Of a stretch of DNA of 64,000 bases, positions 1-64,000 are shown in pieces. The notes beneath the pieces are model-generated. The model had not been told where the DNA came from, did no database searches, and was given only the letters and a program-made list of their open reading frames with translations. The stretch covers positions 1 to 64,000 of the forward strand of contig JAJFVF010000010.1 of NCBI GenBank assembly GCA_021371935.1. Reading direction: 5' to 3'. Source of the DNA: a bacterium (GTDB lineage Bacteria; Armatimonadota; UBA5829). The position numbers and the translations under genes are program-made. The first letter of the stretch is position 1; each line of letters begins with the position of its first letter.

Positions 1-117
1 CTCTTTTTAGTCATACAAGGTAGAGGAAACCATCTCGCTAACGTGCTCAAGGCACTCGAATCTGCTCGTCTACTCTACCAGGTGGATCATAGCGTCCTAT
101 TATCCACCATTATCTGA
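1..117 (+). CDS. 3' end of an unidentified gene (partial)
   Basis: Frame 1 is open from the window edge for 38 codons and ends with TGA at 115-117. The visible tail contains RGNHLANVLKALESARLLYQ and ends in STII. It has an ordinary amino-acid mix and codon use like its neighbours, so a real gene ending here is plausible. I do not recognise the family. Chance openness over 38 codons cannot be excluded. It would run convergently with the minus-strand gene ending at 196. Confidence 0.35.
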   Translation, partial: LFLVIQGRGNHLANVLKALESARLLYQVDHSVLLSTII

Positions 118-136
118 CAGGCAAGGCAATAATACA

Positions 137-190
137 AGAAATCTGCTGTGAACCTGACGTCGAAAAAAGCAGATTATAACTCGAAATGAC
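137..190. repeat. Dispersed repeat family C, degenerate inverted copy
   Basis: Two arms, AAATCTGCTGTGAACC and its imperfect mirror ending in CGAAATGAC, face each other. They resemble the full palindromic copy at 56608-56686, with several substitutions. It lies between the two convergent gene ends. Confidence 0.5.
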
Positions 191-195
191 AGTGT

Positions 196-1917
196 TTATG
201 CTTTTGGGTTGATGTCTATGGTCTTTTCATTTCTATAGATCACAAATCCTGGCGCTGAACCGCGCGGCTTGCGAACATATTTGCGAGTGGTGTGGTCGAT
301 AGGCACCAGGGACGAATGCTTTGCGTCCGAGTTTTGCGCAGCAATTTTAGCGGCTTGAATAAGGACATTTCGCGGCAGGCCTCCAGTGTGGCCTGCCGTT
401 CTTATTACAACATGCGCTCCGGTAATCGATCTAGCATGCAGCCAGATGTCGTTTGGCCGAGCTACTCGTTGAGTCAGATAGTCGTTTGCCTTTGCATTTT
501 CGCCGTAGAGTATTTCCCAGCCCTCAGCTGTCATAAATCGCCGAATCTTCTGCCCACCGAACTCCTCAGATGGTCTTTCCTGCTGCACATCCGAGCGAAG
601 CAGGTCCTGCTCAATGAGAGCCTTGCGAATGTTTTTCAGAAAATCGACACTATTTGCCGCCTCGGCATCACTGCGCGCAGACTCAAGTTTTTCTAGAGCA
701 TGAAGTGTTATCTCTCTGCGAGACTGGGCTGTGTGAACGGCATCGCGCGCCTTCTGATATCGCTTGAAATAGCGCTCAGCGTTCTGTTGGGCGTTGAGCT
801 TTTCGTCCAACTCTATTGTGACCTCGGGCATCTCCGAGTCAAAGTAGTTGGTAAGGACTACATACTTTGCGCCTTTCTCTATTGCGTGCAGACTACCAAG
901 TATCAGTTCACCGGTCTGTTTGTATTTATCGGCATTTTCCGACTCAGCGACTGTCCTCTCGATAGATTTCAGTGTTTGCCTGCGCGATGAAATGGCTCGA
1001 CGGATAGCTGTCAGGGTCTGTGTGCGTTCCTCATCGAGGGCAGTGCGCGTCACCAGTGACTTGAATAGCACATCGAGAGCCTCATTTATGGAGCTTCGCG
1101 GGTGCTGCTGCCCTATTGGATATTGCACACTGGGCATCGGGTAGACCATTACACCGTGCCCTGCCTCATCCGTTATGAGCACGGTCTCATATGCTGCCTT
1201 TTTGACCATCTCTCCCAACTGCAGCACTTCGTCTCTGAGTATATCGACAGATACGATATCGTCATCAGACGACCTGAGAATGATCTCATCCGCCAGGAAT
1301 GGTCCGAATCCACTGAATGTGCTCATCAGCCATTTTTTGACTGCATCCTGCTCTGAGCCCTGCCTCGCGGGCGAGTTCCAGAGAATATCGAATGCCTGCG
1401 CATCCATATTGCGCATATCCATCTTCTCATCACCCGGCGGTGATTTGTATTCGCGCCCAGGCAAAACCTGCCTGTATTTGCTCAGGCTTGAGCCGATGTT
1501 TTTTGCAGCGCCCAGAATTTTCCCCTCGCTGTCAACCAGGATGAGGTTGCTGTGCTTGCCCATGATCTCATGGATCAGTGTAATGCGTGTGCCGTCCGGG
1601 TAGCCCAGGTGCATTTTCATGATCCGGTCCATACCCACTTGTTCGATCTCTTCGATGTATGTGCCCTGAACGTGTTTGCGCGCCAGCATGCAGAAGTTGG
1701 GTGGTGTCTGCGGGACAGCCTGCAGGGACGAGGTGAGGTAGACGCGCGCAAACCGCGCATCTACCGAAAAGAAGAGCATATATGTAAAGCCCGGCGCTCT
1801 AATCTCCAGTGTCAAGTCAGTGTCGTTGTGCTGGCGGATCTTCTGAATCTTACCGCCTTTGATGCGGTAGTTGAGTTCAGAGATCACCGCCGCAAGAGTA
1901 AACCCATCGTATGTCAT
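196..1917 (-). CDS. rqcH: NFACT family ribosome quality-control protein RqcH
   Basis: Bacterial Rqc2 homologue, formerly called fibronectin-binding protein A. In the family it binds obstructed 50S subunits and recruits Ala-tRNA to add C-terminal alanine tails that mark the nascent chain for decay. The 573 residues fit the usual length. The order is an NFACT-N domain (about 1-280), a long helical hairpin (about 290-430) and the C-terminal NFACT-R/DUF814 domain (about 455-560) with NDIWLHARSITGAHVVIR. Asp97-Arg98 fall in VGMDRIM, the position of the DR pair known to be needed for tRNA recruitment in Bacillus RqcH. The start is ATG at 1917; its ribosome-binding site is weak. It is monocistronic. 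Confidence 0.93.
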   Translation of the reverse strand: MTYDGFTLAAVISELNYRIKGGKIQKIRQHNDTDLTLEIRAPGFTYMLFFSVDARFARVYLTSSLQAVPQTPPNFCMLARKHVQGTYIEEIEQVGMDRIMKMHLGYPDGTRITLIHEIMGKHSNLILVDSEGKILGAAKNIGSSLSKYRQVLPGREYKSPPGDEKMDMRNMDAQAFDILWNSPARQGSEQDAVKKWLMSTFSGFGPFLADEIILRSSDDDIVSVDILRDEVLQLGEMVKKAAYETVLITDEAGHGVMVYPMPSVQYPIGQQHPRSSINEALDVLFKSLVTRTALDEERTQTLTAIRRAISSRRQTLKSIERTVAESENADKYKQTGELILGSLHAIEKGAKYVVLTNYFDSEMPEVTIELDEKLNAQQNAERYFKRYQKARDAVHTAQSRREITLHALEKLESARSDAEAANSVDFLKNIRKALIEQDLLRSDVQQERPSEEFGGQKIRRFMTAEGWEILYGENAKANDYLTQRVARPNDIWLHARSITGAHVVIRTAGHTGGLPRNVLIQAAKIAAQNSDAKHSSLVPIDHTTRKYVRKPRGSAPGFVIYRNEKTIDINPKA

Positions 1918-1947
1918 AGCAGGTATAGTATATCAGAAAGCCCGATC

Positions 1948-3927
1948 CTAGAGTGATCTCACCACTTTGAATGTCATCTTATTCTGTGTGTCATCGGCGT
2001 TGGGGTCGCCATAGATGAAATAGATATCCGATCCCTCGCGCACCTGCTGACGATACATGAAGAATACATTGCTGTCGCCATCCTGTCTGACAACCCTGCC
2101 TCCAACACTTCGTTCGTTGGTGAGGTCATAGTTGAGCGTCACCCAGACCTGCCTGCCGGTGTCGGCATACGGGCTTGGATATCCGATATATTCCCGCTCG
2201 GCATGCAGTCCGACGGTTGTCTTTTTGCTGATCCGCACTTTTTGGTCGATCCATGTCAACAGATATTTTCCACCTGCCTGATGTCCCCATGTGGCGCCTG
2301 TTTCTCCATCACGATTAATCTTGTTTGTATTCCAGCTCAGATAGACATACGGCAATGTTGCGCTATACTGCTCATGCTTTTGCCAGAGTATGCCTGTTTC
2401 GACGTTACGCCCGTCCAGATAGCCCAGCCACGTGTGGGCCGACAGGTTTCGTTCATATAGTTCGCCCGTGTTATAGTCACTTGTAGAGGCATCGATCCAC
2501 GTTGCAATGCAATTGAGGTCGCTGGATTGATAATGCTTTTCTCGATATATCTCGCCCGACATTCCGTGCCTGCCCGAGTCCGGGGAATAGCCGAGTTCAC
2601 TGTTGAATGCACTGTCGGCACGCACTATTTCAAAGTAGCCGCCGATTTTACCGTCTTCAGCCCAGGTGTCACAGTGGACGGATGCCAGACGTCCGTTTGA
2701 CATGCCGGTTGTGCTGCTTTGCAAGAGTGCAGCCGATATTCCATAAGATCGCTGTCCGATCAGCCAACCATACCAGGGATTAAAATAAGTGACTGTGTTG
2801 CGATGGCCTGTGGCATTATGGTCTGCCACATTGATTTTGAAGCCGGAGCGATTGCCGAAATGGCGGCGGACGCTTGCCAGCGTGCAATCTTCTCCCGATG
2901 CTCTGGTGCTCAGCACTCCATACCCGTTTGGTCCATCCGTGCCGACGAATTTGATCCCTGTATCGAAGTCGGTTATTCGACGCGAATAGAAGACCCTGCT
3001 GTTGATTTCCAGCGGCCACTCCTGAAAGAATGGCCTGCTGTCGGATAGATACTTTTCTTCATATGAGAAGTCTATCGACTCCACATCCTGCTCTATCGAA
3101 TTGAAATCAGGATTGATCGAGGCGATCGCCATGGAGCTTGTCGAGAATGGATATTTTATGTCCAATCCCTGGCTTGTGCCTCCTGTCTGGTCGTTACCGG
3201 AGGCGTTTAGCATATAACCGAGTATCTTGGGTTTTTGCTCGAACCTGGGCAGTTCTATTTTCTGCCAGTGTGCATAAAAAGCCTTGTCGGACCTGCCATT
3301 CAGGTCAGGCCACTCCGACCATGCGTCTTCTTCGGGTATGTTTCTGACAAACGATATGCCGAATGTATCTTGCTTTTTGTCATATGGCAGCAGAGCGAAT
3401 GGAATCGCCATTTCGACTGTATAGCCGTCATCAACGATCTTTGCCGCACCCAGCCAATCACCCTTGAATGCTATATTAGTTGTCGAACTGCATTCCAGTG
3501 ACTCGGCCTGCGTGCCGATCGGATTTACATCGAACCAGGAAATATACCGGTGCTGGTGCTTAGAGTCGATATCGATCCCGACATAATCGTCATTATCATA
3601 GCCGTCGCCGTTTCTCTTCTTTTCTTCGGCGCGAATTTGATCCGGATGCGGGTGCAGTGCATGAAACGCCACATAGATATTGTTCTCATCATAGCATATT
3701 TTGGCTATTGTCTGTCTTATGCATATCGTTCGGTCTCTCGAATCATAAAAGCCGGTGCATTCCGGTGCATCAATCCAGCACTTGTCGTCGAGAGCGCCGT
3801 CGATCTTAGGCGCATCCTCCACTTTCACTGCATTCAGCGTTACTTGTGATGGTGCGTCCGCAACAGCAACCGCTGCCGACGCAATCAACAACACAACGAA
3901 TCCTACATATCTGAAACTGCAAAACAT
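1948..3927 (-). CDS. Secreted CBM9-like / DUF5916-type outer-envelope protein
   Basis: 659 residues from ATG 3927, chosen because GGTGGTGAGT directly precedes it and the protein then begins with a clear signal peptide (MFCSFRYVGFVVLLIASAAV, cleavage near ADA). A longer frame to 4026 adds only an unlikely N-tail. Residues about 30-220 look like a carbohydrate-binding family 9 domain (DGALDDKCW, YDNDDYVGIDIDS). The remainder is rich in beta strands with alternating aromatics, as in DUF5916 proteins that form a C-terminal barrel-like region. Substrate unknown. It is divergent from groES, 405 bp away, and no partner gene is visible. Confidence 0.75.
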   Translation of the reverse strand: MFCSFRYVGFVVLLIASAAVAVADAPSQVTLNAVKVEDAPKIDGALDDKCWIDAPECTGFYDSRDRTICIRQTIAKICYDENNIYVAFHALHPHPDQIRAEEKKRNGDGYDNDDYVGIDIDSKHQHRYISWFDVNPIGTQAESLECSSTTNIAFKGDWLGAAKIVDDGYTVEMAIPFALLPYDKKQDTFGISFVRNIPEEDAWSEWPDLNGRSDKAFYAHWQKIELPRFEQKPKILGYMLNASGNDQTGGTSQGLDIKYPFSTSSMAIASINPDFNSIEQDVESIDFSYEEKYLSDSRPFFQEWPLEINSRVFYSRRITDFDTGIKFVGTDGPNGYGVLSTRASGEDCTLASVRRHFGNRSGFKINVADHNATGHRNTVTYFNPWYGWLIGQRSYGISAALLQSSTTGMSNGRLASVHCDTWAEDGKIGGYFEIVRADSAFNSELGYSPDSGRHGMSGEIYREKHYQSSDLNCIATWIDASTSDYNTGELYERNLSAHTWLGYLDGRNVETGILWQKHEQYSATLPYVYLSWNTNKINRDGETGATWGHQAGGKYLLTWIDQKVRISKKTTVGLHAEREYIGYPSPYADTGRQVWVTLNYDLTNERSVGGRVVRQDGDSNVFFMYRQQVREGSDIYFIYGDPNADDTQNKMTFKVVRSL

Positions 3928-4174
3928 ACTCACCACCAATAAGGGTTTCTCAATTATATAAATGCATCGGCCAGGCATTTGGTCCATATGCAATGTAGAG
4001 TCAGGCATTGTTTTTACATAAAGCATGATGCTTTTTTTTCAGAAAAAGGTTCGGCAGCTTTTTCAATTCCGCAGTTTTGTCCTGAATGTGCTTGACAGAA
4101 AGAGTTCAGTTATCCGGGAATTCGTGCTAATTTTCGGTTCTATGTAAGTTTTTTCTTCCAATGACAGGCATACC

Positions 4175-4199
4175 GGGAGGCCGAGGCTCCTGCCGAGCC
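4175..4199 (+). repeat. Dispersed repeat family A (25 bp), copy 1
   Basis: Starts GGGAGG and ends TGCCGAGCC, with CCGAGGCTCC in the middle; it differs from the family core at two positions. It lies in the 405-bp gap upstream of the groES promoter. Confidence 0.8.
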
Positions 4200-4231
4200 T
4201 TATTTATTCCCGCTAAACTGAACAGTTTTGC

Positions 4232-4261
4232 TTGACAAATAAATTCGTGATTTACTACAAT
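4232..4261 (+). promoter_or_regulatory. Sigma-A type promoter of groESL
   Basis: TTGACA (4232-4237), an 18-bp spacer and TACAAT (4256-4261). The start point would fall inside the CIRCE element just downstream, which is the usual arrangement for HrcA control. Confidence 0.85.
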
Positions 4262-4264
4262 GTT

Positions 4265-4291
4265 TTAGCACTCAACGACCCGGAGTGCTAA
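4265..4291 (+). promoter_or_regulatory. CIRCE operator (HrcA binding site)
   Basis: A perfect 9-bp inverted repeat, TTAGCACTC (4265-4273) and GAGTGCTAA (4283-4291), separated by exactly 9 bp. This matches the classical CIRCE consensus without change. It predicts repression of groESL by HrcA at normal temperature; hrcA itself is not in the window. Confidence 0.97.
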
Positions 4292-4332
4292 AAAGTATAT
4301 TACTAAATCTCTCATGGAGGTGAAATATAATT

Positions 4333-4617
4333 ATGATCAAACCTCTCGCAGACAAAGTGGTAGTTGAACCGCTGGAGGAAGAGGAAAAGAGTGCCGGTGG
4401 GATAATCCTTCCGGACACAGCAAAGAAAAAGCCGCAGGAAGGCGTAGTAATCGCAGTCGGACCGGGTAAGGTGCTCGATGACGGTTCTCGCGGCGCGATG
4501 AACGTCAAAGTCGGCGATAAAGTCATCTATGCCAAATACGGCGGCACCGAGGTCACAGTTTCGGGCAAGGAATATGTGATTCTCGATCAGGATTCAATCT
4601 ATGCAATAAAGGAGTAG
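4333..4617 (+). CDS. groES: Co-chaperonin GroES
   Basis: 94 residues, full family length. It forms the heptameric lid of the GroEL folding chamber in the cytoplasm. The start IKPLADKVVVEPLEEEEKSA contains the conserved PL.D.V.V beta strand, followed by the mobile loop (about 17-33, SAGGIILPDTAKKKP) that contacts GroEL. The end VILDQDSIYAIKE is typical. GGAGGTGA lies 9 nt before ATG. It is first in an operon with groEL 53 bp downstream, behind the CIRCE-controlled promoter. Confidence 0.98.
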   Translation: MIKPLADKVVVEPLEEEEKSAGGIILPDTAKKKPQEGVVIAVGPGKVLDDGSRGAMNVKVGDKVIYAKYGGTEVTVSGKEYVILDQDSIYAIKE

Positions 4618-4649
4618 AGGCTTTCTAGCCTCTTGCTTCTAACCTCTAA

Positions 4650-6299
<1,650 letters not shown>

Positions 6300-6328
6300 T
6301 ATTTGATAATTGATATTGAGTAATCTCC

Positions 6329-6361
6329 ATCCCTCCAGGTATCCTACCTGGAGGGATTTTT
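6329..6361 (+). terminator. Intrinsic terminator of groESL
   Basis: A perfect 13-bp stem, ATCCCTCCAGGTA paired with TACCTGGAGGGAT, closes a 3-nt loop and is followed by a T run. It starts 30 bp after the groEL stop and also faces the end of the convergent gene at 6374. Confidence 0.95.
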
Positions 6362-6373
6362 AGTTGTAATGAA

Positions 6374-7177
6374 TCAAACCTGTGCAAGTTCAGCTTCAGC
6401 GTATTCATTCAAAAGTTCCGAATCGAGCAGATCAGCCACCGAATCAATTATCATATCCGGCTTATACGCGTAGTTTTCCAGGTCTTCTATTTTCGCTCCA
6501 CCCGATAGCACAAGGATGGTCTTGTAACCCATCTGCACTCCGCCCAGGATATCCGTTTCCATGGTGTCACCAATCACAATAGTTTGATTGGTCGTCAGTC
6601 CCAGTTCTTTGCGTGCGGCACGCAGCATAACGGGGCTTGGTTTGCCAGGACTGAAAGCCTTCTTGCCTGTGGCCATTTCCAGTATTGAGACGATTGCGCC
6701 GCAGCCCGGCCTTATTCCCGATGGTGTTGGGCAGTTCGGATCGGGGTTTGTGGATATGAGCTTTGCGCCTTTTGTTATCATTTGCACTGCTTTTTCTATC
6801 ATCTCACAGTTATACGTGCGCCCTTCTCCCACGACCACATAGTCCGGGTCGTGATCGACTATCGCGTAGCCGCTGCAGTGAAGCGAGTAGAGCAGTCCGC
6901 CTTCTCCGATAACAAACGCAGTGCCGTTAGGTTTTTGCTGCGCAAGAAACCGTGCGGTTGCCATTGCGCATGTATAGATATGGCTTTCCTGCACATTGAT
7001 TCCCATTCTTAACAGGCGCATGGCAACGTCACGCCTGGTGCGCTGACTGTTATTGGTCAGGAACGTAAACGGTATATCTTTCTGGATAAGTTCATTGATA
7101 AACCGATCAGCGCCTGGGATCAGTTTATCGCCTCGATATACCACACCATCCATGTCTATAAGAAATCCGCACTTCAT
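6374..7177 (-). CDS. HAD-superfamily IIA sugar phosphatase (NagD-like)
   Basis: 267 residues from ATG 7177. HAD subfamily IIA phosphatases remove phosphate from small metabolites such as nucleotides, sugar phosphates or phosphoglycolate. Motif I is FLIDMDGVVYRG, with the nucleophile and acid/base aspartates. Motif II is the Thr/Ser in FTFLTNNSQRTRRD, the Lys is in FSPGKPSP, and motif III is VIGDTMETDILGG. The cap between motifs II and III is of the C2a type. An ATG 21 bp upstream (7198) is also in frame; I prefer 7177 because the family starts just before motif I and a G-rich stretch lies upstream. The specific substrate cannot be read. Confidence 0.88.
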   Translation of the reverse strand: MKCGFLIDMDGVVYRGDKLIPGADRFINELIQKDIPFTFLTNNSQRTRRDVAMRLLRMGINVQESHIYTCAMATARFLAQQKPNGTAFVIGEGGLLYSLHCSGYAIVDHDPDYVVVGEGRTYNCEMIEKAVQMITKGAKLISTNPDPNCPTPSGIRPGCGAIVSILEMATGKKAFSPGKPSPVMLRAARKELGLTTNQTIVIGDTMETDILGGVQMGYKTILVLSGGAKIEDLENYAYKPDMIIDSVADLLDSELLNEYAEAELAQV

Positions 7178-7375
7178 AAAGCCGAAATATCCCCCCATTT
7201 GGTATGTCTGTTAGGCTATTATCTCGCACTATTGTTTTGGGAGTATTAAATGCACATCTCCAATTTATTAAACTCAATGCCCTCTGAATATGGAATATAA
7301 GACTGTATTCGTGCGATTTAATATAATCGTGCCTCCATTTACAACAATAATTTGGGCAAGGAGCAGAAAGCACAG

Positions 7376-8605
7376 ATGAACCCCGCGCAACTATTAGCCG
7401 CAGTATCATACATGACCGATATCATTCCTGAAGGGTGCCACTTCCACTGCTGGCGGGTTGCGATACTGGGTCAGTATTTAGCATCGATAATATCACCCGA
7501 GACACGTCGTGATGTATTTTATGCTGGTCTGCTGCATGACGTTGGTGCGATCGGTGCTCTAAAACATATTACCTCATATGATAGCCTGCAGCTCCAGATA
7601 AACGATCAGTATATAGAGGCTCATCCTCGTCGAGGTGGCGCGATAATTGACTGGCTCCCTGGAATGAAGAGTGCCGCCGAGTATGTGAATGCTCATCATG
7701 AGTGGTGGAACGGATCAGGTTTTCCAGACGGGCTATCTTCTGATGAGATACCGCTCGGTGGCCAGATACTACGTATCGCTGATGCGGCTGACATTGCCGG
7801 CTGCTTCAGCAACAAGTCCAGCTTTTCCAAGGGCCTGCATCGTCTTGCAGCGTTTACGGGTCGTGCATGGTCGAATGATCTTTGGGCAACATTTGTGGGT
7901 TCCACAAAAGACTCTGCTTTCTACAAATCACTCATAGATACCAAATCTCTTCCAAAACTGATCTCTCAACTCTGCGATGAGATCAAGACACCGGGCGAGT
8001 TGGACAATGATGAGGGCATAGAGCGTGTGCTGCATGTAGTTGCAGCGATGGTGGACCTTAAGGACCCGGCTGCGCAGGGTCATTCAATAAGAACAGCTCG
8101 TTATGCCCATGCTCTTGCAAAGCACATGTCCATGTCGACTGAAGATGCGCACTTGGCCTATCGTGCCGGGCTTGTTCATGATTGTGGTCGTCTGGGTCTG
8201 CCTTCAAACCTGGTAAACCGGACGGGCAGGCTCAGCGATAAGGAACTAGAATTGGTGCGCACTCATGCTGCAATGACAATACGGGCATTCAACTGCATAC
8301 CGGATTGTCCTGACATGGCTGCTTTAGGTGAGATAGCCGGTCATGACCATGAGCGTTATGACGGTCAAGGTTATCCCGACGGTCTTGCCGGCGAAAAGAT
8401 TCCCCAGATTTCGCGCATATTAAGCGCAGTCGATGCTTTTGATGCAATGAGTTCTTCAAGATCGGACAGGATGCTTTCTTCAAAAGCGGTTGTCATCCGG
8501 CTCCAACAAAACGCGGGCAAGCAGTTCGATCCGCTGGTAGTAGAAGCAATGGTCGATCTCGTAAGCCATGACGGCCTTGGGGATGAGATGGCTGCAGCAG
8601 CATAA
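7376..8605 (+). CDS. Tandem HD-GYP-like phosphohydrolase
   Basis: 409 residues with two HD-type domains in series and no receiver or sensor domain. The first (about 10-160) has LLHDVGAIG, then HHEWWNGSGFPDGL, so GYP is changed to GFP. The second (about 215-400) has GHSIRTARYAH, LVHDCGRLG and DHERYDGQGYPDGL, a full HD-GYP signature. HD-GYP proteins usually hydrolyse cyclic di-GMP or related dinucleotides. ATG 7376 follows AAGGAG at 12 nt; a TTG 24 bp upstream is possible. It is probably cytoplasmic, with no membrane segment, and monocistronic. Activity is inferred, and one or both domains may be regulatory. Confidence 0.82.
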   Translation: MNPAQLLAAVSYMTDIIPEGCHFHCWRVAILGQYLASIISPETRRDVFYAGLLHDVGAIGALKHITSYDSLQLQINDQYIEAHPRRGGAIIDWLPGMKSAAEYVNAHHEWWNGSGFPDGLSSDEIPLGGQILRIADAADIAGCFSNKSSFSKGLHRLAAFTGRAWSNDLWATFVGSTKDSAFYKSLIDTKSLPKLISQLCDEIKTPGELDNDEGIERVLHVVAAMVDLKDPAAQGHSIRTARYAHALAKHMSMSTEDAHLAYRAGLVHDCGRLGLPSNLVNRTGRLSDKELELVRTHAAMTIRAFNCIPDCPDMAALGEIAGHDHERYDGQGYPDGLAGEKIPQISRILSAVDAFDAMSSSRSDRMLSSKAVVIRLQQNAGKQFDPLVVEAMVDLVSHDGLGDEMAAAA

Positions 8606-8704
8606 CTCCGTATAACACGGATGGAAGGATGTGCGCTCTTCTTTCGCTAACCATGTCATTGAGATAGTTTTTGGGCATGCATAGGAGTGAGAGGAGTAGT
8701 GATA

Positions 8705-11164
8705 ATGCAGCGTTCGCAGATATGTTTAGTTATCGGTCTGATTATTTTCATGTCGATACAATGTGCCGGTGCGACAGCATCGGTTAGGCTATTCGACTTT
8801 GAATCAGAAAATGACCTTTCGGCATGGTCTATGAGATCACCCGACCAGGACTCTTTGAAACTCTCCGACGGATACGCCACCTCCGGCTCACACTCACTTG
8901 AATTTTATACTCCTTCATGGAAAGCCGGTATGGAGAACTGGCCTGCATTTCAGGGTGTGCCATCAATCAAGGACTGGAGCGGCTACGACCGATTCGTCGT
9001 AGATATCGCAAATCCATCTGGTGCTGTATTGCTGCTGAGCATGTTTATATCGGACAGCAAGCCCGAGTTCAGAAACGGCCTGCAGCATGATTACATGCTG
9101 CCTGCCAGATCGGCTGGAAGGTATATTGTGGATATTTCCAGGATGCCGGATGCCGTGGACCGCTCCGATATTTCCATTGTGCACTTCTACACCAATTGCC
9201 CCACGAATGACACTCGGGTCTATATCGACAATATAACTCTGCTCAAACAAGGTGAACCACTGCCGCAGGTGCCTGCAGCCTTGCTGAAAGCTGAAGAATC
9301 ATTTCTAGGTTTCAAGATAAAGGATGCCCGCTACGCGGTTGACGATTGCGGATCTCATTTGGGCAAGACTGGGGATTCCAGACTGACTGTTCTAGCCAAA
9401 GAGCTTGATATAATACAAAACTCAGAGAATACGGGTTTGGACAGGTTGATTGACTTGTCAACTCGTCTAGATGCGATAACAGGTCAGCTCAATCGGCTGC
9501 ATTCGCTCCTTGAACTGCGTGATTCCATAAAGAAGCTGGATTTGCCGACAGATACTATGCTTGTGGGTTTGGCAAGCTCCACAAAAAAGGTGCTGCCGAG
9601 GGATGTACCGTTATCCATAGAGGCGACAAAGACGATATCGATAAGTGCCGCCCGCAACGAGAAAGAGAGCTTTCAGATCGCAGTTACGCCGTCTGGAATC
9701 CATGCTCTGAAAGGTGTCAAAGTCAGCGTGTCGGATCTCCAGTCCAGGGATGGTGATGTCTTATCATCATCCAATATCGACTGTGATGTGGTCGGCTATG
9801 TAAAGACGAAGTCTCCGTGCTATGTGGTCTCATATACAGGCTGGTGGCCGGACCCTATCCTGGACTTTCTCGGTCCTGTCGATATCGACTGGGAGAATAT
9901 CCAGACATTCTGGGTCCGCGTCAAGGTTCCAAAAGGACAGGCTCCAGGTCTGTATAAAGGCAAACTGACTGTCTCGGCTCAGGGCGCCAAACCGGTAGTG
10001 CTGGATGTCTCACTCCAAGTAAGGTCATTTACTCTGCCGGACTGCACACCCATCCCCACAGCAATAACTGCATTGATAGGTGAATCCAAGGATCACATAA
10101 TCAAAGATATATGCGGTGAGGATAACTGGCAGACGAAACTCAAATACGATTACGCAGATTTCCTGGCTGATTATTATATCGACTTCGATCATCTATACGA
10201 GCCTGGTCCGCCGGACTACGACATATTGAAGCACCTGCATGATCAGGGCAGACTGGTGGCATTCAATCTTGGCAATATTGAAAACGCAGGCAAAAGCGTG
10301 GATCACTTCAAACCAATATACGAGAAGTGCAAAGAGCTTGGAATACTCGATCACGCCTATATATATGGATTTGACGAGGTCGGTTCTACCAGGTTTGAGG
10401 AGGTTGCAAACACGACAAAGAGCCTGAAAGAGGCCTTTCCAGATATTCTGCTTATGACTACGGCAAAGGACCTCAACTACGGTATGGACAGCTCCATGAA
10501 GTCGATAGATGCCTGGTGTCCTCTGACGCCCGATTACGATCCGGGCAAAGTGGACGCAGCCAGGGCGGCAGGAAAGAAAGTATGGTGGTATATATGCTGT
10601 GGTCCACACAACCCCTATGCCAACTGGTTTGTGGAGTATGATGCCATCGAGGCGCGACTTTTGATGGGAGCCATGACTGCCAAATTCAAGCCGGACGGCT
10701 TCCTATACTACTCTCTGACATTTTGGAGTGGAAATATGCCGATCAATAGTGGTCCTTTTACCAGTTGGAACCCCAGGTCTTTCGGTGAATATAATGGAGA
10801 CGGCTCTCTATTCTGCTGCGGACCTGGCGGCAAACCCGTTCCCACGATCCGACTGGAGAACTATCGCGACGGCATGGAAGACTTTGCATATGCAAAGATA
10901 CTTGAGAGCATAATAGACAAGTACAACGCAAAAGGCGACTCGTTGACCAAAGATGAGCGCAGGTGGCTTGATACGGCTCGCAGGGCTGTGGATGTGCCGT
11001 CGAGTTTGGTTGAGGATATGGGTCATTACTCACATGAACCCAAAGCGCTGTATGCATGGCGCGATAGAATTGGTGACTTGATTGATTCATCCGGTATGTC
11101 GGACATTGATCCGTGGGGCAAGGGTTTTGGTGTGCGAGGGTTCGATAATGTGCAGTTAAAGTGA
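8705..11164 (+). CDS. Secreted DUF4091 / GH123-like glycoside hydrolase
   Basis: 819 residues from ATG 8705, chosen over GTG 8687 because AGAGGAG ends 8 nt before it. A signal peptide (ICLVIGLIIFMSIQCAGATA) is followed by a beta-rich binding domain (about 20-195, ending in the DNITLLKQG strand) and a helical linker (about 200-285). A beta domain follows (about 290-430). The C-terminal DUF4091 region (about 470-770) has IYGFDEVG, where GH123 enzymes carry their catalytic Asp-Glu pair. GH123 members cleave beta-linked N-acetylgalactosamine; the substrate here is unknown. There is no operon partner on either side. It is likely part of extracellular glycan use. Confidence 0.78.
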   Translation: MQRSQICLVIGLIIFMSIQCAGATASVRLFDFESENDLSAWSMRSPDQDSLKLSDGYATSGSHSLEFYTPSWKAGMENWPAFQGVPSIKDWSGYDRFVVDIANPSGAVLLLSMFISDSKPEFRNGLQHDYMLPARSAGRYIVDISRMPDAVDRSDISIVHFYTNCPTNDTRVYIDNITLLKQGEPLPQVPAALLKAEESFLGFKIKDARYAVDDCGSHLGKTGDSRLTVLAKELDIIQNSENTGLDRLIDLSTRLDAITGQLNRLHSLLELRDSIKKLDLPTDTMLVGLASSTKKVLPRDVPLSIEATKTISISAARNEKESFQIAVTPSGIHALKGVKVSVSDLQSRDGDVLSSSNIDCDVVGYVKTKSPCYVVSYTGWWPDPILDFLGPVDIDWENIQTFWVRVKVPKGQAPGLYKGKLTVSAQGAKPVVLDVSLQVRSFTLPDCTPIPTAITALIGESKDHIIKDICGEDNWQTKLKYDYADFLADYYIDFDHLYEPGPPDYDILKHLHDQGRLVAFNLGNIENAGKSVDHFKPIYEKCKELGILDHAYIYGFDEVGSTRFEEVANTTKSLKEAFPDILLMTTAKDLNYGMDSSMKSIDAWCPLTPDYDPGKVDAARAAGKKVWWYICCGPHNPYANWFVEYDAIEARLLMGAMTAKFKPDGFLYYSLTFWSGNMPINSGPFTSWNPRSFGEYNGDGSLFCCGPGGKPVPTIRLENYRDGMEDFAYAKILESIIDKYNAKGDSLTKDERRWLDTARRAVDVPSSLVEDMGHYSHEPKALYAWRDRIGDLIDSSGMSDIDPWGKGFGVRGFDNVQLK

Positions 11165-11196
11165 TGGCTACAAGAGAAAGTATGCGGGGAGACTTG

Positions 11197-11205
11197 TGGT
11201 ATAAT
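11197..11205 (+). promoter_or_regulatory. Extended -10 promoter before hicBA
   Basis: TGGTATAAT is an extended -10 (TGn plus TATAAT) 28 bp before the hicB ATG. No good -35 is seen at 17 bp, which extended -10 promoters tolerate. It probably starts the transcript through hicB, hicA, lipA and perhaps pdhA-pdhB. Confidence 0.5.
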
Positions 11206-11233
11206 TGTATAGCGCATAGATATTGGTGAAGCA

Positions 11234-11476
11234 ATGACCGAACGTTTGATAGAACTGCACATAGAGAAACTGCCTGAAGGTGCATATCTTGCCACATGCG
11301 ATGCATTGCCGGGGCTTATTGCTCAGGGCAGGACACTTGCGGAAACTCTCGAGATAGCCCAGGATGTAGCCCGCAAGTTAATTGAGGCACGCATCGAGCA
11401 TGGCGATGATCTTCCAGAGCGACTGCGCGGTCAACTGCCGAATGAATTTGATCTTGCGATATCGGTGGCGGCATAG
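11234..11476 (+). CDS. hicB: HicB-family antitoxin
   Basis: 80 residues, cytoplasmic. The partial RNase-H-like HicB fold is visible as EKLPEGAYLATCDALPGLIA followed by TLAETLEIAQDVARKLIE. In the family this protein neutralises the HicA mRNA interferase, and longer forms also bind DNA. This one is short and has no obvious ribbon-helix-helix or HTH tail, so autorepression may need another factor. It precedes hicA, the reverse of the E. coli order. Its stop TAG overlaps the hicA GTG by one base (TAGTG). Confidence 0.9.
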   Translation: MTERLIELHIEKLPEGAYLATCDALPGLIAQGRTLAETLEIAQDVARKLIEARIEHGDDLPERLRGQLPNEFDLAISVAA

Positions 11477-11700
11477 TGGGCAGGCTGTCGGGTCTGAAAG
11501 CCTCTGATGTAATCCACAAACTTCGGACTGCCGGGTTCGTTTTTGACCGGATGGCGAAGGGAAGCCATGAGGTCTGGCGCAACTCAAAAACTCGGGTCTA
11601 TGTGGTAGTACCAAATCACCCGGGCGATATGCCCGAAGGTACTGTCCGCGCGATAGTACGCGCCTCAGGTCTTTCAATAGAGGAGTTCCTCAGTCTGTAA
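11476..11700 (+). CDS. hicA: HicA-family mRNA interferase toxin
   Basis: 74 residues. The double-stranded-RNA-binding-like HicA fold is shown by LKASDVIHKLRTAGF, then GSHEVWRN with the catalytic His, then the C-terminal GTVRAIVRASGLSIEEFL. HicA toxins cleave mRNA without the ribosome. The start is GTG overlapping the hicB stop. The stop TAA overlaps the lipA ATG (TAATG), so antitoxin, toxin and lipoyl synthase are translated in series without gaps. No frameshift or missing residue is seen; the toxin appears intact. Confidence 0.92.
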   Translation: MGRLSGLKASDVIHKLRTAGFVFDRMAKGSHEVWRNSKTRVYVVVPNHPGDMPEGTVRAIVRASGLSIEEFLSL

Positions 11701-12548
11701 TGTCAACACTAAAACGCCCCGACTGGATCAAAGCAAAAGCCCCGCAGGGAGAAAACTATGTTGAGGTAAAGCGCCTGGTCGAAGGTGCCAGGCTTCACAC
11801 AGTCTGCCAGAGTGCCAACTGCCCGAATATAGGCGAGTGCTGGCATGCGCGCACAGCCACTTTCATGATTCTTGGCAATACATGCACCCGCAACTGCCGC
11901 TTCTGCGCAGTCAACCATGGCAAGCCGGATATTATCGATGAGGACGAGCCTTATCGAGTAGCCGATGCGGTGAAATATCTGGGACTGCGCCATGCCGTGA
12001 TCACCAGCGTCACCCGTGATGATCAGCCCGACGGCGGCGCGCATATTTTTGCCGAGGTTATAAGGCTCATACACGAGCAGTGCAACGACTGTTCGGTCGA
12101 GGTTCTGATTCCTGATTTTCAAGGCAATGTAGATTTACTCAAGGTGGTGCTGGATGCCAGGCCTGAGATACTGAACCACAATGTGGAGACAGTCGAGCGC
12201 TGCTATCCGGCAATGCGCCCTCAGGCTGTCTATTCCCGTTCCGTCGATCTATTGAGGCGAGCCGATAAGATCGCGCCTGATGTGCGCACCAAGTCCGGCA
12301 TCATGGTCGGTGCGGGTGAGAACTGGGATGAGATAATAAAGACCATGCATGACCTGCGTAATGCTAATTGTGACATCCTCACCATTGGTCAATACCTCTC
12401 TCCATCTTCAGAGCATGCCCCAATCGTCAGATACTACACACCCGATGAGTTCGCCGAGTTGAAGAAAATCGGCTTGGATATGGGCTTTGGGTATGTCGAG
12501 TCCGGCCCTCTGGTCAGAAGTTCATACCATGCCTCCGAGCAGATTTGA
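11700..12548 (+). CDS. lipA: Lipoyl synthase LipA
   Basis: 282 residues, close to family length. This radical SAM enzyme inserts two sulfurs into protein-bound octanoyl groups to form lipoyl cofactors. The auxiliary cluster motif is C36-x4-C41-x5-C47 (CQSANCPNIGEC), and the SAM cluster motif is C62-x3-C66-x2-C69 (CTRNCRFC). The C-terminal VRSSYHA carries the conserved Arg-Ser-Ser. Its product is the cofactor of the pyruvate dehydrogenase E2, and the E1 genes follow 66 bp downstream. Its ATG overlaps the hicA stop codon, so expression is probably coupled to the toxin gene. Confidence 0.97.
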   Translation: MSTLKRPDWIKAKAPQGENYVEVKRLVEGARLHTVCQSANCPNIGECWHARTATFMILGNTCTRNCRFCAVNHGKPDIIDEDEPYRVADAVKYLGLRHAVITSVTRDDQPDGGAHIFAEVIRLIHEQCNDCSVEVLIPDFQGNVDLLKVVLDARPEILNHNVETVERCYPAMRPQAVYSRSVDLLRRADKIAPDVRTKSGIMVGAGENWDEIIKTMHDLRNANCDILTIGQYLSPSSEHAPIVRYYTPDEFAELKKIGLDMGFGYVESGPLVRSSYHASEQI

Positions 12549-12614
12549 CCTCTCTATTGGTGGGTAAATTCTGACCAATGAACTCAAGTTTTGAGCTTTA
12601 TTGAAAGGAATGTC

Positions 12615-13580
12615 ATGCTCACCAAACAAGACAAGATAGACATCTTCCGTGAGATGACCATGATCCGCAAGTTCGAGGAGAAGGCCGCCCAGATGTATGA
12701 GCGCGGCAACATCCGGGGCTTCCTGCATTTATACATTGGCCAGGAGGCGGTGGCGAGCGGATTTATGTGGCCATTGCGGTCGGATGATTACGTGATAGGC
12801 GCATATCGCGAGCACGGCCATGCTCTCGGACGCTGCGCAAGCCCTCGGGCTGTTATGGCCGAGCTTTTCGGCAAATCCACGGGTGTATCCGGCGGCAAAG
12901 GCGGATCAATGCACCTGTTCGATATAAAACGCCGGTTTCTGGGCGGCACGGCCATTGTAGGGGGCGGACTGCCGATTGCTGCAGGCATCGGCTTTGCCAT
13001 TACCTATAGCGGCGGCGATCAGATATGCCTGTGCTTTTTCGGTGATGGTGCAGTCAACGAAGGTTCGTTTCATGAGACCCTCAATATAGCTTCTCTTTGG
13101 AATTTGCCCATTCTTTTTGTTTGTGAGAACAATCTCTACGGCATGGGCACGGCTGTCGAGCGCGCATCAGCGGTGCCGAACCTGCATCGCCGCGCTCAGT
13201 GCTATTCCATGGCTGTTGAGACGGTGGATGGCATGGACGTAATGGCGGTCTATGATATGGCCGACAAGCTGATTTCCCAGGTTCGCGAGACTAAGCACCC
13301 CATATTCGTGGAGGCCATCACGTATAGATACCGAGGTCATTCCATTGCCGACCCCGGCACATATCGCACCAAAGAGGAGATCGAAGAGTGGCGCAGGCGC
13401 GACCCGATTGTCCAATATGGCAGCAAGCTCATGGATGAAGGCACGCTCAGCCCGGCAGATATAGAGAAGATTCAATCAGACGTCGCAAGTGAGATAGAAG
13501 CGGCTGTAAAATTCGCGCAAGACTCGCCTCTTCCACAACCAGAAGCTCTTTACCATGACGTCTATGCTAACGCAATTTAG
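12615..13580 (+). CDS. pdhA: Pyruvate dehydrogenase E1 component, alpha subunit
   Basis: 321 residues from ATG 12615 (GAAAGGA upstream; a TTG 24 bp earlier is less likely). Thiamine-diphosphate-dependent decarboxylation of pyruvate in the cytoplasm, as an alpha2-beta2 tetramer with the next gene. The ThDP motif GDGAVNEGSFHE ends at CENN, the GDG-x-NN pattern. The early segment TMIRKFEEKAAQMYERG and GFLHLYIGQEA are typical of E1 alpha. The phosphorylation-loop region YRYRGHSIADPG is present. An acetoin or branched-chain 2-oxo acid dehydrogenase is possible; neighbouring lipA supports a lipoyl-dependent complex. No E2 or E3 gene is in the window. Confidence 0.92.
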   Translation: MLTKQDKIDIFREMTMIRKFEEKAAQMYERGNIRGFLHLYIGQEAVASGFMWPLRSDDYVIGAYREHGHALGRCASPRAVMAELFGKSTGVSGGKGGSMHLFDIKRRFLGGTAIVGGGLPIAAGIGFAITYSGGDQICLCFFGDGAVNEGSFHETLNIASLWNLPILFVCENNLYGMGTAVERASAVPNLHRRAQCYSMAVETVDGMDVMAVYDMADKLISQVRETKHPIFVEAITYRYRGHSIADPGTYRTKEEIEEWRRRDPIVQYGSKLMDEGTLSPADIEKIQSDVASEIEAAVKFAQDSPLPQPEALYHDVYANAI

Positions 13581-13581
13581 T

Positions 13582-13610
13582 ATTGAGTATTTTGCATTGA
13601 TTATTTTAGG
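13582..13610 (+). repeat. Dispersed repeat family E, copy
   Basis: AT-rich stretch GTATTGAGTATTTTGCATTG plus the following ATTATTTT, immediately after the pdhA stop. It matches the AT-rich copies near 24807, 49971 and 58044. Confidence 0.55.
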
Positions 13611-13623
13611 CGTTTCAGTCCCA

Positions 13624-13662
13624 GTCATTCCGAGGAGGCACGACGAGGAATCTGCTGTGAAC
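13624..13662 (+). repeat. Dispersed repeat family C, half copy
   Basis: GTCATTCCGAGGAGG followed by GACGAGGAATCTGCTG and TGAACC. Only one arm is present. It lies inside the 128-bp gap of the pdhA-pdhB operon, so it is transcribed. Confidence 0.8.
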
Positions 13663-13708
13663 CATTCTGATAAGTATCAAAATCAGGTGTTAGGAGCAAG
13701 GTGACAAA

Positions 13709-14722
13709 ATGCCGGTCATATACTACAGACAGGCTCTGAACCAGGCGCTTCGCGAGGAGATGAGACGCGATGAGAATGTGTTCATCATCGGTGAAGAGGT
13801 CGCACAGTATCAAGGTGCGTATCGTGTCACGGAGGACCTGCTCGAAGAGTTCGGCGACAGACGGGTCAGAGACACTCCCATTTCCGAGGAGGTAATTGCG
13901 GGGATAGGCACTGGCGCGGCGATGGTGGGTCTCAGGCCGGTCGTCGAGATGATGACGGTGAACTTTGCTCTGCTCGCTATGGATCAGATAGTCAATCATG
14001 CAGCCAAACTGCGCTATATGTCCGGCGGCCAGATAAAAGTCCCGATGGTAATCCGAGCGCCGGAGGGCGCAGGTATGCAGCTCGGCGCTCAGCATTCGCA
14101 AAATTTGGAGGCATGGTTTGTGCATGTGCCCGGCCTCAAGGTAGTGACCGCTTCGACCCCATATGACGCCAAGGGACTGCTCAAGAGTGCGATCCGTGAC
14201 GACAGCCCGGTGATCTTTCTTGAGCATGCGCTCCTCTATACAATGCGCGGCGATGTTCCCGAGGAGGATTATACGCTTCCTATAGGCTTATCGGACGTCA
14301 AGCGCACAGGTGATGACGTTACCATAATCTCCTATCTGCGCATGCTGCATGTAGCCATCAGTGCCGCCAACGCTCTTGAGAAGAGAGGCATCAGCGCTGA
14401 AGTGATCGATCTACGCACGCTCAGGCCGATGGATATAAGCACAATTGTCGAATCTGTAAAGAAGACCAAGCATGCGATCATAGTGGAAGAGGACTGGCCG
14501 CAGTGCGGTATAGGCGCACAGGTAGTCGATCAGCTCCAGTTTCATGCATTCGACTATTTGGATGCCCCAATCATGCGTGTGGCTCTTGCCGACACACCCA
14601 TGCCATATTCGAGGGAACTCGAGCAGTCAGCTCTGCCGAACGCGGATAAGGTAGTTGCGACCGTTGCGGCCCTGCTCAAGGGAACTGCCCGAGTGCCTGG
14701 TGGTATAGCCGTGTCGATCTAG
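13709..14722 (+). CDS. pdhB: Pyruvate dehydrogenase E1 component, beta subunit
   Basis: 337 residues, usual length. It completes the ThDP-dependent E1 with PdhA. N-terminal pyrimidine-binding domain: YYRQALNQALREEMRRDENV, then the conserved GEEVAQYQGAYRVT. The central RAPEGAGMQLGAQHSQNLEAW precedes the transketolase C-terminal domain (about 205-325), which starts near GDDVTIISYLRMLHV and contains DLRTLRPMD. AAGGTGA precedes the ATG. The gap from pdhA contains two repeat fragments. The stop codon is merged with a hairpin repeat that probably acts as the transcript end. Confidence 0.93.
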   Translation: MPVIYYRQALNQALREEMRRDENVFIIGEEVAQYQGAYRVTEDLLEEFGDRRVRDTPISEEVIAGIGTGAAMVGLRPVVEMMTVNFALLAMDQIVNHAAKLRYMSGGQIKVPMVIRAPEGAGMQLGAQHSQNLEAWFVHVPGLKVVTASTPYDAKGLLKSAIRDDSPVIFLEHALLYTMRGDVPEEDYTLPIGLSDVKRTGDDVTIISYLRMLHVAISAANALEKRGISAEVIDLRTLRPMDISTIVESVKKTKHAIIVEEDWPQCGIGAQVVDQLQFHAFDYLDAPIMRVALADTPMPYSRELEQSALPNADKVVATVAALLKGTARVPGGIAVSI

Positions 14723-14754
14723 CCCGCATTATTCACGAGCAACGTGAATAATGC
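14721..14754 (+). repeat. Hairpin repeat family B, single-hairpin copy
   Basis: GCATTATTCACG (14726-14737) and CGTGAATAATGC (14743-14754) form a perfect 12-bp stem with a 5-nt loop. The element begins within the pdhB stop codon. The second hairpin found in the other copies is missing. Confidence 0.9.
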
Positions 14755-14834
14755 TCACGATTGTATGTGGTTTTACTGGTGTAAAAAACTATAGTGGTTA
14801 TGCAAGCGACCAACCGTGATTTACTTAGTGCACG

Positions 14835-16016
14835 TTATAGTCTGTATTCGACCCAGAACTCGAATTTCTGGTTAGCGGGCAGCATTCCACGCCATATAAC
14901 GGTAGTTGCCTTCTTCTTTCGCACTTCCTGCGGTTCCGGCATACCCTGAACAAATTCCGCATCTGCAGGGAGCCGGATAGCTGCAGCATAAGCCAGCTCT
15001 TCGCTCAGATCGAGCTTACCTGGACCCAAGCGCCACATTCTATTGCCGAGTTCTTCAGCTCTCTGCTCAGGGTAGTCCACAATAAGCATTTCCACAGGCT
15101 TTCCAGGCACTATCGTATCGGGAAGACGTGCACGATATTTCAGAGTATCAGGCAGATCACTTTGCCCTATCGATTCAAACTGAACTTCTTTACCCTCAAT
15201 AGCCATATATTGAAGGGATTTCGACCCACCGAACTCAAATGGCTCAGCAATTTCGCCATGCTCATTAGCAAAGACAAAACTTGCATAAACGATTGCTTTA
15301 CCTTCCGTATCGAGTTCAATAATGCTTGTGACGCGATACTCATTCTCAACGCTATCGAGCGCTTGAAGCACGTCTGCGACTTCGTTTGCCTCTTTTCTGC
15401 ATCCGCTGCACTTTTCAATATGCTCGTCGGCGGCTTTCATCTCATCATCCGGCAATTTTGCGTAAAGATAGTCCAGCAATCTTCCGCCCTTGAGATCATT
15501 ACATGTCAGTTCCATCGGCTTCTCCTCAGCTCCGCCAAGCATCTGCCGAAGCGCGATAATAGCGCTGTGCACACGCCATTTAGCAGTGCCCACAGGGCAG
15601 TTCATATGCTTTGCGATATCCTTATAAGTAAAGCCGCCATAATGCTTCATTACCAGAGCCTTTCGCACTATTGGATCAAGAGTTGAAAGAGCCTGCCGGA
15701 TATTCATGGAGTTCAAGTGTTCAGTTGTGCCGACCACACTTTCCGCGGCTGCCTCTGCGTTTTCCAGCTCGGTCTCGGTTCGCACATATCTGCGGCGAAT
15801 GTGCATGAGAAATGCATTTTTGGCTATAGCAGCCAACCACGCGCGGGCATTTTCGCCCTTAAGCCCGGATATTCCTCGACGTGCATTCAGGTATGTTTCC
15901 TGTAAGAGGTCATCAGCAAGGTCTATATCCCGGCCAAGTCCTATCAGCATGCGCCTCAAGTAATCACGGTTCTGATCCCAGATTTGTTCAAGCAGGTCTT
16001 TTTCCATAATGTGCAT
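14835..16016 (-). CDS. ECF sigma factor fused to a zinc-finger and C-terminal domain
   Basis: 393 residues, about twice the length of a simple ECF sigma factor. Region 2 spans about 10-80 (DDLLQETYLNARRGI, ARAWLAAIAKNAFLMHIRRR) and region 4 about 105-160 (VRKALVMKHYGGFTYKDIAK, then GTAKWRVHSAI). A zf-HC2 anti-sigma-type motif follows with His199-x3-Cys203-x2-Cys206 (HIEKCSGC), and then a beta-rich domain of about 180 residues without any membrane segment. The factor thus carries its own putative redox- or zinc-sensing domain in cis. ATG 16007 is an alternative start. It has no operon partner and probably belongs to a fused-ECF group. Confidence 0.85.
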   Translation of the reverse strand: MHIMEKDLLEQIWDQNRDYLRRMLIGLGRDIDLADDLLQETYLNARRGISGLKGENARAWLAAIAKNAFLMHIRRRYVRTETELENAEAAAESVVGTTEHLNSMNIRQALSTLDPIVRKALVMKHYGGFTYKDIAKHMNCPVGTAKWRVHSAIIALRQMLGGAEEKPMELTCNDLKGGRLLDYLYAKLPDDEMKAADEHIEKCSGCRKEANEVADVLQALDSVENEYRVTSIIELDTEGKAIVYASFVFANEHGEIAEPFEFGGSKSLQYMAIEGKEVQFESIGQSDLPDTLKYRARLPDTIVPGKPVEMLIVDYPEQRAEELGNRMWRLGPGKLDLSEELAYAAAIRLPADAEFVQGMPEPQEVRKKKATTVIWRGMLPANQKFEFWVEYRL

Positions 16017-16076
16017 CAGCGGCTTTCAATTATTAGATGCTGGAAGCAGCGCAATGGGTTTGTCGCATTTGAGTAA

Positions 16077-16493
16077 TTAAGAGAAGAGATTTACGGACGA
16101 TAGCCGATCTGCCAGCCCCGGAGTCAGTGGATATTCATGCACATGATCCAACGACACCCATTTTGCGTCGGCTGCATCGTCAGAAGGAGCAATTTCGCCG
16201 GAGATGACATTTGCTCGGAAGGTAATGATTACGTAATGGTATAGAAGTGTCTCATTGTCTTTTGAGATGACTTCATGGACGCCGACCACATCTCCAACGT
16301 CGACAACCAATGAAGTCTCTTCAAACGCCTCTCTGGCAGCTGCTTGACGGAGGGTCTCACCGGGTTCAATGCTTCCACCCGGCAGCGACCATAGGTTCTT
16401 GTTGGGTTCACAGCCTCTCTTAATCAGAAGCACCCTGCCGTCCTTGATAATCAGTGCCGAGACGGCAGGTTTCGGAGAAATGTCGGTCATCAA
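16077..16493 (-). CDS. Nudix hydrolase
   Basis: 138 residues, one Nudix domain. The box runs GGSIEPGETLRQAAAREAFE then ETSLVV: G-x5-E-x7-RE-x2-EE is intact, but the final Gly is Ser. The family cleaves nucleoside diphosphates linked to another moiety; ADP-ribose or NADH-type substrates are likely, not certain. Its ATG overlaps the stop of the upstream FKBP gene by 4 nt (ATGA), so the two are cotranslated. Confidence 0.88.
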   Translation of the reverse strand: MMTDISPKPAVSALIIKDGRVLLIKRGCEPNKNLWSLPGGSIEPGETLRQAAAREAFEETSLVVDVGDVVGVHEVISKDNETLLYHYVIITFRANVISGEIAPSDDAADAKWVSLDHVHEYPLTPGLADRLSSVNLFS

Positions 16494-16918
16494 GCCACTT
16501 CAACCAGTTGAATGTCAAATGTCAGGTCCTGCCCGGCAAGCGGATGGTTTGCGTCCAGCGTCACGCTGTCTTCGGTAATCTCCGTCACCACGACCACTGC
16601 CGCTCGGCCGTCCGGCTGGCTGATCTGAAGTTGATCGCCTACCTTGGGTTTAATATCTTCAGGAAACTGTGCCTTATCGATTTCAATCACCATATCATCA
16701 TGGTGCTGGCCATATGCCCTATCCGCACAGATTTCGATAGTCTTGGAATCACCGGGGTTCATCCCGACAATTGCCTCTTCAAAATCCGGTATGACATGCC
16801 CGCCTCCGATTGTGAATTCCAACGGCTCACGGTTTGCGGATGAGTCGAACACACTGCCGTCTTTGAGCTTACCCGTATAGTCGACCTTCACACTATCGCC
16901 CTGTTTTGCCTGCGCCAT
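16490..16918 (-). CDS. FKBP-type peptidyl-prolyl isomerase (SlyD-like)
   Basis: 142 residues from ATG 16918; the GAGGAGG 9 nt upstream decides against the TTG 18 bp earlier. It catalyses prolyl isomerisation and chaperones folding in the cytoplasm. GDSVKVDYTGKLKDGSVFDS and the segment PLEFTIGGGHVIPDFEEAIV are classic FKBP. The inserted IF domain (about 70-120, AYGQHHDDMVIEI) is as in SlyD. The metal-binding His/Cys-rich tail of E. coli SlyD is absent. It is first gene of a two-gene operon with the Nudix gene. Confidence 0.92.
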   Translation of the reverse strand: MAQAKQGDSVKVDYTGKLKDGSVFDSSANREPLEFTIGGGHVIPDFEEAIVGMNPGDSKTIEICADRAYGQHHDDMVIEIDKAQFPEDIKPKVGDQLQISQPDGRAAVVVVTEITEDSVTLDANHPLAGQDLTFDIQLVEVA

Positions 16919-17083
16919 ATTCTCCGTCCTCCTCAATTACCCAGAGCGGAGAGTGGAGAACCGATAAGCTCTGAACACGCCGCTCAGTTATTGGATTTAT
17001 GTATTGATACCCTTATAAAACCGGTGGGAACCGTCTCATCACAATAACACGAACGGCTGCTATCACGCAAGCAAAATGAGCAT

Positions 17084-17162
17084 TAACCCGGATTATGTGC
17101 TTTTCGCATAATCCGGGTCTCCGAGAGCATTATTCACGATCTTCGTGAATAATGCGGGCTAA
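17084..17162. repeat. Hairpin repeat family B, complete double-hairpin copy
   Basis: Hairpin 1: CCCGGATTATG (17087-17097) with CATAATCCGGG (17107-17117). Hairpin 2: GCATTATTCACG (17127-17138) with CGTGAATAATGC (17144-17155). The ends TAACCCG and CGGGCTAA mirror each other. It abuts the stop codon of the next gene and may terminate it. Confidence 0.93.
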
Positions 17163-18023
17163 CTATTTAGCTTTCACCATGTGAACTTTGATGTTCATTT
17201 TCATCTCGCCCTGACCGCCTGGTGAGCCGGGCATATCGGTCTTTATGGTAGCATTCGAGGATGAATGTGTTTCGATCAGTTTGCCTTCTGTGGTGGAGAA
17301 ATAGGTCACTCCATGCCCATCTATATCCATTGTGCCTTTGTTCATAACACCTTTTGCCTTAGGATTTTCCTTCTCGAGTTTTTGTGCCATCTCGCTCAGG
17401 TCACAATGCCCTTTGAATTCCTGTAGTATCTTAGCTGCGGCTGTTCCTGCAATCGGCACGTTTTGCGCGGCGAGTTTGGATATCACTGTCATCTCTCCGC
17501 CGAATGGCATCGGCACTTTTGCTTCATAGCTCTCGCCGAGTTTCATTCGCTTTGCCGGCATCTGATACGAACTCATCTGATTAAAGAGGTTCTTCATATC
17601 CATCCCATTGCTGGAATTACCATTCATATCCTTAAAGCCTGCGAATTCGCCGTCTTTAGACATTGTCATGGTGTATTTTTGGTCCGGTATGGATGGCGTC
17701 ATACCTGCGGGCATACCCGGCACTTTCATCTGAAAGTCGCTCAGCGACATCTCCATATTGGCCGATCCGTTCCACTTCACACTCACCACTTTCTGTGTCG
17801 TGATAAAGCTGGCATTCATAGTTATTGACGAGGAACCACCGGTCAGTTTGGCCGGCATGCCGGGCATGCTCATGGTCATATCCATGGTTGTTTTATATTT
17901 ATCGATCTGCCCCTGCTTAAATTTATATTCAAAGCTCTGCCCGCTCGCAATGTAATGGGAAAATACAAAGAATACTCCAATTACAACGGCGACAATAATA
18001 ACAATCGGTATTACGCGTTTCAT
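17163..18023 (-). CDS. Exported or membrane-anchored protein, DUF6263-like
   Basis: 286 residues from ATG 18023, chosen for GGGAGG upstream. One N-terminal hydrophobic helix (KRVIPIVIIVAVVIGVFFVF) is followed by an entirely polar, methionine-rich domain (TTMDMTMSMPGMPAK, KVPGMPAGMTP, SNGMDMKNLFNQM). Repeated M-x-M and MPGMP patterns could suggest metal binding, but they may just be beta-strand composition. The layout, with QSFEYKFKQGQIDKYKTTMD near the start, resembles DUF6263 proteins of unknown function. Location: the outer side of the cytoplasmic membrane. Monocistronic. Confidence 0.6.
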   Translation of the reverse strand: MKRVIPIVIIVAVVIGVFFVFSHYIASGQSFEYKFKQGQIDKYKTTMDMTMSMPGMPAKLTGGSSSITMNASFITTQKVVSVKWNGSANMEMSLSDFQMKVPGMPAGMTPSIPDQKYTMTMSKDGEFAGFKDMNGNSSNGMDMKNLFNQMSSYQMPAKRMKLGESYEAKVPMPFGGEMTVISKLAAQNVPIAGTAAAKILQEFKGHCDLSEMAQKLEKENPKAKGVMNKGTMDIDGHGVTYFSTTEGKLIETHSSSNATIKTDMPGSPGGQGEMKMNIKVHMVKAK

Positions 18024-18204
18024 AAACAAACCTCCCATTATCTCCACATTAGAATGAAAATAGTCTCTTGCCGTATGGAGCAATATTCGCTCTCCTCGCC
18101 AATGAGTCCTTTTTTTATTTCTATTTTTAGTTGTGTGTCATAATTGTTCTGCGATAGAGCATCGTCCAGTGATTTGACAACAGCCCAGGTAAAACAGCTA
18201 TCAT

Positions 18205-19836
18205 ATGCAAAAGATAACGTCTGTGATGATTATGAGATTAAGCCGATTTTTGTATTTGTTGATTATAGCTTGCATAGTTTTTACGGCTGTGCATTGCGCA
18301 GCTCAAGATGTGTCCGGCATAGATTCAGTCGACACGAATGATCTGCACATAGAGATTCCGCCACTCGCCCGGTCAATCACATTCCAAGGCAATACGGCAA
18401 TCACTACTGGTGATCTCCTGCAAGCCTCCGGTCTCAAATCAGGGCAGTTGATAAATGGGGATGTGCTCAATAAGGCGATAGATGCGGTCCAGGCGGCCTA
18501 CCAAGATCGTGGATATATTGCCGCGGTAACGAGCATAGATCTGCCCAAGCCGGGACAGGTCGGCACACTTACTATGACCATCACCGAACTCAGGATCACC
18601 GCCATCAGGTTTGAGGGACTCAGCAAGGTCCGTGAGAGTGCAGTCAGGCGCGTGCTCACAGTCAAAACAGATGATCTTTTCAGTCGTGAAGCGATAACGC
18701 GCGACTATGTCCAGCTCCAGCAGCTTGGAGTATTCGCGGCGATAAACTCAGATATGGAGCCGACCCAGCAGATGGGGCAGGCGATACTCATATGGAAGTT
18801 TGATGAGCAGACCCAGTTCAACTATGCCGACCTCGGGGGCAGCTACAGCCCACAGGACAGCCTGATAGGTTCGGTCAAACTCACATTCGGGAACCTTGGC
18901 GGCAAAGCGCAAAAACTCTTGGTCTCTGGTGAGATGGGGAGCGTGGAGTCTCAAGCAGGCGGCCGGATCGAGTATTTCAATCCGTGGATCGCGCCTGATA
19001 ATACATCTCTCAAGCTGGATGTTTTCAGTTTGCCGTATTACAGATTTTCCAGGGACCTTTCGGGCACGGGACGCTATTTCGAGCGCCGCAGCGGGTTCAA
19101 GGCTGCGGTGAGCCATATGCCTGAGCCGTCACTGACCCTAACAAGAGGGCTGAGGTTTGAAAATGTGGTCGCCAAGAACCTGCCTACGAGTGAGATGACC
19201 GATCCGACTCTCCAGAGCGGCAGCCTATTGCTCGCGAGTTTGAAGGCAGCGCAAGACTATCGCAACTCGTCGACGAATCCCACATGCGGCACATACACCC
19301 TCGGTTTCTTTGAAAGTGGGTGGTCGGACCAGGGCACGGGAGGGGACAGTATGATAGGCAAACTCTGGGCCGACCGCAGGTGGTATATTCCACTGAGGGC
19401 TCAGACGGTCAAGCCGGGTGCAGTTGGCGAGCAGAGTGTGCCGGTGCTTGCTTTGAGGGCGATGCTTGCCGGGTCGGCGGGCAGCCTGCCGTATTACGAG
19501 CAATACTTCGTTGGTGGGATAGGGGACATGCCTCTCAGGGGCTATCTCGAAGGCCGCTACTGGGGCAAATATGCGATGCTTGCGAATGCAGAGATCAGAT
19601 ATCCGTTCACCAGGGATATATGGGGCGTTGCGTTTGTAGACACGGGGAGTGCCTGGGGCAGTGAGTTTCAGTATATCTCAGGAATAACCACACAATACAG
19701 CCAGAGCAAACACTTCTCTCCTCGTGCGGGTGCTGGTTTTGGCGTGCGGTACAATTCCCCATACGGCCAGATGTCTGTCGACTTCGCATATGGCGATGCA
19801 TTTCGGACATACTTCAGTGTAGGCCAGTTGTTTTAG
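18205..19836 (+). CDS. Omp85/TpsB-type outer-membrane barrel with POTRA domains
   Basis: 543 residues. A signal peptide (FLYLLIIACIVFTAVHC) is followed by two POTRA domains. The first is at about 48-115 (RSITFQGNTAITTGDLLQAS) and the second at about 130-200 (ITAIRFEGLSKVRESAVRRV). A C-terminal beta-barrel follows, with GIGDMPLRGYLEGRYWG and a terminal phenylalanine (FSVGQLF), the mark of outer-membrane insertion. Two POTRAs plus a 16-strand barrel fit ShlB/FhaC secretion pores better than BamA, which has more POTRAs; TamA-like export is possible. No TpsA substrate gene lies nearby. Starts at codons 8 and 10 are alternatives, as no clear ribosome site is visible. Confidence 0.82.
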   Translation: MQKITSVMIMRLSRFLYLLIIACIVFTAVHCAAQDVSGIDSVDTNDLHIEIPPLARSITFQGNTAITTGDLLQASGLKSGQLINGDVLNKAIDAVQAAYQDRGYIAAVTSIDLPKPGQVGTLTMTITELRITAIRFEGLSKVRESAVRRVLTVKTDDLFSREAITRDYVQLQQLGVFAAINSDMEPTQQMGQAILIWKFDEQTQFNYADLGGSYSPQDSLIGSVKLTFGNLGGKAQKLLVSGEMGSVESQAGGRIEYFNPWIAPDNTSLKLDVFSLPYYRFSRDLSGTGRYFERRSGFKAAVSHMPEPSLTLTRGLRFENVVAKNLPTSEMTDPTLQSGSLLLASLKAAQDYRNSSTNPTCGTYTLGFFESGWSDQGTGGDSMIGKLWADRRWYIPLRAQTVKPGAVGEQSVPVLALRAMLAGSAGSLPYYEQYFVGGIGDMPLRGYLEGRYWGKYAMLANAEIRYPFTRDIWGVAFVDTGSAWGSEFQYISGITTQYSQSKHFSPRAGAGFGVRYNSPYGQMSVDFAYGDAFRTYFSVGQLF

Positions 19837-19990
19837 GCGATTCGTTCTGCTGCATCTTCCACTTTTCTGCTTCGCGTAGAATCCACGGTATAAAATAACT
19901 AAAGAAGAAATCGGCATTGTATACGCCATTACCTTATGCTACCATTCGATTACAGCGAGCGCTTGCAACTACAAAATAAGGTGGCATATT

Positions 19991-21022
19991 ATGAAAACTC
20001 AGTTAGCGAATTGGGCTATCCGTAAGATTGAGTCTGAATATAAGGACGATGTGTGCCTACTGATCGGGCACAAGGTACGTGAGTTCGATGAGAATAATGA
20101 CGAGATCAGTTTCGGTTTCTATATCCCAGCAACCAGCCGATCGAATGGTCTGGCACGCACGTTTATTATTGATGGCATAGGATATGATCTGTTTCCGATG
20201 TCCTGGGAGCGCGTAGAGCGAATCGCGGATATCAAGGCAGATAACCCTGTGTGTCTGGACGATGCAGAAATTCTATATGCCAGAAATGATGATGACCGGC
20301 GGCGCTTTATGGCTCTTCAGGCACAGTTGCGGGCTAACTTGCAGAATCCGCACTATATGTACAATAGGGCTCTCGAATTGCTTAACACAGCGATGGAAAT
20401 CCATCAGGAGATGCTTTTCGAGGACAGGTTGTATAAGGTGCGCGAATACGCGGGATACATCTGCATCCATCTATCCGACGCCGTAGCATTTGCCAATCAG
20501 CGGTATTTCAGACAAATGCAGACAAATCAGATCGAAGAGCTTCTGTCCATGAATGAAATCCCGGCGGGGTTCACTGATCTTTACGAGAGTGTAATTCGCG
20601 CAAAGACGGCTGATGAGCAGAAGAGATTGTGCCACAAGATGATTGTCTCGACCAAGGTGTTCCTCGCAGAGCATGACAAGAACGCAGTCAGAAGAATCAG
20701 CGTGCCGGACTTTTCCGAGCTGGCATTCTGGTATCAGGAACTCAGCTACACATGGCTCAGGGTCTACCATTGGTGTGATGAGAATAATCCGGTCAATGCC
20801 TATGCCTGGTGCTGTCTGCTCCAGAAAGAGCTGGATATCGTTGGTGCTGAGTATGGTATTGCGGATCTTGACATATTCAGTGCATTCGATGCGGAGAACT
20901 TATCGGTTTTTCGCAAGCGCGCAGAAGTTGTCGAGCAAAACATCGTTGCTGCCATAGAAGCAAACGGAGCAGCGATTGAGTCTTATCCGACGGTTGCAGA
21001 CTTTTTGGACAAAAACAGCTAA
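19991..21022 (+). CDS. Unknown protein, possibly nucleotidyltransferase-like
   Basis: 343 residues, soluble, no signal peptide. The N-terminal 120 residues (ESEYKDDVCLLIGHKVREFD, then IIDGIGYDLFPMSWERVERI) vaguely resemble a polymerase-beta-type nucleotidyltransferase fold. However, the usual GS-x-DSD active-site motif is not clear, so an inactive or unrelated fold is possible. The remainder is helical, with several aromatic and Cys residues (WYQELSYTWLRVYHWCDENN). ATG 19991 is 10 nt after a GGTG. The small CD3324-type regulator begins 18 bp downstream, suggesting a two-gene unit. I do not recognise a certain family. Confidence 0.5.
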   Translation: MKTQLANWAIRKIESEYKDDVCLLIGHKVREFDENNDEISFGFYIPATSRSNGLARTFIIDGIGYDLFPMSWERVERIADIKADNPVCLDDAEILYARNDDDRRRFMALQAQLRANLQNPHYMYNRALELLNTAMEIHQEMLFEDRLYKVREYAGYICIHLSDAVAFANQRYFRQMQTNQIEELLSMNEIPAGFTDLYESVIRAKTADEQKRLCHKMIVSTKVFLAEHDKNAVRRISVPDFSELAFWYQELSYTWLRVYHWCDENNPVNAYAWCCLLQKELDIVGAEYGIADLDIFSAFDAENLSVFRKRAEVVEQNIVAAIEANGAAIESYPTVADFLDKNS

Positions 21023-21040
21023 ATCCGGAGGTGTTGCGAA

Positions 21041-21298
21041 ATGAGATACAAGAACGCCTCCGATGTCTTGCCTGATGACCTGCTAAAGGAAGTACAGAAA
21101 TATGCAGCTGGTGACACTCTGTATTTTCCAAAAGATACGGCTCGAAAAAAGTGGGGCGAGGATTCAGGAGCGCGGAACTATTTTCAGCAGAGAAATGACG
21201 AGATCAGGCAAAAGTTTTTGCAGAAGGTCTCGATAGAGAGACTTGCAGATGAATACTGCCTGTCCGAAGAAACTGTACGGAAGATCATATTCAAGTAG
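21041..21298 (+). CDS. CD3324-family (Mor-like) small DNA-binding protein
   Basis: 85 residues. The start RYKNASDVLPDDLLKEVQKY followed by AAGDTLYFPKD matches the CD3324 family known mainly from Firmicutes. The C-terminal part (about 55-85, FLQKVSIERLADEYCLSEET then VRKIIFK) is a helix-turn-helix of the Mor/C type. GGAGGTG precedes ATG. It follows the 343-residue unknown gene by 18 bp and probably regulates it or shares its role. A Firmicute-like family in this genome may indicate transfer. A terminator follows at once. Confidence 0.8.
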   Translation: MRYKNASDVLPDDLLKEVQKYAAGDTLYFPKDTARKKWGEDSGARNYFQQRNDEIRQKFLQKVSIERLADEYCLSEETVRKIIFK

Positions 21299-21316
21299 GC
21301 AATGCTGCATAACAGT

Positions 21317-21353
21317 AAAGGTGCTTCGGGAACAAGTCCCGAGGCACCTTTTG
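21317..21353 (+). terminator. Intrinsic terminator after the CD3324-type gene
   Basis: AAGGTGCTTCGGG pairs with CCCGAGGCACCTT (one G-T pair), 7-nt loop, followed by TTTTG. It sits between convergent genes and could serve both strands. Confidence 0.85.
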
Positions 21354-21385
21354 TATGTTGTGGTTCACATAGAGTTTGGCCGTGC

Positions 21386-22468
21386 CTAGAAACTCCTGTT
21401 AATCATATAGTGCGCCCATGCCTCCAGAAGCAGCTTATATTCCGTATCCGGCAGCACATCCAGTTCAGGCAGCGCCTTGTTCACATGTTCAAGTGCCAGT
21501 TCCTTTGTTTTCTCGATACCACCGAGTTGCACCATCATCTCAGTTGCTTTCTGCACATCCTCAGCGGATGCGTCGGATTTACCGAGCACCGAGAGCAGAA
21601 ACTTGCGCTGTTCATTGGTCGCTTCTTTTAAGGCAAAGAAAACTATCGTGGTCTTTTTGCCCTCGCGCACATCCGAGCCTACGGGTTTGCCGAGTTTTTC
21701 TTCTTTTCCGAGCAGGCCGAGAATGTCGTCCTGGAGTTGAAACGCAGTCCCGCAGCTCGATGCGAACCTGGAAAGCGCCGCGACGGTGGGGTGGTTGATA
21801 TCAGCGGTGTTGAGTCCGATCATTGCTCCGGCCTTGGCTGCAAACTCATAGAGCACTCCGGTCTTCATCCAGAGCATATAGACGATATCATCACGAGTAA
21901 GCTGTTCAATCGGGGTGCGCGAGTACTGCACATCCAGTGTCTCGCCTTCAATGAGCGTATTGACTACATGCGATTCCAGGTAATAGATGATCTCGAGTAT
22001 TACTCTTGCGTCCACATCACCATTTCGCGCGCACTCACACAGCAGACTCACGTTCCAGCCGTGCTGAGAGTCGCCGGTGAGAATAGCCAGGTCGCGGCCA
22101 TATTCTTTTGCTTTTTCCTCGCTGTAACCCAGTTTGCTCGTGGCGAATATCTCACCCAGTTTGTGGACTGTCGGTCCACCGCGCCTCAGTTCATCGTTGT
22201 CTATAACGTCGTCATGGACCAGCGTCCATGTATGAAACAGTTCCACAGCCGCAGCAGCGGGCAGCGCGATATTTTCATCTCCACCGACTGCTCCGCATGC
22301 CCACATAAGCACAGCGGGCCGCAGTCTCTTGCCGGAGCGTTCGATATAAGCGAAAACCGCGTCTTCCAGGTCTTTTGGTTTGAACCATTCGCGGAACCGC
22401 GGCTGCTTGAAAAATTCATTGACTTTGCTCTCCCTTGCTTGAAGAGCCTCCATAAGATCGAGAGCCAT
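21386..22468 (-). CDS. Polyprenyl (trans-isoprenyl) diphosphate synthase
   Basis: 360 residues. It condenses isopentenyl diphosphate with allylic diphosphates in the cytoplasm to make C15-C50 precursors of quinones, carotenoids, hopanoids or wall carrier lipid. Substrate-binding GKRLRP is at 47-51. The first aspartate-rich motif is Asp86-Asp87-x2-Asp90 (HDDVIDND) followed by LRRGGPTVHK, and the second is near 240 (FQLQDDILG). The hydrophobic residues before the first motif (ELFHTWTLV) lack an obvious chain-stopping Phe-Phe, so the product could be long. Longer than most relatives, mainly from the C-terminal helices. Confidence 0.92.
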   Translation of the reverse strand: MALDLMEALQARESKVNEFFKQPRFREWFKPKDLEDAVFAYIERSGKRLRPAVLMWACGAVGGDENIALPAAAAVELFHTWTLVHDDVIDNDELRRGGPTVHKLGEIFATSKLGYSEEKAKEYGRDLAILTGDSQHGWNVSLLCECARNGDVDARVILEIIYYLESHVVNTLIEGETLDVQYSRTPIEQLTRDDIVYMLWMKTGVLYEFAAKAGAMIGLNTADINHPTVAALSRFASSCGTAFQLQDDILGLLGKEEKLGKPVGSDVREGKKTTIVFFALKEATNEQRKFLLSVLGKSDASAEDVQKATEMMVQLGGIEKTKELALEHVNKALPELDVLPDTEYKLLLEAWAHYMINRSF

Positions 22469-22534
22469 ACTGCCTCCGAGTTATATTTTAAGAAAGCCGA
22501 CAGGTCAGAATATACCCAAATCGAGGGGCGGATG

Positions 22535-22729
22535 TCAAGCCATTATTGCCATCACCCGACCGACCGTCCCATCGGTCAGCATTACTTTGATCCCGCGCGT
22601 ATGCACAGCGCTGTTTGTGAGAATTCGAGAGACGACGCCATCGGTGAGTGCACCGGTGCGCTGGTTCTGCTTCTCTACAATCTGAACACGCATACCGGGC
22701 TTGATGTCGCTTCTCTTTTCAACCGTCAT
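22535..22729 (-). CDS. ywbE: YwbE-family protein
   Basis: 64 residues from ATG 22729. The longer frame to 22819 lies wholly inside the upstream gene. The body RSDIKPGMRVQIVEKQNQRT then GALTDGVVSRILTNS and GIKVMLTDGTVGRV matches YwbE/DUF2196, a small SH3-like beta fold of unknown role conserved in many bacteria. The start overlaps the stop of the Cys-cluster gene by 4 nt (ATGA), so the two are translationally coupled. Confidence 0.9.
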   Translation of the reverse strand: MTVEKRSDIKPGMRVQIVEKQNQRTGALTDGVVSRILTNSAVHTRGIKVMLTDGTVGRVMAIMA

Positions 22730-23325
22730 GCACTTCGCCGTTTGGATCTGATAGCCAACCATACCATGGCTATCTGGATTTTCATCAGTCCGATCAAAGC
22801 CTTTGAGCCTGTCCGGCATTGTTCGGGCGATAGTTCATTGATTGTCGCATTACAAAAATAAGCCACGCACTGTATCGGGCGAAGCTCATACGGAATTCTG
22901 CAGCCTTTAGTTGTCAATTCCGGGCAATGCCCCGGCACGCACTCAGCTTTCATTACGTCGGTGTTACTTTCAACCCACTCAGCTGCGATATCATAAGGAG
23001 CCATATTGCCTTCTTTACGCCTGCCATATCTATGCGGTGTTGCGGGGAACTGAAGCACACGGTCGGTGAAAGCATCACGCTCACGCACACCTCCGCAGCA
23101 TTTGCCTTTGCAGTCGGCGCAGACATGATCATGGCTCGACCCGATGCGGTTAAGCACTCGCTGATATTTCATTCTCTTTCGGTTCAGCTCAGCGAGTTCA
23201 GAACCGGCATGTGCAAGGTTTTTGCCTTTTTCGAAGAGTCTGGCAGCGTGATTGCAGATAATCTCGCATGTGCGAAACACCGGTCGCGACCAGAGCAGGA
23301 ATTTTGTGCGTTCCATCCGACTCAT
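22726..23325 (-). CDS. YkgJ-type cysteine-cluster protein
   Basis: 199 residues, soluble. Cysteines form CADCKGKCC in the middle and then GHCPELTTKGCRIPYELRP and IQCVAYFC: the spacing seen in the YkgJ/DUF Fe- or Zn-chelating cluster family. The N-terminal 70 residues are helical and basic. Function in the family is unknown; a metal or Fe-S site is likely. A five-codon reading frame with a strong ribosome site ends on its start codon (see 23322-23339). It is followed by ywbE with a 4-nt overlap. Confidence 0.7.
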   Translation of the reverse strand: MSRMERTKFLLWSRPVFRTCEIICNHAARLFEKGKNLAHAGSELAELNRKRMKYQRVLNRIGSSHDHVCADCKGKCCGGVRERDAFTDRVLQFPATPHRYGRRKEGNMAPYDIAAEWVESNTDVMKAECVPGHCPELTTKGCRIPYELRPIQCVAYFCNATINELSPEQCRTGSKALIGLMKIQIAMVWLAIRSKRRSA

Positions 23326-23339
23326 ATTTCAACTTTCAT
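23322..23339 (-). CDS. Five-codon mini-ORF coupled to the YkgJ-type gene
   Basis: ATG AAA GTT GAA ATA TGA. GGAGGG stands 6 nt before this ATG, while the YkgJ-type start lacks its own well-spaced site. The TGA overlaps the downstream ATG as ATGA. Ribosomes could load here and reinitiate on the real gene. The peptide itself (MKVEI) probably has no function. Confidence 0.4.
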   Translation of the reverse strand: MKVEI

Positions 23340-23340
23340 A

Positions 23341-23370
23341 GAAATCCCTCCAGGAGGATACCCGGAGGGA
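23341..23370 (-). promoter_or_regulatory. Hairpin covering the mini-ORF ribosome site
   Basis: On the minus strand CCCTCC and GGAGGG can pair around a short loop containing GGGTATCC. The second arm is the mini-ORF ribosome-binding site, so folding would hide it. Its sequence resembles the groESL terminator stem but has no T run. Confidence 0.35.
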
Positions 23371-23422
23371 AGAATTCAGATCATCAAGGCTTGTTGCGAA
23401 ACAATAAACATCATCAAATTTA

Positions 23423-23433
23423 GTCATTCCGAG
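23423..23433 (+). repeat. Repeat family C, short remnant
   Basis: GTCATTCCGAG only; the rest of the unit is lost or was never present. It lies between lysC and the mini-ORF. Confidence 0.35.
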
Positions 23434-23446
23434 CGTATGCCTTGCT

Positions 23447-24670
23447 CTATACTTTCTCCAGCTCAAAGACCTTATGCAGGGCACGCACGGCTTGTTTGAC
23501 TTTCTCGCGTTCGATAAGGCATGTTATGCGGATCTCGCTTGTGGCGATGGACAGGATGTTGATTTCTTCGCCTGCAAGAGCCTGAAACATTTTGTCGGCG
23601 TAACCCGGATGGTTTCGTATGCCGCTTCCGACGATGGAGATCTTAGCCAGTGTCTGATCGGCCAGCAGTTCTTTTGCGCCCAGCTCAGCGACGACCGGTT
23701 CCAGTGCTTTCTTGGTTTTTTCGTAATCGGCATCAGACACGGTGAACGATATGTCCGCGTGACCCTCGGTGCTGACGTTTTGCACGATCACATCGACATT
23801 GACGTTAGCCTGTGACGGCGCATGAAAGATTTTGGCAGCCACACCGGGTTGGTCAGGTATGGCTACAACCGTGAATCTCGTTACGCCTGTATCGTGAGCA
23901 ATTCCCCGAACGGGGTTGCGAATTTCCATCTCAGGATCCTCCTTGGTGATGATTGTGCCGGGGACTTCTCTGGCGCTGTTTGCGACCAGGATATCGACTT
24001 CATATATCTGTCCAAGTTCAACTGCGCGGTTATGCATCACGCGCGCGCCCTGCCCGGCCAGTTCAAGCATTTCTTCGTATGATATGGTGTCGAGTTTAAC
24101 AGCGTCCGATACAACTCTGGGGTCTGCGGTAAAAACCCCATCGACATCGGTGTAGATTTCACATTTATCGGCTTTAAGGGCGGCGGCGAGAGCGACTGCC
24201 GTGGTATCCGATCCGCCTCGGCCAAGTGTAGTAATGTCGGCCCAGCTTGCATTTTCAGTGATTCCTTGAAATCCTGCGACGACCACCACATTACCCTTGT
24301 TGAGTTCATCTTTGAGGCGCTTGCCGTCGATCTTGAGTATTCGAGCTTTGCTCTGCACCCTTTCGGTTATGATGCCTGCCTGTCCACCCGTGAGCGAGAC
24401 TGCTTTTTGCCCAAGCTCTTGGAGCGCAATAGCCATCAAGGCGCTCGATGCCTGTTCACCCGTCGCCAGAAGCTTATCCATCTCACGTTCTCCGGGTATG
24501 GTTGACAATGCTTTGGCCATACTTATCAATTCATCGGTAGTGTCTCCCATAGCCGAAACGACCACGACCACCTGCGCATTCTTTGCGCGTGCCGCCACCC
24601 GTTTCGCCACGGCGGCGATCTTTTCGGTGGAGGCGACGGAGCTTCCACCATATTTCTGAACGACAATCAC
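23447..24670 (-). CDS. lysC: Aspartate kinase
   Basis: 407 residues, monofunctional aspartokinase length. It phosphorylates aspartate, the first step toward lysine, threonine, methionine and diaminopimelate. The kinase domain (1-245) starts with [12 protein letters not shown] and has [20 protein letters not shown] then [11 protein letters not shown]. Two C-terminal ACT domains (about 260-330 and 340-405) bind regulatory amino acids; the second contains [26 protein letters not shown] on the plus strand corresponds to an AAGGAGG ribosome site ahead of ATG. No lysine riboswitch is seen upstream. It is followed at 121 bp by the Cys-cluster gene. Confidence 0.96.
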
Positions 24671-24806
24671 GACGTTCTATCTCCTCCTTGTTTACCACGA
24701 GTCCCGGAGGTTCCTTAAAACCCCGCTTGCTGCAGCATCATTGTGATTAGAATAGCATATTCGTGCGGGGGTGTAAATGGGTAGAGGTTAATCATCAAGA
24801 TGGCGT

Positions 24807-24843
24807 AACTGATTTAGTATTTCAGATTTTGTATTGATTATTT
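24807..24843 (+). repeat. Dispersed repeat family E, copy
   Basis: AACTGATTTAGTATTTCAGA followed by TTTTGTATTGATTATTT. It is separated by 28 bp from a family F copy, as both families also meet at 58009-58079. Confidence 0.75.
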
Positions 24844-24871
24844 GCTTATGTGTGGGGTAATGCCGTTCTTT

Positions 24872-24909
24872 CCCTCTCCTGGGGGAGAGGGTTAGGGTGA
24901 GGGGGCAAC
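24872..24909 (+). repeat. Dispersed repeat family F, copy 1
   Basis: CCCTCTCCTGGGGGAGAGGG is a near-perfect palindrome, followed by TTAGGGTGAGGGGGCAAC. The second copy at 58009 differs by one base. Repeats of this kind occur in unrelated bacteria. Confidence 0.85.
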
Positions 24910-24959
24910 CTATCACTCAAAATATCATATCAATAAGCCGAATTGCGTTTCAATATACA

Positions 24960-24993
24960 GTCATTCCGAGGAGGAACGACGAGAAATCTGCTT
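24960..24993 (+). repeat. Dispersed repeat family C, half copy
   Basis: GTCATTCCGAGGAGGAACG then ACGAGAAATCTGCTT. Single arm, one substitution relative to the copy at 56608. Confidence 0.8.
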
Positions 24994-25132
24994 CGCACTA
25001 GAGTAATAAAAAAAGCCGATGTTTGAAATTGAAGAATAACACTGCGTGCCAACTGATGTCATTCCCGACCTGATCGGGAATCCAGGAAGCTGCACTACAA
25101 TATAGTTTAGGTATCTGGATTTCCGCTTTTGC

Positions 25133-25197
25133 GGAAATGACAAATATAAGGGAAATGACAAATATAAGGGGAATGACAGATATAAGTGGAAATGACA
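25133..25197 (+). repeat. 18-bp tandem array, 3.6 units
   Basis: Unit GGAAATGACAAATATAAG at 25133-25150 and 25151-25168, a variant with two changes at 25169-25186, and a partial fourth unit. It begins inside the right arm of a GGATTTCC...GGAAATGAC inverted element and so probably expanded from it. Confidence 0.9.
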
Positions 25198-25372
25198 GAA
25201 CACAACATTTTTGATCGTCCGAGGTATTCCTGCCTCGGACGCATCTTGCGATGGGCATTCTTGCCCCGGCAGTTGGTATCTCGGGATTTGAGGAGCGAAA
25301 GGAAACCAATCACTCATGTTAATTACATATCAACCGCTCTGGAAATCCCGAAACAAACAGTCAACCGGGGAC

Positions 25373-25702
25373 TTACTTTACCGGCGGCTCATATCTTTCA
25401 TAATAGCCAATGAGCTTTCCGTTATCATCTCGAACTGCGCGCATATACACTCGGTGCTTTTCGTTGTCTGAGATCATGCGCTCATCTTCGCCCTGCTCGA
25501 ATGCCGAGTATACTTCGCGTATCACTTCCTGCGAACATGCATTGTGGCAGTCGAAGATAGACTTGCCTATGATATTCCCCCATTTGGCATAGTTAGCGAC
25601 GGCGGGTTTGTTCATATAGCGGACAATGTGATCGCAGTCCACATATACGACGGGGTCTTTCATACTGTCCAATATTGCCTGCATCAATTCAATGTCTATC
25701 AT
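25373..25702 (-). CDS. Stand-alone PAS domain protein
   Basis: 109 residues from ATG 25702 (GAGGTAG upstream). The longer frame to 25861 overlaps the MATE start and is unlikely. A single PAS domain fills the protein: MQAILDSMKDPVVYVDCDHI at the start, IGKSIFDCHNACSQE in the helices, and GYYERYEPP at the end. The DCHN-x-CS segment resembles the PAS domain fused to DUF438 proteins, where heme or Fe-S binding has been suggested; that is inference here. No output domain, so it must act through a partner. Divergent from the MATE gene. Confidence 0.75.
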   Translation of the reverse strand: MIDIELMQAILDSMKDPVVYVDCDHIVRYMNKPAVANYAKWGNIIGKSIFDCHNACSQEVIREVYSAFEQGEDERMISDNEKHRVYMRAVRDDNGKLIGYYERYEPPVK

Positions 25703-25784
25703 GACAACTACCTCACACGAAAATGTATTAGTGATAGGTATGGAATTTCCTCGCATGCGGGCGTAAAATATAACTGGAGACAAC

Positions 25785-27212
25785 ATGGAACAATCAGAGC
25801 AATCATCTGCCTCAAAACATGGCCGCGACATGACGAGCGGGAGTATCCCGCGCCACCTCATTCATTTTTCGCTTCCGATGCTGGCAGGCAATATAGTGCA
25901 GACGGCATACAGCATTGTCAATGCCATCTGGGTAGGCAAGGGCTTGGGCAAGGCGGACCTTGCTGCGGTAACTGTCAGCATGCCGATAGTGTTCTTGCTT
26001 ATGACGATTGCCATTGGGCTTACCATGGGCACCAGCATTCTAATTTCTCAGTTTGCCGGGGCACGCAACTACCGCAGGCTGAGGGATGTTGTGCAGACCT
26101 CCACCGTGCTGGTTATCGGTTTTAGCATAGTCTTGTTTGTGATTGGGGAGTTGGCGACTCCCTGGATCATGCGCCAGATACAGACACCGGCGAACGTATA
26201 CGATCTTGCCGTGAATTATATGCGCATATTCCTGTGCACTCTGCCGTTTACATATGCAACTTTTCTTGCGGTATCCATGCTCAGAGGGGTAGGCGACTCC
26301 AAGACTCCGCTCTATTTTCAGGTAGGCTCTCTGCTGTTGACGGCGATATTCGACCCGATACTTATGTTTGGCTGGCTCGGCTTCCCGCGTTTGGGGCTTA
26401 ACGGAACGGCTGTCGCCAGCGTGGCGATGCAGGCGTTGGGGGTTTTTGCCACATTTTACTATCTCAGCAAATGCGATCACCTGGTTGCCCCCGATTGGCT
26501 GCATCTACGTGTGGACTGGCTCACGATGGGGCTCATAATCAAGATCGGGTTTCCGACCATCCTCCAGCAGTCATTGGTGTCCATCGGCCAGATCGTGGTC
26601 ATCGGTCTGGTGAACAGCTACGGTGAAAATGCCACAGCGGCGTTCGGCGCATCTATGCGATTGGACCAGCTTGCAGTGCTTCCGGCATTGACGTTTAATG
26701 CCGCAGTGGCCACGGTTGTGGGTCAAAACATAGGCGCCGGGCATATCAGCCGTGTCAAGGACGTTTTCAAGTGGTCCATCATCATCTGCGGCGGTCTGAC
26801 TTTGTTTGTCTCCACGCTTGCCCTGACCATGCCTCAAATCCTGCTCAAGATGTTTTTGAACGAGTCGAGCGTAATGGAGATAGGTGTGACGTATATGCAT
26901 GTTGCCGCAATAAACTACCTGTGCTTTGCAGTCATGCTTATCGCGAACGGAGTCATCAACGGCTCAGGTCACACAATTATAACCACACTTATTACTCTGA
27001 TCTCGTTATGGCTGGCGCGCGTGCCTCTGGCTGTATTTCTTTCTCACAGGCTGCACAGGGTCCAGGGAATCTGGTATGCCATTGCTATCAGCGCCTTCGT
27101 CGGGATGATCGCAAGCCTGGTTGTCTATTATTCCGGTCTGTGGAAACGGCCCGTGGTGTCCCGTGATATATTGGCAGTGGATTCTTCAGTGATCGCAAAA
27201 GATCTGGAATAA
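25785..27212 (+). CDS. MATE family efflux transporter
   Basis: 475 residues, about 12 transmembrane helices in two homologous halves. Na+- or H+-driven export of cationic drugs or metabolites across the cytoplasmic membrane. Recognised by IPRHLIHFSLPMLAGNIVQT in helix 1, MLRGVGDSKTPLYFQVGSLL between helices 4 and 5, and GASMRLDQLAVLPALTFNAA then TVVGQNIGAG in the second half. GGAG lies 6 nt before ATG. Substrate unknown. It ends 3 bp from the convergent hpnI gene. Confidence 0.93.
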   Translation: MEQSEQSSASKHGRDMTSGSIPRHLIHFSLPMLAGNIVQTAYSIVNAIWVGKGLGKADLAAVTVSMPIVFLLMTIAIGLTMGTSILISQFAGARNYRRLRDVVQTSTVLVIGFSIVLFVIGELATPWIMRQIQTPANVYDLAVNYMRIFLCTLPFTYATFLAVSMLRGVGDSKTPLYFQVGSLLLTAIFDPILMFGWLGFPRLGLNGTAVASVAMQALGVFATFYYLSKCDHLVAPDWLHLRVDWLTMGLIIKIGFPTILQQSLVSIGQIVVIGLVNSYGENATAAFGASMRLDQLAVLPALTFNAAVATVVGQNIGAGHISRVKDVFKWSIIICGGLTLFVSTLALTMPQILLKMFLNESSVMEIGVTYMHVAAINYLCFAVMLIANGVINGSGHTIITTLITLISLWLARVPLAVFLSHRLHRVQGIWYAIAISAFVGMIASLVVYYSGLWKRPVVSRDILAVDSSVIAKDLE

Positions 27213-27214
27213 TG

Positions 27215-28363
27215 CTATTTTACTCTTGTGATTCTTCCATCTTTTGCAAGTACCAGTTTTCTATCCCGCCAGGTCACGCTTCTTTTGAAATATCCCGCGA
27301 CCCATATTGCAAATGAGAGCAGATCGCGAACAGGAATCAGCCATGCTCTCTTCAAAAAGTGGTTGTCGCCAAGACATACGACCGAGCCGATATACGCCGT
27401 CGCGAGTCTGATAATAGATACGCCGATCAATATCGACCATCCGAGCAAGCCGAACCCGACCGATGCGGCAAACATCAGCGCATAGGCAAACCCGAATGTA
27501 AATATAAGGCCGAAGTGACCCGCAGGTCTGCTCACTCTGGTTGTGACGGACCATCTGAGTTCTCTTTGCATTACATGTGCTATTTTTTCGCCCGAGAGGT
27601 TGATGTCGATCACATAGTCTGATAGAGCCACATCATATCCGACTTGGGTCGTCTTCCTGCCGAGTTGGAAGTCATCCGCCAAGTAGTTTGCGATGGTCTC
27701 AAATCCTCCAATTTTCTCTATCACTTCACGTCGGACTGCCATAGATGCTCCGAGGCCGAAGTCTATTTTGCCCATTGCATTTGCCGACGCCACACCCGGC
27801 GCGAATACGCATGTCATGTGGAGCGCTTCGAGCATATCTGCGATGCCATGGTCGTTGATACCTTTATACATACATGTGACCATCCCGACATTCGGCTCAT
27901 CGAACGAAGCAATAAGCCGATCGATGAAATCGGGTGTTGCGCGTGTGTCCGCATCGGCAATTGCGATGATATCACCCACCGAACGCTCAAAGAGTGTGTG
28001 GAGTATTCTGACTTTGTTGTTGAACCCGTCAATGCTGCTGCCGGTGTATATTGACGCATGAAGTTTGCCTGCCGTGATATCTTGTAATATCTCGACAGAT
28101 GGATCATTCTCATCGAGCACTCCAAAGAGCACTTCATAGTCCGTGTAATCCTGATCCATGAATGATATGAAATTTTCGCTTGCCCGTGAGTCTATTCCTC
28201 TGACCGGTTTCAGGATGCTGACTTTTAAGATATTTCTCTTTGCGGGGGATAGTCGGGATGATGCGGCTTTCCTGAAATGCCGGATCAACGCAGCAGTCGA
28301 CAATATGTAATAGAGCGCGCCAACCGCTGCCAGTGCCAGAAACAAGATACTCGCAGCGCTCAC
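27215..28363 (-). CDS. hpnI: Hopanoid/ceramide-type glycosyltransferase HpnI
   Basis: 382 residues, family GT21-like. HpnI transfers N-acetylglucosamine to bacteriohopanetetrol; ceramide glucosyltransferases are close relatives. An N-terminal membrane helix (SILFLALAAVGALYYIL) precedes the GT-A domain (about 45-270) with the metal-binding ADADTRA and the acceptor motif QRELRW. Two or three C-terminal membrane helices follow. It overlaps the upstream hpnK by 4 nt (ATGA). The HpnI-HpnK pairing is the main reason for preferring a hopanoid role over a glycolipid one. No squalene-hopene cyclase is in the window. Confidence 0.82.
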   Translation of the reverse strand: MSAASILFLALAAVGALYYILSTAALIRHFRKAASSRLSPAKRNILKVSILKPVRGIDSRASENFISFMDQDYTDYEVLFGVLDENDPSVEILQDITAGKLHASIYTGSSIDGFNNKVRILHTLFERSVGDIIAIADADTRATPDFIDRLIASFDEPNVGMVTCMYKGINDHGIADMLEALHMTCVFAPGVASANAMGKIDFGLGASMAVRREVIEKIGGFETIANYLADDFQLGRKTTQVGYDVALSDYVIDINLSGEKIAHVMQRELRWSVTTRVSRPAGHFGLIFTFGFAYALMFAASVGFGLLGWSILIGVSIIRLATAYIGSVVCLGDNHFLKRAWLIPVRDLLSFAIWVAGYFKRSVTWRDRKLVLAKDGRITRVK

Positions 28364-29220
28364 CGCTCCACCTCCGGTTTCAAGTCTGCATATGTAGCCG
28401 GCACATACCCGTTTGCAATTACATACTCTTTCAGCCTCGCGTCGAGCAGTGTCTGCATGTCGCCTTGATTTGGACCCTGTGGGTCGGTCCGTTCAGATGC
28501 GCATGGATGAAAGAATATCTCGACGCTCTGCGCACGTATTCTGCCCAGCATCCCAATCACATGATCGATTTTCATATCTCCGCTCATCATAGCCCCGATT
28601 GACATTTCACATGTCGATAAGCCACATTCCCTTAGCGTATTTTCTCCCATCCAGGCCAGATAACCATGTCCAATAGCCGTCACGATTTTCAGCACCAAAC
28701 GTGTGCGATCCACTTGCATATTGACCATCAGCGGGTCGTGCGGCAGCCTGATCCCATGTGCTCCGTATTGTTTTGCCATCTCGATCACTGTTGGAAGCAC
28801 TGCGGGGTGCATATGCAGATGTTGATGCCCATCAACGTGGGATAGAGGCAGCCCTGTTTGCGCGAAAGCATCGAACTGAGCCTCAACTTCCGATCTGATC
28901 TGTGCCTTTGCACGCCGGCTGAAGTAGTATTTGCATGCGCATGCGGCAGGATTATCGCCGAACCTGCCGCATTTATCGACGATATCCGGGATATATTTCC
29001 GATCGAGCATGCTGCGTGCATTACTCAGTGCAAGGTGTAGTCCCACTGCAAGCTGTGGATCGTTTTTGGCGATTATCACTGCTTTATCGAATGCATCCCC
29101 GGTCACCATAATGCTGGCGCTCGTAATCAGCCCTTCGCGGCGCACATGCGCGACGGCGGTGTTTACTCCATTTGATGCGCCGAAGTCATCGGCATTGATT
29201 ATCAGCAGTTTACGAAACAT
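28360..29220 (-). CDS. hpnK: YdjC/ChbG-type deacetylase HpnK
   Basis: 286 residues from ATG 29220 (an ATG 18 bp upstream is less likely). HpnK removes the acetyl group from the sugar added by HpnI, giving bacteriohopanetetrol glucosamine. The YdjC fold is seen as LLIINADDFGASNGVNTAV with the metal-binding Asp pair, GLHLALSNAR with the metal His, HVDGHQHLHMHPAV and EIFFHPCASE. It is upstream in a tight two-gene operon with hpnI. A chitooligosaccharide deacetylase role is the alternative. Confidence 0.82.
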   Translation of the reverse strand: MFRKLLIINADDFGASNGVNTAVAHVRREGLITSASIMVTGDAFDKAVIIAKNDPQLAVGLHLALSNARSMLDRKYIPDIVDKCGRFGDNPAACACKYYFSRRAKAQIRSEVEAQFDAFAQTGLPLSHVDGHQHLHMHPAVLPTVIEMAKQYGAHGIRLPHDPLMVNMQVDRTRLVLKIVTAIGHGYLAWMGENTLRECGLSTCEMSIGAMMSGDMKIDHVIGMLGRIRAQSVEIFFHPCASERTDPQGPNQGDMQTLLDARLKEYVIANGYVPATYADLKPEVER

Positions 29221-29332
29221 TTTTGTAATGCTACCCAAAAGCGGGGCTGTTTTTATTGCCGGGCTGTGATATAATGCACGTTAGGGTGCCGTAAAAGCAT
29301 CCTTTGCATCGTTCCGAGAGGGGAATGACGCA

Positions 29333-29432
29333 GCCATCCGCAGGAGTACGCGCGATGGCTATCATATTGTTAGGGATCGTGGCATGAGCCTGCGGCTCGC
29401 CACGAAGGGGACGAAAATAGTTCCCATTTTCG
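29333..29432 (+). promoter_or_regulatory. Structured 5' leader of the DegT aminotransferase gene
   Basis: Three consecutive hairpins: GCCATC/GATGGC (29333-29359), GTGGC-AT-GAGCC with GGCTC-GCCAC (29379-29403) and CGAAAAT/ATTTTCG (29412-29432). The last ends one base before the AAGGAGG ribosome site. TATAAT at 29270-29275 could start the transcript, but its -35 is poor. No known leader class recognised. Confidence 0.45.
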
Positions 29433-29444
29433 AAGGAGGAACAA

Positions 29445-30593
29445 ATGAAAGTACCTTTTTACGGCCACGTGCGTCAATACCACAACCTTAAGGCTGACAT
29501 CGATAAGGCGATTGTCGATGTGCTTGAAAGCGGCAAGTATACCATGGGCCCGGCAATGCAGAGCTTTGAAAAAGAGGCGGCAGCCTACATGGGTATGAAG
29601 CACTGTATCGGCCTCAATTCCGGCACAGACGCTCTCTGGCTGACATTCATTGCTTTGGGGATCGGCAAGGGCGACGAAGTTATCACCACATCCAACACAT
29701 TTTTTGCGACCGCCGAGGCCATCTGGCTGGTTGGCGCGACACCGGTCTTTGTAGACTGCGAAGCCGACACCCGCAACATAGATGTCACCAAGATCGAGGA
29801 GAAGATCACATCCAAGACCAAGGCAATCATTCCGGTCCACCTCTACGGCCAGCCGGCAAATATGCCCGAGATAGCAAAAATAGCCAAGAAGCATAATCTG
29901 CTTGTAGTCGAGGATTGCGCTCAGGCATTCGGTTCAAAGGGCGACACATTCAAGATCGGCGAGCTTTCCGATGCAGTCGCCACCAGTTTCATAACGGCCA
30001 AGAACCTCGGCACATTCGGTGACGGCGGCGCGGTCTTCACAAATCGTGACGACATCGTCGAGCCGATCCTCAAAATGCGCAATCATGGTTCCAACAAGCG
30101 TTCCCACCACAGCGTAGGCTGGAACAGCCGTCTGGACGATATTCATGCAGCCATCTTGAGTGTGAAGATCAAGCACATCGACGAGTTCAATGATAACAGA
30201 ATCAAATGGGCCAAGCTCTATGACAAGGAACTCGCCGGCACAAAGATCAAGCTGCCCTACGGCAAGCCCGGCTACAGGCACATTTATCACCTTTATGTGA
30301 TCGAGACAGCAGGCAGGGATGATCTTCAGGCGTTTCTGAACGAGAAGGGCATCACAGCTCTGACCAATTATCCGATCGCTATCCATGAGCAGGAAGGCTT
30401 CCCATTCGGACCCGAGCAGGGCTGGCCATATGCGGGCGGCGATCCGAAGCCGGTTCTGCCTGAAACAGAGAAGAACTCTGCAAACTGTCTCACCCTGCCG
30501 ATCTATCCCGAGCTTACTGAGGAAGAGGTCAAGTATGTGGCCGCAGCAGTGCTCGAATGGGAAAAAGGCCCGGGCGCGAAGTATTTCAAATAA
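29445..30593 (+). CDS. DegT/DnrJ/EryC1/StrS-family PLP aminotransferase
   Basis: 382 residues. Sugar aminotransferases of this family turn keto-sugar nucleotides into amino sugars for surface polysaccharide or antibiotics. N-terminal VPFYGHVRQYHNL and the hallmark GLNSGTDALWLTF are present. The PLP-contacting Asp is in VVEDCAQAFGS and the Schiff-base Lys is in ITAKNLGTFGDGG. NHGSNKRSHHSVGWNSRLDD is the typical C-terminal contact loop. Strong AAGGAGG ribosome site. The Gfo/Idh oxidoreductase 208 bp downstream could make its keto substrate. Confidence 0.92.
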   Translation: MKVPFYGHVRQYHNLKADIDKAIVDVLESGKYTMGPAMQSFEKEAAAYMGMKHCIGLNSGTDALWLTFIALGIGKGDEVITTSNTFFATAEAIWLVGATPVFVDCEADTRNIDVTKIEEKITSKTKAIIPVHLYGQPANMPEIAKIAKKHNLLVVEDCAQAFGSKGDTFKIGELSDAVATSFITAKNLGTFGDGGAVFTNRDDIVEPILKMRNHGSNKRSHHSVGWNSRLDDIHAAILSVKIKHIDEFNDNRIKWAKLYDKELAGTKIKLPYGKPGYRHIYHLYVIETAGRDDLQAFLNEKGITALTNYPIAIHEQEGFPFGPEQGWPYAGGDPKPVLPETEKNSANCLTLPIYPELTEEEVKYVAAAVLEWEKGPGAKYFK

Positions 30594-30602
30594 TGGTTAT
30601 CG

Positions 30603-30662
30603 GTTGGCAGTTTGCAGTCACCGGAGCCTACGACTCCGCGGTTGATAGTTGAAACTGCCAAC
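30603..30662 (+). repeat. Inverted repeat between the DegT and Gfo/Idh genes
   Basis: GTTGGCAGTTT (30603-30613) and AAACTGCCAAC (30652-30662) are perfect 11-bp arms; inside them CGGAG and CTCCG pair too. A stem without a T run, so a repeat or RNA-stability element is more likely than a terminator. Confidence 0.6.
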
Positions 30663-30747
30663 TGCCGACAGGAGAAGATAACGACGATGGTCGGGGGTAT
30701 TCTTGCCCCCGACCCACTTAACACTTCCTACCGAGCGGTGACAGGTC

Positions 30748-30783
30748 CGGGCTCTTCGCTTTCCACTCTCCGCTCTCTGCTGT
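30748..30783 (+). repeat. CTCTCCACTCTCC-type simple repeat
   Basis: TTTCCACTCTCCGCTCTCTG just before the Gfo/Idh start; similar text stands before the genes at 39760 and 41798. Confidence 0.5.
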
Positions 30784-30801
30784 TTTCAACGGAGGAACCA
30801 A

Positions 30802-31827
30802 ATGTCTCAAGTCTATACAGTGGGCATCGCCGGGCTCGGCAAGCGCGGCAAGGTCCATGCTGACGTTTTCTATAAAAATCCCAGGTTCAAGGTTGTCGGT
30901 TTGGCCGATGTGGATTCAGGCAGAATAGCGGATGCGGCTGCTCTGTGCGGCAATCCCGAAGGTTTTGATGATGCGGGCAAAATGCTTGCGGCCACAAAGC
31001 CCGACATTTTCTGCTTCTGCACACCGCCGACTGTTCGTCTGCCGTTAATCAAGCTGGGCTGTGAGAACGGCGTAAAGCTGATCGCATACGAAAAGCCGAT
31101 GGCGACCAATATGACTGAAGCCATCGAGATGAAAAAAGTTCTTGATGCTGCCGGTGTAAAGTCTGTTCAGAGCCATCAGCGCAAATATAACATCCAGTTC
31201 GTAAAGTGCAAAGAAGTTGTCGACAGCGGCGCACTGGGTCGAATTCACACGATCTACGGCACCGGCACCGGCTGGATGATGCACCTTGCGACCCACATTG
31301 CCGACTACATCCGCTGGTTCAACGGCGGAAATGAGGTTGAGTGGGTAGTAGGCCAGGCATTTGGCCGCGAGAAGCTCACAGACAACCATCCCAGCCCGGA
31401 TTACCTGGGCGGGTTCATTCAGTTTGTCAACGGCGTGCGCGGCATAATGGAGGTCGGCGAGGTAGCTCCCGACGTGCCTGAAGTCGAGTATTGGTGGCGC
31501 AAGGTCCGGTTCATCATCCAGGGCACTGAGGGCTTTGCTGAAGTGCATGTAGGCGGCGGCTGGCGAGCGGTCACCAAGAGCCGCGGAGCCGAGGGTTCCG
31601 ATGAGGGCACATGGGATGCCGACCACGAGCAGGTCCCGTATATCGAGGATATAGCCTTATGGCTTGACGGCACAAAAGTGCATCCTTGCAATGGCGAGGA
31701 CGGCTACAAGGACCAGGAGATCATGTGCGGTCTGATGCGCTCGGCCATAGAGCGAAAGAAGATCGACTTCCCTCTGGGACCAGGCGAGCCTGAGCTTGAG
31801 GGTCTGGCAAAAGTACTGCCCGAATAA
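30802..31827 (+). CDS. Gfo/Idh/MocA-family NAD(P)-dependent oxidoreductase
   Basis: 341 residues. It oxidises or reduces a sugar or cyclitol hydroxyl with NAD(P). The Rossmann motif is GIAGLGKRGKVHADVF, the conserved catalytic Lys is in AYEKPMATNMTEA, and the C-terminal sheet domain starts near HQRKYNIQF, with GTGTGWMMHLATHIADYIRW corresponding to the substrate loop. GGAGGAACC precedes the ATG. Expected partner of the upstream DegT enzyme for an amino sugar, though the 208-bp gap allows separate transcription. Confidence 0.9.
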   Translation: MSQVYTVGIAGLGKRGKVHADVFYKNPRFKVVGLADVDSGRIADAAALCGNPEGFDDAGKMLAATKPDIFCFCTPPTVRLPLIKLGCENGVKLIAYEKPMATNMTEAIEMKKVLDAAGVKSVQSHQRKYNIQFVKCKEVVDSGALGRIHTIYGTGTGWMMHLATHIADYIRWFNGGNEVEWVVGQAFGREKLTDNHPSPDYLGGFIQFVNGVRGIMEVGEVAPDVPEVEYWWRKVRFIIQGTEGFAEVHVGGGWRAVTKSRGAEGSDEGTWDADHEQVPYIEDIALWLDGTKVHPCNGEDGYKDQEIMCGLMRSAIERKKIDFPLGPGEPELEGLAKVLPE

Positions 31828-31949
31828 ATAAGTAGTCAATAATAATCAGGGAGCCGCTTCATATTGAGGCGGCTCCAATATAAATCGGTATCCGGGACCT
31901 TTCGCTGGTTTTTTGTTAAGCACAAGATTACTGCAATGATGAACAGACT

Positions 31950-31974
31950 GGGAGGGCGAGGCTCCCGCCGAGCC
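31950..31974 (+). repeat. Dispersed repeat family A, copy 2
   Basis: GGGAGGGCGAGGCTCCCG then CCGAGCC: the consensus form. It ends 16 bp before the GNAT start codon, so it lies in the leader of that gene. Confidence 0.95.
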
Positions 31975-31990
31975 ACATCAGGACGCTTTG

Positions 31991-32560
31991 ATGGAAAATA
32001 TTCCAATCGCAATGTCGCGAGAAAACCTGGACAACATTCCAGATTATCCTCTTCCTCCGGGATGCAAATTTCGATTTTTCAAGCGTGGCGAGGAGCTTGT
32101 ATGGGCGCAGATTCAGGTAAATGTGGGCGCATTTGAGAGCATTGAGCAGGCGATGGAGCGTTTCAATAAAGATTTCGCGCCGCACATGGACGAGTTCGAG
32201 CAGCGCTGTGTTTTCCTAGTGGAGGAAACTACGGGTCAGGTAATCGGCAGTACAATCGCCTGGTATCACCCCGACCGTGAGGGTGATGATCGTGGGCGCA
32301 TCCACTGGGTTGTAATAATTCCCGAATTTCAAGGCCGCAAGCTCGCGAAACCCATGCTTGCCGAGGCCATGCGTCTTCTCAGAGCATGCCATCACAAGAA
32401 AGTGCATCTCTGGAGCATGACCACAGCCCAAAAAGCCATCAATATGTACCTGGATTTCGGGTTTGTCCCGGCGAATGTATCTGAGAGATTTGAAGAGGCA
32501 TGGGGCGCCCTGGCTGAAGCGCTCGGACACCCCATATTAGAGCCTTACAAACTGAAGTGA
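31991..32560 (+). CDS. GNAT family N-acetyltransferase
   Basis: 189 residues from ATG 31991; a TTG directly before it is also in frame. Acetyl-CoA dependent transfer to an amine. The GNAT core spans about 70-165: VFLVEETTGQVIGSTIAWYH, then motif A IHWVVIIPEFQGRKLAKPML, and motif B with INMYLDFGFVPA. Acceptor unknown. No strong ribosome site; a repeat copy occupies the leader. Convergent with hydG, 7 bp away. Confidence 0.85.
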   Translation: MENIPIAMSRENLDNIPDYPLPPGCKFRFFKRGEELVWAQIQVNVGAFESIEQAMERFNKDFAPHMDEFEQRCVFLVEETTGQVIGSTIAWYHPDREGDDRGRIHWVVIIPEFQGRKLAKPMLAEAMRLLRACHHKKVHLWSMTTAQKAINMYLDFGFVPANVSERFEEAWGALAEALGHPILEPYKLK

Positions 32561-32567
32561 AAGGTTT

Positions 32568-33989
32568 TCAGAACCTGAAATCTCTCTCACCAGCGCGAAT
32601 TCTTTCCAGATACTCGTTGGCCTTTGCACGTACCTTGGGGTTCGGTATTTCGGCCATTTCTTTGTCAATCACCTTTTTACCCAGCTCACGGAGTTCATCA
32701 TCTCCATAGTCGTCAAGATACTCCTGCAGAGTAAGGATTGCATTTGGCTGGCACATGTTCTGAATCTGGCCTGTTTTTGCGAACCTCATGAACCTGTCGC
32801 CTGTGCGGCCTTCACGATAGCATGCGGTGCAATAGCTCGGTATATAACCGTCTCGAATCAGGTCTTTGAGCATCTCAGTAGGCGACCTGCGGTCTTCCGG
32901 CTCAAACTGCGGTATTTCGTCTTCAAATCCCAGCTTTGCGGCATTCGCATATCCGCCGACACCGGTGCACGACCCGGCGCTCACCTGCGATATTCCGAGC
33001 GCGATGACTTCGTCACGATAGCCCTTCGGTTCACGTGTAGAGAGTATCATCCCCGTATACGGAGTAGCCAGCCTCAGTATGGCGACAATTTGTTTGAATT
33101 CTTCATCGCTCACCAGATACGGGAAATCTTCGGCATTGACGCCCTCGGCTTTGCGTATTCGGCAGGAGGAGTAGGTATGCGGCCCAACTCCAAATCTGGC
33201 TTCCAGATGCTCGGCGTGCATCAGCAGTCCGGTCACTTCATATTTCCAGTCGTGCAAACCGTATAATACTCCAAGCCCCACATCGTCTATTCCACCGAGC
33301 ATCGCTCTATCGTGGGCTTCGGTATGATATTCATAGTTGCGCTTGGGTCCGGCCAAGTGGAATTTCAGGTAAGTCGGCTTGTGATATGTCTCCTGGAAGA
33401 GCACGTAAGTGCCGATGCCGGCAGCCTTAAGCTTTTTATAGTCTTCGACAGTTGTCGCGGCGATATTCACATTTATACGCCGTATCGAACCGTTATCGAA
33501 CTTGAGTGAGTAGATCGTTTTAATGCAATCGAGCACATATTCAATCGGGCAGTTTACGGGGTCCTCACCGGTCTCCAGTGCCAGACGCTTGTGACCCATA
33601 CTCTCCAACAGCTTTACTTCGCGCGCAAGCTCTTCCTGGTTGAGTTTATGGCGCTTGAATGTATGGTCATGATTATAGCCGCAATAAGCGCATCGATTAA
33701 CGCAGTAGTCAGACACATACAGCGGCGCGAACATGACGATTCTTCGGCCGTATATGTGTTCTTTGACTTTTCGAGCCAGTGCATAGATTTCTTCCATAAT
33801 CTCAGGCGAACTTACATTACAGAGCACAGCCGCTTCTCGATGCGTCAGTCCCTTGAAATCAGCTGCTTTGGCCAGAATTTCCCTGATCCGCACGATATCG
33901 TCTGCCTGCGCGCGTCCCTGCGCGAGAGTCTCCTCTATCTCATCATGACTTATAAACTCATTGGAATCATTGGATTTCGGATCATACAT
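32568..33989 (-). CDS. hydG: [FeFe]-hydrogenase H-cluster maturase HydG
   Basis: 473 residues, full length. This radical SAM tyrosine lyase makes CO and cyanide for the hydrogenase H-cluster. The SAM cluster motif is Cys96-x3-Cys100-x2-Cys103 (CVNRCAYC). The C-terminal auxiliary cluster motif is CTAC followed 22 residues later by Cys (CX2CX22C), which separates HydG from ThiH. Also typical: GIGTYVLFQETYHKPTYLKF and GVGPHTYSSCRIR. It is preceded 4 bp away by the TM1266-type regulator and a structured leader. Genes for HydE, HydF and the hydrogenase itself are not in the window. Confidence 0.96.
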   Translation of the reverse strand: MYDPKSNDSNEFISHDEIEETLAQGRAQADDIVRIREILAKAADFKGLTHREAAVLCNVSSPEIMEEIYALARKVKEHIYGRRIVMFAPLYVSDYCVNRCAYCGYNHDHTFKRHKLNQEELAREVKLLESMGHKRLALETGEDPVNCPIEYVLDCIKTIYSLKFDNGSIRRINVNIAATTVEDYKKLKAAGIGTYVLFQETYHKPTYLKFHLAGPKRNYEYHTEAHDRAMLGGIDDVGLGVLYGLHDWKYEVTGLLMHAEHLEARFGVGPHTYSSCRIRKAEGVNAEDFPYLVSDEEFKQIVAILRLATPYTGMILSTREPKGYRDEVIALGISQVSAGSCTGVGGYANAAKLGFEDEIPQFEPEDRRSPTEMLKDLIRDGYIPSYCTACYREGRTGDRFMRFAKTGQIQNMCQPNAILTLQEYLDDYGDDELRELGKKVIDKEMAEIPNPKVRAKANEYLERIRAGERDFRF

Positions 33990-33993
33990 AACA

Positions 33994-34245
33994 CTACCTC
34001 GTTTCTTTTGCCAGAGCTGTCTTCACCGATACGTTTCGCACCCTGCCGAGCCTGCCGGTGAGCGCGCTTATTTCATCACCAGTCCCGTCTACTATTATTG
34101 ATATTACTGACACTCCGCGTTCCTTATACGGCACGCCCATTCGGCCTACAATGATGCCGGAGAACTCATGGAGTACTGCGTTCACCTCTTCAGCCGCCGA
34201 AATATCTTCGACTATAATTCCTACCACGCCAATACGCTTGTCCAT
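33994..34245 (-). CDS. TM1266-family iron-only hydrogenase system regulator
   Basis: 83 residues from ATG 34245, which directly follows AGGTGGTGAGT. An ACT-like alpha/beta fold: RIGVVGIIVEDISAAEEVNA, then IIVGRMGVPYKERGVSVISI and IVDGTGDEISALTGRLGRV. The family is named for its link to [FeFe]-hydrogenase gene sets and is assumed to sense a ligand; direct DNA binding is unproven. It is the first gene of the hydG unit, 4 bp upstream. Confidence 0.92.
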   Translation of the reverse strand: MDKRIGVVGIIVEDISAAEEVNAVLHEFSGIIVGRMGVPYKERGVSVISIIVDGTGDEISALTGRLGRVRNVSVKTALAKETR

Positions 34246-34255
34246 ACTCACCACC

Positions 34256-34331
34256 TAACCAGGATTATGCGCTTCACGCATAATCTTGGGCTCCAAGAGC
34301 ATCATTCACGCTCTCGTGAATAATGCAGACT
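34256..34331. repeat. Hairpin repeat family B, complete copy in the hydG leader
   Basis: Hairpin 1: CCAGGATTATGCG (34259-34271) with CGCATAATCTTGG (34277-34289), one G-T pair. Hairpin 2: GCATCATTCACG (34299-34310) with CGTGAATAATGC (34315-34326), one G-T pair. It lies between the leader terminator and the TM1266-type start, so it is transcribed whenever the terminator is read through. Confidence 0.92.
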
Positions 34332-34335
34332 AAAC

Positions 34336-34367
34336 AAAAAAGCCCTCTCGCAGATCAGCAAGAAGGC
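34336..34367 (-). terminator. Leader terminator upstream of TM1266-hydG
   Basis: On the minus strand GCCTTCTTGC and GCGAGAGGGC pair over 10 bp (two G-U), 6-nt loop, followed directly by six T. The left arm also belongs to an alternative 7-bp pairing, GAAGGCG with CGCCTTC (34401-34407 with 34362-34368), which would prevent it. Confidence 0.85.
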
Positions 34368-34480
34368 GTATTTGATCGTTCAAATATTAAACGCATAACG
34401 CGCCTTCCCGCTTGGGCTTATCGGCCTTGCGGTCGGGTAATTTATTCAAACCGGCGGTGGAACTAGTCCCATCGCCCGTC
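34336..34480 (-). ncRNA. Candidate riboswitch-like leader RNA of the hydG unit
   Basis: From the predicted start near 34480 the RNA can form a 13-position imperfect stem (ACGGGCGATGGGA facing TTCCACCGCCGGT, two mismatches, CUAG loop). A second stem follows, CCGC/GCGG enclosing GGC/GCC, and then a 7-bp antiterminator with an inner hairpin (ATTTGA/TCAAAT) and the mutually exclusive terminator. This is how transcriptional riboswitches are built. It does not match the riboswitch classes I know (FMN, TPP, cobalamin, SAM, THF, ZTP, fluoride, Moco, NiCo). The ligand is unknown; a protein-bound attenuator is possible. Confidence 0.6.
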
Positions 34481-34486
34481 AGTTAG

Positions 34487-34516
34487 ATTCTATATCTATA
34501 TGCCGCATATTGTCAA
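34487..34516 (-). promoter_or_regulatory. Promoter of the TM1266-hydG leader
   Basis: Minus-strand TTGACA (34511-34516), 18-bp spacer, TAGAAT (34487-34492). The -35 overlaps the stop codon of the preceding Nudix gene, so the unit has its own promoter right after that operon. Confidence 0.85.
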
Positions 34517-34920
34517 GAGTTAAACGTTGAGGCAAAAATTTTTGCAATCGGCTTGAACTGATCGCATATATCCGCTTTTTCGAGTTCATTAGGATAGACC
34601 CAAAGAAAGTCGTCATGCTCGTCGCTGAGTGCGACTGTGCCTGATTCTGTTCGACCCTCAAGCAGCAGATATATAATCCGGTTGGACGGCGATTCGGACT
34701 GTGCCGATCCCACGAGCTTATCGATTGCGACTTTCAATCCTGTTTCTTCGGTGACCTCACGTATCAGAGCCTGATCGAACGCCTCGCCCACATCCAGCTT
34801 GCCACCTGGAAAGTCCCATTTGCCGGGGTTATTTTTTGAGTCCATCGATCTTTTCAGCAGCAGACATCGTCCCATATCGTCTCTGATTATCATTTTGACC
34901 GACAGCGCAAACGGCTTCAT
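34513..34920 (-). CDS. Nudix hydrolase (MutT-like)
   Basis: 135 residues from ATG 34920; the much longer frame to 35229 runs through the glycosyltransferase gene and is rejected. Nudix box GGKLDVGEAFDQALIREVTE then ETGLKV is complete. The start KPFALSVKMIIRDDMGRCLL fits MutT-like enzymes that clean oxidised or modified nucleotides. The ATG overlaps the stop of the glycosyltransferase gene by 4 nt (ATGA), third gene of the operon. Confidence 0.9.
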   Translation of the reverse strand: MKPFALSVKMIIRDDMGRCLLLKRSMDSKNNPGKWDFPGGKLDVGEAFDQALIREVTEETGLKVAIDKLVGSAQSESPSNRIIYLLLEGRTESGTVALSDEHDDFLWVYPNELEKADICDQFKPIAKIFASTFNS

Positions 34921-35975
34921 TTCGTGTAATCCTCGAGTATCGAACAGACCGCCTTGATCTGTTTCTTGAGATCGAAACAGCTTTCCGCCCTCGATCTGCC
35001 TGCTTTGCCCATGCCTTCGGCAGCAGACTTGTCTGCAATCAGCTTTCCCATGGCTTCGGCTATCTGTTGAGGATTGTTCGCGGGAACCAAGATGCCTGTT
35101 TCGCCTGATACTACTATCTCCGGCAGCCCACCTATGTTTGTAGCGATAACAGGACGCGATAGAGCCATAGCCTCCACTGCCGCCAGTCCAAAACCTTCCT
35201 TTAGTGATGGCACGATGACCGCGTCGCATGCGGACATCAGAGGCTTAACGTCAGCATTAAACCCTTTGAACTCGACATTATCCGCAACTCCGAGTGCCTG
35301 CGCAGCGCCAATCAGCTCATCGCGAGTCTTTCCGTCCCCTACGATCATCAACCAAGCGCTCGGACAGGTTTTCGAGAGGATAAACATCGCCTCTATTGCG
35401 CTGCGCTGACCCTTCTCTTCCGAGAGCCTGCCAAATATCCCAAAGACGGGAGTTGTTTCTTCATAACCCTGAGCGCGTTTTGCCTCTGCGAGCGGAACCG
35501 GACTGAACCTGGTCAAATCGACTCCATTGTGGACCACATGCACTCTGTCCGGGTTCAAACCCTGCGTGCAAAGATGCTTTTTGACGGCCTCAGATACAGC
35601 AATCACTGCAGTGGAATATTTGAAGCATGTCGCAGTGTTCAACCCATGCACATGAGCCACCGACGGCACTCCAGCCAGCTTTGCAGCGAAAGCTCCGAGC
35701 AGGCTTGCAGTCGAGAGATGAGTGTGGATGATGTCTATATGGTGCGAGCGTATCAGCAATGCCAGGCGGATTACGGTCATCGGGTCGAACTTGCCGTGAG
35801 TTTTCCAATTGAAGCTCGATATACCCCGGTCGGCTGCATATTTGACGAACGGCCTGCCCGAGGGGACAAACAACTCAATATCGATATCGAGTCTGGAGAG
35901 TTCATCGCATAAGTCGGCAACATATACTTCCGCGCCGCCGATCCGTGATGGTGTTATCGCCTCCAGCACTCTCAT
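34917..35975 (-). CDS. Glycosyltransferase family 4
   Basis: 352 residues, GT-B fold. It adds a sugar from a nucleotide sugar to a lipid or polysaccharide at the inner face of the membrane. The N-terminal domain begins VLEAITPSRIGGAEVYVADL. The C-terminal nucleotide-binding domain has VFGIFGRLSEEKGQRSAIEA and the E-x7-E motif (EGFGLAAVE). No signal or membrane helix. It sits 4 bp after the polysaccharide deacetylase gene, so a joint role in surface glycan making is likely. Product unknown. Confidence 0.92.
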   Translation of the reverse strand: MRVLEAITPSRIGGAEVYVADLCDELSRLDIDIELFVPSGRPFVKYAADRGISSFNWKTHGKFDPMTVIRLALLIRSHHIDIIHTHLSTASLLGAFAAKLAGVPSVAHVHGLNTATCFKYSTAVIAVSEAVKKHLCTQGLNPDRVHVVHNGVDLTRFSPVPLAEAKRAQGYEETTPVFGIFGRLSEEKGQRSAIEAMFILSKTCPSAWLMIVGDGKTRDELIGAAQALGVADNVEFKGFNADVKPLMSACDAVIVPSLKEGFGLAAVEAMALSRPVIATNIGGLPEIVVSGETGILVPANNPQQIAEAMGKLIADKSAAEGMGKAGRSRAESCFDLKKQIKAVCSILEDYTK

Positions 35976-35979
35976 AGGC

Positions 35980-36717
35980 TCAGTCGATCACTCCGCTTGC
36001 CCGTCTTGCTCGGCCTATTTTTTTCATGAGCAGCGGACCGAAAGCATTCCATCGCACATTCACCCTGGGAATCTCGAATGAGCCTGCTTTCCATACTATT
36101 CCCAGTCTGGTTGCGACTGCATTGGAATAACCCGCTTCAATTGCGGCAGCGATGACGCGGTCGTCGCAGTTGCCGTAGGGGTATGAGAACGATTTCACTT
36201 CTCTGCCGATCAAGTCTTCGAGTCTGCTTTTAGACTCGACCAGTTCGCGATCGAGATCACTGTTGTTAAGCTCAGTCAGATGTGGATGAGTAAGTGTATG
36301 CGAGCCAATCTCAAACCCTGCGTCTGAGAGTTCTTTTATCTGTGCGGCGCTCATCATCTGCTCACTCTGGTCACCGGCCTTGCGGTCCCACTCGTTGAAC
36401 CCGCCAATGGAATCGACCACCACATAGATTGTCGCTTTCATCTGCCGCTCGACCATTGCAGGATAGGCATGTTCATATACGCTCAGATACCCGTCATCAA
36501 AGGTGATCGCGAACCTGTCGATATCGGATAATTCCTCTGAAATCACAGAGTCCAGGTTTGTCGCAGCCCAGCCTTTTGATGAAAGATAATCCATCTGTGA
36601 TCTAAAGAGGGTAGGTGCCACATACTGGCCTGCCACCAGTGAGGATAGCTTTGGCAGCCCCATGCGGTGATATAACAGCACGACCGACGTTGTCGTGCGC
36701 AAAATACTGGAAAGCAA
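35980..36717 (-). CDS. Polysaccharide deacetylase (NodB domain)
   Basis: 245 residues. Carbohydrate esterase 4 fold, removing acetyl groups from a GlcNAc polymer or lipid-linked sugar. The metal-binding FAITFDDGYLS gives the catalytic Asp and metal Asp; GSHTLTHPHLTEL gives the two metal histidines; FSYPYGNCDD is motif 3. The start is TTG at 36717 with GGAG 9 nt upstream; an ATG 7 nt earlier is out of frame. No signal peptide is obvious, so it may act in the cytoplasm. First gene of the operon with GT4 and Nudix genes. Confidence 0.88.
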   Translation of the reverse strand: MLSSILRTTTSVVLLYHRMGLPKLSSLVAGQYVAPTLFRSQMDYLSSKGWAATNLDSVISEELSDIDRFAITFDDGYLSVYEHAYPAMVERQMKATIYVVVDSIGGFNEWDRKAGDQSEQMMSAAQIKELSDAGFEIGSHTLTHPHLTELNNSDLDRELVESKSRLEDLIGREVKSFSYPYGNCDDRVIAAAIEAGYSNAVATRLGIVWKAGSFEIPRVNVRWNAFGPLLMKKIGRARRASGVID

Positions 36718-36812
36718 TGTTCATTCTCCGTAAAAATAATTGGTAATAGTATACTCTTTTTTGAGCTATGCCCCAATACCGGTTTATTATAATGATGAGC
36801 AAGCAGGGAGCC

Positions 36813-36837
36813 GGGAGGGCGAGGCTCCCGCCGAGCC
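36813..36837 (+). repeat. Dispersed repeat family A, copy 3
   Basis: Consensus form, 20 bp from the next copy in the same orientation. In one frame the pair encodes EGEAPAEP-type peptides. Confidence 0.95.
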
Positions 36838-36857
36838 GAATCTTGCGCAGAACAAGT

Positions 36858-36882
36858 GGGAGGGCGAGGCTCCTGCCGAGCC
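36858..36882 (+). repeat. Dispersed repeat family A, copy 4
   Basis: One change from consensus (CTCCTGCC). Tandem partner of copy 3, 15 bp from the end of the S1C protease gene. Confidence 0.95.
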
Positions 36883-36896
36883 TTTGGGTATACCCA

Positions 36897-37928
36897 CTAT
36901 CTCAGTGACAGAGGCATTTCGCGGATGACTACCACGAAATGTCTCGGTTTGCCATCTCGTAGAGCGGTAACATCCAGTTTGTCTCCTATTTCTCTTTGCC
37001 GGATGATTTTCTGGAGCGAGCCACCGTCCGTAATTTTTTTATTATCGACCTCAACGATTATATCGCCTTTGCGCATTCCTGCAAGCGCCGCAGGTCCACC
37101 TTTTTCGACCTGAGCGACAATTACCCCTTCTTTTACGGGCAGACCGAATTCTTCGGCCACTTCTGCGCTGAGTTCCGCGAAGGATATCCCAATCCAGCCG
37201 ACCACAATTCTGCCCTGTTTTTTAACTTTATCGAGTACGCTGCGAGCTGTGTTGATAGGAATTGCGAAGCCGAGTGTACCGGCTTTACCGCTGACGACGA
37301 CAGTGTTGATTCCGATCACTTTACCTGCGCTGTCTACGAGTGGTCCTCCACTGTTACCGGGGTATATGCGGGCATCGGTCTGTATGAGGTTAGTAAGGGA
37401 TAGTCCGCCTCCGGGGATGGTCCTGCTCAGTGCGCTGACGACCCCTACAGTCACTGTTCGCTCGAATCCATAAGGGTTACCAATGGCTATTGCGACCTGA
37501 CCGACCTGCAACGAATCCGAATCACCCAAAGGGGCGATGGGCAGATTGGTGACGGGAATTTTTATGATTGCAAGGTCAATGCCCGGGTCTCCGCCCAGGC
37601 TCTTTGCGTCCACCTGCCTGCCGTCTGCCAGGGTGACGGTAAGTTTTTTTGCACCGCTTATCACATGGTTATTGGTCAGGATTTCGCCTTCTTTGGAGAT
37701 AATGACCCCTGAGCCTATGCCGTCTTCTTCACCTCCGGCATCATATTGAGTGACTGCGACCACAGTCGGCCCGATATTTTTTACAATATCAATTATCCGG
37801 CTCTCTTCAGGCAACAGGAATGTAGCCGGACCTCTACCCGAGTCAGCCTCGTTTTGTGCGAAGCAGACTACTGGTGATAAAACGATCAGCGCTATTAAGC
37901 CAAAGACGGCTGGTTTTGGCCTTCGCAT
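36897..37928 (-). CDS. HtrA/DegP-like S1C serine protease with PDZ domain
   Basis: 343 residues. An envelope quality-control protease. Signal peptide VFGLIALIVLSPVVCFA; trypsin-like domain about 45-240 with His88 (LTNNHVI), Asp118 (GIDLAIIKI) and Ser193 (YPGNSGGPL), a complete triad. A single PDZ domain follows (about 250-335, KKGRIVVGWIGISF in part, then GPAALAGMRKGDIIVEV). One PDZ rather than two resembles DegS or small HtrA types, but there is no membrane anchor apart from the signal peptide. A membrane protein with presenilin-type motifs follows upstream on the same strand (74 bp gap). Confidence 0.95.
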   Translation of the reverse strand: MRRPKPAVFGLIALIVLSPVVCFAQNEADSGRGPATFLLPEESRIIDIVKNIGPTVVAVTQYDAGGEEDGIGSGVIISKEGEILTNNHVISGAKKLTVTLADGRQVDAKSLGGDPGIDLAIIKIPVTNLPIAPLGDSDSLQVGQVAIAIGNPYGFERTVTVGVVSALSRTIPGGGLSLTNLIQTDARIYPGNSGGPLVDSAGKVIGINTVVVSGKAGTLGFAIPINTARSVLDKVKKQGRIVVGWIGISFAELSAEVAEEFGLPVKEGVIVAQVEKGGPAALAGMRKGDIIVEVDNKKITDGGSLQKIIRQREIGDKLDVTALRDGKPRHFVVVIREMPLSLR

Positions 37929-38002
37929 ACATGTTTCCCCCTGGAAGTGTCATATATTAGGTATGATCACTTTCGAGGGTTGGGGAAACATTGACATTAC
38001 GG

Positions 38003-39034
38003 TCAGCTCTGACCGTCGACAAAATTCCACGATGCGATATCGAATGTCATCCGATATGCAACTGCCGTCTTAGGCTTATGTTTCTTCTCCGGCTGAGGCT
38101 TGAAAAGCGACCATATAATCGGCAGCGATGCCAGCAGGAGCAGTGCCACGATTGCGGTGGATATTTTTTCTTCGCGCGAGAGCTTGAACTCTTGCCAGTT
38201 CGCAGCTACCACTGCCACAGCCAATACTATAAGCGCGGGCAGGGCATGGAGCACATTGAACAATACCGCCAGCATTCCAAGTGTCATCGCTCCAAACACG
38301 AACCAGTAGTTGCGGCGCGGCTTCATCGCGAACCTATGTACTACTGCGAACACTATCGCCATAAATATAAAGTCACCCGGCCCGATCATGGTTGAGGGCA
38401 TAAATGTGCCTGCCCCGGCGTGGGGGATCGGCGTGCTCACAGCTCCGACCACCTCGGGCGCATTTTTTATCACATGTGAGACTGGTCCTCTGGTCACGGT
38501 CCAGAAATCTATATATGCGGCGAACATCACCACCGGCAGCAGCAGGTTTTTGTCTTTGATTCTAAGTGACACCAGATATCCCAGGCTGATGGCGGCGAGC
38601 ATGATGCAGATGAAATAGAGCATGGTCAGCGGTGTTATGTAGTTGGCGACCACGAAGAACTTCTCGCGCAGTGTCAGCGCGCGGTGCACTATCTTGACTG
38701 CTCCCGACCGCCACACAATCAGGTCCATCAACCCATATGCGCATCCCAGGCTTATCACAAACGCTGCAAGCGAGTGGATGAAGCCCATTTTCAGCCTTAC
38801 ACTCTGATAGATGATGCCGATCTGTATTGCCATAAACATAACGGTCGGCAGCGCAATTATAAGAATGCAGATTATTCTGATGCCTGCGGCAGGAATACCC
38901 GATGTGTGTGAAGCCGCATTTGTAAGGTGGCTGATTATATCGGGCAGAAATGTCGCTTTTGGGACCAATAGCCACAGCGCCAGATATGCTATTATTACGG
39001 CTGCCAGGCTGAAGACGGGTGATTTCTTTAGCAC
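38003..39034 (-). CDS. Polytopic membrane protein with GxGD and PAL motifs (candidate presenilin-like protease)
   Basis: 343 residues, about 9 hydrophobic helices, start GTG with AGGAG 7 nt upstream. Three motifs stand in helices in the order known for A22 intramembrane aspartyl proteases: Tyr174-Ile-Asp176 (AAYIDFW), Gly218-Pro-Gly-Asp221 (MIGPGDFIFMA) and Pro266-Ala-Leu268 (HALPALIV). Asp-to-Asp is 45 residues and Asp-to-Pro 45, near the spacing in archaeal presenilin homologues and in human presenilin 1 (48 for the latter interval). The first motif is Y-x-D rather than YD. The remaining sequence is not recognisable, so activity is unproven. It lies upstream of the S1C protease gene on the same strand. 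Confidence 0.5.
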   Translation of the reverse strand: MLKKSPVFSLAAVIIAYLALWLLVPKATFLPDIISHLTNAASHTSGIPAAGIRIICILIIALPTVMFMAIQIGIIYQSVRLKMGFIHSLAAFVISLGCAYGLMDLIVWRSGAVKIVHRALTLREKFFVVANYITPLTMLYFICIMLAAISLGYLVSLRIKDKNLLLPVVMFAAYIDFWTVTRGPVSHVIKNAPEVVGAVSTPIPHAGAGTFMPSTMIGPGDFIFMAIVFAVVHRFAMKPRRNYWFVFGAMTLGMLAVLFNVLHALPALIVLAVAVVAANWQEFKLSREEKISTAIVALLLLASLPIIWSLFKPQPEKKHKPKTAVAYRMTFDIASWNFVDGQS

Positions 39035-39095
39035 ATATCGCTCCTATAGCTTTGACAACGATTATAGCACATTGTAGAATCATATTAGGATAAAT

Positions 39096-39686
39096 ATGGA
39101 GAAGATAGATATGAGCCAGATCAGAGTTGTAATAGCCGACGACGAGTCCATCATCAGGATGGACCTGAAGACACTGCTTGAAGAATTGGGGCATGTAGTA
39201 GTCGGAGAGGCCGCCGACGGCCAGAAGGCTCTCGAACTTACCCGGTCACTCAAGCCGGATGTAGTGATAATGGATATCAAGATGCCTGTGATGGACGGTC
39301 TCGACGCCGCGAAGATCATCGCTGATGAGAAGATAGCGCCGGTGGTGCTGCTCACAGCCTACAGCCAGAAGGACCTGATCGAGCGTGCGAAGGAAGCAGG
39401 GGTGTTTGCATACCTGGTCAAACCATTCCAGGAATCGGATGTGCTCCCGGCGGTTGAGATAGCGATATCCAGATATTTGGAGCAGCAGGACCTCGAGACG
39501 ACTTTGGGCGATTTGGAGACCAAGCTCGAGACCCGCAAGATAGTCGACCGTGCCAAAGGAATTCTGATGGACAAGTATAAGCTTTCCGAGGCCGAAGCAT
39601 TCAGGCGAATTCAGCAGCAGAGCATGAACCAGCGCCGTTCGATGAAGGAGATAGCCGAGGCTCTCATCATCGCGCATGATATTTAG
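39096..39686 (+). CDS. ANTAR-domain response regulator (PdtaR/AmiR-NasT type)
   Basis: 196 residues. Receiver domain about 6-125: IRVVIADDESIIRMDLK with the acidic pair, VIMDIKMPVMDG with phospho-acceptor Asp59 (counted from this start), LTAYS and LVKPF. The C-terminal ANTAR RNA-binding domain is about 140-192: KIVDRAKGILMDKYKLSEAE, then AFRRIQQQSMNQRRSMKEIA. ANTAR proteins bind paired hexaloop hairpins in RNA and block terminators. ATG at 39111 is an alternative start. The kinase gene follows 73 bp downstream. Confidence 0.95.
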   Translation: MEKIDMSQIRVVIADDESIIRMDLKTLLEELGHVVVGEAADGQKALELTRSLKPDVVIMDIKMPVMDGLDAAKIIADEKIAPVVLLTAYSQKDLIERAKEAGVFAYLVKPFQESDVLPAVEIAISRYLEQQDLETTLGDLETKLETRKIVDRAKGILMDKYKLSEAEAFRRIQQQSMNQRRSMKEIAEALIIAHDI

Positions 39687-39731
39687 ATTGAAAGCCAAGA
39701 GCGGCGAGTAGGGAGCAGAGTTTATCTCTTG

Positions 39732-39757
39732 GCTCTCCACTCTCCACTCTCCACTAA
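39732..39757 (+). repeat. CTCTCCACTCTCC-type simple repeat
   Basis: CTCTCCACTCTCCACTCTCC then ACT, directly before the histidine kinase start. Confidence 0.6.
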
Positions 39758-39759
39758 TA

Positions 39760-41493
39760 ATGAGCCCTTGGAGAGAACGTAAAAACCAGGAACAGGATGC
39801 AACCGATGCCGCGCTGCGCGAACTGCCGCCTGAGCAGGAATTGGAAGCGCTGCGAGTGCGTGTTGCCGACCTTGAGAAGCGCATAGCCGAGAAGATGCTG
39901 GAGGCGGACGCATTACGGGAGGTCGGCCAGGCAATCGGCTCCATGCTCTATATCGACGACATGCTCACAAAAGTCGCCGACATAGTCGTCAAAGTGACGG
40001 CCACAGATTTCTGCCTGATATATCTGCTCTCTGAGACCGGCCAGGAGTTGGTATTACGTGGAGCCAGCGGTGAGGTCAAAGACGTAGTCGGCAAGATCAG
40101 GCTCAAGGTCGGCGAGGGCATCACCGGATGGGTTGCCCAACGGGGTCAGCATGTGGTCCTGAGCCGTGAGGCATGGCGCGATGAGCGTTTCAAGCCCGTA
40201 CCTACGCTCCTCCAGGACAAATACCAGTCCATGCTTTCAGTTCCTCTGAGGGGCAGGAACGACCTGGTAGGGGTCATCAATGTCCGAACCAATCCTCCTC
40301 ATGACTACACCAAGATGCAGGTCAGCCTGCTCGACAGCATAGCCCGTCAGGTCGGCGGTGCGGTCGAAAACTTCAACGTCTACCACCGTATGGAAAAGCG
40401 CGCATCTCAGTTGAGCACACTTTCTGAGATAAGCCGGACAATCACATCGGATTTATATCTCGAAGAAATCCTGCAGCTAATAGTGGCCATGACTGCCGAG
40501 AGTATGAACTTCAAGATATGTTCGGTCATGCTTTTGAACGAGGGCAAGGACGAACTGGTCATAACTGCCACTCAGAGCAAGAGCCGCGCCTACACGAAAA
40601 AGCCAAATGTGAAGCTCACGGAGAGCGTTGCCGGTCGCGCAATAATGGAGGCCAAGCCCATTACAATACGCGATGTTCGCAAGACGCCGGGCTATCAATA
40701 TCCCGACATCGCCAAGAAAGAGGGTCTGTGTTCGCTTATAGCGCTTCCTTTGTCGGTCAAGAAGGAGATAATCGGCGTGCTCAACTGTTACACCGCCACT
40801 CCGCGCGACTTCTCCGAGGAGGACATCGGTCTGCTCACCGCTCTTGCAAACCAGGCGGCCATATCCATTCAAAACGCCAAACTGATGGTGCAGACAGCAG
40901 TCCTTCAGGAAATGCACCACAGAGTCAAAAACAGTCTCCAGACAATAGCGAGCCTGCTCAGACTGCAGCTAAAAGTGGGTAAATTCGACTCACCGAAGGA
41001 GGCTCTCACTCAAAGTATCAACCGGATTCAGAGCATTGCCGCGGTCCATGAGATGCTCTCCAGCGAGAACCTGGACAATGTCAGTATCAAACGCCTGGCC
41101 GACAACATATTGAGCGCCACAGCGCGCGGTCTGCTGCCGGATGCGCGTGAGATTGCGATATTGGTCGAGGGTGATGATTTTCTGCTGCCCAGCGGCCAGG
41201 CCACCTATGTAGCTCTCATTCTCAACGAGTTGATACAAAACGCAGTCGAACATGGCTTCAGCGGCAGCGTCGGCACTGAGCTTGCAGTATGTGTTTCGCG
41301 CGATGATGAGAATGTGATCCTCGATGTCATAAATGACGGCACTCCGCTTGCGCCCGACTTCGACATCAAGCGCAATCGCAACCTCGGTCTGCGGATAGTA
41401 GAGAGCCTGGTGCGAGACAACTTGATGGGCGAGTTTACTATAGCGACCGGCAGCGACGGTCGGACGCACAGCTCGGTTGTTTTCCCGAAATAG
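39760..41493 (+). CDS. GAF-GAF sensor histidine kinase (PdtaS-like)
   Basis: 577 residues, soluble. An N-terminal coiled coil (about 20-50) is followed by two GAF sensor domains (about 60-205 and 225-370). The HisKA_2 dimerisation domain has EMHHRVKNSLQTIASLLRLQ (phospho-acceptor among His386/387). A HWE/HATPase_c ATP domain follows (about 470-575, LILNELIQNAVEHGFSG, then RNLGLRIVESLV). This is the architecture of PdtaS, which signals to an ANTAR regulator, encoded just upstream. The start has no clear ribosome site; a simple repeat precedes it. Ligands of the GAF domains are unknown. Confidence 0.93.
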   Translation: MSPWRERKNQEQDATDAALRELPPEQELEALRVRVADLEKRIAEKMLEADALREVGQAIGSMLYIDDMLTKVADIVVKVTATDFCLIYLLSETGQELVLRGASGEVKDVVGKIRLKVGEGITGWVAQRGQHVVLSREAWRDERFKPVPTLLQDKYQSMLSVPLRGRNDLVGVINVRTNPPHDYTKMQVSLLDSIARQVGGAVENFNVYHRMEKRASQLSTLSEISRTITSDLYLEEILQLIVAMTAESMNFKICSVMLLNEGKDELVITATQSKSRAYTKKPNVKLTESVAGRAIMEAKPITIRDVRKTPGYQYPDIAKKEGLCSLIALPLSVKKEIIGVLNCYTATPRDFSEEDIGLLTALANQAAISIQNAKLMVQTAVLQEMHHRVKNSLQTIASLLRLQLKVGKFDSPKEALTQSINRIQSIAAVHEMLSSENLDNVSIKRLADNILSATARGLLPDAREIAILVEGDDFLLPSGQATYVALILNELIQNAVEHGFSGSVGTELAVCVSRDDENVILDVINDGTPLAPDFDIKRNRNLGLRIVESLVRDNLMGEFTIATGSDGRTHSSVVFPK

Positions 41494-41531
41494 AATGTGA
41501 TTCCCCTACATTTTTCCAACAGCAAATTACC

Positions 41532-41556
41532 GGGAGGGCGAGGCTCCCGCCGAGCC
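41532..41556 (+). repeat. Dispersed repeat family A, copy 5
   Basis: Consensus form, 38 bp after the kinase stop codon. Confidence 0.95.
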
Positions 41557-41660
41557 ACAATCATTGCCTTTTATCCAAGCTCATAGTATGATATTCGCAT
41601 CTAAGCAATTTATGGTCAGTAAAGAGTCACATTTCCAGCGGAAATCTGACTTAGTAAATT

Positions 41661-41730
41661 GCACGAGAGGAGCGTGAATAATGCTTCTCGGGGCCCCGGA
41701 TTATGCTGGAAGTGCATAATCCGGGCTAGC
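41661..41730. repeat. Hairpin repeat family B, partly decayed copy
   Basis: The CGTGAATAATGC arm (41673-41684) is kept but its partner has decayed to GCACGAG. The other hairpin, CCCGGATTATGC (41695-41706) with GCATAATCCGGG (41714-41725), is perfect. Arm order is reversed relative to 17084, i.e. opposite orientation. Confidence 0.85.
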
Positions 41731-41738
41731 TGAGCACT

Positions 41739-41772
41739 GTTTTTTGCTCTCCACTCTCCGCTCATCGCTCTC
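41739..41772 (+). repeat. CTCTCCACTCTCC-type simple repeat
   Basis: GCTCTCCACTCTCCGCTC and following CATCGCTCTCAACC, in the leader of the membrane spermidine-synthase-like gene. Confidence 0.5.
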
Positions 41773-41797
41773 AACCTAATTCGGGAGGTTTGCACAA

Positions 41798-43477
41798 ATG
41801 GATGAAAGCAAGAAGCTGTCATACTTCGGCATTGAGAAACTTATTTCTTTGTGGGTGCTGGTCTTTTTTGCTGGCTGGTTCGTAATGCAGACCGAACTGG
41901 TCGCCGCTCGTGTGCTGGCTCCGTATTTCGGCAACTCGATATATGTATGGGGCAGCGTATTGGCGGTTTTTTTGGTTATGCTTGCAATAGGTTACGGCAT
42001 AGGAGGTTTTCTAACCCGAAAGTTTAAGTCTCACTGGGTGCCCACGGTTCTGCTTGTAGTAGCTGGAGCGATAGTGACCCTGTCTGTCGCATATCAAGAC
42101 AGCCTGTGCGCCTGGTTCGTGACCAGAGGCTTTGACGTTAAGTGGGGGTCTTTGATGGCTGCCGCAATTTTGTATGCTCTTCCGATGGTGCTTGCGGGCA
42201 CGGTCTCACCATATGCGGTTCATCTTGTTGCGGGCGTGCGATCCGAGACGGGCAGCAAGGCGGGAACGCTGTATTCTGTTTCGACGGTCGGCAGCTTCCT
42301 GGGCAGCCTGATAACTTCGTTTATCCTGATCCCATCATTTTCACTGGCGGTGGTTGCGGTGAGCGGCGGTCTGATGGTTGCGACAGCAGGCATTGTCTCG
42401 GCCATTGCTCTTTCGATGGCCAATCGCGTTTCAGTCGCGCTCAGTATCTTATTTGCAATAGCTGTGATTGCGATATCGTATATATCTCCGGCAAAGCTCG
42501 TGCCGATTTCGCAGCAGGTATACCAGAAGAGCATGATAGGTGAAGTGCTTTGCAAAGACGATTCCACTGCCGAATCAAGATTCACCGACGCCCAGCGCCA
42601 GGCTCTTGCGGAGTTGAGTAAAATGGGTAATGCTCCGGGCACAAAAGTGCTCCTGCAGACTGAGACTGCATATCACAGAGTCGAAGTCACTCAAGAGGGT
42701 CCAATCCGAATGCTCACGTTTGGTGCTCATGATTTCAAATTTCCTCAAACAGCCATCAACCTCCGCAACATCTCAAGCCACATCAGTGAATATACCGGCG
42801 TAATGCTTGCTCCGGTGCTCTATAATCCGAGGCCGAAGCGTGTATTGATAATCGGGCTTGGCGGAGCAGATATCGCCAGGTCAGTCGAGAGCAGCTACCC
42901 GAATGTCAAACTCGATGTAGTAGAGATAGACCCGGCAGTCGTGAGGATTGCCCAACAGTTCTTTTTCTGGCGACCGGGCAAGAATGTGACCGTATACACG
43001 ATAGACGGGCGCACATTTATCAACTTAAGGCTGCTTGCAAAATCCGAGCCTTACGATTGGGTGATTGTAGATGCCTATGACAGCGACTACACGCCGTTTC
43101 ACCTGAACACACTCGGCTTCTATCGCCACCTTGCCGCGGTGATGACTCCCGATGGTGTTGTTTCGGTTAATTCAATGTTCGTCAGCGAGTTATACAGTTA
43201 TCAGGCTCGGACGATGAACGCCGCGTTCGGGTGTGTGGACGTATATATGTGCCACCGCAGCGGCAATGCGATACTGGTCAGTCAGATCGGAGCCAAGAAG
43301 AATATGACTCTGGAGGCGGCCACAAAAGCACAAAAGAAGCTCGATTTCACAAGCGAGCAGGGCATCGATCCGCAGTATATCACATCCTGCCTGATGCTAA
43401 AACGAAACTGGGAGAGCAAGGGCGAGATATTAACGGATATGTGGGCTCCTGTAGAGCGCCTGATGAGTATGCAGTAA
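41798..43477 (+). CDS. Membrane-anchored spermidine-synthase-like protein
   Basis: 559 residues. The N-terminal half (about 15-235) has 7-8 membrane helices beginning ISLWVLVFFAGWFVMQTELV. The C-terminal half (about 330-530) is a spermidine-synthase-type SAM-binding fold: VLIIGLGGADIARSVESS, then LDVVEIDPAVVRIAQQFF and WVIVDAYDSDYTPFHL. Such fused proteins are common but their substrate is unknown; aminopropyl transfer is not proven because the decarboxylated-SAM site cannot be judged. GGGAGGT precedes ATG. The esterase gene starts immediately after. Confidence 0.85.
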   Translation: MDESKKLSYFGIEKLISLWVLVFFAGWFVMQTELVAARVLAPYFGNSIYVWGSVLAVFLVMLAIGYGIGGFLTRKFKSHWVPTVLLVVAGAIVTLSVAYQDSLCAWFVTRGFDVKWGSLMAAAILYALPMVLAGTVSPYAVHLVAGVRSETGSKAGTLYSVSTVGSFLGSLITSFILIPSFSLAVVAVSGGLMVATAGIVSAIALSMANRVSVALSILFAIAVIAISYISPAKLVPISQQVYQKSMIGEVLCKDDSTAESRFTDAQRQALAELSKMGNAPGTKVLLQTETAYHRVEVTQEGPIRMLTFGAHDFKFPQTAINLRNISSHISEYTGVMLAPVLYNPRPKRVLIIGLGGADIARSVESSYPNVKLDVVEIDPAVVRIAQQFFFWRPGKNVTVYTIDGRTFINLRLLAKSEPYDWVIVDAYDSDYTPFHLNTLGFYRHLAAVMTPDGVVSVNSMFVSELYSYQARTMNAAFGCVDVYMCHRSGNAILVSQIGAKKNMTLEAATKAQKKLDFTSEQGIDPQYITSCLMLKRNWESKGEILTDMWAPVERLMSMQ

Positions 43478-43495
43478 ATGAGAGAGGATTTTGAA

Positions 43496-44905
43496 GTGAA
43501 GATTGTACGTGTTTTGGTATTTCTTGTAATGTGTATCGTGTTGACGATGCCTGCGCAGGCAGTTGTCAAACCTGATGCGCTGTTTTCGGATGGAGCGGTG
43601 CTCCAGCAGGGAATAAGTGTGCCTGTATGGGGGACTGCAGCCAACGGCGAGAAAGTAACTGTTAAATTTCTGAATCAGACAGTGAGTACAAAAGCTGAAG
43701 ACAGTCGATGGATGGTTCATTTGAAACCTCTCAAGGCTGGTGGTCCATATACCATGACAATTTCGGGCGAGAACACTGTTGAGGTCAAGAATATTCTGAT
43801 CGGCGAGGTATGGATTTGCAGTGGCCAGTCAAACATGGAGTTCCAGCTCAGGTATGCTGCGAATGCCGAACCGGCGATAGCGAGTTCAAAAGATTCACAG
43901 ATCAGGCTCTTTAAGGTTCCCAAGAGAGCGACCGCCGATCCCAAGTATGATGTCGATGCCGCATGGAATGAATGCGGGTCTGGAACGGTGAATGAGTTTT
44001 CAGCAGTCGGATATTTCTTCGGACGCGGCTTGCGCAGGCAGTTGAATGTTCCCATTGGTTTGATAGAAACTTCATGGGGCGGCACTCCTGCCCAGGCATG
44101 GACGAGCATGGCATGCCTGCAGGCCAATCCGGTCACAAAGCCGATGATAGACGAGCATGCTCCCAAGGATGAGGATCCCAAGTCATGCACAGCTCTCTAC
44201 AACGGCATGGTAGTTGCTCTTCAGCCGTATGCGATCAAGGGAGTTATCTGGTATCAGGGCGAGACAAATGCGGCTGATGCGTTCAGATACAAGACACTCT
44301 TTCCGGTGATGATCGACTGCTGGCGCAAAGCATGGTCTCAGGGAAATTTTCCGTTTTTGTTCGTGCAGTTGGCTCCATTCGGCAAGCTCAATACGGAGCC
44401 GGTCGACAGCCACTGGGCGGAGCTTCGCGAAGCGCAGCGTCTCACAGCCGAGAGTGTGCCCAACACAGCGATGGCTGTCATTACTGATTACGGCAATCCA
44501 GACAACATCCACCCCAAATGGAAAGAGCCTGTCGGCGACCGTCTGGCGGCGGCAGCTCTGGCCAAAGTATATGGTCGAGATGTGCCTTATCAGGGTCCTT
44601 CATTCAAGTCGATGGAAGTATTCGGCAATCGAGTCGTATTGTCGTTCGACAATGTGACCGGCGGCCTGGAAGCCAGAGGCGGCGAGTTGACCGGATGGAC
44701 AATTGCAGGCGATGACCATAAATTTGTGAATGCACATGCGAGCATAGTGGGCGATATGGTTGTCGTCAGCAGCCCTGATGTTGCGCATCCGTCGGTCGTC
44801 CGTTACGGTTGGTCTGACGCTCCGGTAGTGAACCTCTTCAACAAAGTTGGTTTTCCGGCTTCGCCGTTCTCGACAACTGATCTGCCTTGGACAACGAAGA
44901 AATAG
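43496..44905 (+). CDS. Secreted sialate O-acetylesterase-like protein (SGNH)
   Basis: 469 residues from GTG 43496 (GAGAGGA 7 nt upstream); ATG 43478 directly at the previous stop is the alternative. Signal peptide KIVRVLVFLVMCIVLTMPAQ. The SGNH hydrolase motif is IWICSGQSNMEF-like (VWICSGQSNMEF) with nucleophile Ser, followed by GLIETSWGGTPAQAW and VIWYQGETNA. A C-terminal beta domain ends the protein. It removes acetyl esters from sialic acids or plant/animal glycans outside the cytoplasm. It is probably cotranscribed with the preceding gene (18 bp gap) without a clear functional link. Confidence 0.9.
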   Translation: MKIVRVLVFLVMCIVLTMPAQAVVKPDALFSDGAVLQQGISVPVWGTAANGEKVTVKFLNQTVSTKAEDSRWMVHLKPLKAGGPYTMTISGENTVEVKNILIGEVWICSGQSNMEFQLRYAANAEPAIASSKDSQIRLFKVPKRATADPKYDVDAAWNECGSGTVNEFSAVGYFFGRGLRRQLNVPIGLIETSWGGTPAQAWTSMACLQANPVTKPMIDEHAPKDEDPKSCTALYNGMVVALQPYAIKGVIWYQGETNAADAFRYKTLFPVMIDCWRKAWSQGNFPFLFVQLAPFGKLNTEPVDSHWAELREAQRLTAESVPNTAMAVITDYGNPDNIHPKWKEPVGDRLAAAALAKVYGRDVPYQGPSFKSMEVFGNRVVLSFDNVTGGLEARGGELTGWTIAGDDHKFVNAHASIVGDMVVVSSPDVAHPSVVRYGWSDAPVVNLFNKVGFPASPFSTTDLPWTTKK

Positions 44906-45083
44906 GCAGATGGTTTTGTCAGTTTGGAGCGCTGAAGGAATTTCGCAGCAGCTTGCCTAATACTGTAAAATATATCGGCGCGGGTCCATTCCCGTGCCGA
45001 CTTGATGTACGTGCTGTTCTGAGGCACGTGAGAGTTTTTTGATCGGGTCGAATTCCGGTCCGGTTTGAGGAGGACATTACATT

Positions 45084-46253
45084 ATGTTGGATTATTTTCT
45101 GACCGAAGAGCAGCAGTTCATGAAGGACGTGGCGAAGGAGATCGCTGTTAAGAAGATCAAGCCTGTGAGTGCTCACCACGACGAGACCGGAGAGTTTCCG
45201 TGGGAGATAGTCAAGGCCATAGCAGAGGCGGACCTTTTCCGTGTATTTATACCCGATGAATATGGCGGGATGGCGGGTGAGAGCGCCATCATGAATATGT
45301 GCGTAGTCACAGAGGAACTCAGCAAAGTCGACGGCGGCATCTCGCTTGCCTTTGCTGCGACCGGCCTGGGCACTTTCCCAATCTTAGTTTCAGCTTCCGA
45401 TGAGCAGAAGAAGAAATGGCTTCCAAGAATTGCCGACGGGACCATAGCCGCGTTTGGTCTCACCGAGGCCAATGCCGGTTCGGATGTAGCTGGCATGCAG
45501 ACCAGAGCGGTGGAGGACGGCGACAGCTTCATCCTCAACGGCACGAAGCAGTGGATCACCAACGGCGGCGAGGCCGATATTTATTCGATATTTGCAGTGA
45601 CCGATCCTGACCGCGGACCTAGGGGCGTAAGCTGCTTCGTGGTCGAAAAGGGCACCGAGGGTTTCAGCTTCGGCAAAAAAGAGGATAAGATGGGCATCCG
45701 CGCATCGGCTACCCGTGAGCTGGTCTTCCAGGACTGCCGCGTTCCCAAGGAGAACATGATTGGCCGCAGAGGCACGGGCTTCTTTACTGCTATGAAGACA
45801 TTTGACCAGTCCCGTCCGGGTGTAGCCGCTCAGGCATTGGGTATCGCTGCGGGCGCATTGGAGCTTTCGGTGAATTATTCCCGTGAGAGGGTCCAGTTCG
45901 GCCAGCCTATATCTGCCAATCAGGGTCTACGCTTCATGCTTGCCGATATGGCTATGAAGGTCGAGAGCGCACGTGCATTAGTATACAGTGTTGCTCGCTG
46001 GATAGACTCGCACCCTGCTGAGAAGACCACAGCCTATTCGGCCATGGCCAAGTGCTGGGCGTCGGATATAGCGATGGAAGTCACCACCAATGCGGTGCAG
46101 GTCTTCGGCGGATATGGCTATATGAAGGAATATCCAGTCGAGAAGATGATGCGCGACGCCAAGATCACCCAGATATACGAGGGCACAAACCAGATCCAGC
46201 GTGACGAGATAGGTCGCGGCCTTGTTGCCGAGGCAGCCAGGAAGAAGGACTGA
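45084..46253 (+). CDS. Acyl-CoA dehydrogenase
   Basis: 389 residues, FAD enzyme of fatty or amino acid breakdown. LDYFLTEEQQFMKDVAKEIA at the start, the FAD-binding AFGLTEANAGSDVAGMQTRA and QWITNGGEADIYSIFA, the substrate loop RPGVAAQALGIAAGALE, and the C-terminal QIYEGTNQIQRDEIGRGL. The catalytic Glu lies in YEGTNQIQ, as in short- and medium-chain types. GAGGAGG precedes ATG. No electron-transfer flavoprotein genes nearby, so it is isolated. A weak stem (ACGTGC/GCACGT, 45009-45029) precedes it. Confidence 0.95.
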   Translation: MLDYFLTEEQQFMKDVAKEIAVKKIKPVSAHHDETGEFPWEIVKAIAEADLFRVFIPDEYGGMAGESAIMNMCVVTEELSKVDGGISLAFAATGLGTFPILVSASDEQKKKWLPRIADGTIAAFGLTEANAGSDVAGMQTRAVEDGDSFILNGTKQWITNGGEADIYSIFAVTDPDRGPRGVSCFVVEKGTEGFSFGKKEDKMGIRASATRELVFQDCRVPKENMIGRRGTGFFTAMKTFDQSRPGVAAQALGIAAGALELSVNYSRERVQFGQPISANQGLRFMLADMAMKVESARALVYSVARWIDSHPAEKTTAYSAMAKCWASDIAMEVTTNAVQVFGGYGYMKEYPVEKMMRDAKITQIYEGTNQIQRDEIGRGLVAEAARKKD

Positions 46254-46258
46254 TTCTT

Positions 46259-46300
46259 TAGGTTTGATGGTTGGATAGTATGATAGTTTGATGGTTTGGG
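46259..46300 (+). repeat. GATGGTTTG-type imperfect simple repeat
   Basis: GGTTTGATGGTTGGATAGTA then TGATAGTTTGATGGTTTGGG: short, slipped units directly after the acyl-CoA dehydrogenase stop. Confidence 0.55.
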
Positions 46301-46376
46301 GGTGTGGAGTAATCTGCATCCCTTGTTTATTTTTTAGGTGGTATAATGAAAATGCTCAGCTTTGAAGGTGAATGAT

Positions 46377-46754
46377 ATGCTTCCAGATTCTGTGCATTCA
46401 GCATTACATTTAATGCTTCTTCCATTATTCGCAATTGCGGCTGTGGTTCTGCTTGCCATAGTTGCTATCTTGCGCGTAGGCACAAGAAAAGCTCTGCGAG
46501 GAATAAGACCGCTTTGGACAGTTGTTTTGATAAATTTAGTTATCATTACGCTCGGAAGTGCTGTGAAGGTGGCGCCATTCTATCTACATGGCTGCGTTTG
46601 GTCACCAAGGATAATCAGACTGATTAACATGGTTCAGTCTGGTTTATTGCTTGTTCTGATTATTTGGGTATTCGTTTCTTTTCGCAAATGGATAAAATCC
46701 GCCAAATATATTGATGCACAACTCAAGGCTGGTACCAATAGCCCGAATTTGTAG
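46377..46754 (+). CDS. Small membrane protein of unknown function
   Basis: 125 residues from ATG 46377 (AAGGTG upstream; TTG 46362 is the alternative). Three hydrophobic helices: LMLLPLFAIAAVVLLAIVAI, PLWTVVLINLVIITLGSAVK and GLLLVLIIWVFVSF, with a basic C-terminus (RKWIKSAKY). Family not recognised. The MBL gene follows 12 bp downstream and may be cotranscribed. Confidence 0.6.
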   Translation: MLPDSVHSALHLMLLPLFAIAAVVLLAIVAILRVGTRKALRGIRPLWTVVLINLVIITLGSAVKVAPFYLHGCVWSPRIIRLINMVQSGLLLVLIIWVFVSFRKWIKSAKYIDAQLKAGTNSPNL

Positions 46755-46766
46755 TATCATATATTT

Positions 46767-47543
46767 GTGTCTCTAACAGTCCATTCCCTCGCGAGCGGAA
46801 GCTCAGGCAATTCATTTTTGATAAAGGACGGCGATACAGCAATCCTGGTAGACGCCGGGGTAGGCATCAGGCGCTTGACGGCAGCTCTCATGCAGGCCCA
46901 GGTCAACCCAGCAGACCTGTCTGCAATTTTTATCACTCACGAGCACACTGACCACATCACCGGAGCCGTGCGCATGGCCAGGCGTTTCGGTATTCCGATA
47001 GTGGCCAATTCTCTCACTTTAGATCGCATACCTGGAGCAGTGAGCGTTCCCCATAAAACAATCGATCCATGCGAAGAGATGGCTCTAGGCGGACTGCTCA
47101 TAAGGCCGTTTAGAATTTCACATGATGCGGCATGCCCTGTAGGTTATTGTGTGCATTCGAGCACAGCGACTGCCGTGATTGCCACGGACACAGGCATGCT
47201 GACTCCTGAAATTCGTGAGGAGGCATTTAGAGCCGATTTATTGATTTTGGAGTCCAACCATGACGAGGAAATGCTGCTTAAGGGACCATATCCATGGTAT
47301 CTCAAGCGCAGGATCGCTTCGGAGCACGGTCACATTTCAAACGATGCTGCTTCCAGTTTGCTCATAGATTTGGCCGAGGCCGAAAGGCCGGTCTCGGTCT
47401 GGCTTGCTCACTTGTCCAAGACCAACAACAGCCCCGCTATTGCCCTCACGACAGCCGAGTACGCTCTCTGGCGATGTCTTGGTGTGTCAATGGACATAAA
47501 AGTTGCTCTCCGTGATGTACCGAGTCTTTGGTGGAGAGAATAG
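46767..47543 (+). CDS. MBL-fold metal-dependent hydrolase (YycJ/WalJ-like)
   Basis: 258 residues, start GTG. Metallo-beta-lactamase fold with HEHTDH at the metal site, preceded by TVHSLASGSSGNSFLIKDGD, the typical YycJ/WalJ opening, and followed by ATDTGMLTP and LESNHDEEML. WalJ members are exonuclease-like or regulate wall metabolism; DNA-repair nuclease activity is likely but unproven. Its weak ribosome site and 12-bp spacing suggest reading from the upstream small membrane gene. Confidence 0.88.
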   Translation: MSLTVHSLASGSSGNSFLIKDGDTAILVDAGVGIRRLTAALMQAQVNPADLSAIFITHEHTDHITGAVRMARRFGIPIVANSLTLDRIPGAVSVPHKTIDPCEEMALGGLLIRPFRISHDAACPVGYCVHSSTATAVIATDTGMLTPEIREEAFRADLLILESNHDEEMLLKGPYPWYLKRRIASEHGHISNDAASSLLIDLAEAERPVSVWLAHLSKTNNSPAIALTTAEYALWRCLGVSMDIKVALRDVPSLWWRE

Positions 47544-48225
47544 TTTAAGACATCTAGAGTCGAGGTAAATATACTTTATCGCATGGCAGAATTGCCTGTT
47601 TATCTGCGTAAAGATTGGCGATATTTCGCTCATCGGCGCTTTTGTTGAATATTTGAATCTTCAAAAAACGTGGTTTTGGCATTAATCTTGCTGAGTAATT
47701 CTAATGGCCGAGGGGTGATGTCTTAACCCGCATTATTCACGAGGAACGTGAATAATGCTCTCAGAGACCCGGACTATGCGGTAAGCGCATAATCCGGGTT
47801 AAAAAAAAGACAGAGGATGGCCCGGTGGTTTTGTCGTAGTAAACCATGTGGCGCATGAGTGCCATAATCCACAATTTCCGCGCGGCACAAGTCCGCCGAA
47901 TAATATTCCGCAATAAATTTAGACCTGATCTGTCTTATACGGTCAATTGTATAGTATTAGTGCCGGGCAAAGACCCGGGACGAAATGTCAGTTTGCCGTA
48001 ATGGTGGGCTTGATCGACACGGAAGTTCGAACAATTTGGAGTTGATGCTGGCAGGATGAACACTATGTGAGTTGACTGACCTATGGGTCGGTCAAATGGC
48101 GGGCAGGCAGCGACATATAAGTTGGGCGCAATACCTTATGGTGATGTGCCGGCGATGACAGGCCAGAGACGGAAGTCTATGTCGATGTCCCTGTTATGAG
48201 GTAGTTGGAGGAAGGAGGCTTGTCG
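47544..48225. other. 680-bp gap with a hairpin repeat and a long sigma-factor leader
   Basis: No open frame supports a protein. Family B occupies 47724-47801. Downstream, several stems could form, e.g. GACTGACC/GGTCGGTC near 48073-48093 and CCGGG/CCCGG near 47964-47979, in what looks like a structured leader for the sigma factor. No known RNA class recognised. Confidence 0.55.
47724..47801. repeat. Hairpin repeat family B, complete copy
   Basis: Hairpin GCATTATTCACG (47730-47741) / CGTGAATAATGC (47747-47758) and hairpin CCCGGACTATGCG (47768-47780) / CGCATAATCCGGG (47786-47798). TAACCC and GGGTTA close the ends. An A run follows, so on the minus strand it reads like a terminator preceded by T. 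Confidence 0.93.
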
Positions 48226-49119
48226 ATGAGGGGCAATATGCTCGATTTGACAGAGCCCGAAAAAGAGGAAGCGCTGCCCGTAGCTTCTGAAGTAGGCGAT
48301 TCGATGGACATGTATTTAAGTCGGATCGGCCGTTGGCCTTTATTGGGGGCTGATGAAGAACGTGATCTGGCACGGGGTGCCAAGTCCGGCAACGATGCAG
48401 CTAAGCGCAAGCTGATCGAGAGCAATCTCAAGCTGGTCGTAAGTGTGGCGAAGGTATACTCACGCTCTGGGCTTCCGCTGCCCGATCTCATTCAAGAGGG
48501 CAATATAGGTTTAATCAAGGCGGTGGACTCTTTCGATCCGGAGAAGGGGTTCAGGTTCAGCACCTACGCGGTTGCCTGGATTCGTCAGGCAATTACGCGT
48601 GCGATAGAGCGGCAGGGCCGCGCGATCAGGGTGCCGAGCTATGTAGTGCAATCAATTAGAAAGCTCCACAAGATAGGTTCTTCTTTTACGAGTCAATTTG
48701 GGAGAGAGCCGACGGTGGAGGAGTTGTGCGAGCGGACGCAGTTATCACGGGAGAAGATTCTACGTTTGCTCGAGGCGTCAGAGGCACTCGTTTCGCTGGA
48801 CGAGGGAATGAAGGACGACAACAACACGTCGCTTCTCGAACGGCTGAATGACGCTCAGGCGTCCAATCCTGAGGACGATGCGCTGCATAAGGAGGGTCTT
48901 GAAGTATTGAACCAACTTATGTCTTGGCTAAGTCCACAGGAGAAGCTGATAATCGAAAAGCGTTTCGGACTGGCAGACGGGATGACCTCAACTCTGCAAG
49001 AGATAGGCGAGCAGCTAAATATCACACGGGAGCGTGTCCGCCAACTCGAGGCACGAGCCTTGAAGAAGATGCGGACGGCTGTGACACGCAATTGGCTGGA
49101 GACCTACTTTGAAACTTGA
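48226..49119 (+). CDS. Sigma-70 family RNA polymerase sigma factor (RpoD-like, no region 1.1)
   Basis: 297 residues from ATG 48226 (AAGGAGG 8 nt upstream). Region 1.2 is [20 protein letters not shown]. Region 2 is [20 protein letters not shown] then [20 protein letters not shown] and [10 protein letters not shown]. Region 3 is about 140-210. Region 4 has LTPQEK-like [14 protein letters not shown] then [20 protein letters not shown], so it should read standard -35/-10 promoters. It lacks the acidic region 1.1 of primary factors and is shorter, so it may be the housekeeping factor of a lineage with a short form or a group 2 alternative. The LuxR-type gene follows 18 bp downstream. Confidence 0.93.
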
Positions 49120-49137
49120 GAGGGAGGCATTGGAGGA

Positions 49138-49383
49138 ATGGAGAGCACTGAGCGGACTATAAACGCCGCAGATGTGGATGAGTTAACCAAGCTTACCGAA
49201 AGAGAACGTGAGATTCTCAGGCTTATATTCGATGGAAAGTGCTCGAATGAGGTTGCCGAGACCCTTGCAGTCAGCAAGAGGACGGTAGACTTCCACCTGG
49301 CTAGGGCTTACACCAAGCTGGGTGTATCGAATCGGTTTCAGGCTTTCAAGAGAGCCGTGGAACTGGGCATAATTGCGACTTGA
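49138..49383 (+). CDS. Stand-alone LuxR/GerE-type HTH protein
   Basis: 81 residues, essentially only the DNA-binding domain: LTEREREILRLIFDGKCSNE followed by VAETLAVSKRTVDFHLARAY and TKLGVSNRFQAF. GGAGG precedes ATG. It has no sensor or receiver domain, as in Bacillus GerE. The 18-bp link to the sigma factor suggests it acts with that factor at shared promoters. Followed by a terminator. Confidence 0.9.
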   Translation: MESTERTINAADVDELTKLTEREREILRLIFDGKCSNEVAETLAVSKRTVDFHLARAYTKLGVSNRFQAFKRAVELGIIAT

Positions 49384-49400
49384 GATTTGGCAGTGTACGC

Positions 49401-49430
49401 GCCGACCGTCATCAGCACGGTCGGCTTTAT
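49401..49430 (+). terminator. Intrinsic terminator after the LuxR-type gene
   Basis: GCCGACCGT (49401-49409) pairs perfectly with ACGGTCGGC (49417-49425), 7-nt loop, followed by TTTAT. Short T run, so moderate strength. Confidence 0.7.
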
Positions 49431-49502
49431 GTTTTGGGTCTTATATAATTCTTTCGCGGGCTGGATGTCGAGTTTTGTCAGTCCGCCAAAAATTTCCAGT
49501 CC

Positions 49503-49964
49503 TCATTTGTCTCTTCGGCCTCCGCCCGGCAAAACCTGCTCCAGCTTCCAGTCAGGCTCAGCAAACTCATCACGCCCTTTAATCATCAGCCACTGCTTTT
49601 GATTTCCTCTAAGCTTGACCAGGGTGAAGGCTCCTTTTAGTTTCGTGCCCATCATTTCAAATACGAGCTTGCCTTTGTCGAGACCACCGTCCTTGACCTC
49701 ATACGTTCCGCTGTCCCATATTTCGACCTTGCCCGCGCCATAGCTGCCCTCAGCAATTTCACCACGGAAGCCGATATATTCCAGCGGGTGATCCTCGACC
49801 ATAACCGCGAGTCGTTTTTCAGCAGGATTCATTGATGGACCCTTGGGGATCGCCCAGCTTTTGAGCACTCCGTCCATTTCAAGTCTCAGGTCGAAGTGGA
49901 GGTGACTCGCGTGATGCTCATGCACCACAAACCTGCCAATATTACGTTCGTTCCGATAACCCAT
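49503..49964 (-). CDS. Stand-alone LigD-type 3'-phosphoesterase domain
   Basis: 153 residues. In LigD this domain trims 3' ends during nonhomologous end joining; here it is a separate protein. [20 protein letters not shown], with the metal-binding His/Asp cluster, [11 protein letters not shown], and ERLAV-like [15 protein letters not shown]. The C-terminus [10 protein letters not shown] is typical. No Ku, ligase or primase domain gene in the window. Confidence 0.92.
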
Positions 49965-49970
49965 AACCCA

Positions 49971-50006
49971 CCTGATTTAGTATTTAGTATATTGTATTGA
50001 TTATTG
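49971..50006 (+). repeat. Dispersed repeat family E, copy
   Basis: CCTGATTTAGTATTTAGTAT then ATTGTATTGATTATTG, in the divergent gap before dsbD. Confidence 0.75.
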
Positions 50007-50150
50007 TTCTTGTCCACAAAGTCGGAACCCATAAAGTCACAAATTGCGTAATGCTGAGTGTCGAGTAAAAACTCGACGTAGATTTATTTCCACATTAATT
50101 TGCTCGTTTGCGTGACGCAGAGCATATATCTTGGTAAAATCAAAAGTGAT

Positions 50151-51920
50151 ATGCGCACATACAGGTTCATCGTTATCTCAATTATCGCAATCTTGACCTT
50201 AACCGGAGCGGCATTTGCCCAATTCGGCAAGTCCGAACCGATCGTGACGAGCAAGATCGTGCTGTCAAAGGACAAGCTCCAACCCGGCGGCACATTCGAG
50301 CTTGCGGTTGTGGCGACGGTCAAGAAGGGATTCCACGTCGGGTCCCACGACAAAGATGCGCTCTATCCGGCAAAGCTGACGATCAGTGCGCCCAAGGGTG
50401 TCACGTTCGCCGAGCCAAAGTGGCCCAAAGCCGAGCGCAAAGCTTTCCCGTCCGCACCGAAAGAGAAAGTTTCGGTATACGAAGGCAAGTTCGTGATAAA
50501 AATCAAGGGTAAGGTCGCCAAGAGCGTAAAGCCCGGAGCCATCACGATTATATCAAAACTGGAGACTCAAGCGTGCGGCGGCAATCAGTGTTATCCTCCT
50601 CAGACCAGCGAGGCAAAAGCAAAAGTAAACGTTGCCAAGCCTGGTGAGAAGGCCAAGTCGATCAATAAGAACGTCTTCGGGTCCGCGGTGATTAAGCCCA
50701 CCGCGGGCACCGGTGACGAAGCGGGCAAAATGGCCGGCAAACTGGAGTCAGCGGGCATTCCACTTCGCCTTGCCATGCTCTTTGGTCTGGGTCTGCTGCT
50801 TGCATTCACTCCGTGCGTATATCCAATGATACCGATCACCGTGGGCTATTTCGGCAGCCAGGTGGGGTCGAGTAATTCCAGAGTAATGAAACTTGCCGGG
50901 ACATACGTCCTGGGTCTTGCTCTTACATATTCAGTCCTCGGAGCCGTAGCGGCGACCACAGGCGGCGTATTCGGCTCAGCCATGCAAAGTCCGACTGTCA
51001 TTATAGGAATAGCTGCGCTTCTTGTCTTATTGTCATTATCCATGTTCGGTTTATACGAGCTAAAACCTCCGGCATTCATAGCAAACAGGTCCTCCGGCAA
51101 AGACGGCGTGCTCGGCGCATTGATGATGGGACTGGTATTCGGCATTGTTGCGGCTCCATGCGTTGGCCCTGTAGTGCTTGGACTGCTCTTATATGTGGCC
51201 AAACTCGGCAGCCCATTGATGGGTTTTATTCTATTTTTTGCGCTCGCTCTTGGGCTAGGCACACCTCTCTTTTTCCTGGCTGCATTTTCGGCGAAGATGC
51301 CCGTGCCTGGAATGTGGATGGTAGCCGTAAAGAAGATTGCGGGGTTCCTGATGCTGGGTGCCGCGGCATATTTTGTCAAGCCGATCGTTCCTGGTTCAAT
51401 AGGCGATCTGCTGCTGCCGCTGGTCATACTGGTAGCCGCGATATATCTTGGGTGGTTTGAAAAATCACTCAAAACCGGCAAGCATGTCGCCGCGCTGGCA
51501 AAAGTCGGCTGTGTTGCTGCTGTAGCTGCTGCAGTGGTGATGGCCATGCCCGGCTCTCAGCCACCAAAGAATATGAACTGGCAGCCATACAAGCCGATAT
51601 CCATCGAGTCTGCCGCTAAATCCGGCAAGCCATCAATGCTCGACTTCACAGCCAAATGGTGTGGCGTCTGCAAAGAGCTGGAACATGGTCCGTTCAGCGA
51701 TTCCAAGGTGATAAGTGCAGCCACCAGGTTCGACAAGTTCCGCGTGGACGGCACCGACCAAAGCGACCCCATCATGCTTGGTGCAGTGAAGAGGTATGGA
51801 GTGCAGGGTTTTCCCACTGTTATCTTCTTCGACAGTTCCGGCAAAGAGGTAAAGTCAGCCAGGATAGTCGGCTTCGTATCTTCAAAAGAGATGGCACGCC
51901 GCATGTCCGAAATTCGCTGA
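50151..51920 (+). CDS. dsbD: Thiol:disulfide interchange protein DsbD
   Basis: 589 residues from ATG 50151. It carries electrons from cytoplasmic thioredoxin to envelope proteins. Signal peptide FIVISIIAILTLTGAAFAQ; N-terminal alpha domain (about 25-165) with CGGNQCYPP; eight-helix beta domain (about 215-475) with the membrane cysteines in FTPCVYPM and AAPCVGPV; C-terminal thioredoxin domain (about 485-589) with DFTAKWCGVCKELE and the cis-Pro in GVQGFPTVIFF. All six cysteines are present. Ribosome site weak. Monocistronic. Confidence 0.95.
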   Translation: MRTYRFIVISIIAILTLTGAAFAQFGKSEPIVTSKIVLSKDKLQPGGTFELAVVATVKKGFHVGSHDKDALYPAKLTISAPKGVTFAEPKWPKAERKAFPSAPKEKVSVYEGKFVIKIKGKVAKSVKPGAITIISKLETQACGGNQCYPPQTSEAKAKVNVAKPGEKAKSINKNVFGSAVIKPTAGTGDEAGKMAGKLESAGIPLRLAMLFGLGLLLAFTPCVYPMIPITVGYFGSQVGSSNSRVMKLAGTYVLGLALTYSVLGAVAATTGGVFGSAMQSPTVIIGIAALLVLLSLSMFGLYELKPPAFIANRSSGKDGVLGALMMGLVFGIVAAPCVGPVVLGLLLYVAKLGSPLMGFILFFALALGLGTPLFFLAAFSAKMPVPGMWMVAVKKIAGFLMLGAAAYFVKPIVPGSIGDLLLPLVILVAAIYLGWFEKSLKTGKHVAALAKVGCVAAVAAAVVMAMPGSQPPKNMNWQPYKPISIESAAKSGKPSMLDFTAKWCGVCKELEHGPFSDSKVISAATRFDKFRVDGTDQSDPIMLGAVKRYGVQGFPTVIFFDSSGKEVKSARIVGFVSSKEMARRMSEIR

Positions 51921-51937
51921 CGTCTTCTTAGCGAGTT

Positions 51938-51962
51938 GGGAGGGCGAGGCTCCCGCCGAGCC
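51938..51962 (+). repeat. Dispersed repeat family A, copy 6
   Basis: Consensus form, 17 bp after the dsbD stop. Confidence 0.95.
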
Positions 51963-52104
51963 ATATTTGTTATTCGTTAACCTGAGCTATATTTCAAGTT
52001 GACGTTCCTCTCAATTTCACCTAGAATCATGTCTATGTCGGGATGGCTGATCGCATATAGTGACCGCTGACTGCCGACTGACAACCGACGACCGGAGGAA
52101 CAAT

Positions 52105-52299
52105 ATGGCCTGTGAAAGATCAAGCGAAAACTCCAAGCACTGCAACTGCACATATTCCGGCTGCTCCAAGCATGGCAAGTGCTGCGAGTGCCTTCAATAT
52201 CACTTGAGAATGAACGAACTTCCCGCATGCTGTTTTCCGCCCGAGGTCGAAAAGACCTATGACCGGTCATTCGCAGCGTTTATAAGGTGCCATTCATAA
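52105..52299 (+). CDS. Small cysteine-rich protein, DUF6485-like
   Basis: 64 residues from ATG 52105 (GGAGGAAC upstream). Eight cysteines, mostly in CNCTYSGCSKHGKCCECLQY and PACCFPPE, followed by YDRSFAAFIRC. The pattern fits DUF6485, a putative metal-binding family of unknown role. Its stop overlaps the ATG of nth by one base (TAATG). Confidence 0.8.
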   Translation: MACERSSENSKHCNCTYSGCSKHGKCCECLQYHLRMNELPACCFPPEVEKTYDRSFAAFIRCHS

Positions 52300-52952
52300 T
52301 GACGTTAGAAGAGAAAAAAGAGCGTGCGCCCAAGATAATCGAGATACTCAAAAAGGAATATCCCGATGCAAAGTGCACTCTGGATTACCAGACTCCACAC
52401 CAGCTCATGGTAGCGGCTATTCTGGCTGCCCAATGCACGGACGAGCGCGTGAATATGGTAACTCCCGAGCTTCTTAAGAAGTATCCAAATGTGGAGGCCT
52501 TCGCCAATGCCGATCAGGACGAGCTTGAGCAGATGGTAAAGGCGACAGGTTTCTTCAGAAATAAGGCGAAGGCGATCATTGCGTCTGCAAGGGAGATCAT
52601 CGGCGATTATGACGGCAAAGTGCCTGAGACAATAGATGAACTGACAAATCTGAGCGGGGTAGGGCGCAAAACAGCGAATCTCATAGTCGGTGACGCATAC
52701 GGCAAGCCTGCTATCATAGTCGACACACATGTGAAGAGAGTCACCAAGCGGCTCGGGTTTACTGATAACGGTGACCCGACCAAGATCGAGTTCGAGCTTC
52801 GCGAGATACTTCCCGAGGCGGAATATACTCACTTCAACCACCTGATAGTGGCTCATGGCCGGGCAGTGTGCAAGGCTCCGACTCCCAAGTGTGAGATATG
52901 TGTCCTGCTCGATCTATGTCCGTTCGGCCGGGAACGGATGGGAATGGTCTAG
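52299..52952 (+). CDS. nth: Endonuclease III
   Basis: 217 residues from ATG 52299; GTG 52287 in frame is less likely. A DNA glycosylase with AP lyase activity for oxidised pyrimidines. The helix-hairpin-helix LSGVGRKTAN carries the catalytic Lys, VDTHVKRV the catalytic Asp, and the C-terminal [4Fe-4S] loop is C-x6-C-x2-C-x5-C (CKAPTPKCEICVLLDLC). N-terminus EEKKERAPKIIEILKKEY is ordinary. Coupled to the Cys-rich gene upstream by TAATG. Confidence 0.97.
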   Translation: MTLEEKKERAPKIIEILKKEYPDAKCTLDYQTPHQLMVAAILAAQCTDERVNMVTPELLKKYPNVEAFANADQDELEQMVKATGFFRNKAKAIIASAREIIGDYDGKVPETIDELTNLSGVGRKTANLIVGDAYGKPAIIVDTHVKRVTKRLGFTDNGDPTKIEFELREILPEAEYTHFNHLIVAHGRAVCKAPTPKCEICVLLDLCPFGRERMGMV

Positions 52953-52985
52953 GTTCAACCTGCCCCTAATCCCAGCCGAGTAGCC

Positions 52986-53786
52986 CTAGTCCTTGTTAGT
53001 GTGACGTTTGCGCATAGATTCAATCGATTGTGCCAGAGCCTCAGCAGTCTTGACCTCGATGACCACACTCAGGTTTTTCTTGCCGGCAAAGTCCAGCATG
53101 CCGTCTATATCCAATTTGCCGGTGTAGAGTATCTGATGGCTGCCGGCACCCTTCCAATCGTGGAGGTGCATATGACGAATGCTGCCCGAGTGCTCGAGTA
53201 TGACGTCACGATCGGCAAATCCTGCCTCAGCGTCATGCCCGACATCCCATGTCAGATAGACATTTTTATGGTTGAGAATGTCATGAACCGTTTTGCCGAC
53301 AAATTCAAGACTATAGTTGCCCACATTCTCCAGGCAAACTGCAATCCCAAGTCTTTTTCCGATATCGGCAATTTCACATATAGACTCGGCAAACGCTGTC
53401 TGAAACCGGTCGAAATAGCGGTCATAGATATAGACTTTTTGGTCCGGCAGACTGAAGTGTACGCCTGAGTTCATATGGATGTTGACCAGCTTGATGCCTG
53501 CCTCTGATGCCCATGCGAGGGCATCTTTGCAGCATTTCATGTATCCTGCTCTCACTGTCGGTTGGAAAGACGCAAGGTCGATATCCTCGGGCAAATGGAG
53601 TGAAAAGTTGATGCCTGTCTGCGTTGTATATTCACGCAGCGTGCCTGCATCAAGCTCTTCCGGGCAATACGACGGCATGTTCATGTTCAGTTCAATGAAC
53701 GAAAGCCCGAGTTTAAGACACAGCTCAATTGTCTCATCCAGGCTCTGCAGTTCGATCAGAGTGGGCATGCCGAGTATTGCGCTCAT
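52986..53786 (-). CDS. Sugar phosphate isomerase/epimerase-type TIM barrel
   Basis: 266 residues, xylose-isomerase-like AP_endonuc_2 fold. Metal-site residues are visible as Glu in CLENVGNYS, Asp/His in WDVGHDAEAG, HMHLHDWKG and a late Glu in VVIEVKTAE. The start AILGMPTLIELQSLDETIEL shows the first barrel strand and helix. These enzymes isomerise sugars or cyclitols; substrate not readable. Lies 9 bp after the M16 pair on the same strand, so may be read with it. Confidence 0.85.
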   Translation of the reverse strand: MSAILGMPTLIELQSLDETIELCLKLGLSFIELNMNMPSYCPEELDAGTLREYTTQTGINFSLHLPEDIDLASFQPTVRAGYMKCCKDALAWASEAGIKLVNIHMNSGVHFSLPDQKVYIYDRYFDRFQTAFAESICEIADIGKRLGIAVCLENVGNYSLEFVGKTVHDILNHKNVYLTWDVGHDAEAGFADRDVILEHSGSIRHMHLHDWKGAGSHQILYTGKLDIDGMLDFAGKKNLSVVIEVKTAEALAQSIESMRKRHTNKD

Positions 53787-53795
53787 TGACTGTTC

Positions 53796-55238
53796 CTACT
53801 CTCCCGAGGTCGTCTCAGATTTGCCATTCGGCAGCAGCAGTTCCGCTGCATAGTTGGTGAAGTATTTATTTGCAGCCCGCTGCACGTCTTCAGCGGATAC
53901 TTTTTCCACATCGTCCGGGTAGCGGCTGTACATATCGTAACCGACTCCCAGTGCCTCAAACCATGCCAGGTCGAATGCCCTGTCCAGCAAATGCTGGTGA
54001 GAGAGGTTATATTTGCCGATGGTATAACCTTTTGCGCGTTCAAGGTCTTTAGTGTCGAGCGGTGTGGTTTTGAGCGTGTTGATTTGTTCCAGCAGTGCGT
54101 TTTTTATGTCGTCGACCACAATCTGCGCGCTCATAGACGCAAGGGAAAACTTAAACGGATCGGTGATTATATACGCCATCAAGTGACTCTGATATTTGAG
54201 TTTCGGATACATAACCCCAAGGTCGTAACCCATTCCCCGTTTTTGTCGAAGCTGGGTGAACATAATCGAGCCTTTTCCTCCACCCAGGGCATTCGCCAGC
54301 ACCGAAACCGCCGGATAATCAGTGGATCCGACTCCTGGTGCCAGCCACCCAAGCATCAGATACGCCGCTCCCAGTTCGACTTCAGACGCATGATATTTGC
54401 ATCTGTCGAGAGACTCATCCACCATGGCGTGGCTGCCCGGCAGCTTGCCCGGCGGAACACCCGCAAAAGCCTTCTCGACCCGATCCAGCGCGTGGTCATA
54501 TGTAACATCGCCTGCAATGGAGATTACAATATTGTTCGGCACATAATATGTCTTGTAAAACTTTTCCAGGTCATATCCGGTAGCAAGTCGAAAAGTTCTC
54601 GCAAAGCCCGCATTCGGGCGTCTGTAGCCATTGTCTTCGTAGAGCAGTTGTCTCAGATCGAAATATGTGTTCTCGAAGAGGTCGTCACTGTTAGTATTTA
54701 CCCGACGGAGCATAGCAGCTCTGACTTCCTCGATCCACTTGTTTTCAAAATTCGCTTCCGTGAGGCATTCGCCGATCAGGGACATTGCGCGATTGAACAT
54801 GGCCGATGTGGTGACTGCTCTGATCTCAGTAAAATCAGGGTTCCATGCCGCTCCCAAATTGCCTCCGACCTGGTCAGCTATCGCCGCCACGTCTTCAGCC
54901 GAACTCATTCGAGTGCTGGTAAGGACCATCTGTGCGACAAAGCTGCCGATTCCTGCGGTCTGAATAGTCTCCTGAGCGGCTCCGGCCTTCACCATCGCCA
55001 CAACCGCCACGATTCCGCTGCCGGGTTCAGGTTTGATTATGAGTGTCAGGCCGTTATCCAACACTTTTTTAACGATTTTAGGGTTGCCGCCGTCCTGCTG
55101 TGCGTATACACCGGATGTGATTAGCAAGACGAGGATTAACGGCAGCACGACTATCCGACTGATAGAGTGCCCAACAACATTCATCCCCGCGAGGAACGAC
55201 GAAAAATCTGCTTTTTTTCTGTTTCCTATTATGCTCAA
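53796..55238 (-). CDS. M16-family peptidase homologue lacking the zinc motif
   Basis: 480 residues, exported. Residues about 55-480 show the M16 fold (VLDNGLTIIIK-like NGLTLIIKPEPGSGIVAVVA; YYVPNNIVISIAGDV; LGGGKGSIMFTQLRQKRGMG). The HxxEH motif is replaced: GIGSFVAQMVLTSTRM stands at that place, so this is a non-catalytic partner of the M16 protease encoded upstream. The 4-nt overlap (ATGA) gives start 55238; ATG 55184 is an alternative that gives a normal signal peptide. The 54-bp extension coincides with a family C repeat copy. Confidence 0.85.
   Translation of the reverse strand: MSIIGNRKKADFSSFLAGMNVVGHSISRIVVLPLILVLLITSGVYAQQDGGNPKIVKKVLDNGLTLIIKPEPGSGIVAVVAMVKAGAAQETIQTAGIGSFVAQMVLTSTRMSSAEDVAAIADQVGGNLGAAWNPDFTEIRAVTTSAMFNRAMSLIGECLTEANFENKWIEEVRAAMLRRVNTNSDDLFENTYFDLRQLLYEDNGYRRPNAGFARTFRLATGYDLEKFYKTYYVPNNIVISIAGDVTYDHALDRVEKAFAGVPPGKLPGSHAMVDESLDRCKYHASEVELGAAYLMLGWLAPGVGSTDYPAVSVLANALGGGKGSIMFTQLRQKRGMGYDLGVMYPKLKYQSHLMAYIITDPFKFSLASMSAQIVVDDIKNALLEQINTLKTTPLDTKDLERAKGYTIGKYNLSHQHLLDRAFDLAWFEALGVGYDMYSRYPDDVEKVSAEDVQRAANKYFTNYAAELLLPNGKSETTSGE
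55182..55222 (-). repeat. Repeat family C copy inside the M16 N-terminal coding region
   Basis: Minus-strand AAAAAGCAGATTTTTCGTC then GTTCCTCGCGGGGATGAA, two or three changes from the 56608 copy. It encodes the residues KKADFSSFLAGMN if translation begins at 55238. Confidence 0.75.
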
Positions 55239-56554
55239 TCGTTCGTCCCTCCACCATCCGGTCCCAGCACGATAACCACAGCTTGTGCCGGGTCGAGATA
55301 CTTACGTGCCACTCTTATAATGTCATCGTTGGTTACTGCTTGCACGCCGTCTATATATTTGCCGGCAAACTGAACATCGGATACTGCAAAATAGAAGCCT
55401 GCGGTGTTGGCTCTGCCTCCATATGTCTCATTCTGAAAAGCATAGTCTCCAAGGACTTCTCTCTGAGCCATAACCAGGTTCCCAGCCGATATACCTTGCT
55501 GCCTGATCTCGTCTATCTTTGTGAATATCGCATTTTTTGCGCTGGTTGTGTTTACGTCCGTTGTTGCAGCGACAAGAGATATCATAGAAGGGTATTTCTG
55601 AGTAAGAAAGTCAGCCGACGTCTCATCGGCCAGTTTCATTTTCTTTGAAAGTTCGTCCTGCATCCAGTTCCATCGACCATAGCCGATGTAAGTCATCAAC
55701 ACATCCATTGTGCACACATCCGCGAAATTGTCTGCCGACGGACCCATAAATGCAATCGCCAGATAATCATATTTATATGGCGCTTTGAATGTCTTATATA
55801 TTTGCGCGTCGGGCGATGATACTTCGATGGGTGTTTGATTCGGCGCGGGCGTTTTCGGCAGAGCCTGAAATGCCCTGCCTATTTCGGATATAGCCTGTGG
55901 GCTGTCAATATCACCGACCAGCACCACAGCCATGTTCGGCGCTGTATACAGACTTTGATAATGATCGACAATCTGCTGTTGTGTGATTTTGGCTACAGTC
56001 TCTTCGATGCCTTCTATAGGCTGTGAATACGGATGGCTGCCGTACAGCTCCTTAGCCAGATAGTCTTTGCATACATCGAAGGGCTTGGTCTGTTTTTTTA
56101 TTATCTCGTCGGTAACAATAAGCCGCTCACGGTCGAGTTCTTTCTGATCGAACTGCGCGCCCGTCACCATATCCGCCATAATATCCAACGCCTTGGGCAG
56201 ATAGCGCGATGAAACGGTAGTAGAGAAGTGCGCCCAGTCCCGTGACGTATGAGCGTCTAGCGTAGCTCCCAGGCTTTCCATTTCAAGGTCCATCTCGCCC
56301 TGCTTGAATTTCTTTGTGGAACCGAACACTAGGTGCTCAATCATGTGCGAGATACCATTGACATCGGCGCTCTCCATAGCTGATCCTGCCTTGACCCAAA
56401 CGTCGACCCCCACCAGTTCGACCGCATGGTCTTCCTGGAGTATGATTGTCAGGCCGTTGTCCATTTTTACAACCTGGAACTCGGCAGGCTGAGTGTATGC
56501 AATAGTTTGGAGCAAAAGAAATATAAACCCGGCTAGAAGGATTTTTCGAGTCAT
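55235..56554 (-). CDS. M16-family zinc metallopeptidase
   Basis: 439 residues, signal peptide KILLAGFIFLLLQTIAYTQ. Zinc motif HxxEH in GISHMIEHLVFGSTKKF, with the second Glu about 75 residues later in the helix region TDEIIKKQTKPFD. The substrate-binding region TAPNMAVVLVGDID follows. GGAG precedes ATG. Together with the following zinc-less homologue it should form a heterodimer, as in bacterial pairs related to the mitochondrial processing peptidase, working in the periplasm on peptides. Confidence 0.92.
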   Translation of the reverse strand: MTRKILLAGFIFLLLQTIAYTQPAEFQVVKMDNGLTIILQEDHAVELVGVDVWVKAGSAMESADVNGISHMIEHLVFGSTKKFKQGEMDLEMESLGATLDAHTSRDWAHFSTTVSSRYLPKALDIMADMVTGAQFDQKELDRERLIVTDEIIKKQTKPFDVCKDYLAKELYGSHPYSQPIEGIEETVAKITQQQIVDHYQSLYTAPNMAVVLVGDIDSPQAISEIGRAFQALPKTPAPNQTPIEVSSPDAQIYKTFKAPYKYDYLAIAFMGPSADNFADVCTMDVLMTYIGYGRWNWMQDELSKKMKLADETSADFLTQKYPSMISLVAATTDVNTTSAKNAIFTKIDEIRQQGISAGNLVMAQREVLGDYAFQNETYGGRANTAGFYFAVSDVQFAGKYIDGVQAVTNDDIIRVARKYLDPAQAVVIVLGPDGGGTND

Positions 56555-56607
56555 AACATCTCCATTGGTAACTGCTCACTCTTTATGAGTACAACTTATC
56601 GTGCCCC

Positions 56608-56686
56608 GTCATTCCGAGGAGGAACGACGAGGAATCTGCTGTTTACTACGCTTAAAAAGCAGATTCCTCGCTTCGCTCGGAATGAC
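56608..56686. repeat. Dispersed repeat family C, complete inverted copy
   Basis: GTCATTCCGAGGAGGAACGA with GAGGAATCTGCTG, then a spacer, then AGCAGATTCCTCGCTTCGCT ending CGGAATGAC. The two arms are inverted and the whole could fold into a long stem. Other copies in the window are halves of it. Confidence 0.93.
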
Positions 56687-56727
56687 ATGTGCGGTATGTA
56701 CTCATGATTTCTGAGCAGTTACCTCCA

Positions 56728-56756
56728 TTGTTGGGTTGCGGTAATTCAATTATAAT
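56728..56756 (+). promoter_or_regulatory. Promoter of the rodA-type gene
   Basis: TTGTTG (56728-56733), 17-bp spacer, TATAAT (56751-56756). The start point would be near 56763, which makes an ATG at 56757 untranslatable and favours the start at 56835. Confidence 0.65.
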
Positions 56757-56834
56757 ATGTTGGGACATGAATTGCGAGACTACATATATGGACGCATAAA
56801 TATATTGCGGATGTTCCCCGCAGGATCGGATCAG

Positions 56835-57962
56835 ATGATTGACGGCATAGATGGAATAGTCGACAGCAGGCACGTAAAGAATTTCGATTTTTCGCTGCTG
56901 CTAATAACTCTGGCCATAGTTGCGTTCAGCTGTGTGATGATATACAGCGCGAGCCGCGGCGGCACTTTGGGCACGGGATATGTAGAGCGCCAGATTATAT
57001 GGGCGGTAATGGGGTTAGCGGCTGCAGCTTTAATGGCTTCGATAGACACGAGCTTATATCATCGTTATGCCGGCAAGTTATACGTCATAAATCTGCTGAT
57101 GCTTGCGGCAGTGCTTGTGACAGGTCATGCATCCAAGGGTGCGCAGCGCTGGATAGGGTATGGTACGATGAGGATTCAGCCATCTGAGTTTGCGAAGATC
57201 ATTTTGATAATAGCGCTGGCTGTATTTTTGGTCGAGCGCAGAGAACAGATCCGTTCACTAAGCGTCTTCGCGAAGTCATTTATTTATCTGGCGGTTCCGA
57301 TGCTCTTGATTTTTAAGCAGCCGGATTTGGGCACCAGCCTTGTGCTGATCGCAATCTGGCTGACGATGACTTTCGTAATGGGCACGGATATCAAGAACAT
57401 CCTGCTATTTATCGGCGTAGGGATAATATTGGTTCTGGCAGCTTGGAACATCCCTGGGGTTATGAAGGATTACCAGAAGATGCGGGTGATTACTTTCATC
57501 AACCCTGCGGCGGACCCACGCGGCAGTGGATATCATGTGACCCAGTCTCGAATCGCAATAGGTTCGGGTAAGCTCAGCGGCAAGGGTTTTTTGAAGGGCA
57601 CCCAGCGCGAGCTTCACTTTATTCCCGAGCAGCACACCGACTTTATATTCACAGTCGTCGGCGAGGAGACAGGATTTATAGGCGCGGCGGGTCTGGTCGC
57701 TCTATATTTTGCCCTGATCTGGCGCGCACTGGTGATTATGAATGTGACGGAGGACCTCACAGGCCGCGCTATTGCCGCGGGCGTGACGGGCATGTTCCTG
57801 TTCCATATAGTAGTCAATATAGGCATGACCATAGGTATTATGCCGGTGACGGGTGTGCCTCTGCCGATGTTCAGCTACGGCGGCAGCAGTCTGATGGCAA
57901 ATATGATGGGTGTTGGCCTGCTGGAGGGAGTGAGCATGCGCAGACACAAGATCAATTTTTAG
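56835..57962 (+). CDS. rodA: Peptidoglycan polymerase RodA (SEDS family)
   Basis: 375 residues, 10 membrane helices. A SEDS glycosyltransferase that polymerises lipid II for side-wall growth. RWIGYGTMRIQPSEFAKI is the SEDS signature with the conserved Glu; KQPDLGTSLVL carries the catalytic-region Asp; FIPEQHTDFIFTVVGEETGF and GVPLPMFSYGGSS complete it. Start ATG 56835 was chosen because the promoter -10 ends where the longer frame would begin, and because 375 matches RodA length. No mreBCD or PBP2 genes in the window. Confidence 0.93.
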   Translation: MIDGIDGIVDSRHVKNFDFSLLLITLAIVAFSCVMIYSASRGGTLGTGYVERQIIWAVMGLAAAALMASIDTSLYHRYAGKLYVINLLMLAAVLVTGHASKGAQRWIGYGTMRIQPSEFAKIILIIALAVFLVERREQIRSLSVFAKSFIYLAVPMLLIFKQPDLGTSLVLIAIWLTMTFVMGTDIKNILLFIGVGIILVLAAWNIPGVMKDYQKMRVITFINPAADPRGSGYHVTQSRIAIGSGKLSGKGFLKGTQRELHFIPEQHTDFIFTVVGEETGFIGAAGLVALYFALIWRALVIMNVTEDLTGRAIAAGVTGMFLFHIVVNIGMTIGIMPVTGVPLPMFSYGGSSLMANMMGVGLLEGVSMRRHKINF

Positions 57963-57963
57963 T

Positions 57964-57996
57964 GTAGGTAACAGGCAATAGGTAATAGGCAACAAT
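57964..57996 (+). repeat. GGTAATAGGCAACA-type simple repeat
   Basis: TAGGTAACAGGCAATAGGTA then ATAGGCAACAA, directly after the rodA stop; the same text occurs at 61649-61694. Confidence 0.65.
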
Positions 57997-58008
57997 AAGC
58001 GTTCTGCA

Positions 58009-58046
58009 CCCTCTCCTGGGGGAGAGGGTTGGGGTGAGGGGGCAAC
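58009..58046 (+). repeat. Dispersed repeat family F, copy 2
   Basis: CCCTCTCCTGGGGGAGAGGG then TTGGGGTGAGGGGGCAAC, fused at its end to a family E copy. Confidence 0.85.
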
Positions 58047-58079
58047 TGATTTAGTAATTGATATTTTGTATTGATTATC
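58044..58079 (+). repeat. Dispersed repeat family E, copy
   Basis: AACTGATTTAGTAATTGATA then TTTTGTATTGATTATC. Confidence 0.75.
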
Positions 58080-58097
58080 TCAAGCGTGTCAATCACA

Positions 58098-58130
58098 GTC
58101 ATTCCGAACGAATGTGAGGAATCTGCTTTT
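58098..58130 (+). repeat. Dispersed repeat family C, half copy
   Basis: GTCATTCCGAACGAATGTGA then GGAATCTGCTTTT; the middle differs from other copies. Confidence 0.75.
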
Positions 58131-58182
58131 AACCTAATGTTTAGTGGTCAGGCATACGGCTTAATGGTGATGCCGAAGACTT

Positions 58183-58245
58183 AATCTTGATTGTCCGTGG
58201 AATCTTTCCCCGACCGCACACTTCAAGGGATTCCATCCCTCATAT
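58183..58245 (+). repeat. Degenerate direct repeat, left copy
   Basis: Starts CTTGATTGTCCGTGGAATCT and ends ATATGCAAACC; about 70 percent like 58391-58457 by eye. Confidence 0.5.
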
Positions 58246-58316
58246 GCAAACCACCGAACCGGGCAAGTGGCCACATGACATGCCATTATGCGTAGCATAT
58301 TTGTACCGAGTTTGTA

Positions 58317-58382
58317 GGGGTGAAGCATTTGCCGAATGCTTTGTGTAGTCCCATCAAGTGCGGACGCAAATGCTTCACCCAC
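58317..58382 (+). repeat. Dispersed repeat family D, palindromic copy
   Basis: GGGTGAAGCATTTGC and GCAAATGCTTCACCC are perfect 15-bp arms about 35 bp apart. It lies between the two direct repeats. Confidence 0.9.
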
Positions 58383-58390
58383 TTGTGTCG

Positions 58391-58457
58391 CCAACAGTTT
58401 CTTGATTGTTCGGTGGAGTCTTTTACCGCACGCACATTTTGGGGATTCAACCTCTAT
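58391..58457 (+). repeat. Degenerate direct repeat, right copy
   Basis: Starts TTGATTGTTCGGTGGAGTCT and ends ATATGCAGATC. It touches the end of the pepP coding region. Confidence 0.5.
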
Positions 58458-59530
58458 ATGCAGATCAATTCTTTATTAGCACTTGTGAGCACTTCACAGC
58501 CGGTATCGGTTACCAGCACATCGTCTTCTATGCGCACACCGGCCCAGCCTTCGATGTAGATGCCTGGTTCCACAGTCATCACCATCCCTGGCTCAAGCAC
58601 CACATCGCATGTCGGTGAGAACCGCGGCTCTTCATGGACGTCAATCCCGAGCGAGTGCCCAAGCCCATGCCCGAAATTATCGCCATAGCCTTTGGAGGCG
58701 ATATATTCACGTGCGACAGCATCTATGTCGCGGCAGTTCTTACCTGGCGCAATCGATTCGATAGCCTTCATCTGAGCGTCCAACACTGTCTGATAGACCT
58801 CGCGATGCTTCGCAGTGGGTTTGCCGAAAAAGATGGTGCGCGTGATGTCTGAGTTATACCGCATATACTGCGCGCCATAGTCCATCTTAAGGAATTGGCC
58901 GGTCTTGAGCATAGCGTCAGTCGGGCTGTGGTGTGGGCATGCCGAGTTTGGTCCTGCAGCCGCTATGGTGGAGAAACCTTCGTGCTCGGCTCCGAGCTTG
59001 CGCATATTGGTGTCTATAAAGAGCGCAATCTCATTCTCGGTCATCCCCGGTCTGATCTCTTGGATGATCTTCTCAAAGGTTGTGTCGACAATCGAGCAGG
59101 CGTGTCGGATGAGCGCCAGTTCGTCCGGGTCTTTGATTCTGCGTATTTTTTCAACCATACCTGTTGTCGAGCGAGATTTGATCCCTGGTCCCAACGCGCG
59201 CCTGAGTTTACCGAACGACGAGATCACCAGATTATCCGCCTCATAACCAACAGACTTCGCGTTAAGCTCTTTAATAAGCGAGGCCGCAGCAACAACAGCA
59301 GCGATCCGCGTATAATCCCTCACCTCAGAGTCTTTACACTCACTCCGAGCCTGGATGGAGTATCTCGGGTCAACGAGGATATATGATTTATCTGCAGTTA
59401 TTACCATAGCGGCGGTCGACCCTGTGAATCCGCTAAGGTAGAAAATATTTTGCATATTCGTGATGAGCATGACTTCCAGGTTCTTTGCGCTCATCTGATT
59501 ACGTATTCCAGCCAACCTCACGCTATGCAT
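58454..59530 (-). CDS. Xaa-Pro aminopeptidase family (M24)
   Basis: 358 residues. A creatinase-like N-domain (about 5-125) precedes the pita-bread metallopeptidase domain (about 135-350). The five metal ligands are seen: the two Asp in [20 protein letters not shown], His in [17 protein letters not shown], Glu in VMTVEPGIY and Glu in [10 protein letters not shown]. It removes N-terminal residues next to proline in the cytoplasm. Its start overlaps the end of aroQ by 8 nt, and it is read second. Confidence 0.95.
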
Positions 59531-59963
59531 TTCTAATCAACTCCACAACCGCTCTGATGCCCAACAGGTAGCTTTCTTTGCCGAACCCACAAATCTGCCC
59601 GGTCGCCACTGGCGCGATGACGGAGGTGTGGCGGAATTCTTCTCTTGCGTGGATGTTCGAGAGATGGACTTCAACGACGGGCAGTTTCACAGCCGCCAGC
59701 GCATCGCGTATTGCGATGCTGTAGTGCGTGAACGCCCCTGGGTTTATCACGATTCCTTTGGCGCTCTTGCCTGCAGCCTGGATCATGTCGATAATCTCGC
59801 CTTCGTGGTTGGACTGTTTTATCTCCAGTTCGATATTGAGTTCTTTGGCGAGTGTCATACAGCGCTCATTTATCATATCGATAGTCTCAGTCCCATATAC
59901 CCCCGGCTCTCTTTCGCCGAGCATATTCAGGTTAGGACCGTGTATCAAGAGTATCTTCATCAT
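59523..59963 (-). CDS. aroQ: Type II 3-dehydroquinate dehydratase
   Basis: 146 residues, family length. Third step of the shikimate pathway, dodecameric flavodoxin-like enzyme. [20 protein letters not shown] holds the catalytic Tyr; [16 protein letters not shown] the Asn and His; [19 protein letters not shown] then TGQICGFG the substrate site. Two ATG codons stand together at 59963 and 59960. First of a two-gene operon with the peptidase gene, a common pairing. Confidence 0.97.
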
Positions 59964-59992
59964 CCATTCTCCATAAATTTATGAAACAGTTT

Positions 59993-60751
59993 TTAGCGAC
60001 CCGAAGCGCTGTGCTGATGCGCAGGCACAGTAGACAGATAAGCGTCGATCACCTCATTCGTGTCACCGTCCGCCCGCACCTCGCCTTTATCGAACCATAT
60101 CGTGCGTGTAGCCACTTTCCTTGCCGCATCCAGGTCATGAGTAACAAATACAATGGTTTTTTTATCTGCTTTGAATGAGTCTATGCGCTCATAACACTTC
60201 TCCTGAAATGCGGCATCGCCCACGGCCAGAACTTCGTCAATAAGGAGTATATCTGGGTCGGTCTCGACAGCTATGGCGAACCCGAGGCGCATCAGCATAC
60301 CCGCCGAGTATGTTCTTATGGGCGAGTCAATGAAGTCGTTGAGTTCCGAAAAGTCGATGATCCGGTCGATCCTGCCCTTTATCTGTGCAGTGGAAAGCCC
60401 CATTACGGCGGCGCTGAAGAATATATTTTCGCGGCCCGTCAGATCCGGGTGAAACCCTGCTCCCAGGTCGAGCATAGTCGACATTCTCCCGTCCACTTCA
60501 ACCGACCCGGTGGTCGGTTTATAGACTCTGCCTATTATTCTCAGCAGCGTGCTTTTTCCTGAGCCGTTTTTGCCTATGACCGCCACGGTCTCTCCATGGT
60601 CCACTGTCATGTTCAAATCTTTGATCGCGAGGAGTTTTTGTGTAGGTGTCCGTTTGAATGATATGAGTGCCGACTTCAGCGAACCGGGTTTTCCTACGGA
60701 CAGCTCGAATGCTTTGGTTATGCCGGTCAGTTGTATTGCCGGTTTCATCAT
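59993..60751 (-). CDS. ABC exporter ATPase (Wzt/TagH-like)
   Basis: 252 residues from ATG 60751, whose overlap (ATGA) with the permease stop decides the start. It energises export of a polysaccharide or teichoic-acid-like polymer. Walker A is GKNGSGKST, the Q-loop segment is RMSTMLDLGAGFHPDLTGRE, the signature is YSAGMLMRLGFAIA and Walker B is PDILLIDEVLAVGD, then VFVTHD. There is no C-terminal carbohydrate-binding domain, so the short TagH/KpsT type is more likely than Wzt. Confidence 0.93.
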   Translation of the reverse strand: MMKPAIQLTGITKAFELSVGKPGSLKSALISFKRTPTQKLLAIKDLNMTVDHGETVAVIGKNGSGKSTLLRIIGRVYKPTTGSVEVDGRMSTMLDLGAGFHPDLTGRENIFFSAAVMGLSTAQIKGRIDRIIDFSELNDFIDSPIRTYSAGMLMRLGFAIAVETDPDILLIDEVLAVGDAAFQEKCYERIDSFKADKKTIVFVTHDLDAARKVATRTIWFDKGEVRADGDTNEVIDAYLSTVPAHQHSASGR

Positions 60752-61608
60752 ATACGCTCCGCGAACACCCATTTGCGGGCGTTGAAGTAAGCATATCCCC
60801 CGATAGCCACAAGTATGCATATTACCGCGCACACACCCAGCATACCATAATCCAGCGGCACACTGTGTAAATTCGAGCTTTTGAACGGAGGCAGCAGTGT
60901 CTTTCTGTATGCTTCAGTCAGCGTATTCATCGGCAGCAGCAGATAGAGCTTATAGAGCAGCGTGCGGTGCGCCCCCGGCAGACTTGCATAGACCAGTTCG
61001 GAAACATACATCACCGGCGTCAGGTAAAAGAGCACATTCAACAGGACAGTCAGCACATACTTCGTGTCCTCAAAAAACACGTTCAAGCTCGATACCACGA
61101 ATGTCAGCCCGACCAACAGCAGGCTCTCCAGCAGTATCAATACAGGCAGCCAGGCCACAGTATAGGCAATTGGTGCGCCATGCAGGAAAAAGCGATAAAA
61201 GAGCAGATACGCGAAAAAGACGGCGAGCGCCAACACGAAGTGTATCACATTTGCGGCCACCACCGACAGCGGCAGCATTTCTCTTGGAAAATAGACTTTC
61301 CTGAGCAGGTCGCGGTGAGTCAAAATGACCTGACTGGAGTCGAGCAGTGCCATCTGAAAGAAGACCCATGGCAAATAACCCACCAGCAGATACGCCGAAT
61401 AGTTAGGTATATCCAGCCGCATAATATATTTGACCACGATAGTGATGGTCGCCACCTGCACCAGCGGGTTGACGAGCGACCAAAAGAACCCGAGCACTGA
61501 GTTTTTGTATCGCACTTTAAGGTCACGTATCACCAACTGCTTGAGCAGGTCTTTATATCTGAGTGCTTCTTTTATTTCTTCAATCATAGTATATCTTGTC
61601 ACCATCAT
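60748..61608 (-). CDS. ABC-2 type exporter permease (Wzm/TagG-like)
   Basis: 286 residues, six membrane helices. LLKQLVIRDLKVRYKNSVLG is the family opening; FFWSLVNPLVQVATITIVVK is the first helix. ATG 61587 is an alternative start seven codons in, and neither has a clear ribosome site. It forms an exporter with the following ATPase gene. No glycosyltransferases are next to it, so the cargo is unknown. Confidence 0.92.
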   Translation of the reverse strand: MMVTRYTMIEEIKEALRYKDLLKQLVIRDLKVRYKNSVLGFFWSLVNPLVQVATITIVVKYIMRLDIPNYSAYLLVGYLPWVFFQMALLDSSQVILTHRDLLRKVYFPREMLPLSVVAANVIHFVLALAVFFAYLLFYRFFLHGAPIAYTVAWLPVLILLESLLLVGLTFVVSSLNVFFEDTKYVLTVLLNVLFYLTPVMYVSELVYASLPGAHRTLLYKLYLLLPMNTLTEAYRKTLLPPFKSSNLHSVPLDYGMLGVCAVICILVAIGGYAYFNARKWVFAERI

Positions 61609-61648
61609 GGTTGAGTATACGTGTAGGAGGTCTAAAAGTCAAAAAATC

Positions 61649-61694
61649 AGGTAATAGGAAATAGGAAATAGGCAACAGGTAATAGGCAACAGGG
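61649..61694 (+). repeat. GGTAATAGGCAACA-type simple repeat
   Basis: GGTAATAGGAAATAGGAAAT then AGGCAACAGGTAATAGGCA, upstream of the ABC permease. Confidence 0.65.
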
Positions 61695-61729
61695 AGCCGA
61701 TTGCAAAACTATAAATCGTATCAAATTCA

Positions 61730-61766
61730 GTCATTCCGAGCGAAGCCGAGGAATCTGCTTTGAACC
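61730..61766 (+). repeat. Dispersed repeat family C, half copy
   Basis: GTCATTCCGAGCGAAGCCGA then GGAATCTGCTTTGAACC; closest to the form common in other bacteria. Confidence 0.85.
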
Positions 61767-61811
61767 ATTCCTCCGATATTTTTACGCGATCCTCCGCCGT
61801 CCGTATACCAG

Positions 61812-61880
61812 TAGGGCTGAAGCATTTGCCGATCACATCCGGCAGGCTTTTGAAATTTCGCCGCAAATGCTTCATCCGCG
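61812..61880 (+). repeat. Dispersed repeat family D, copy
   Basis: AGGGCTGAAGCATTTGCCGA and GCCGCAAATGCTTCATCCGC as arms; the inner TTTGAAATTTCG is shared with the copy at 62848-62913. Confidence 0.85.
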
Positions 61881-61901
61881 ACTGATGTTGCAAACGGACT
61901 G

Positions 61902-62696
61902 TTACTTACCAACCATGATACTGGCCTGTGCAATAAGCTTCTCAAGAGGATCTTTGGGTGGAATAGGTACTTCTTTGCTGCCGTGTTTTTGTCTTAGGAT
62001 ATTTAGTGCGTCTTCCACATCTTCTTCTAGCGCATCAATATCGTCAGGATACTTTTCCAAAATCTTAAAGTAAATATCGGACTCAGCGAACCATTTCAGT
62101 GTGTCCAGTGCTTCCGGTATATCACGCAGGCTTTCGAGCGCGTCTATAACCCTCGGACTTACAGCGCTCAAGTCCATGAGAGCCATACTCGCGAAATACC
62201 TAACACTCCAGTTTGTGTCATCAAGCAGTTTGTCGATCTTTTCCGCAGCACCCGATGTACCATTCCTGCCCAGTACGACTGCGGCTGACGTCTTGACATG
62301 CCAGTCGGGGTCGTCTAGTGCTTGTATGATTACTTCGTCCGCGCCGCCAATATCACTCAAGCTATTTACACACATAGCCCGTACATCGCCGACTTCATCT
62401 GCTTTGGCACGACCTATCAGTAAGTCTCTTGCTTCCACAGCTTTATAATGGCCGAGCCCGATAGCAGCCATCGCTCGCACTCTGGGGGATTGATCGTTCA
62501 GCAACTCGATCAGTCCCGGAATTGCGCGTGTGTCTTCGAGGTTCCGTAGTCTAGCGGCAGCGAGTGAGCGAACATCACTGTCGTTATCTTTAATCTTGAG
62601 CAGCAATTCTTCCAGGCTATCGGCATCAAATTCGCTGGCCACTCTGGCCAGCCTTTCTATTCTCTCCAGCTTTTGTTCCATGCTCTCTTCGGGCAT
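61902..62696 (-). CDS. HEAT-repeat protein
   Basis: 264 residues, all helical, soluble. About five PBS-lyase/HEAT units with the pattern D.D..VR..AA..L: NDSDVRSLAAARLRNLEDTR, SPRVRAMAAIGLGHYKAVEA, EVGDVRAMCVNSLSDIGGAD, DPDWHVKTSAAVVLGRNGTS and DTNWSVRYFASMALMDLSAV. Acts as a binding scaffold; no partner is evident. Start ATG 62696. Confidence 0.85.
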   Translation of the reverse strand: MPEESMEQKLERIERLARVASEFDADSLEELLLKIKDNDSDVRSLAAARLRNLEDTRAIPGLIELLNDQSPRVRAMAAIGLGHYKAVEARDLLIGRAKADEVGDVRAMCVNSLSDIGGADEVIIQALDDPDWHVKTSAAVVLGRNGTSGAAEKIDKLLDDTNWSVRYFASMALMDLSAVSPRVIDALESLRDIPEALDTLKWFAESDIYFKILEKYPDDIDALEEDVEDALNILRQKHGSKEVPIPPKDPLEKLIAQASIMVGK

Positions 62697-62778
62697 TTTG
62701 GAATCCTCATATATATTTGAGCTGGCTTAGTATACACGGCTAAGAGGTTATAGTCAAACAAATCAGGCAGCGACAGAT

Positions 62779-62913
62779 GTAGGGCTGAAGTATCTGCCGA
62801 CTGATGAGCCGGGAGGGCGAGGCTCCTGCCGAGCCTTGTGGCAGGTGTGAAGCATTTGCCTGTCGCATTTGATTGGCCTTTGAAATCTAGCTGCAAATGC
62901 TTCGCCCGCAGTG
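62779..62913 (+). repeat. Composite repeat: family D with a nested family A copy
   Basis: A partial D arm (AGGGCTGAAGTATCTGCC) at about 62780-62798, then family A copy 7, then a full D copy whose arms are GTGAAGCATTTGCC and GCAAATGCTTCGCCC (about 62850-62907). Consistent with insertion of A into D or with two D fragments. Confidence 0.75.
62811..62835 (+). repeat. Dispersed repeat family A, copy 7
   Basis: GGGAGGGCGAGGCTCCTG then CCGAGCC; one change from consensus. Confidence 0.95.
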
Positions 62914-62935
62914 TGTATTTGTTCTATGGTTGTTC

Positions 62936-63697
62936 TTATAGCCCAACAATCAGAGCAATATCCGGGATGGAGTCGTACCAGTGCCGCCAAGTGATACCCC
63001 GATATTCAATTTCAGGATGTCCCGCCAGGTCCTCATAACCCGGATATGTCGGGCCGTTGTATCTCATAGAGAATACTGTCCTGCCGTTATCAGCTACATA
63101 AAACTGCACAGCAGTCTGCCTTTTTCCATTTGGGTTGGCCCAAGTAACCTGAAGACATCGGTATTCTTTTGACCCAATTCTCACAGAATGGACACCGCCG
63201 ACGCTCATTACCCATTCCTCCACATATTCCGGCTCAGTTCCTATTGTATATACAGGTTCATGTCCGGTTATTTCAAGACCTGGCTTAAGCAGTCTTGGCT
63301 TTGGTGTAGTGGTGCCGGACTTATATGCCCACACCCCGGCATCCGGTGTCTCTATCTCCACCATGCCCTTGAGTGATCCTTCACTGATAATATGGTTCCA
63401 GAATGACCGTTCTTTGGGATAATCCGAATGCCCCTCGCGATAGCGAGCCTCGACCTCCAATATCTCAAAGTCATCCACTCGTATTCTGCGTGTCACTCTT
63501 CCCAGATGGGCGCCCGTGAATACCAGCTTCCCATTATTGGGTTGTTCTTTGGGGTAATCATAAAACGCAAACTCACCCTCTCCGCCCAAATGGAGCGGGA
63601 TGAAGTGCCCCATATTGTCTGTGCACTCGATCTCAAGATCATCATTGGCAACAGCGGTAATGCTGATTTCAGGCTCATACTCAGGAAACTTAAACAT
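62936..63697 (-). CDS. Unknown soluble protein next to an anti-sigma-type gene
   Basis: 253 residues, predicted all-beta, no signal peptide or membrane helix. Starts FKFPEYEPEISITAVANDDL; contains VEIETPDAGVWAYKSGTTTP and VRIGSKEYRCLQVTWANPNG. Only one Cys. Family not recognised. It follows the zinc-finger gene by 12 bp, so the two are probably cotranscribed, and may be a target or sensor partner. Confidence 0.6.
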   Translation of the reverse strand: MFKFPEYEPEISITAVANDDLEIECTDNMGHFIPLHLGGEGEFAFYDYPKEQPNNGKLVFTGAHLGRVTRRIRVDDFEILEVEARYREGHSDYPKERSFWNHIISEGSLKGMVEIETPDAGVWAYKSGTTTPKPRLLKPGLEITGHEPVYTIGTEPEYVEEWVMSVGGVHSVRIGSKEYRCLQVTWANPNGKRQTAVQFYVADNGRTVFSMRYNGPTYPGYEDLAGHPEIEYRGITWRHWYDSIPDIALIVGL

Positions 63698-63709
63698 GGT
63701 CTTTATCTC

Positions 63710-64000
63710 CTATATCGCGCGTCCCCACGGACTCATCACAAGGGGCTTATTCTCTTTTTTTGCAGGTATTATCATTCTGAATGGGTCATCTACATACCAG
63801 ATATGAGCATGTGGCTTAGGCTTGGTGAGCATCAGCTTTTGCCTGATATTTGCACGCAGTGTCTCCGGCATCGGAGGAACTCCCTTATCTGACATTTCAG
63901 CATTTTGATTCTGCACCCGGCTCTGTAACTTCCGGCACTCAGAGCAGGTTCTGAGATGATCCTCAAGCTCTGTCACCTCGACATCAGTAAGCTCGTCATC
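63710..64000 (-). CDS. Anti-sigma-type zinc-finger protein (partial, 5' end beyond window)
   Basis: 97 codons visible, open to the window edge. The start is not seen, since the frame continues upstream with DDELTDVE before an internal GTG. The zf-HC2 motif is His-x3-Cys-x2-Cys in LEDHLRTCSECRKL. Downstream there is no membrane helix, only a polar segment with RANIRQKLMLTKPKPHAH, so it is a soluble zinc-binding anti-sigma-like protein or the tail of a larger sigma factor like that at 14835-16016. The matching ECF gene would lie beyond the window. Confidence 0.6.
   Translation of the reverse strand, partial: DDELTDVEVTELEDHLRTCSECRKLQSRVQNQNAEMSDKGVPPMPETLRANIRQKLMLTKPKPHAHIWYVDDPFRMIIPAKKENKPLVMSPWGRAI

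Follow-up and report, generated by a model that had tools for sequence, protein, structure and literature searches.

A conserved leader RNA with a double tandem-GA hairpin core ahead of TM1266 and H-cluster maturation genes: a likely new class of RNA switch

The TM1266-hydG locus and its leader

The window analysed here, a stretch of 64,000 nucleotides from an Armatimonadota bacterium (contig JAJFVF010000010.1), carries on its minus strand a gene for a TM1266-family protein (33994–34254; PF21699/TIGR03959, solved relative 2NZC). It is the first gene of the unit and is followed by hydG (32568–33989; TIGR03955, 704 bits), encoding the radical SAM maturase of the [FeFe]-hydrogenase H-cluster; hydE is located elsewhere in the same genome. 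Pfam and NCBIfam searches confirmed the gene identities assumed in the original prediction, which had been made from the sequence alone and had placed a leader ahead of TM1266-hydG. The TM1266 protein resembles only the C-terminal (ligand-binding) half of NikR (positions 55–126 of 141) and lacks the DNA-binding half. As far as we know, TM1266 is the most constant neighbour of hydG and has no demonstrated function, and we know of no work establishing by what means the amount of this machinery is controlled in the cell. HydG uses tyrosine, SAM and cysteine-bound iron; its product is the mononuclear Fe(CO)2(CN)(Cys) synthon, reported to be passed straight from HydG to HydE, whose own product is di-iron (PMC12752695).

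The elements of the leader occupy positions 34335–34516 of the minus strand. The range proposed initially, 34246–34516, includes all of them and also takes in an unrelated repeat (34258–34330). A sigma-70-type promoter (TTGACA-18-TAGAAT, 11 of 12 consensus matches) is located at 34487–34516; two promoter-like sites occur in the stretch against 0.7 in shuffles, and the leaders of related genomes have nearly identical boxes with the same spacing. Next comes an imperfect hairpin, P1 (ACGGGCGATGGGACTAGTTCCACCGCCGGT; 34450–34479), in which four pairs are changed on both sides among eight genomes and a G.G mismatch near the base is conserved; in Clostridia a hairpin of different sequence is found at this position. 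The GC-rich core, a putative aptamer (34403–34437), is supported by alignment, by covariation and by a match to model R3, described below, in the search of the window (E=0.001). Its sequence, CCCGA-CCGC-AAGG-cCGATAAG-CCcaA-GCGG-GAAGG, is arranged as an outer helix, a GA-rich loop, a 4-bp CCGC/GCGG helix, a second GA-rich loop and an inner GG/CC helix, and when folded in isolation it is predicted to form the same pseudo-symmetric hairpin. It is followed by hairpin P4 (CGC-GTTAT-GCG; 34392–34402), whose CGC/GCG stem is invariant in eight Armatimonadota and whose counterpart in Clostridia is longer, by a linker hairpin between P4 and the terminator, and by the intrinsic terminator itself (GCCTTCTTGC/GCGAGAGGGC; 34335–34367), with a 10-bp stem, a 6-nt loop and six T. 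The terminator has a folding energy of -17.9 kcal/mol (z -5.5), a value equalled by none of 200 shuffles; for the whole leader, only one of 200 shuffles folds as well (z -3.4).

The promoter, the imperfect stem, the GC-rich stem and the terminator were thus present as originally predicted. The antiterminator is also there, though not as the 7-bp helix described: the pairing of AGCGGGAAGGCG with CGCCTTCTTGCT extends over 12 bp including G-U pairs. Its 5' strand (34401–34412) is shared with the core's 3' strand and forms the switching strand, and its 3' strand (34357–34368) overlaps the 5' arm of the terminator and takes up most of it. The expression platform uses a strand of the conserved core, and, as had been claimed, antiterminator and terminator are mutually exclusive by sequence. 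In the window the state with core and terminator has a calculated energy of -52.0 kcal/mol and the antiterminator state -53.2 kcal/mol, a gap of 1.2 kcal/mol; two states of nearly equal energy are also seen in the leaders of relatives. These energies leave out tertiary contacts.

The repeat between the terminator and TM1266 (34258–34330, minus strand) consists of two adjacent perfect hairpins, GCATTATTCACG..CGTGAATGATGC and GGATTATGCG..CGCATAATCC. Near-copies are located at 14726–14754, 17090–17155 and 47730–47795, with a partial copy at 41684, and the leader of a related genome (L002) lacks it. It is a dispersed REP-like element.

Conservation in Armatimonadota and other phyla

The TM1266 gene was found in 16 of 201 related genomes, and in seven Armatimonadota genomes besides that of the window it is preceded by the same leader. 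In the alignment of these eight sequences 95% of the cells are paired and five pairs are changed on both sides; 12 cells are changed on both sides against 4.9 in shuffled alignments, and the covariation score is 0.240 against 0.146 for shuffled and 0.04–0.12 for slid alignments. When 291 genomes of the phylum were searched with model R1, the strong matches were precisely the eight leaders of this alignment, one per genome and all before TM1266. The comparison of relatives thus revealed a leader that is kept, with compensatory changes, as the original prediction required.

An exact scan for the core pattern in one genome per species (84,980 species) returned 36 stretches. Apart from Armatimonadota, those confirmed by model and gene context belong to Gracilibacter, Syntrophomonas, other Bacillota and two Candidatus Hydrogenedentes, and outside Armatimonadota the confirmed cores precede TM1266 wherever this gene is in view. 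In these leaders the sequences of the first hairpin and the terminator differ, while the core CCYGACCGCAAGGY..CCRAGCGGGARGG is retained and still overlaps the terminator. Further Clostridial cases were added by model R2, and those inspected in detail were also located before TM1266-hydG.

Three other Armatimonadota TM1266 leaders (L010, L011 and L012) contain shorter variants ahead of a terminator, e.g., GCCUGACACAAAGG..CCCUGACUGAAAGGC, and are probably diverged members. In the rest of Armatimonadota, model R3 added only two weak matches (L245 and L246), one of them inside a coding sequence, and no recognisable copy of the core was found in hydE leaders there. It should be mentioned that R3 gave the window copy a score of only 24 bits and, at E 0.05, did not pick it up when the whole genome was scanned; therefore, the link of the window to the broad class runs via intermediates (L002, L004 and L041–L050).

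General architecture of the core

Comparison of TM1266 upstream regions revealed a common unit, CYGA-N4-RARG, which usually occurs twice. The general form, CYGA-N4-RARG...CYGA-N4'-RARG, is a pseudo-symmetric hairpin; its two GA-rich internal loops are identical, and N4 covaries with N4'. Judged by sequence comparison, the core of the window is the same object. With a fixed descriptor, the double unit was found in 50 of 136 TM1266 upstream regions, the mean in dinucleotide shuffles being 0.05. Among 29 distinct pairs of central 4-mers, 12 are fully complementary (CCGC/GCGG, TTGC/GCAA, TAAA/TTTA, CTTA/TAAG, TAAT/ATTA, GGGA/TCCC, TTAC/GTAA, TACC/GGTA and others) against 1.4 on permutation of partners, a value not reached in any of 20,000 permutations. 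The descriptor did not match about half or more of the sampled TM1266 leaders.

In alignment A4 (21 sequences), 93% of the cells of the nested hairpin are paired, 55 are changed on both sides against 18 in shuffled alignments, and column 14–23 covaries in five pair types. Since the A4 sequences were picked partly for their complementary 4-mers, the unselected evidence is the descriptor and permutation analysis of the 136 regions. An arrangement of two kissing hairpins, which would share the central 4-bp pairing, was rejected because the flanking pairs agree more closely with the nested form (93% versus 85% of cells).

Genes preceded by the RNA

Model R3, built from A4, was used for whole-genome scans. 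In 249 sampled genomes of one phylum, 122 of which contain TM1266 (TIGR03959), it gave 46 matches with E 0.05 or better, in 34 genomes. Twenty-three of these lie within 260 bases before TM1266 and six just after TM1266 and before hydG; the other 17 comprise five directly before hydG, five before a gene for an ECF S-component, one after hydA at a contig end, two in unrelated coding sequences and four that remained unresolved.

In a class represented by 26 genomes, 25 with TM1266, R3 matches were found in 19. They precede hydG (L222, L229, L234–L238 and L240), hydE (L223, L224, L226, L227 and L230), hydF (L241), TM1266 alone or followed by the S-component gene (L190, L220, L221, L225 and L231–L233) and the S-component gene alone (L213–L215 and L239); one match lies inside an unrelated gene (L228). 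NCBIfam confirmed HydE, HydF and HydG next to the matches. In genome G762 the RNA precedes hydE and TM1266 was not found, although this genome is possibly incomplete. In L213–L215 the 3' strand of the core is the Shine-Dalgarno sequence. Several pattern or R3 matches (L026, L034, L035, L054, L208, L228 and others) lie inside coding sequences and were put down to chance.

Thus, in several lineages the RNA is placed before functionally coherent genes: hydE, hydF, hydG, TM1266 and the ECF S-component gene. By gene position, this is essentially the full H-cluster maturation set. Neither the double tandem-GA hairpin core nor the placement before hydE, hydF and the S-component gene had been foreseen in the original prediction.

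The S-components downstream of the RNA form one family (37–57% identity) that matches PF12822 and has no NCBIfam name; examples are encoded at L190 1930–2458, L213 1540–2032 (reverse strand), L210 1545–2106 and L239 1687–2182. By RNA placement this unnamed component is coregulated with hydEFG, and its gene sometimes lies directly 3' of TM1266.

In some Clostridia (L191, L193, L194 and relatives) one copy of the RNA precedes TM1266 and a second, located 36–45 bases past the TM1266 match, precedes hydG. At L087, a match to TwoAYGGAY (RF01731) just over the gathering score was found shortly after TM1266 (1841–1906).

Comparison with known RNA classes

A match to a known class would have refuted the prediction of an unknown one. 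No match was found in Rfam 15 for the whole window at gathering thresholds, and with relaxed thresholds the leader gave only unrelated noise (best weak matches with E 0.1–10). A cmscan of the Clostridial and Hydrogenedentes leaders and of 20 further loci, at gathering and relaxed thresholds, likewise revealed nothing relevant; in particular, no covariance-model match at gathering score was obtained to Moco, glycine, SAM, THF, guanidine, NiCo or T-box. Neither Rfam nor the literature searched yielded a description of this RNA, and the 2010 and 2024 motif papers, a 2022 riboswitch review and an acetogen hydrogenase survey do not mention it; the search was not exhaustive for motif surveys, so that an earlier description is not fully excluded. 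The RNA family is apparently widespread and undescribed. Together with the conservation in relatives, these results support the reading of the window leader as riboswitch-like and of unknown class.

The closest parallel in biological setting is the Moco RNA motif (RF01055), a leader found before metal-cofactor biosynthesis genes, transporters and cofactor-using proteins, with expression platforms of the attenuation or RBS type; its gene context led to the proposal that the cofactor is its ligand (PMC2408646). It differs from the RNA described here in structure and sequence, and the genes here serve the biosynthesis of the H-cluster instead of Moco. Guanidine-II (mini-ykkC) is a small RNA of two similar tandem units joined by a loose linker, each unit having few conserved bases. 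The RNA described here resembles it in two-unit build and in scarcity of conserved bases but gave no match to it in cmscan; unlike the ACGR loops of guanidine-II, which kiss, it has YGA/RAR internal loops in one nested hairpin, with a central helix that varies freely. ANTAR dual hairpins and the kink-turn were considered and set aside, since no fixed G stands at position 4 of the loops and the internal loops have a symmetric form. The regulons of the TPP, cobalamin and FMN riboswitches similarly combine biosynthesis genes with an importer (ECF S-component) under one RNA class with OFF logic, but those RNAs have other structures and other ligands. To our knowledge, nobody has shown the import of an H-cluster precursor.

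Proposed mechanism and ligand

Based on these data, which do not include measurements of binding or expression, we consider it likely that the leader represents a new class of cis-acting RNA switch for H-cluster maturation genes, an OFF switch responding to some small molecule in the H-cluster pathway. Within the known riboswitch-type leaders it would be set apart by its unusual two-site symmetric core and by a regulon not previously tied to RNA. Binding of a ligand, and the small-molecule nature of that ligand, are inferred. A bound ligand would stabilise the core and hold its 3' strand, GCGGGAAGGCG; the terminator could then form and end transcription ahead of TM1266-hydG. With no ligand bound, this strand would instead pair with the 5' arm of the terminator (12 bp), letting RNA polymerase read through. 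In relatives where this strand is the Shine-Dalgarno sequence, ligand binding may hide it. Since this strand serves as the antiterminator strand in terminator-type leaders and as the Shine-Dalgarno sequence in L213–L215, a stabilised core is expected to turn expression off in both; the direction of control is inferred in this way. The RNA probably serves to silence these genes once cofactor, or some related signal, has reached a sufficient level.

The identity of the ligand can be inferred from gene context only. Because the same RNA precedes hydE, hydF, hydG, TM1266 and the S-component gene together, the ligand may be an end product or intermediate of the H-cluster pathway, or a compound imported by the coregulated S-component, by the same reasoning as in the assignment of the Moco motif (PMC2408646). 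A regulon wider than TM1266 and hydG makes tyrosine or SAM less likely ligands and indicates the pathway as a whole. The direct transfer of the synthon to HydE, if correctly reported, argues somewhat against the free synthon as the signal. A more specific version, in which the RNA directly senses an organometallic intermediate or product (e.g., Fe(CO)2(CN)(Cys), [2Fe]E or a derivative) and the S-component imports such a compound or its precursor, is speculative and in our estimate unlikely. If true, recognition of an iron-carbonyl-cyanide complex by an RNA would have no known precedent.

Alternative explanations

The main alternative, which we judge rather unlikely but do not exclude, is that the RNA is a protein-binding site, most likely for TM1266, which would bind the hairpin, cause termination or hide the ribosome site, and so autoregulate its operon and the hyd genes in the manner of PyrR or ribosomal-protein leaders. 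No other protein is as closely linked to the RNA as TM1266, which is annotated as a putative Fe-only hydrogenase system regulator: it belongs to the regulon, is most often its first gene, and is present in nearly all RNA-bearing genomes, as in the 26-genome class above, for which reason a protein ligand is not excluded. This small protein forms homo-oligomers and has a sensor fold like that of NikR, and a twofold-symmetric RNA with a fixed 4-bp spacing would suit a dimeric protein; however, NikR acts on DNA through a domain that TM1266 lacks, and we know of no RNA binding by TM1266. Many genomes with TM1266 have no recognisable RNA (compare 122 with 34 among the 249 above), G762 has, with the reservation given, the RNA without the protein, and the inclusion of an ECF S-component among the controlled genes is characteristic of riboswitches that sense metabolites. 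A metabolite ligand and TM1266 binding are not separable by sequence data alone.

Quite improbable, in our opinion, is a metabolite riboswitch whose ligand lies outside the H-cluster pathway proper and is a shared input or a signal (for example tyrosine, cysteine, SAM, ferrous iron or a redox signal). The substrates of HydG would fit it, and tandem GA pairs often bind metal ions, but it would make little sense for an OFF switch to repress HydG at high levels of its substrate, and hydE and hydF are under the same RNA. Switches for SAM, iron or cysteine would be expected before many other genes, whereas outside the H-cluster and S-component genes only a handful of weak R3 matches were found, several of them in coding sequences. 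A constitutive attenuator or chance structure without ligand, conserved by recent common descent only, could be entertained for a single genome, where a terminator alone would look similar, but it is hardly credible given compensatory changes, three phyla, five gene families and conserved loops with free helix sequence.

Implications

By its placement, the conserved RNA groups hydE, hydF, hydG, TM1266 and a transporter component into one regulon, provides a handle on H-cluster control and on the function of TM1266, and makes the ECF S-component a candidate member of H-cluster metabolism. Synthetic versions of the HydG and HydE products are already in use for semisynthetic maturation (PMC12752695), so the question of the ligand is directly testable. 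Removal of the switch could improve hydrogen-producing strains.

Some leaders upstream of TM1266 contain more than one copy of the core elements: two complete double units are present in L110 and L157, and three CCUGA units in L119, L120 and L124. These tandem copies suggest cooperative or two-stage control.
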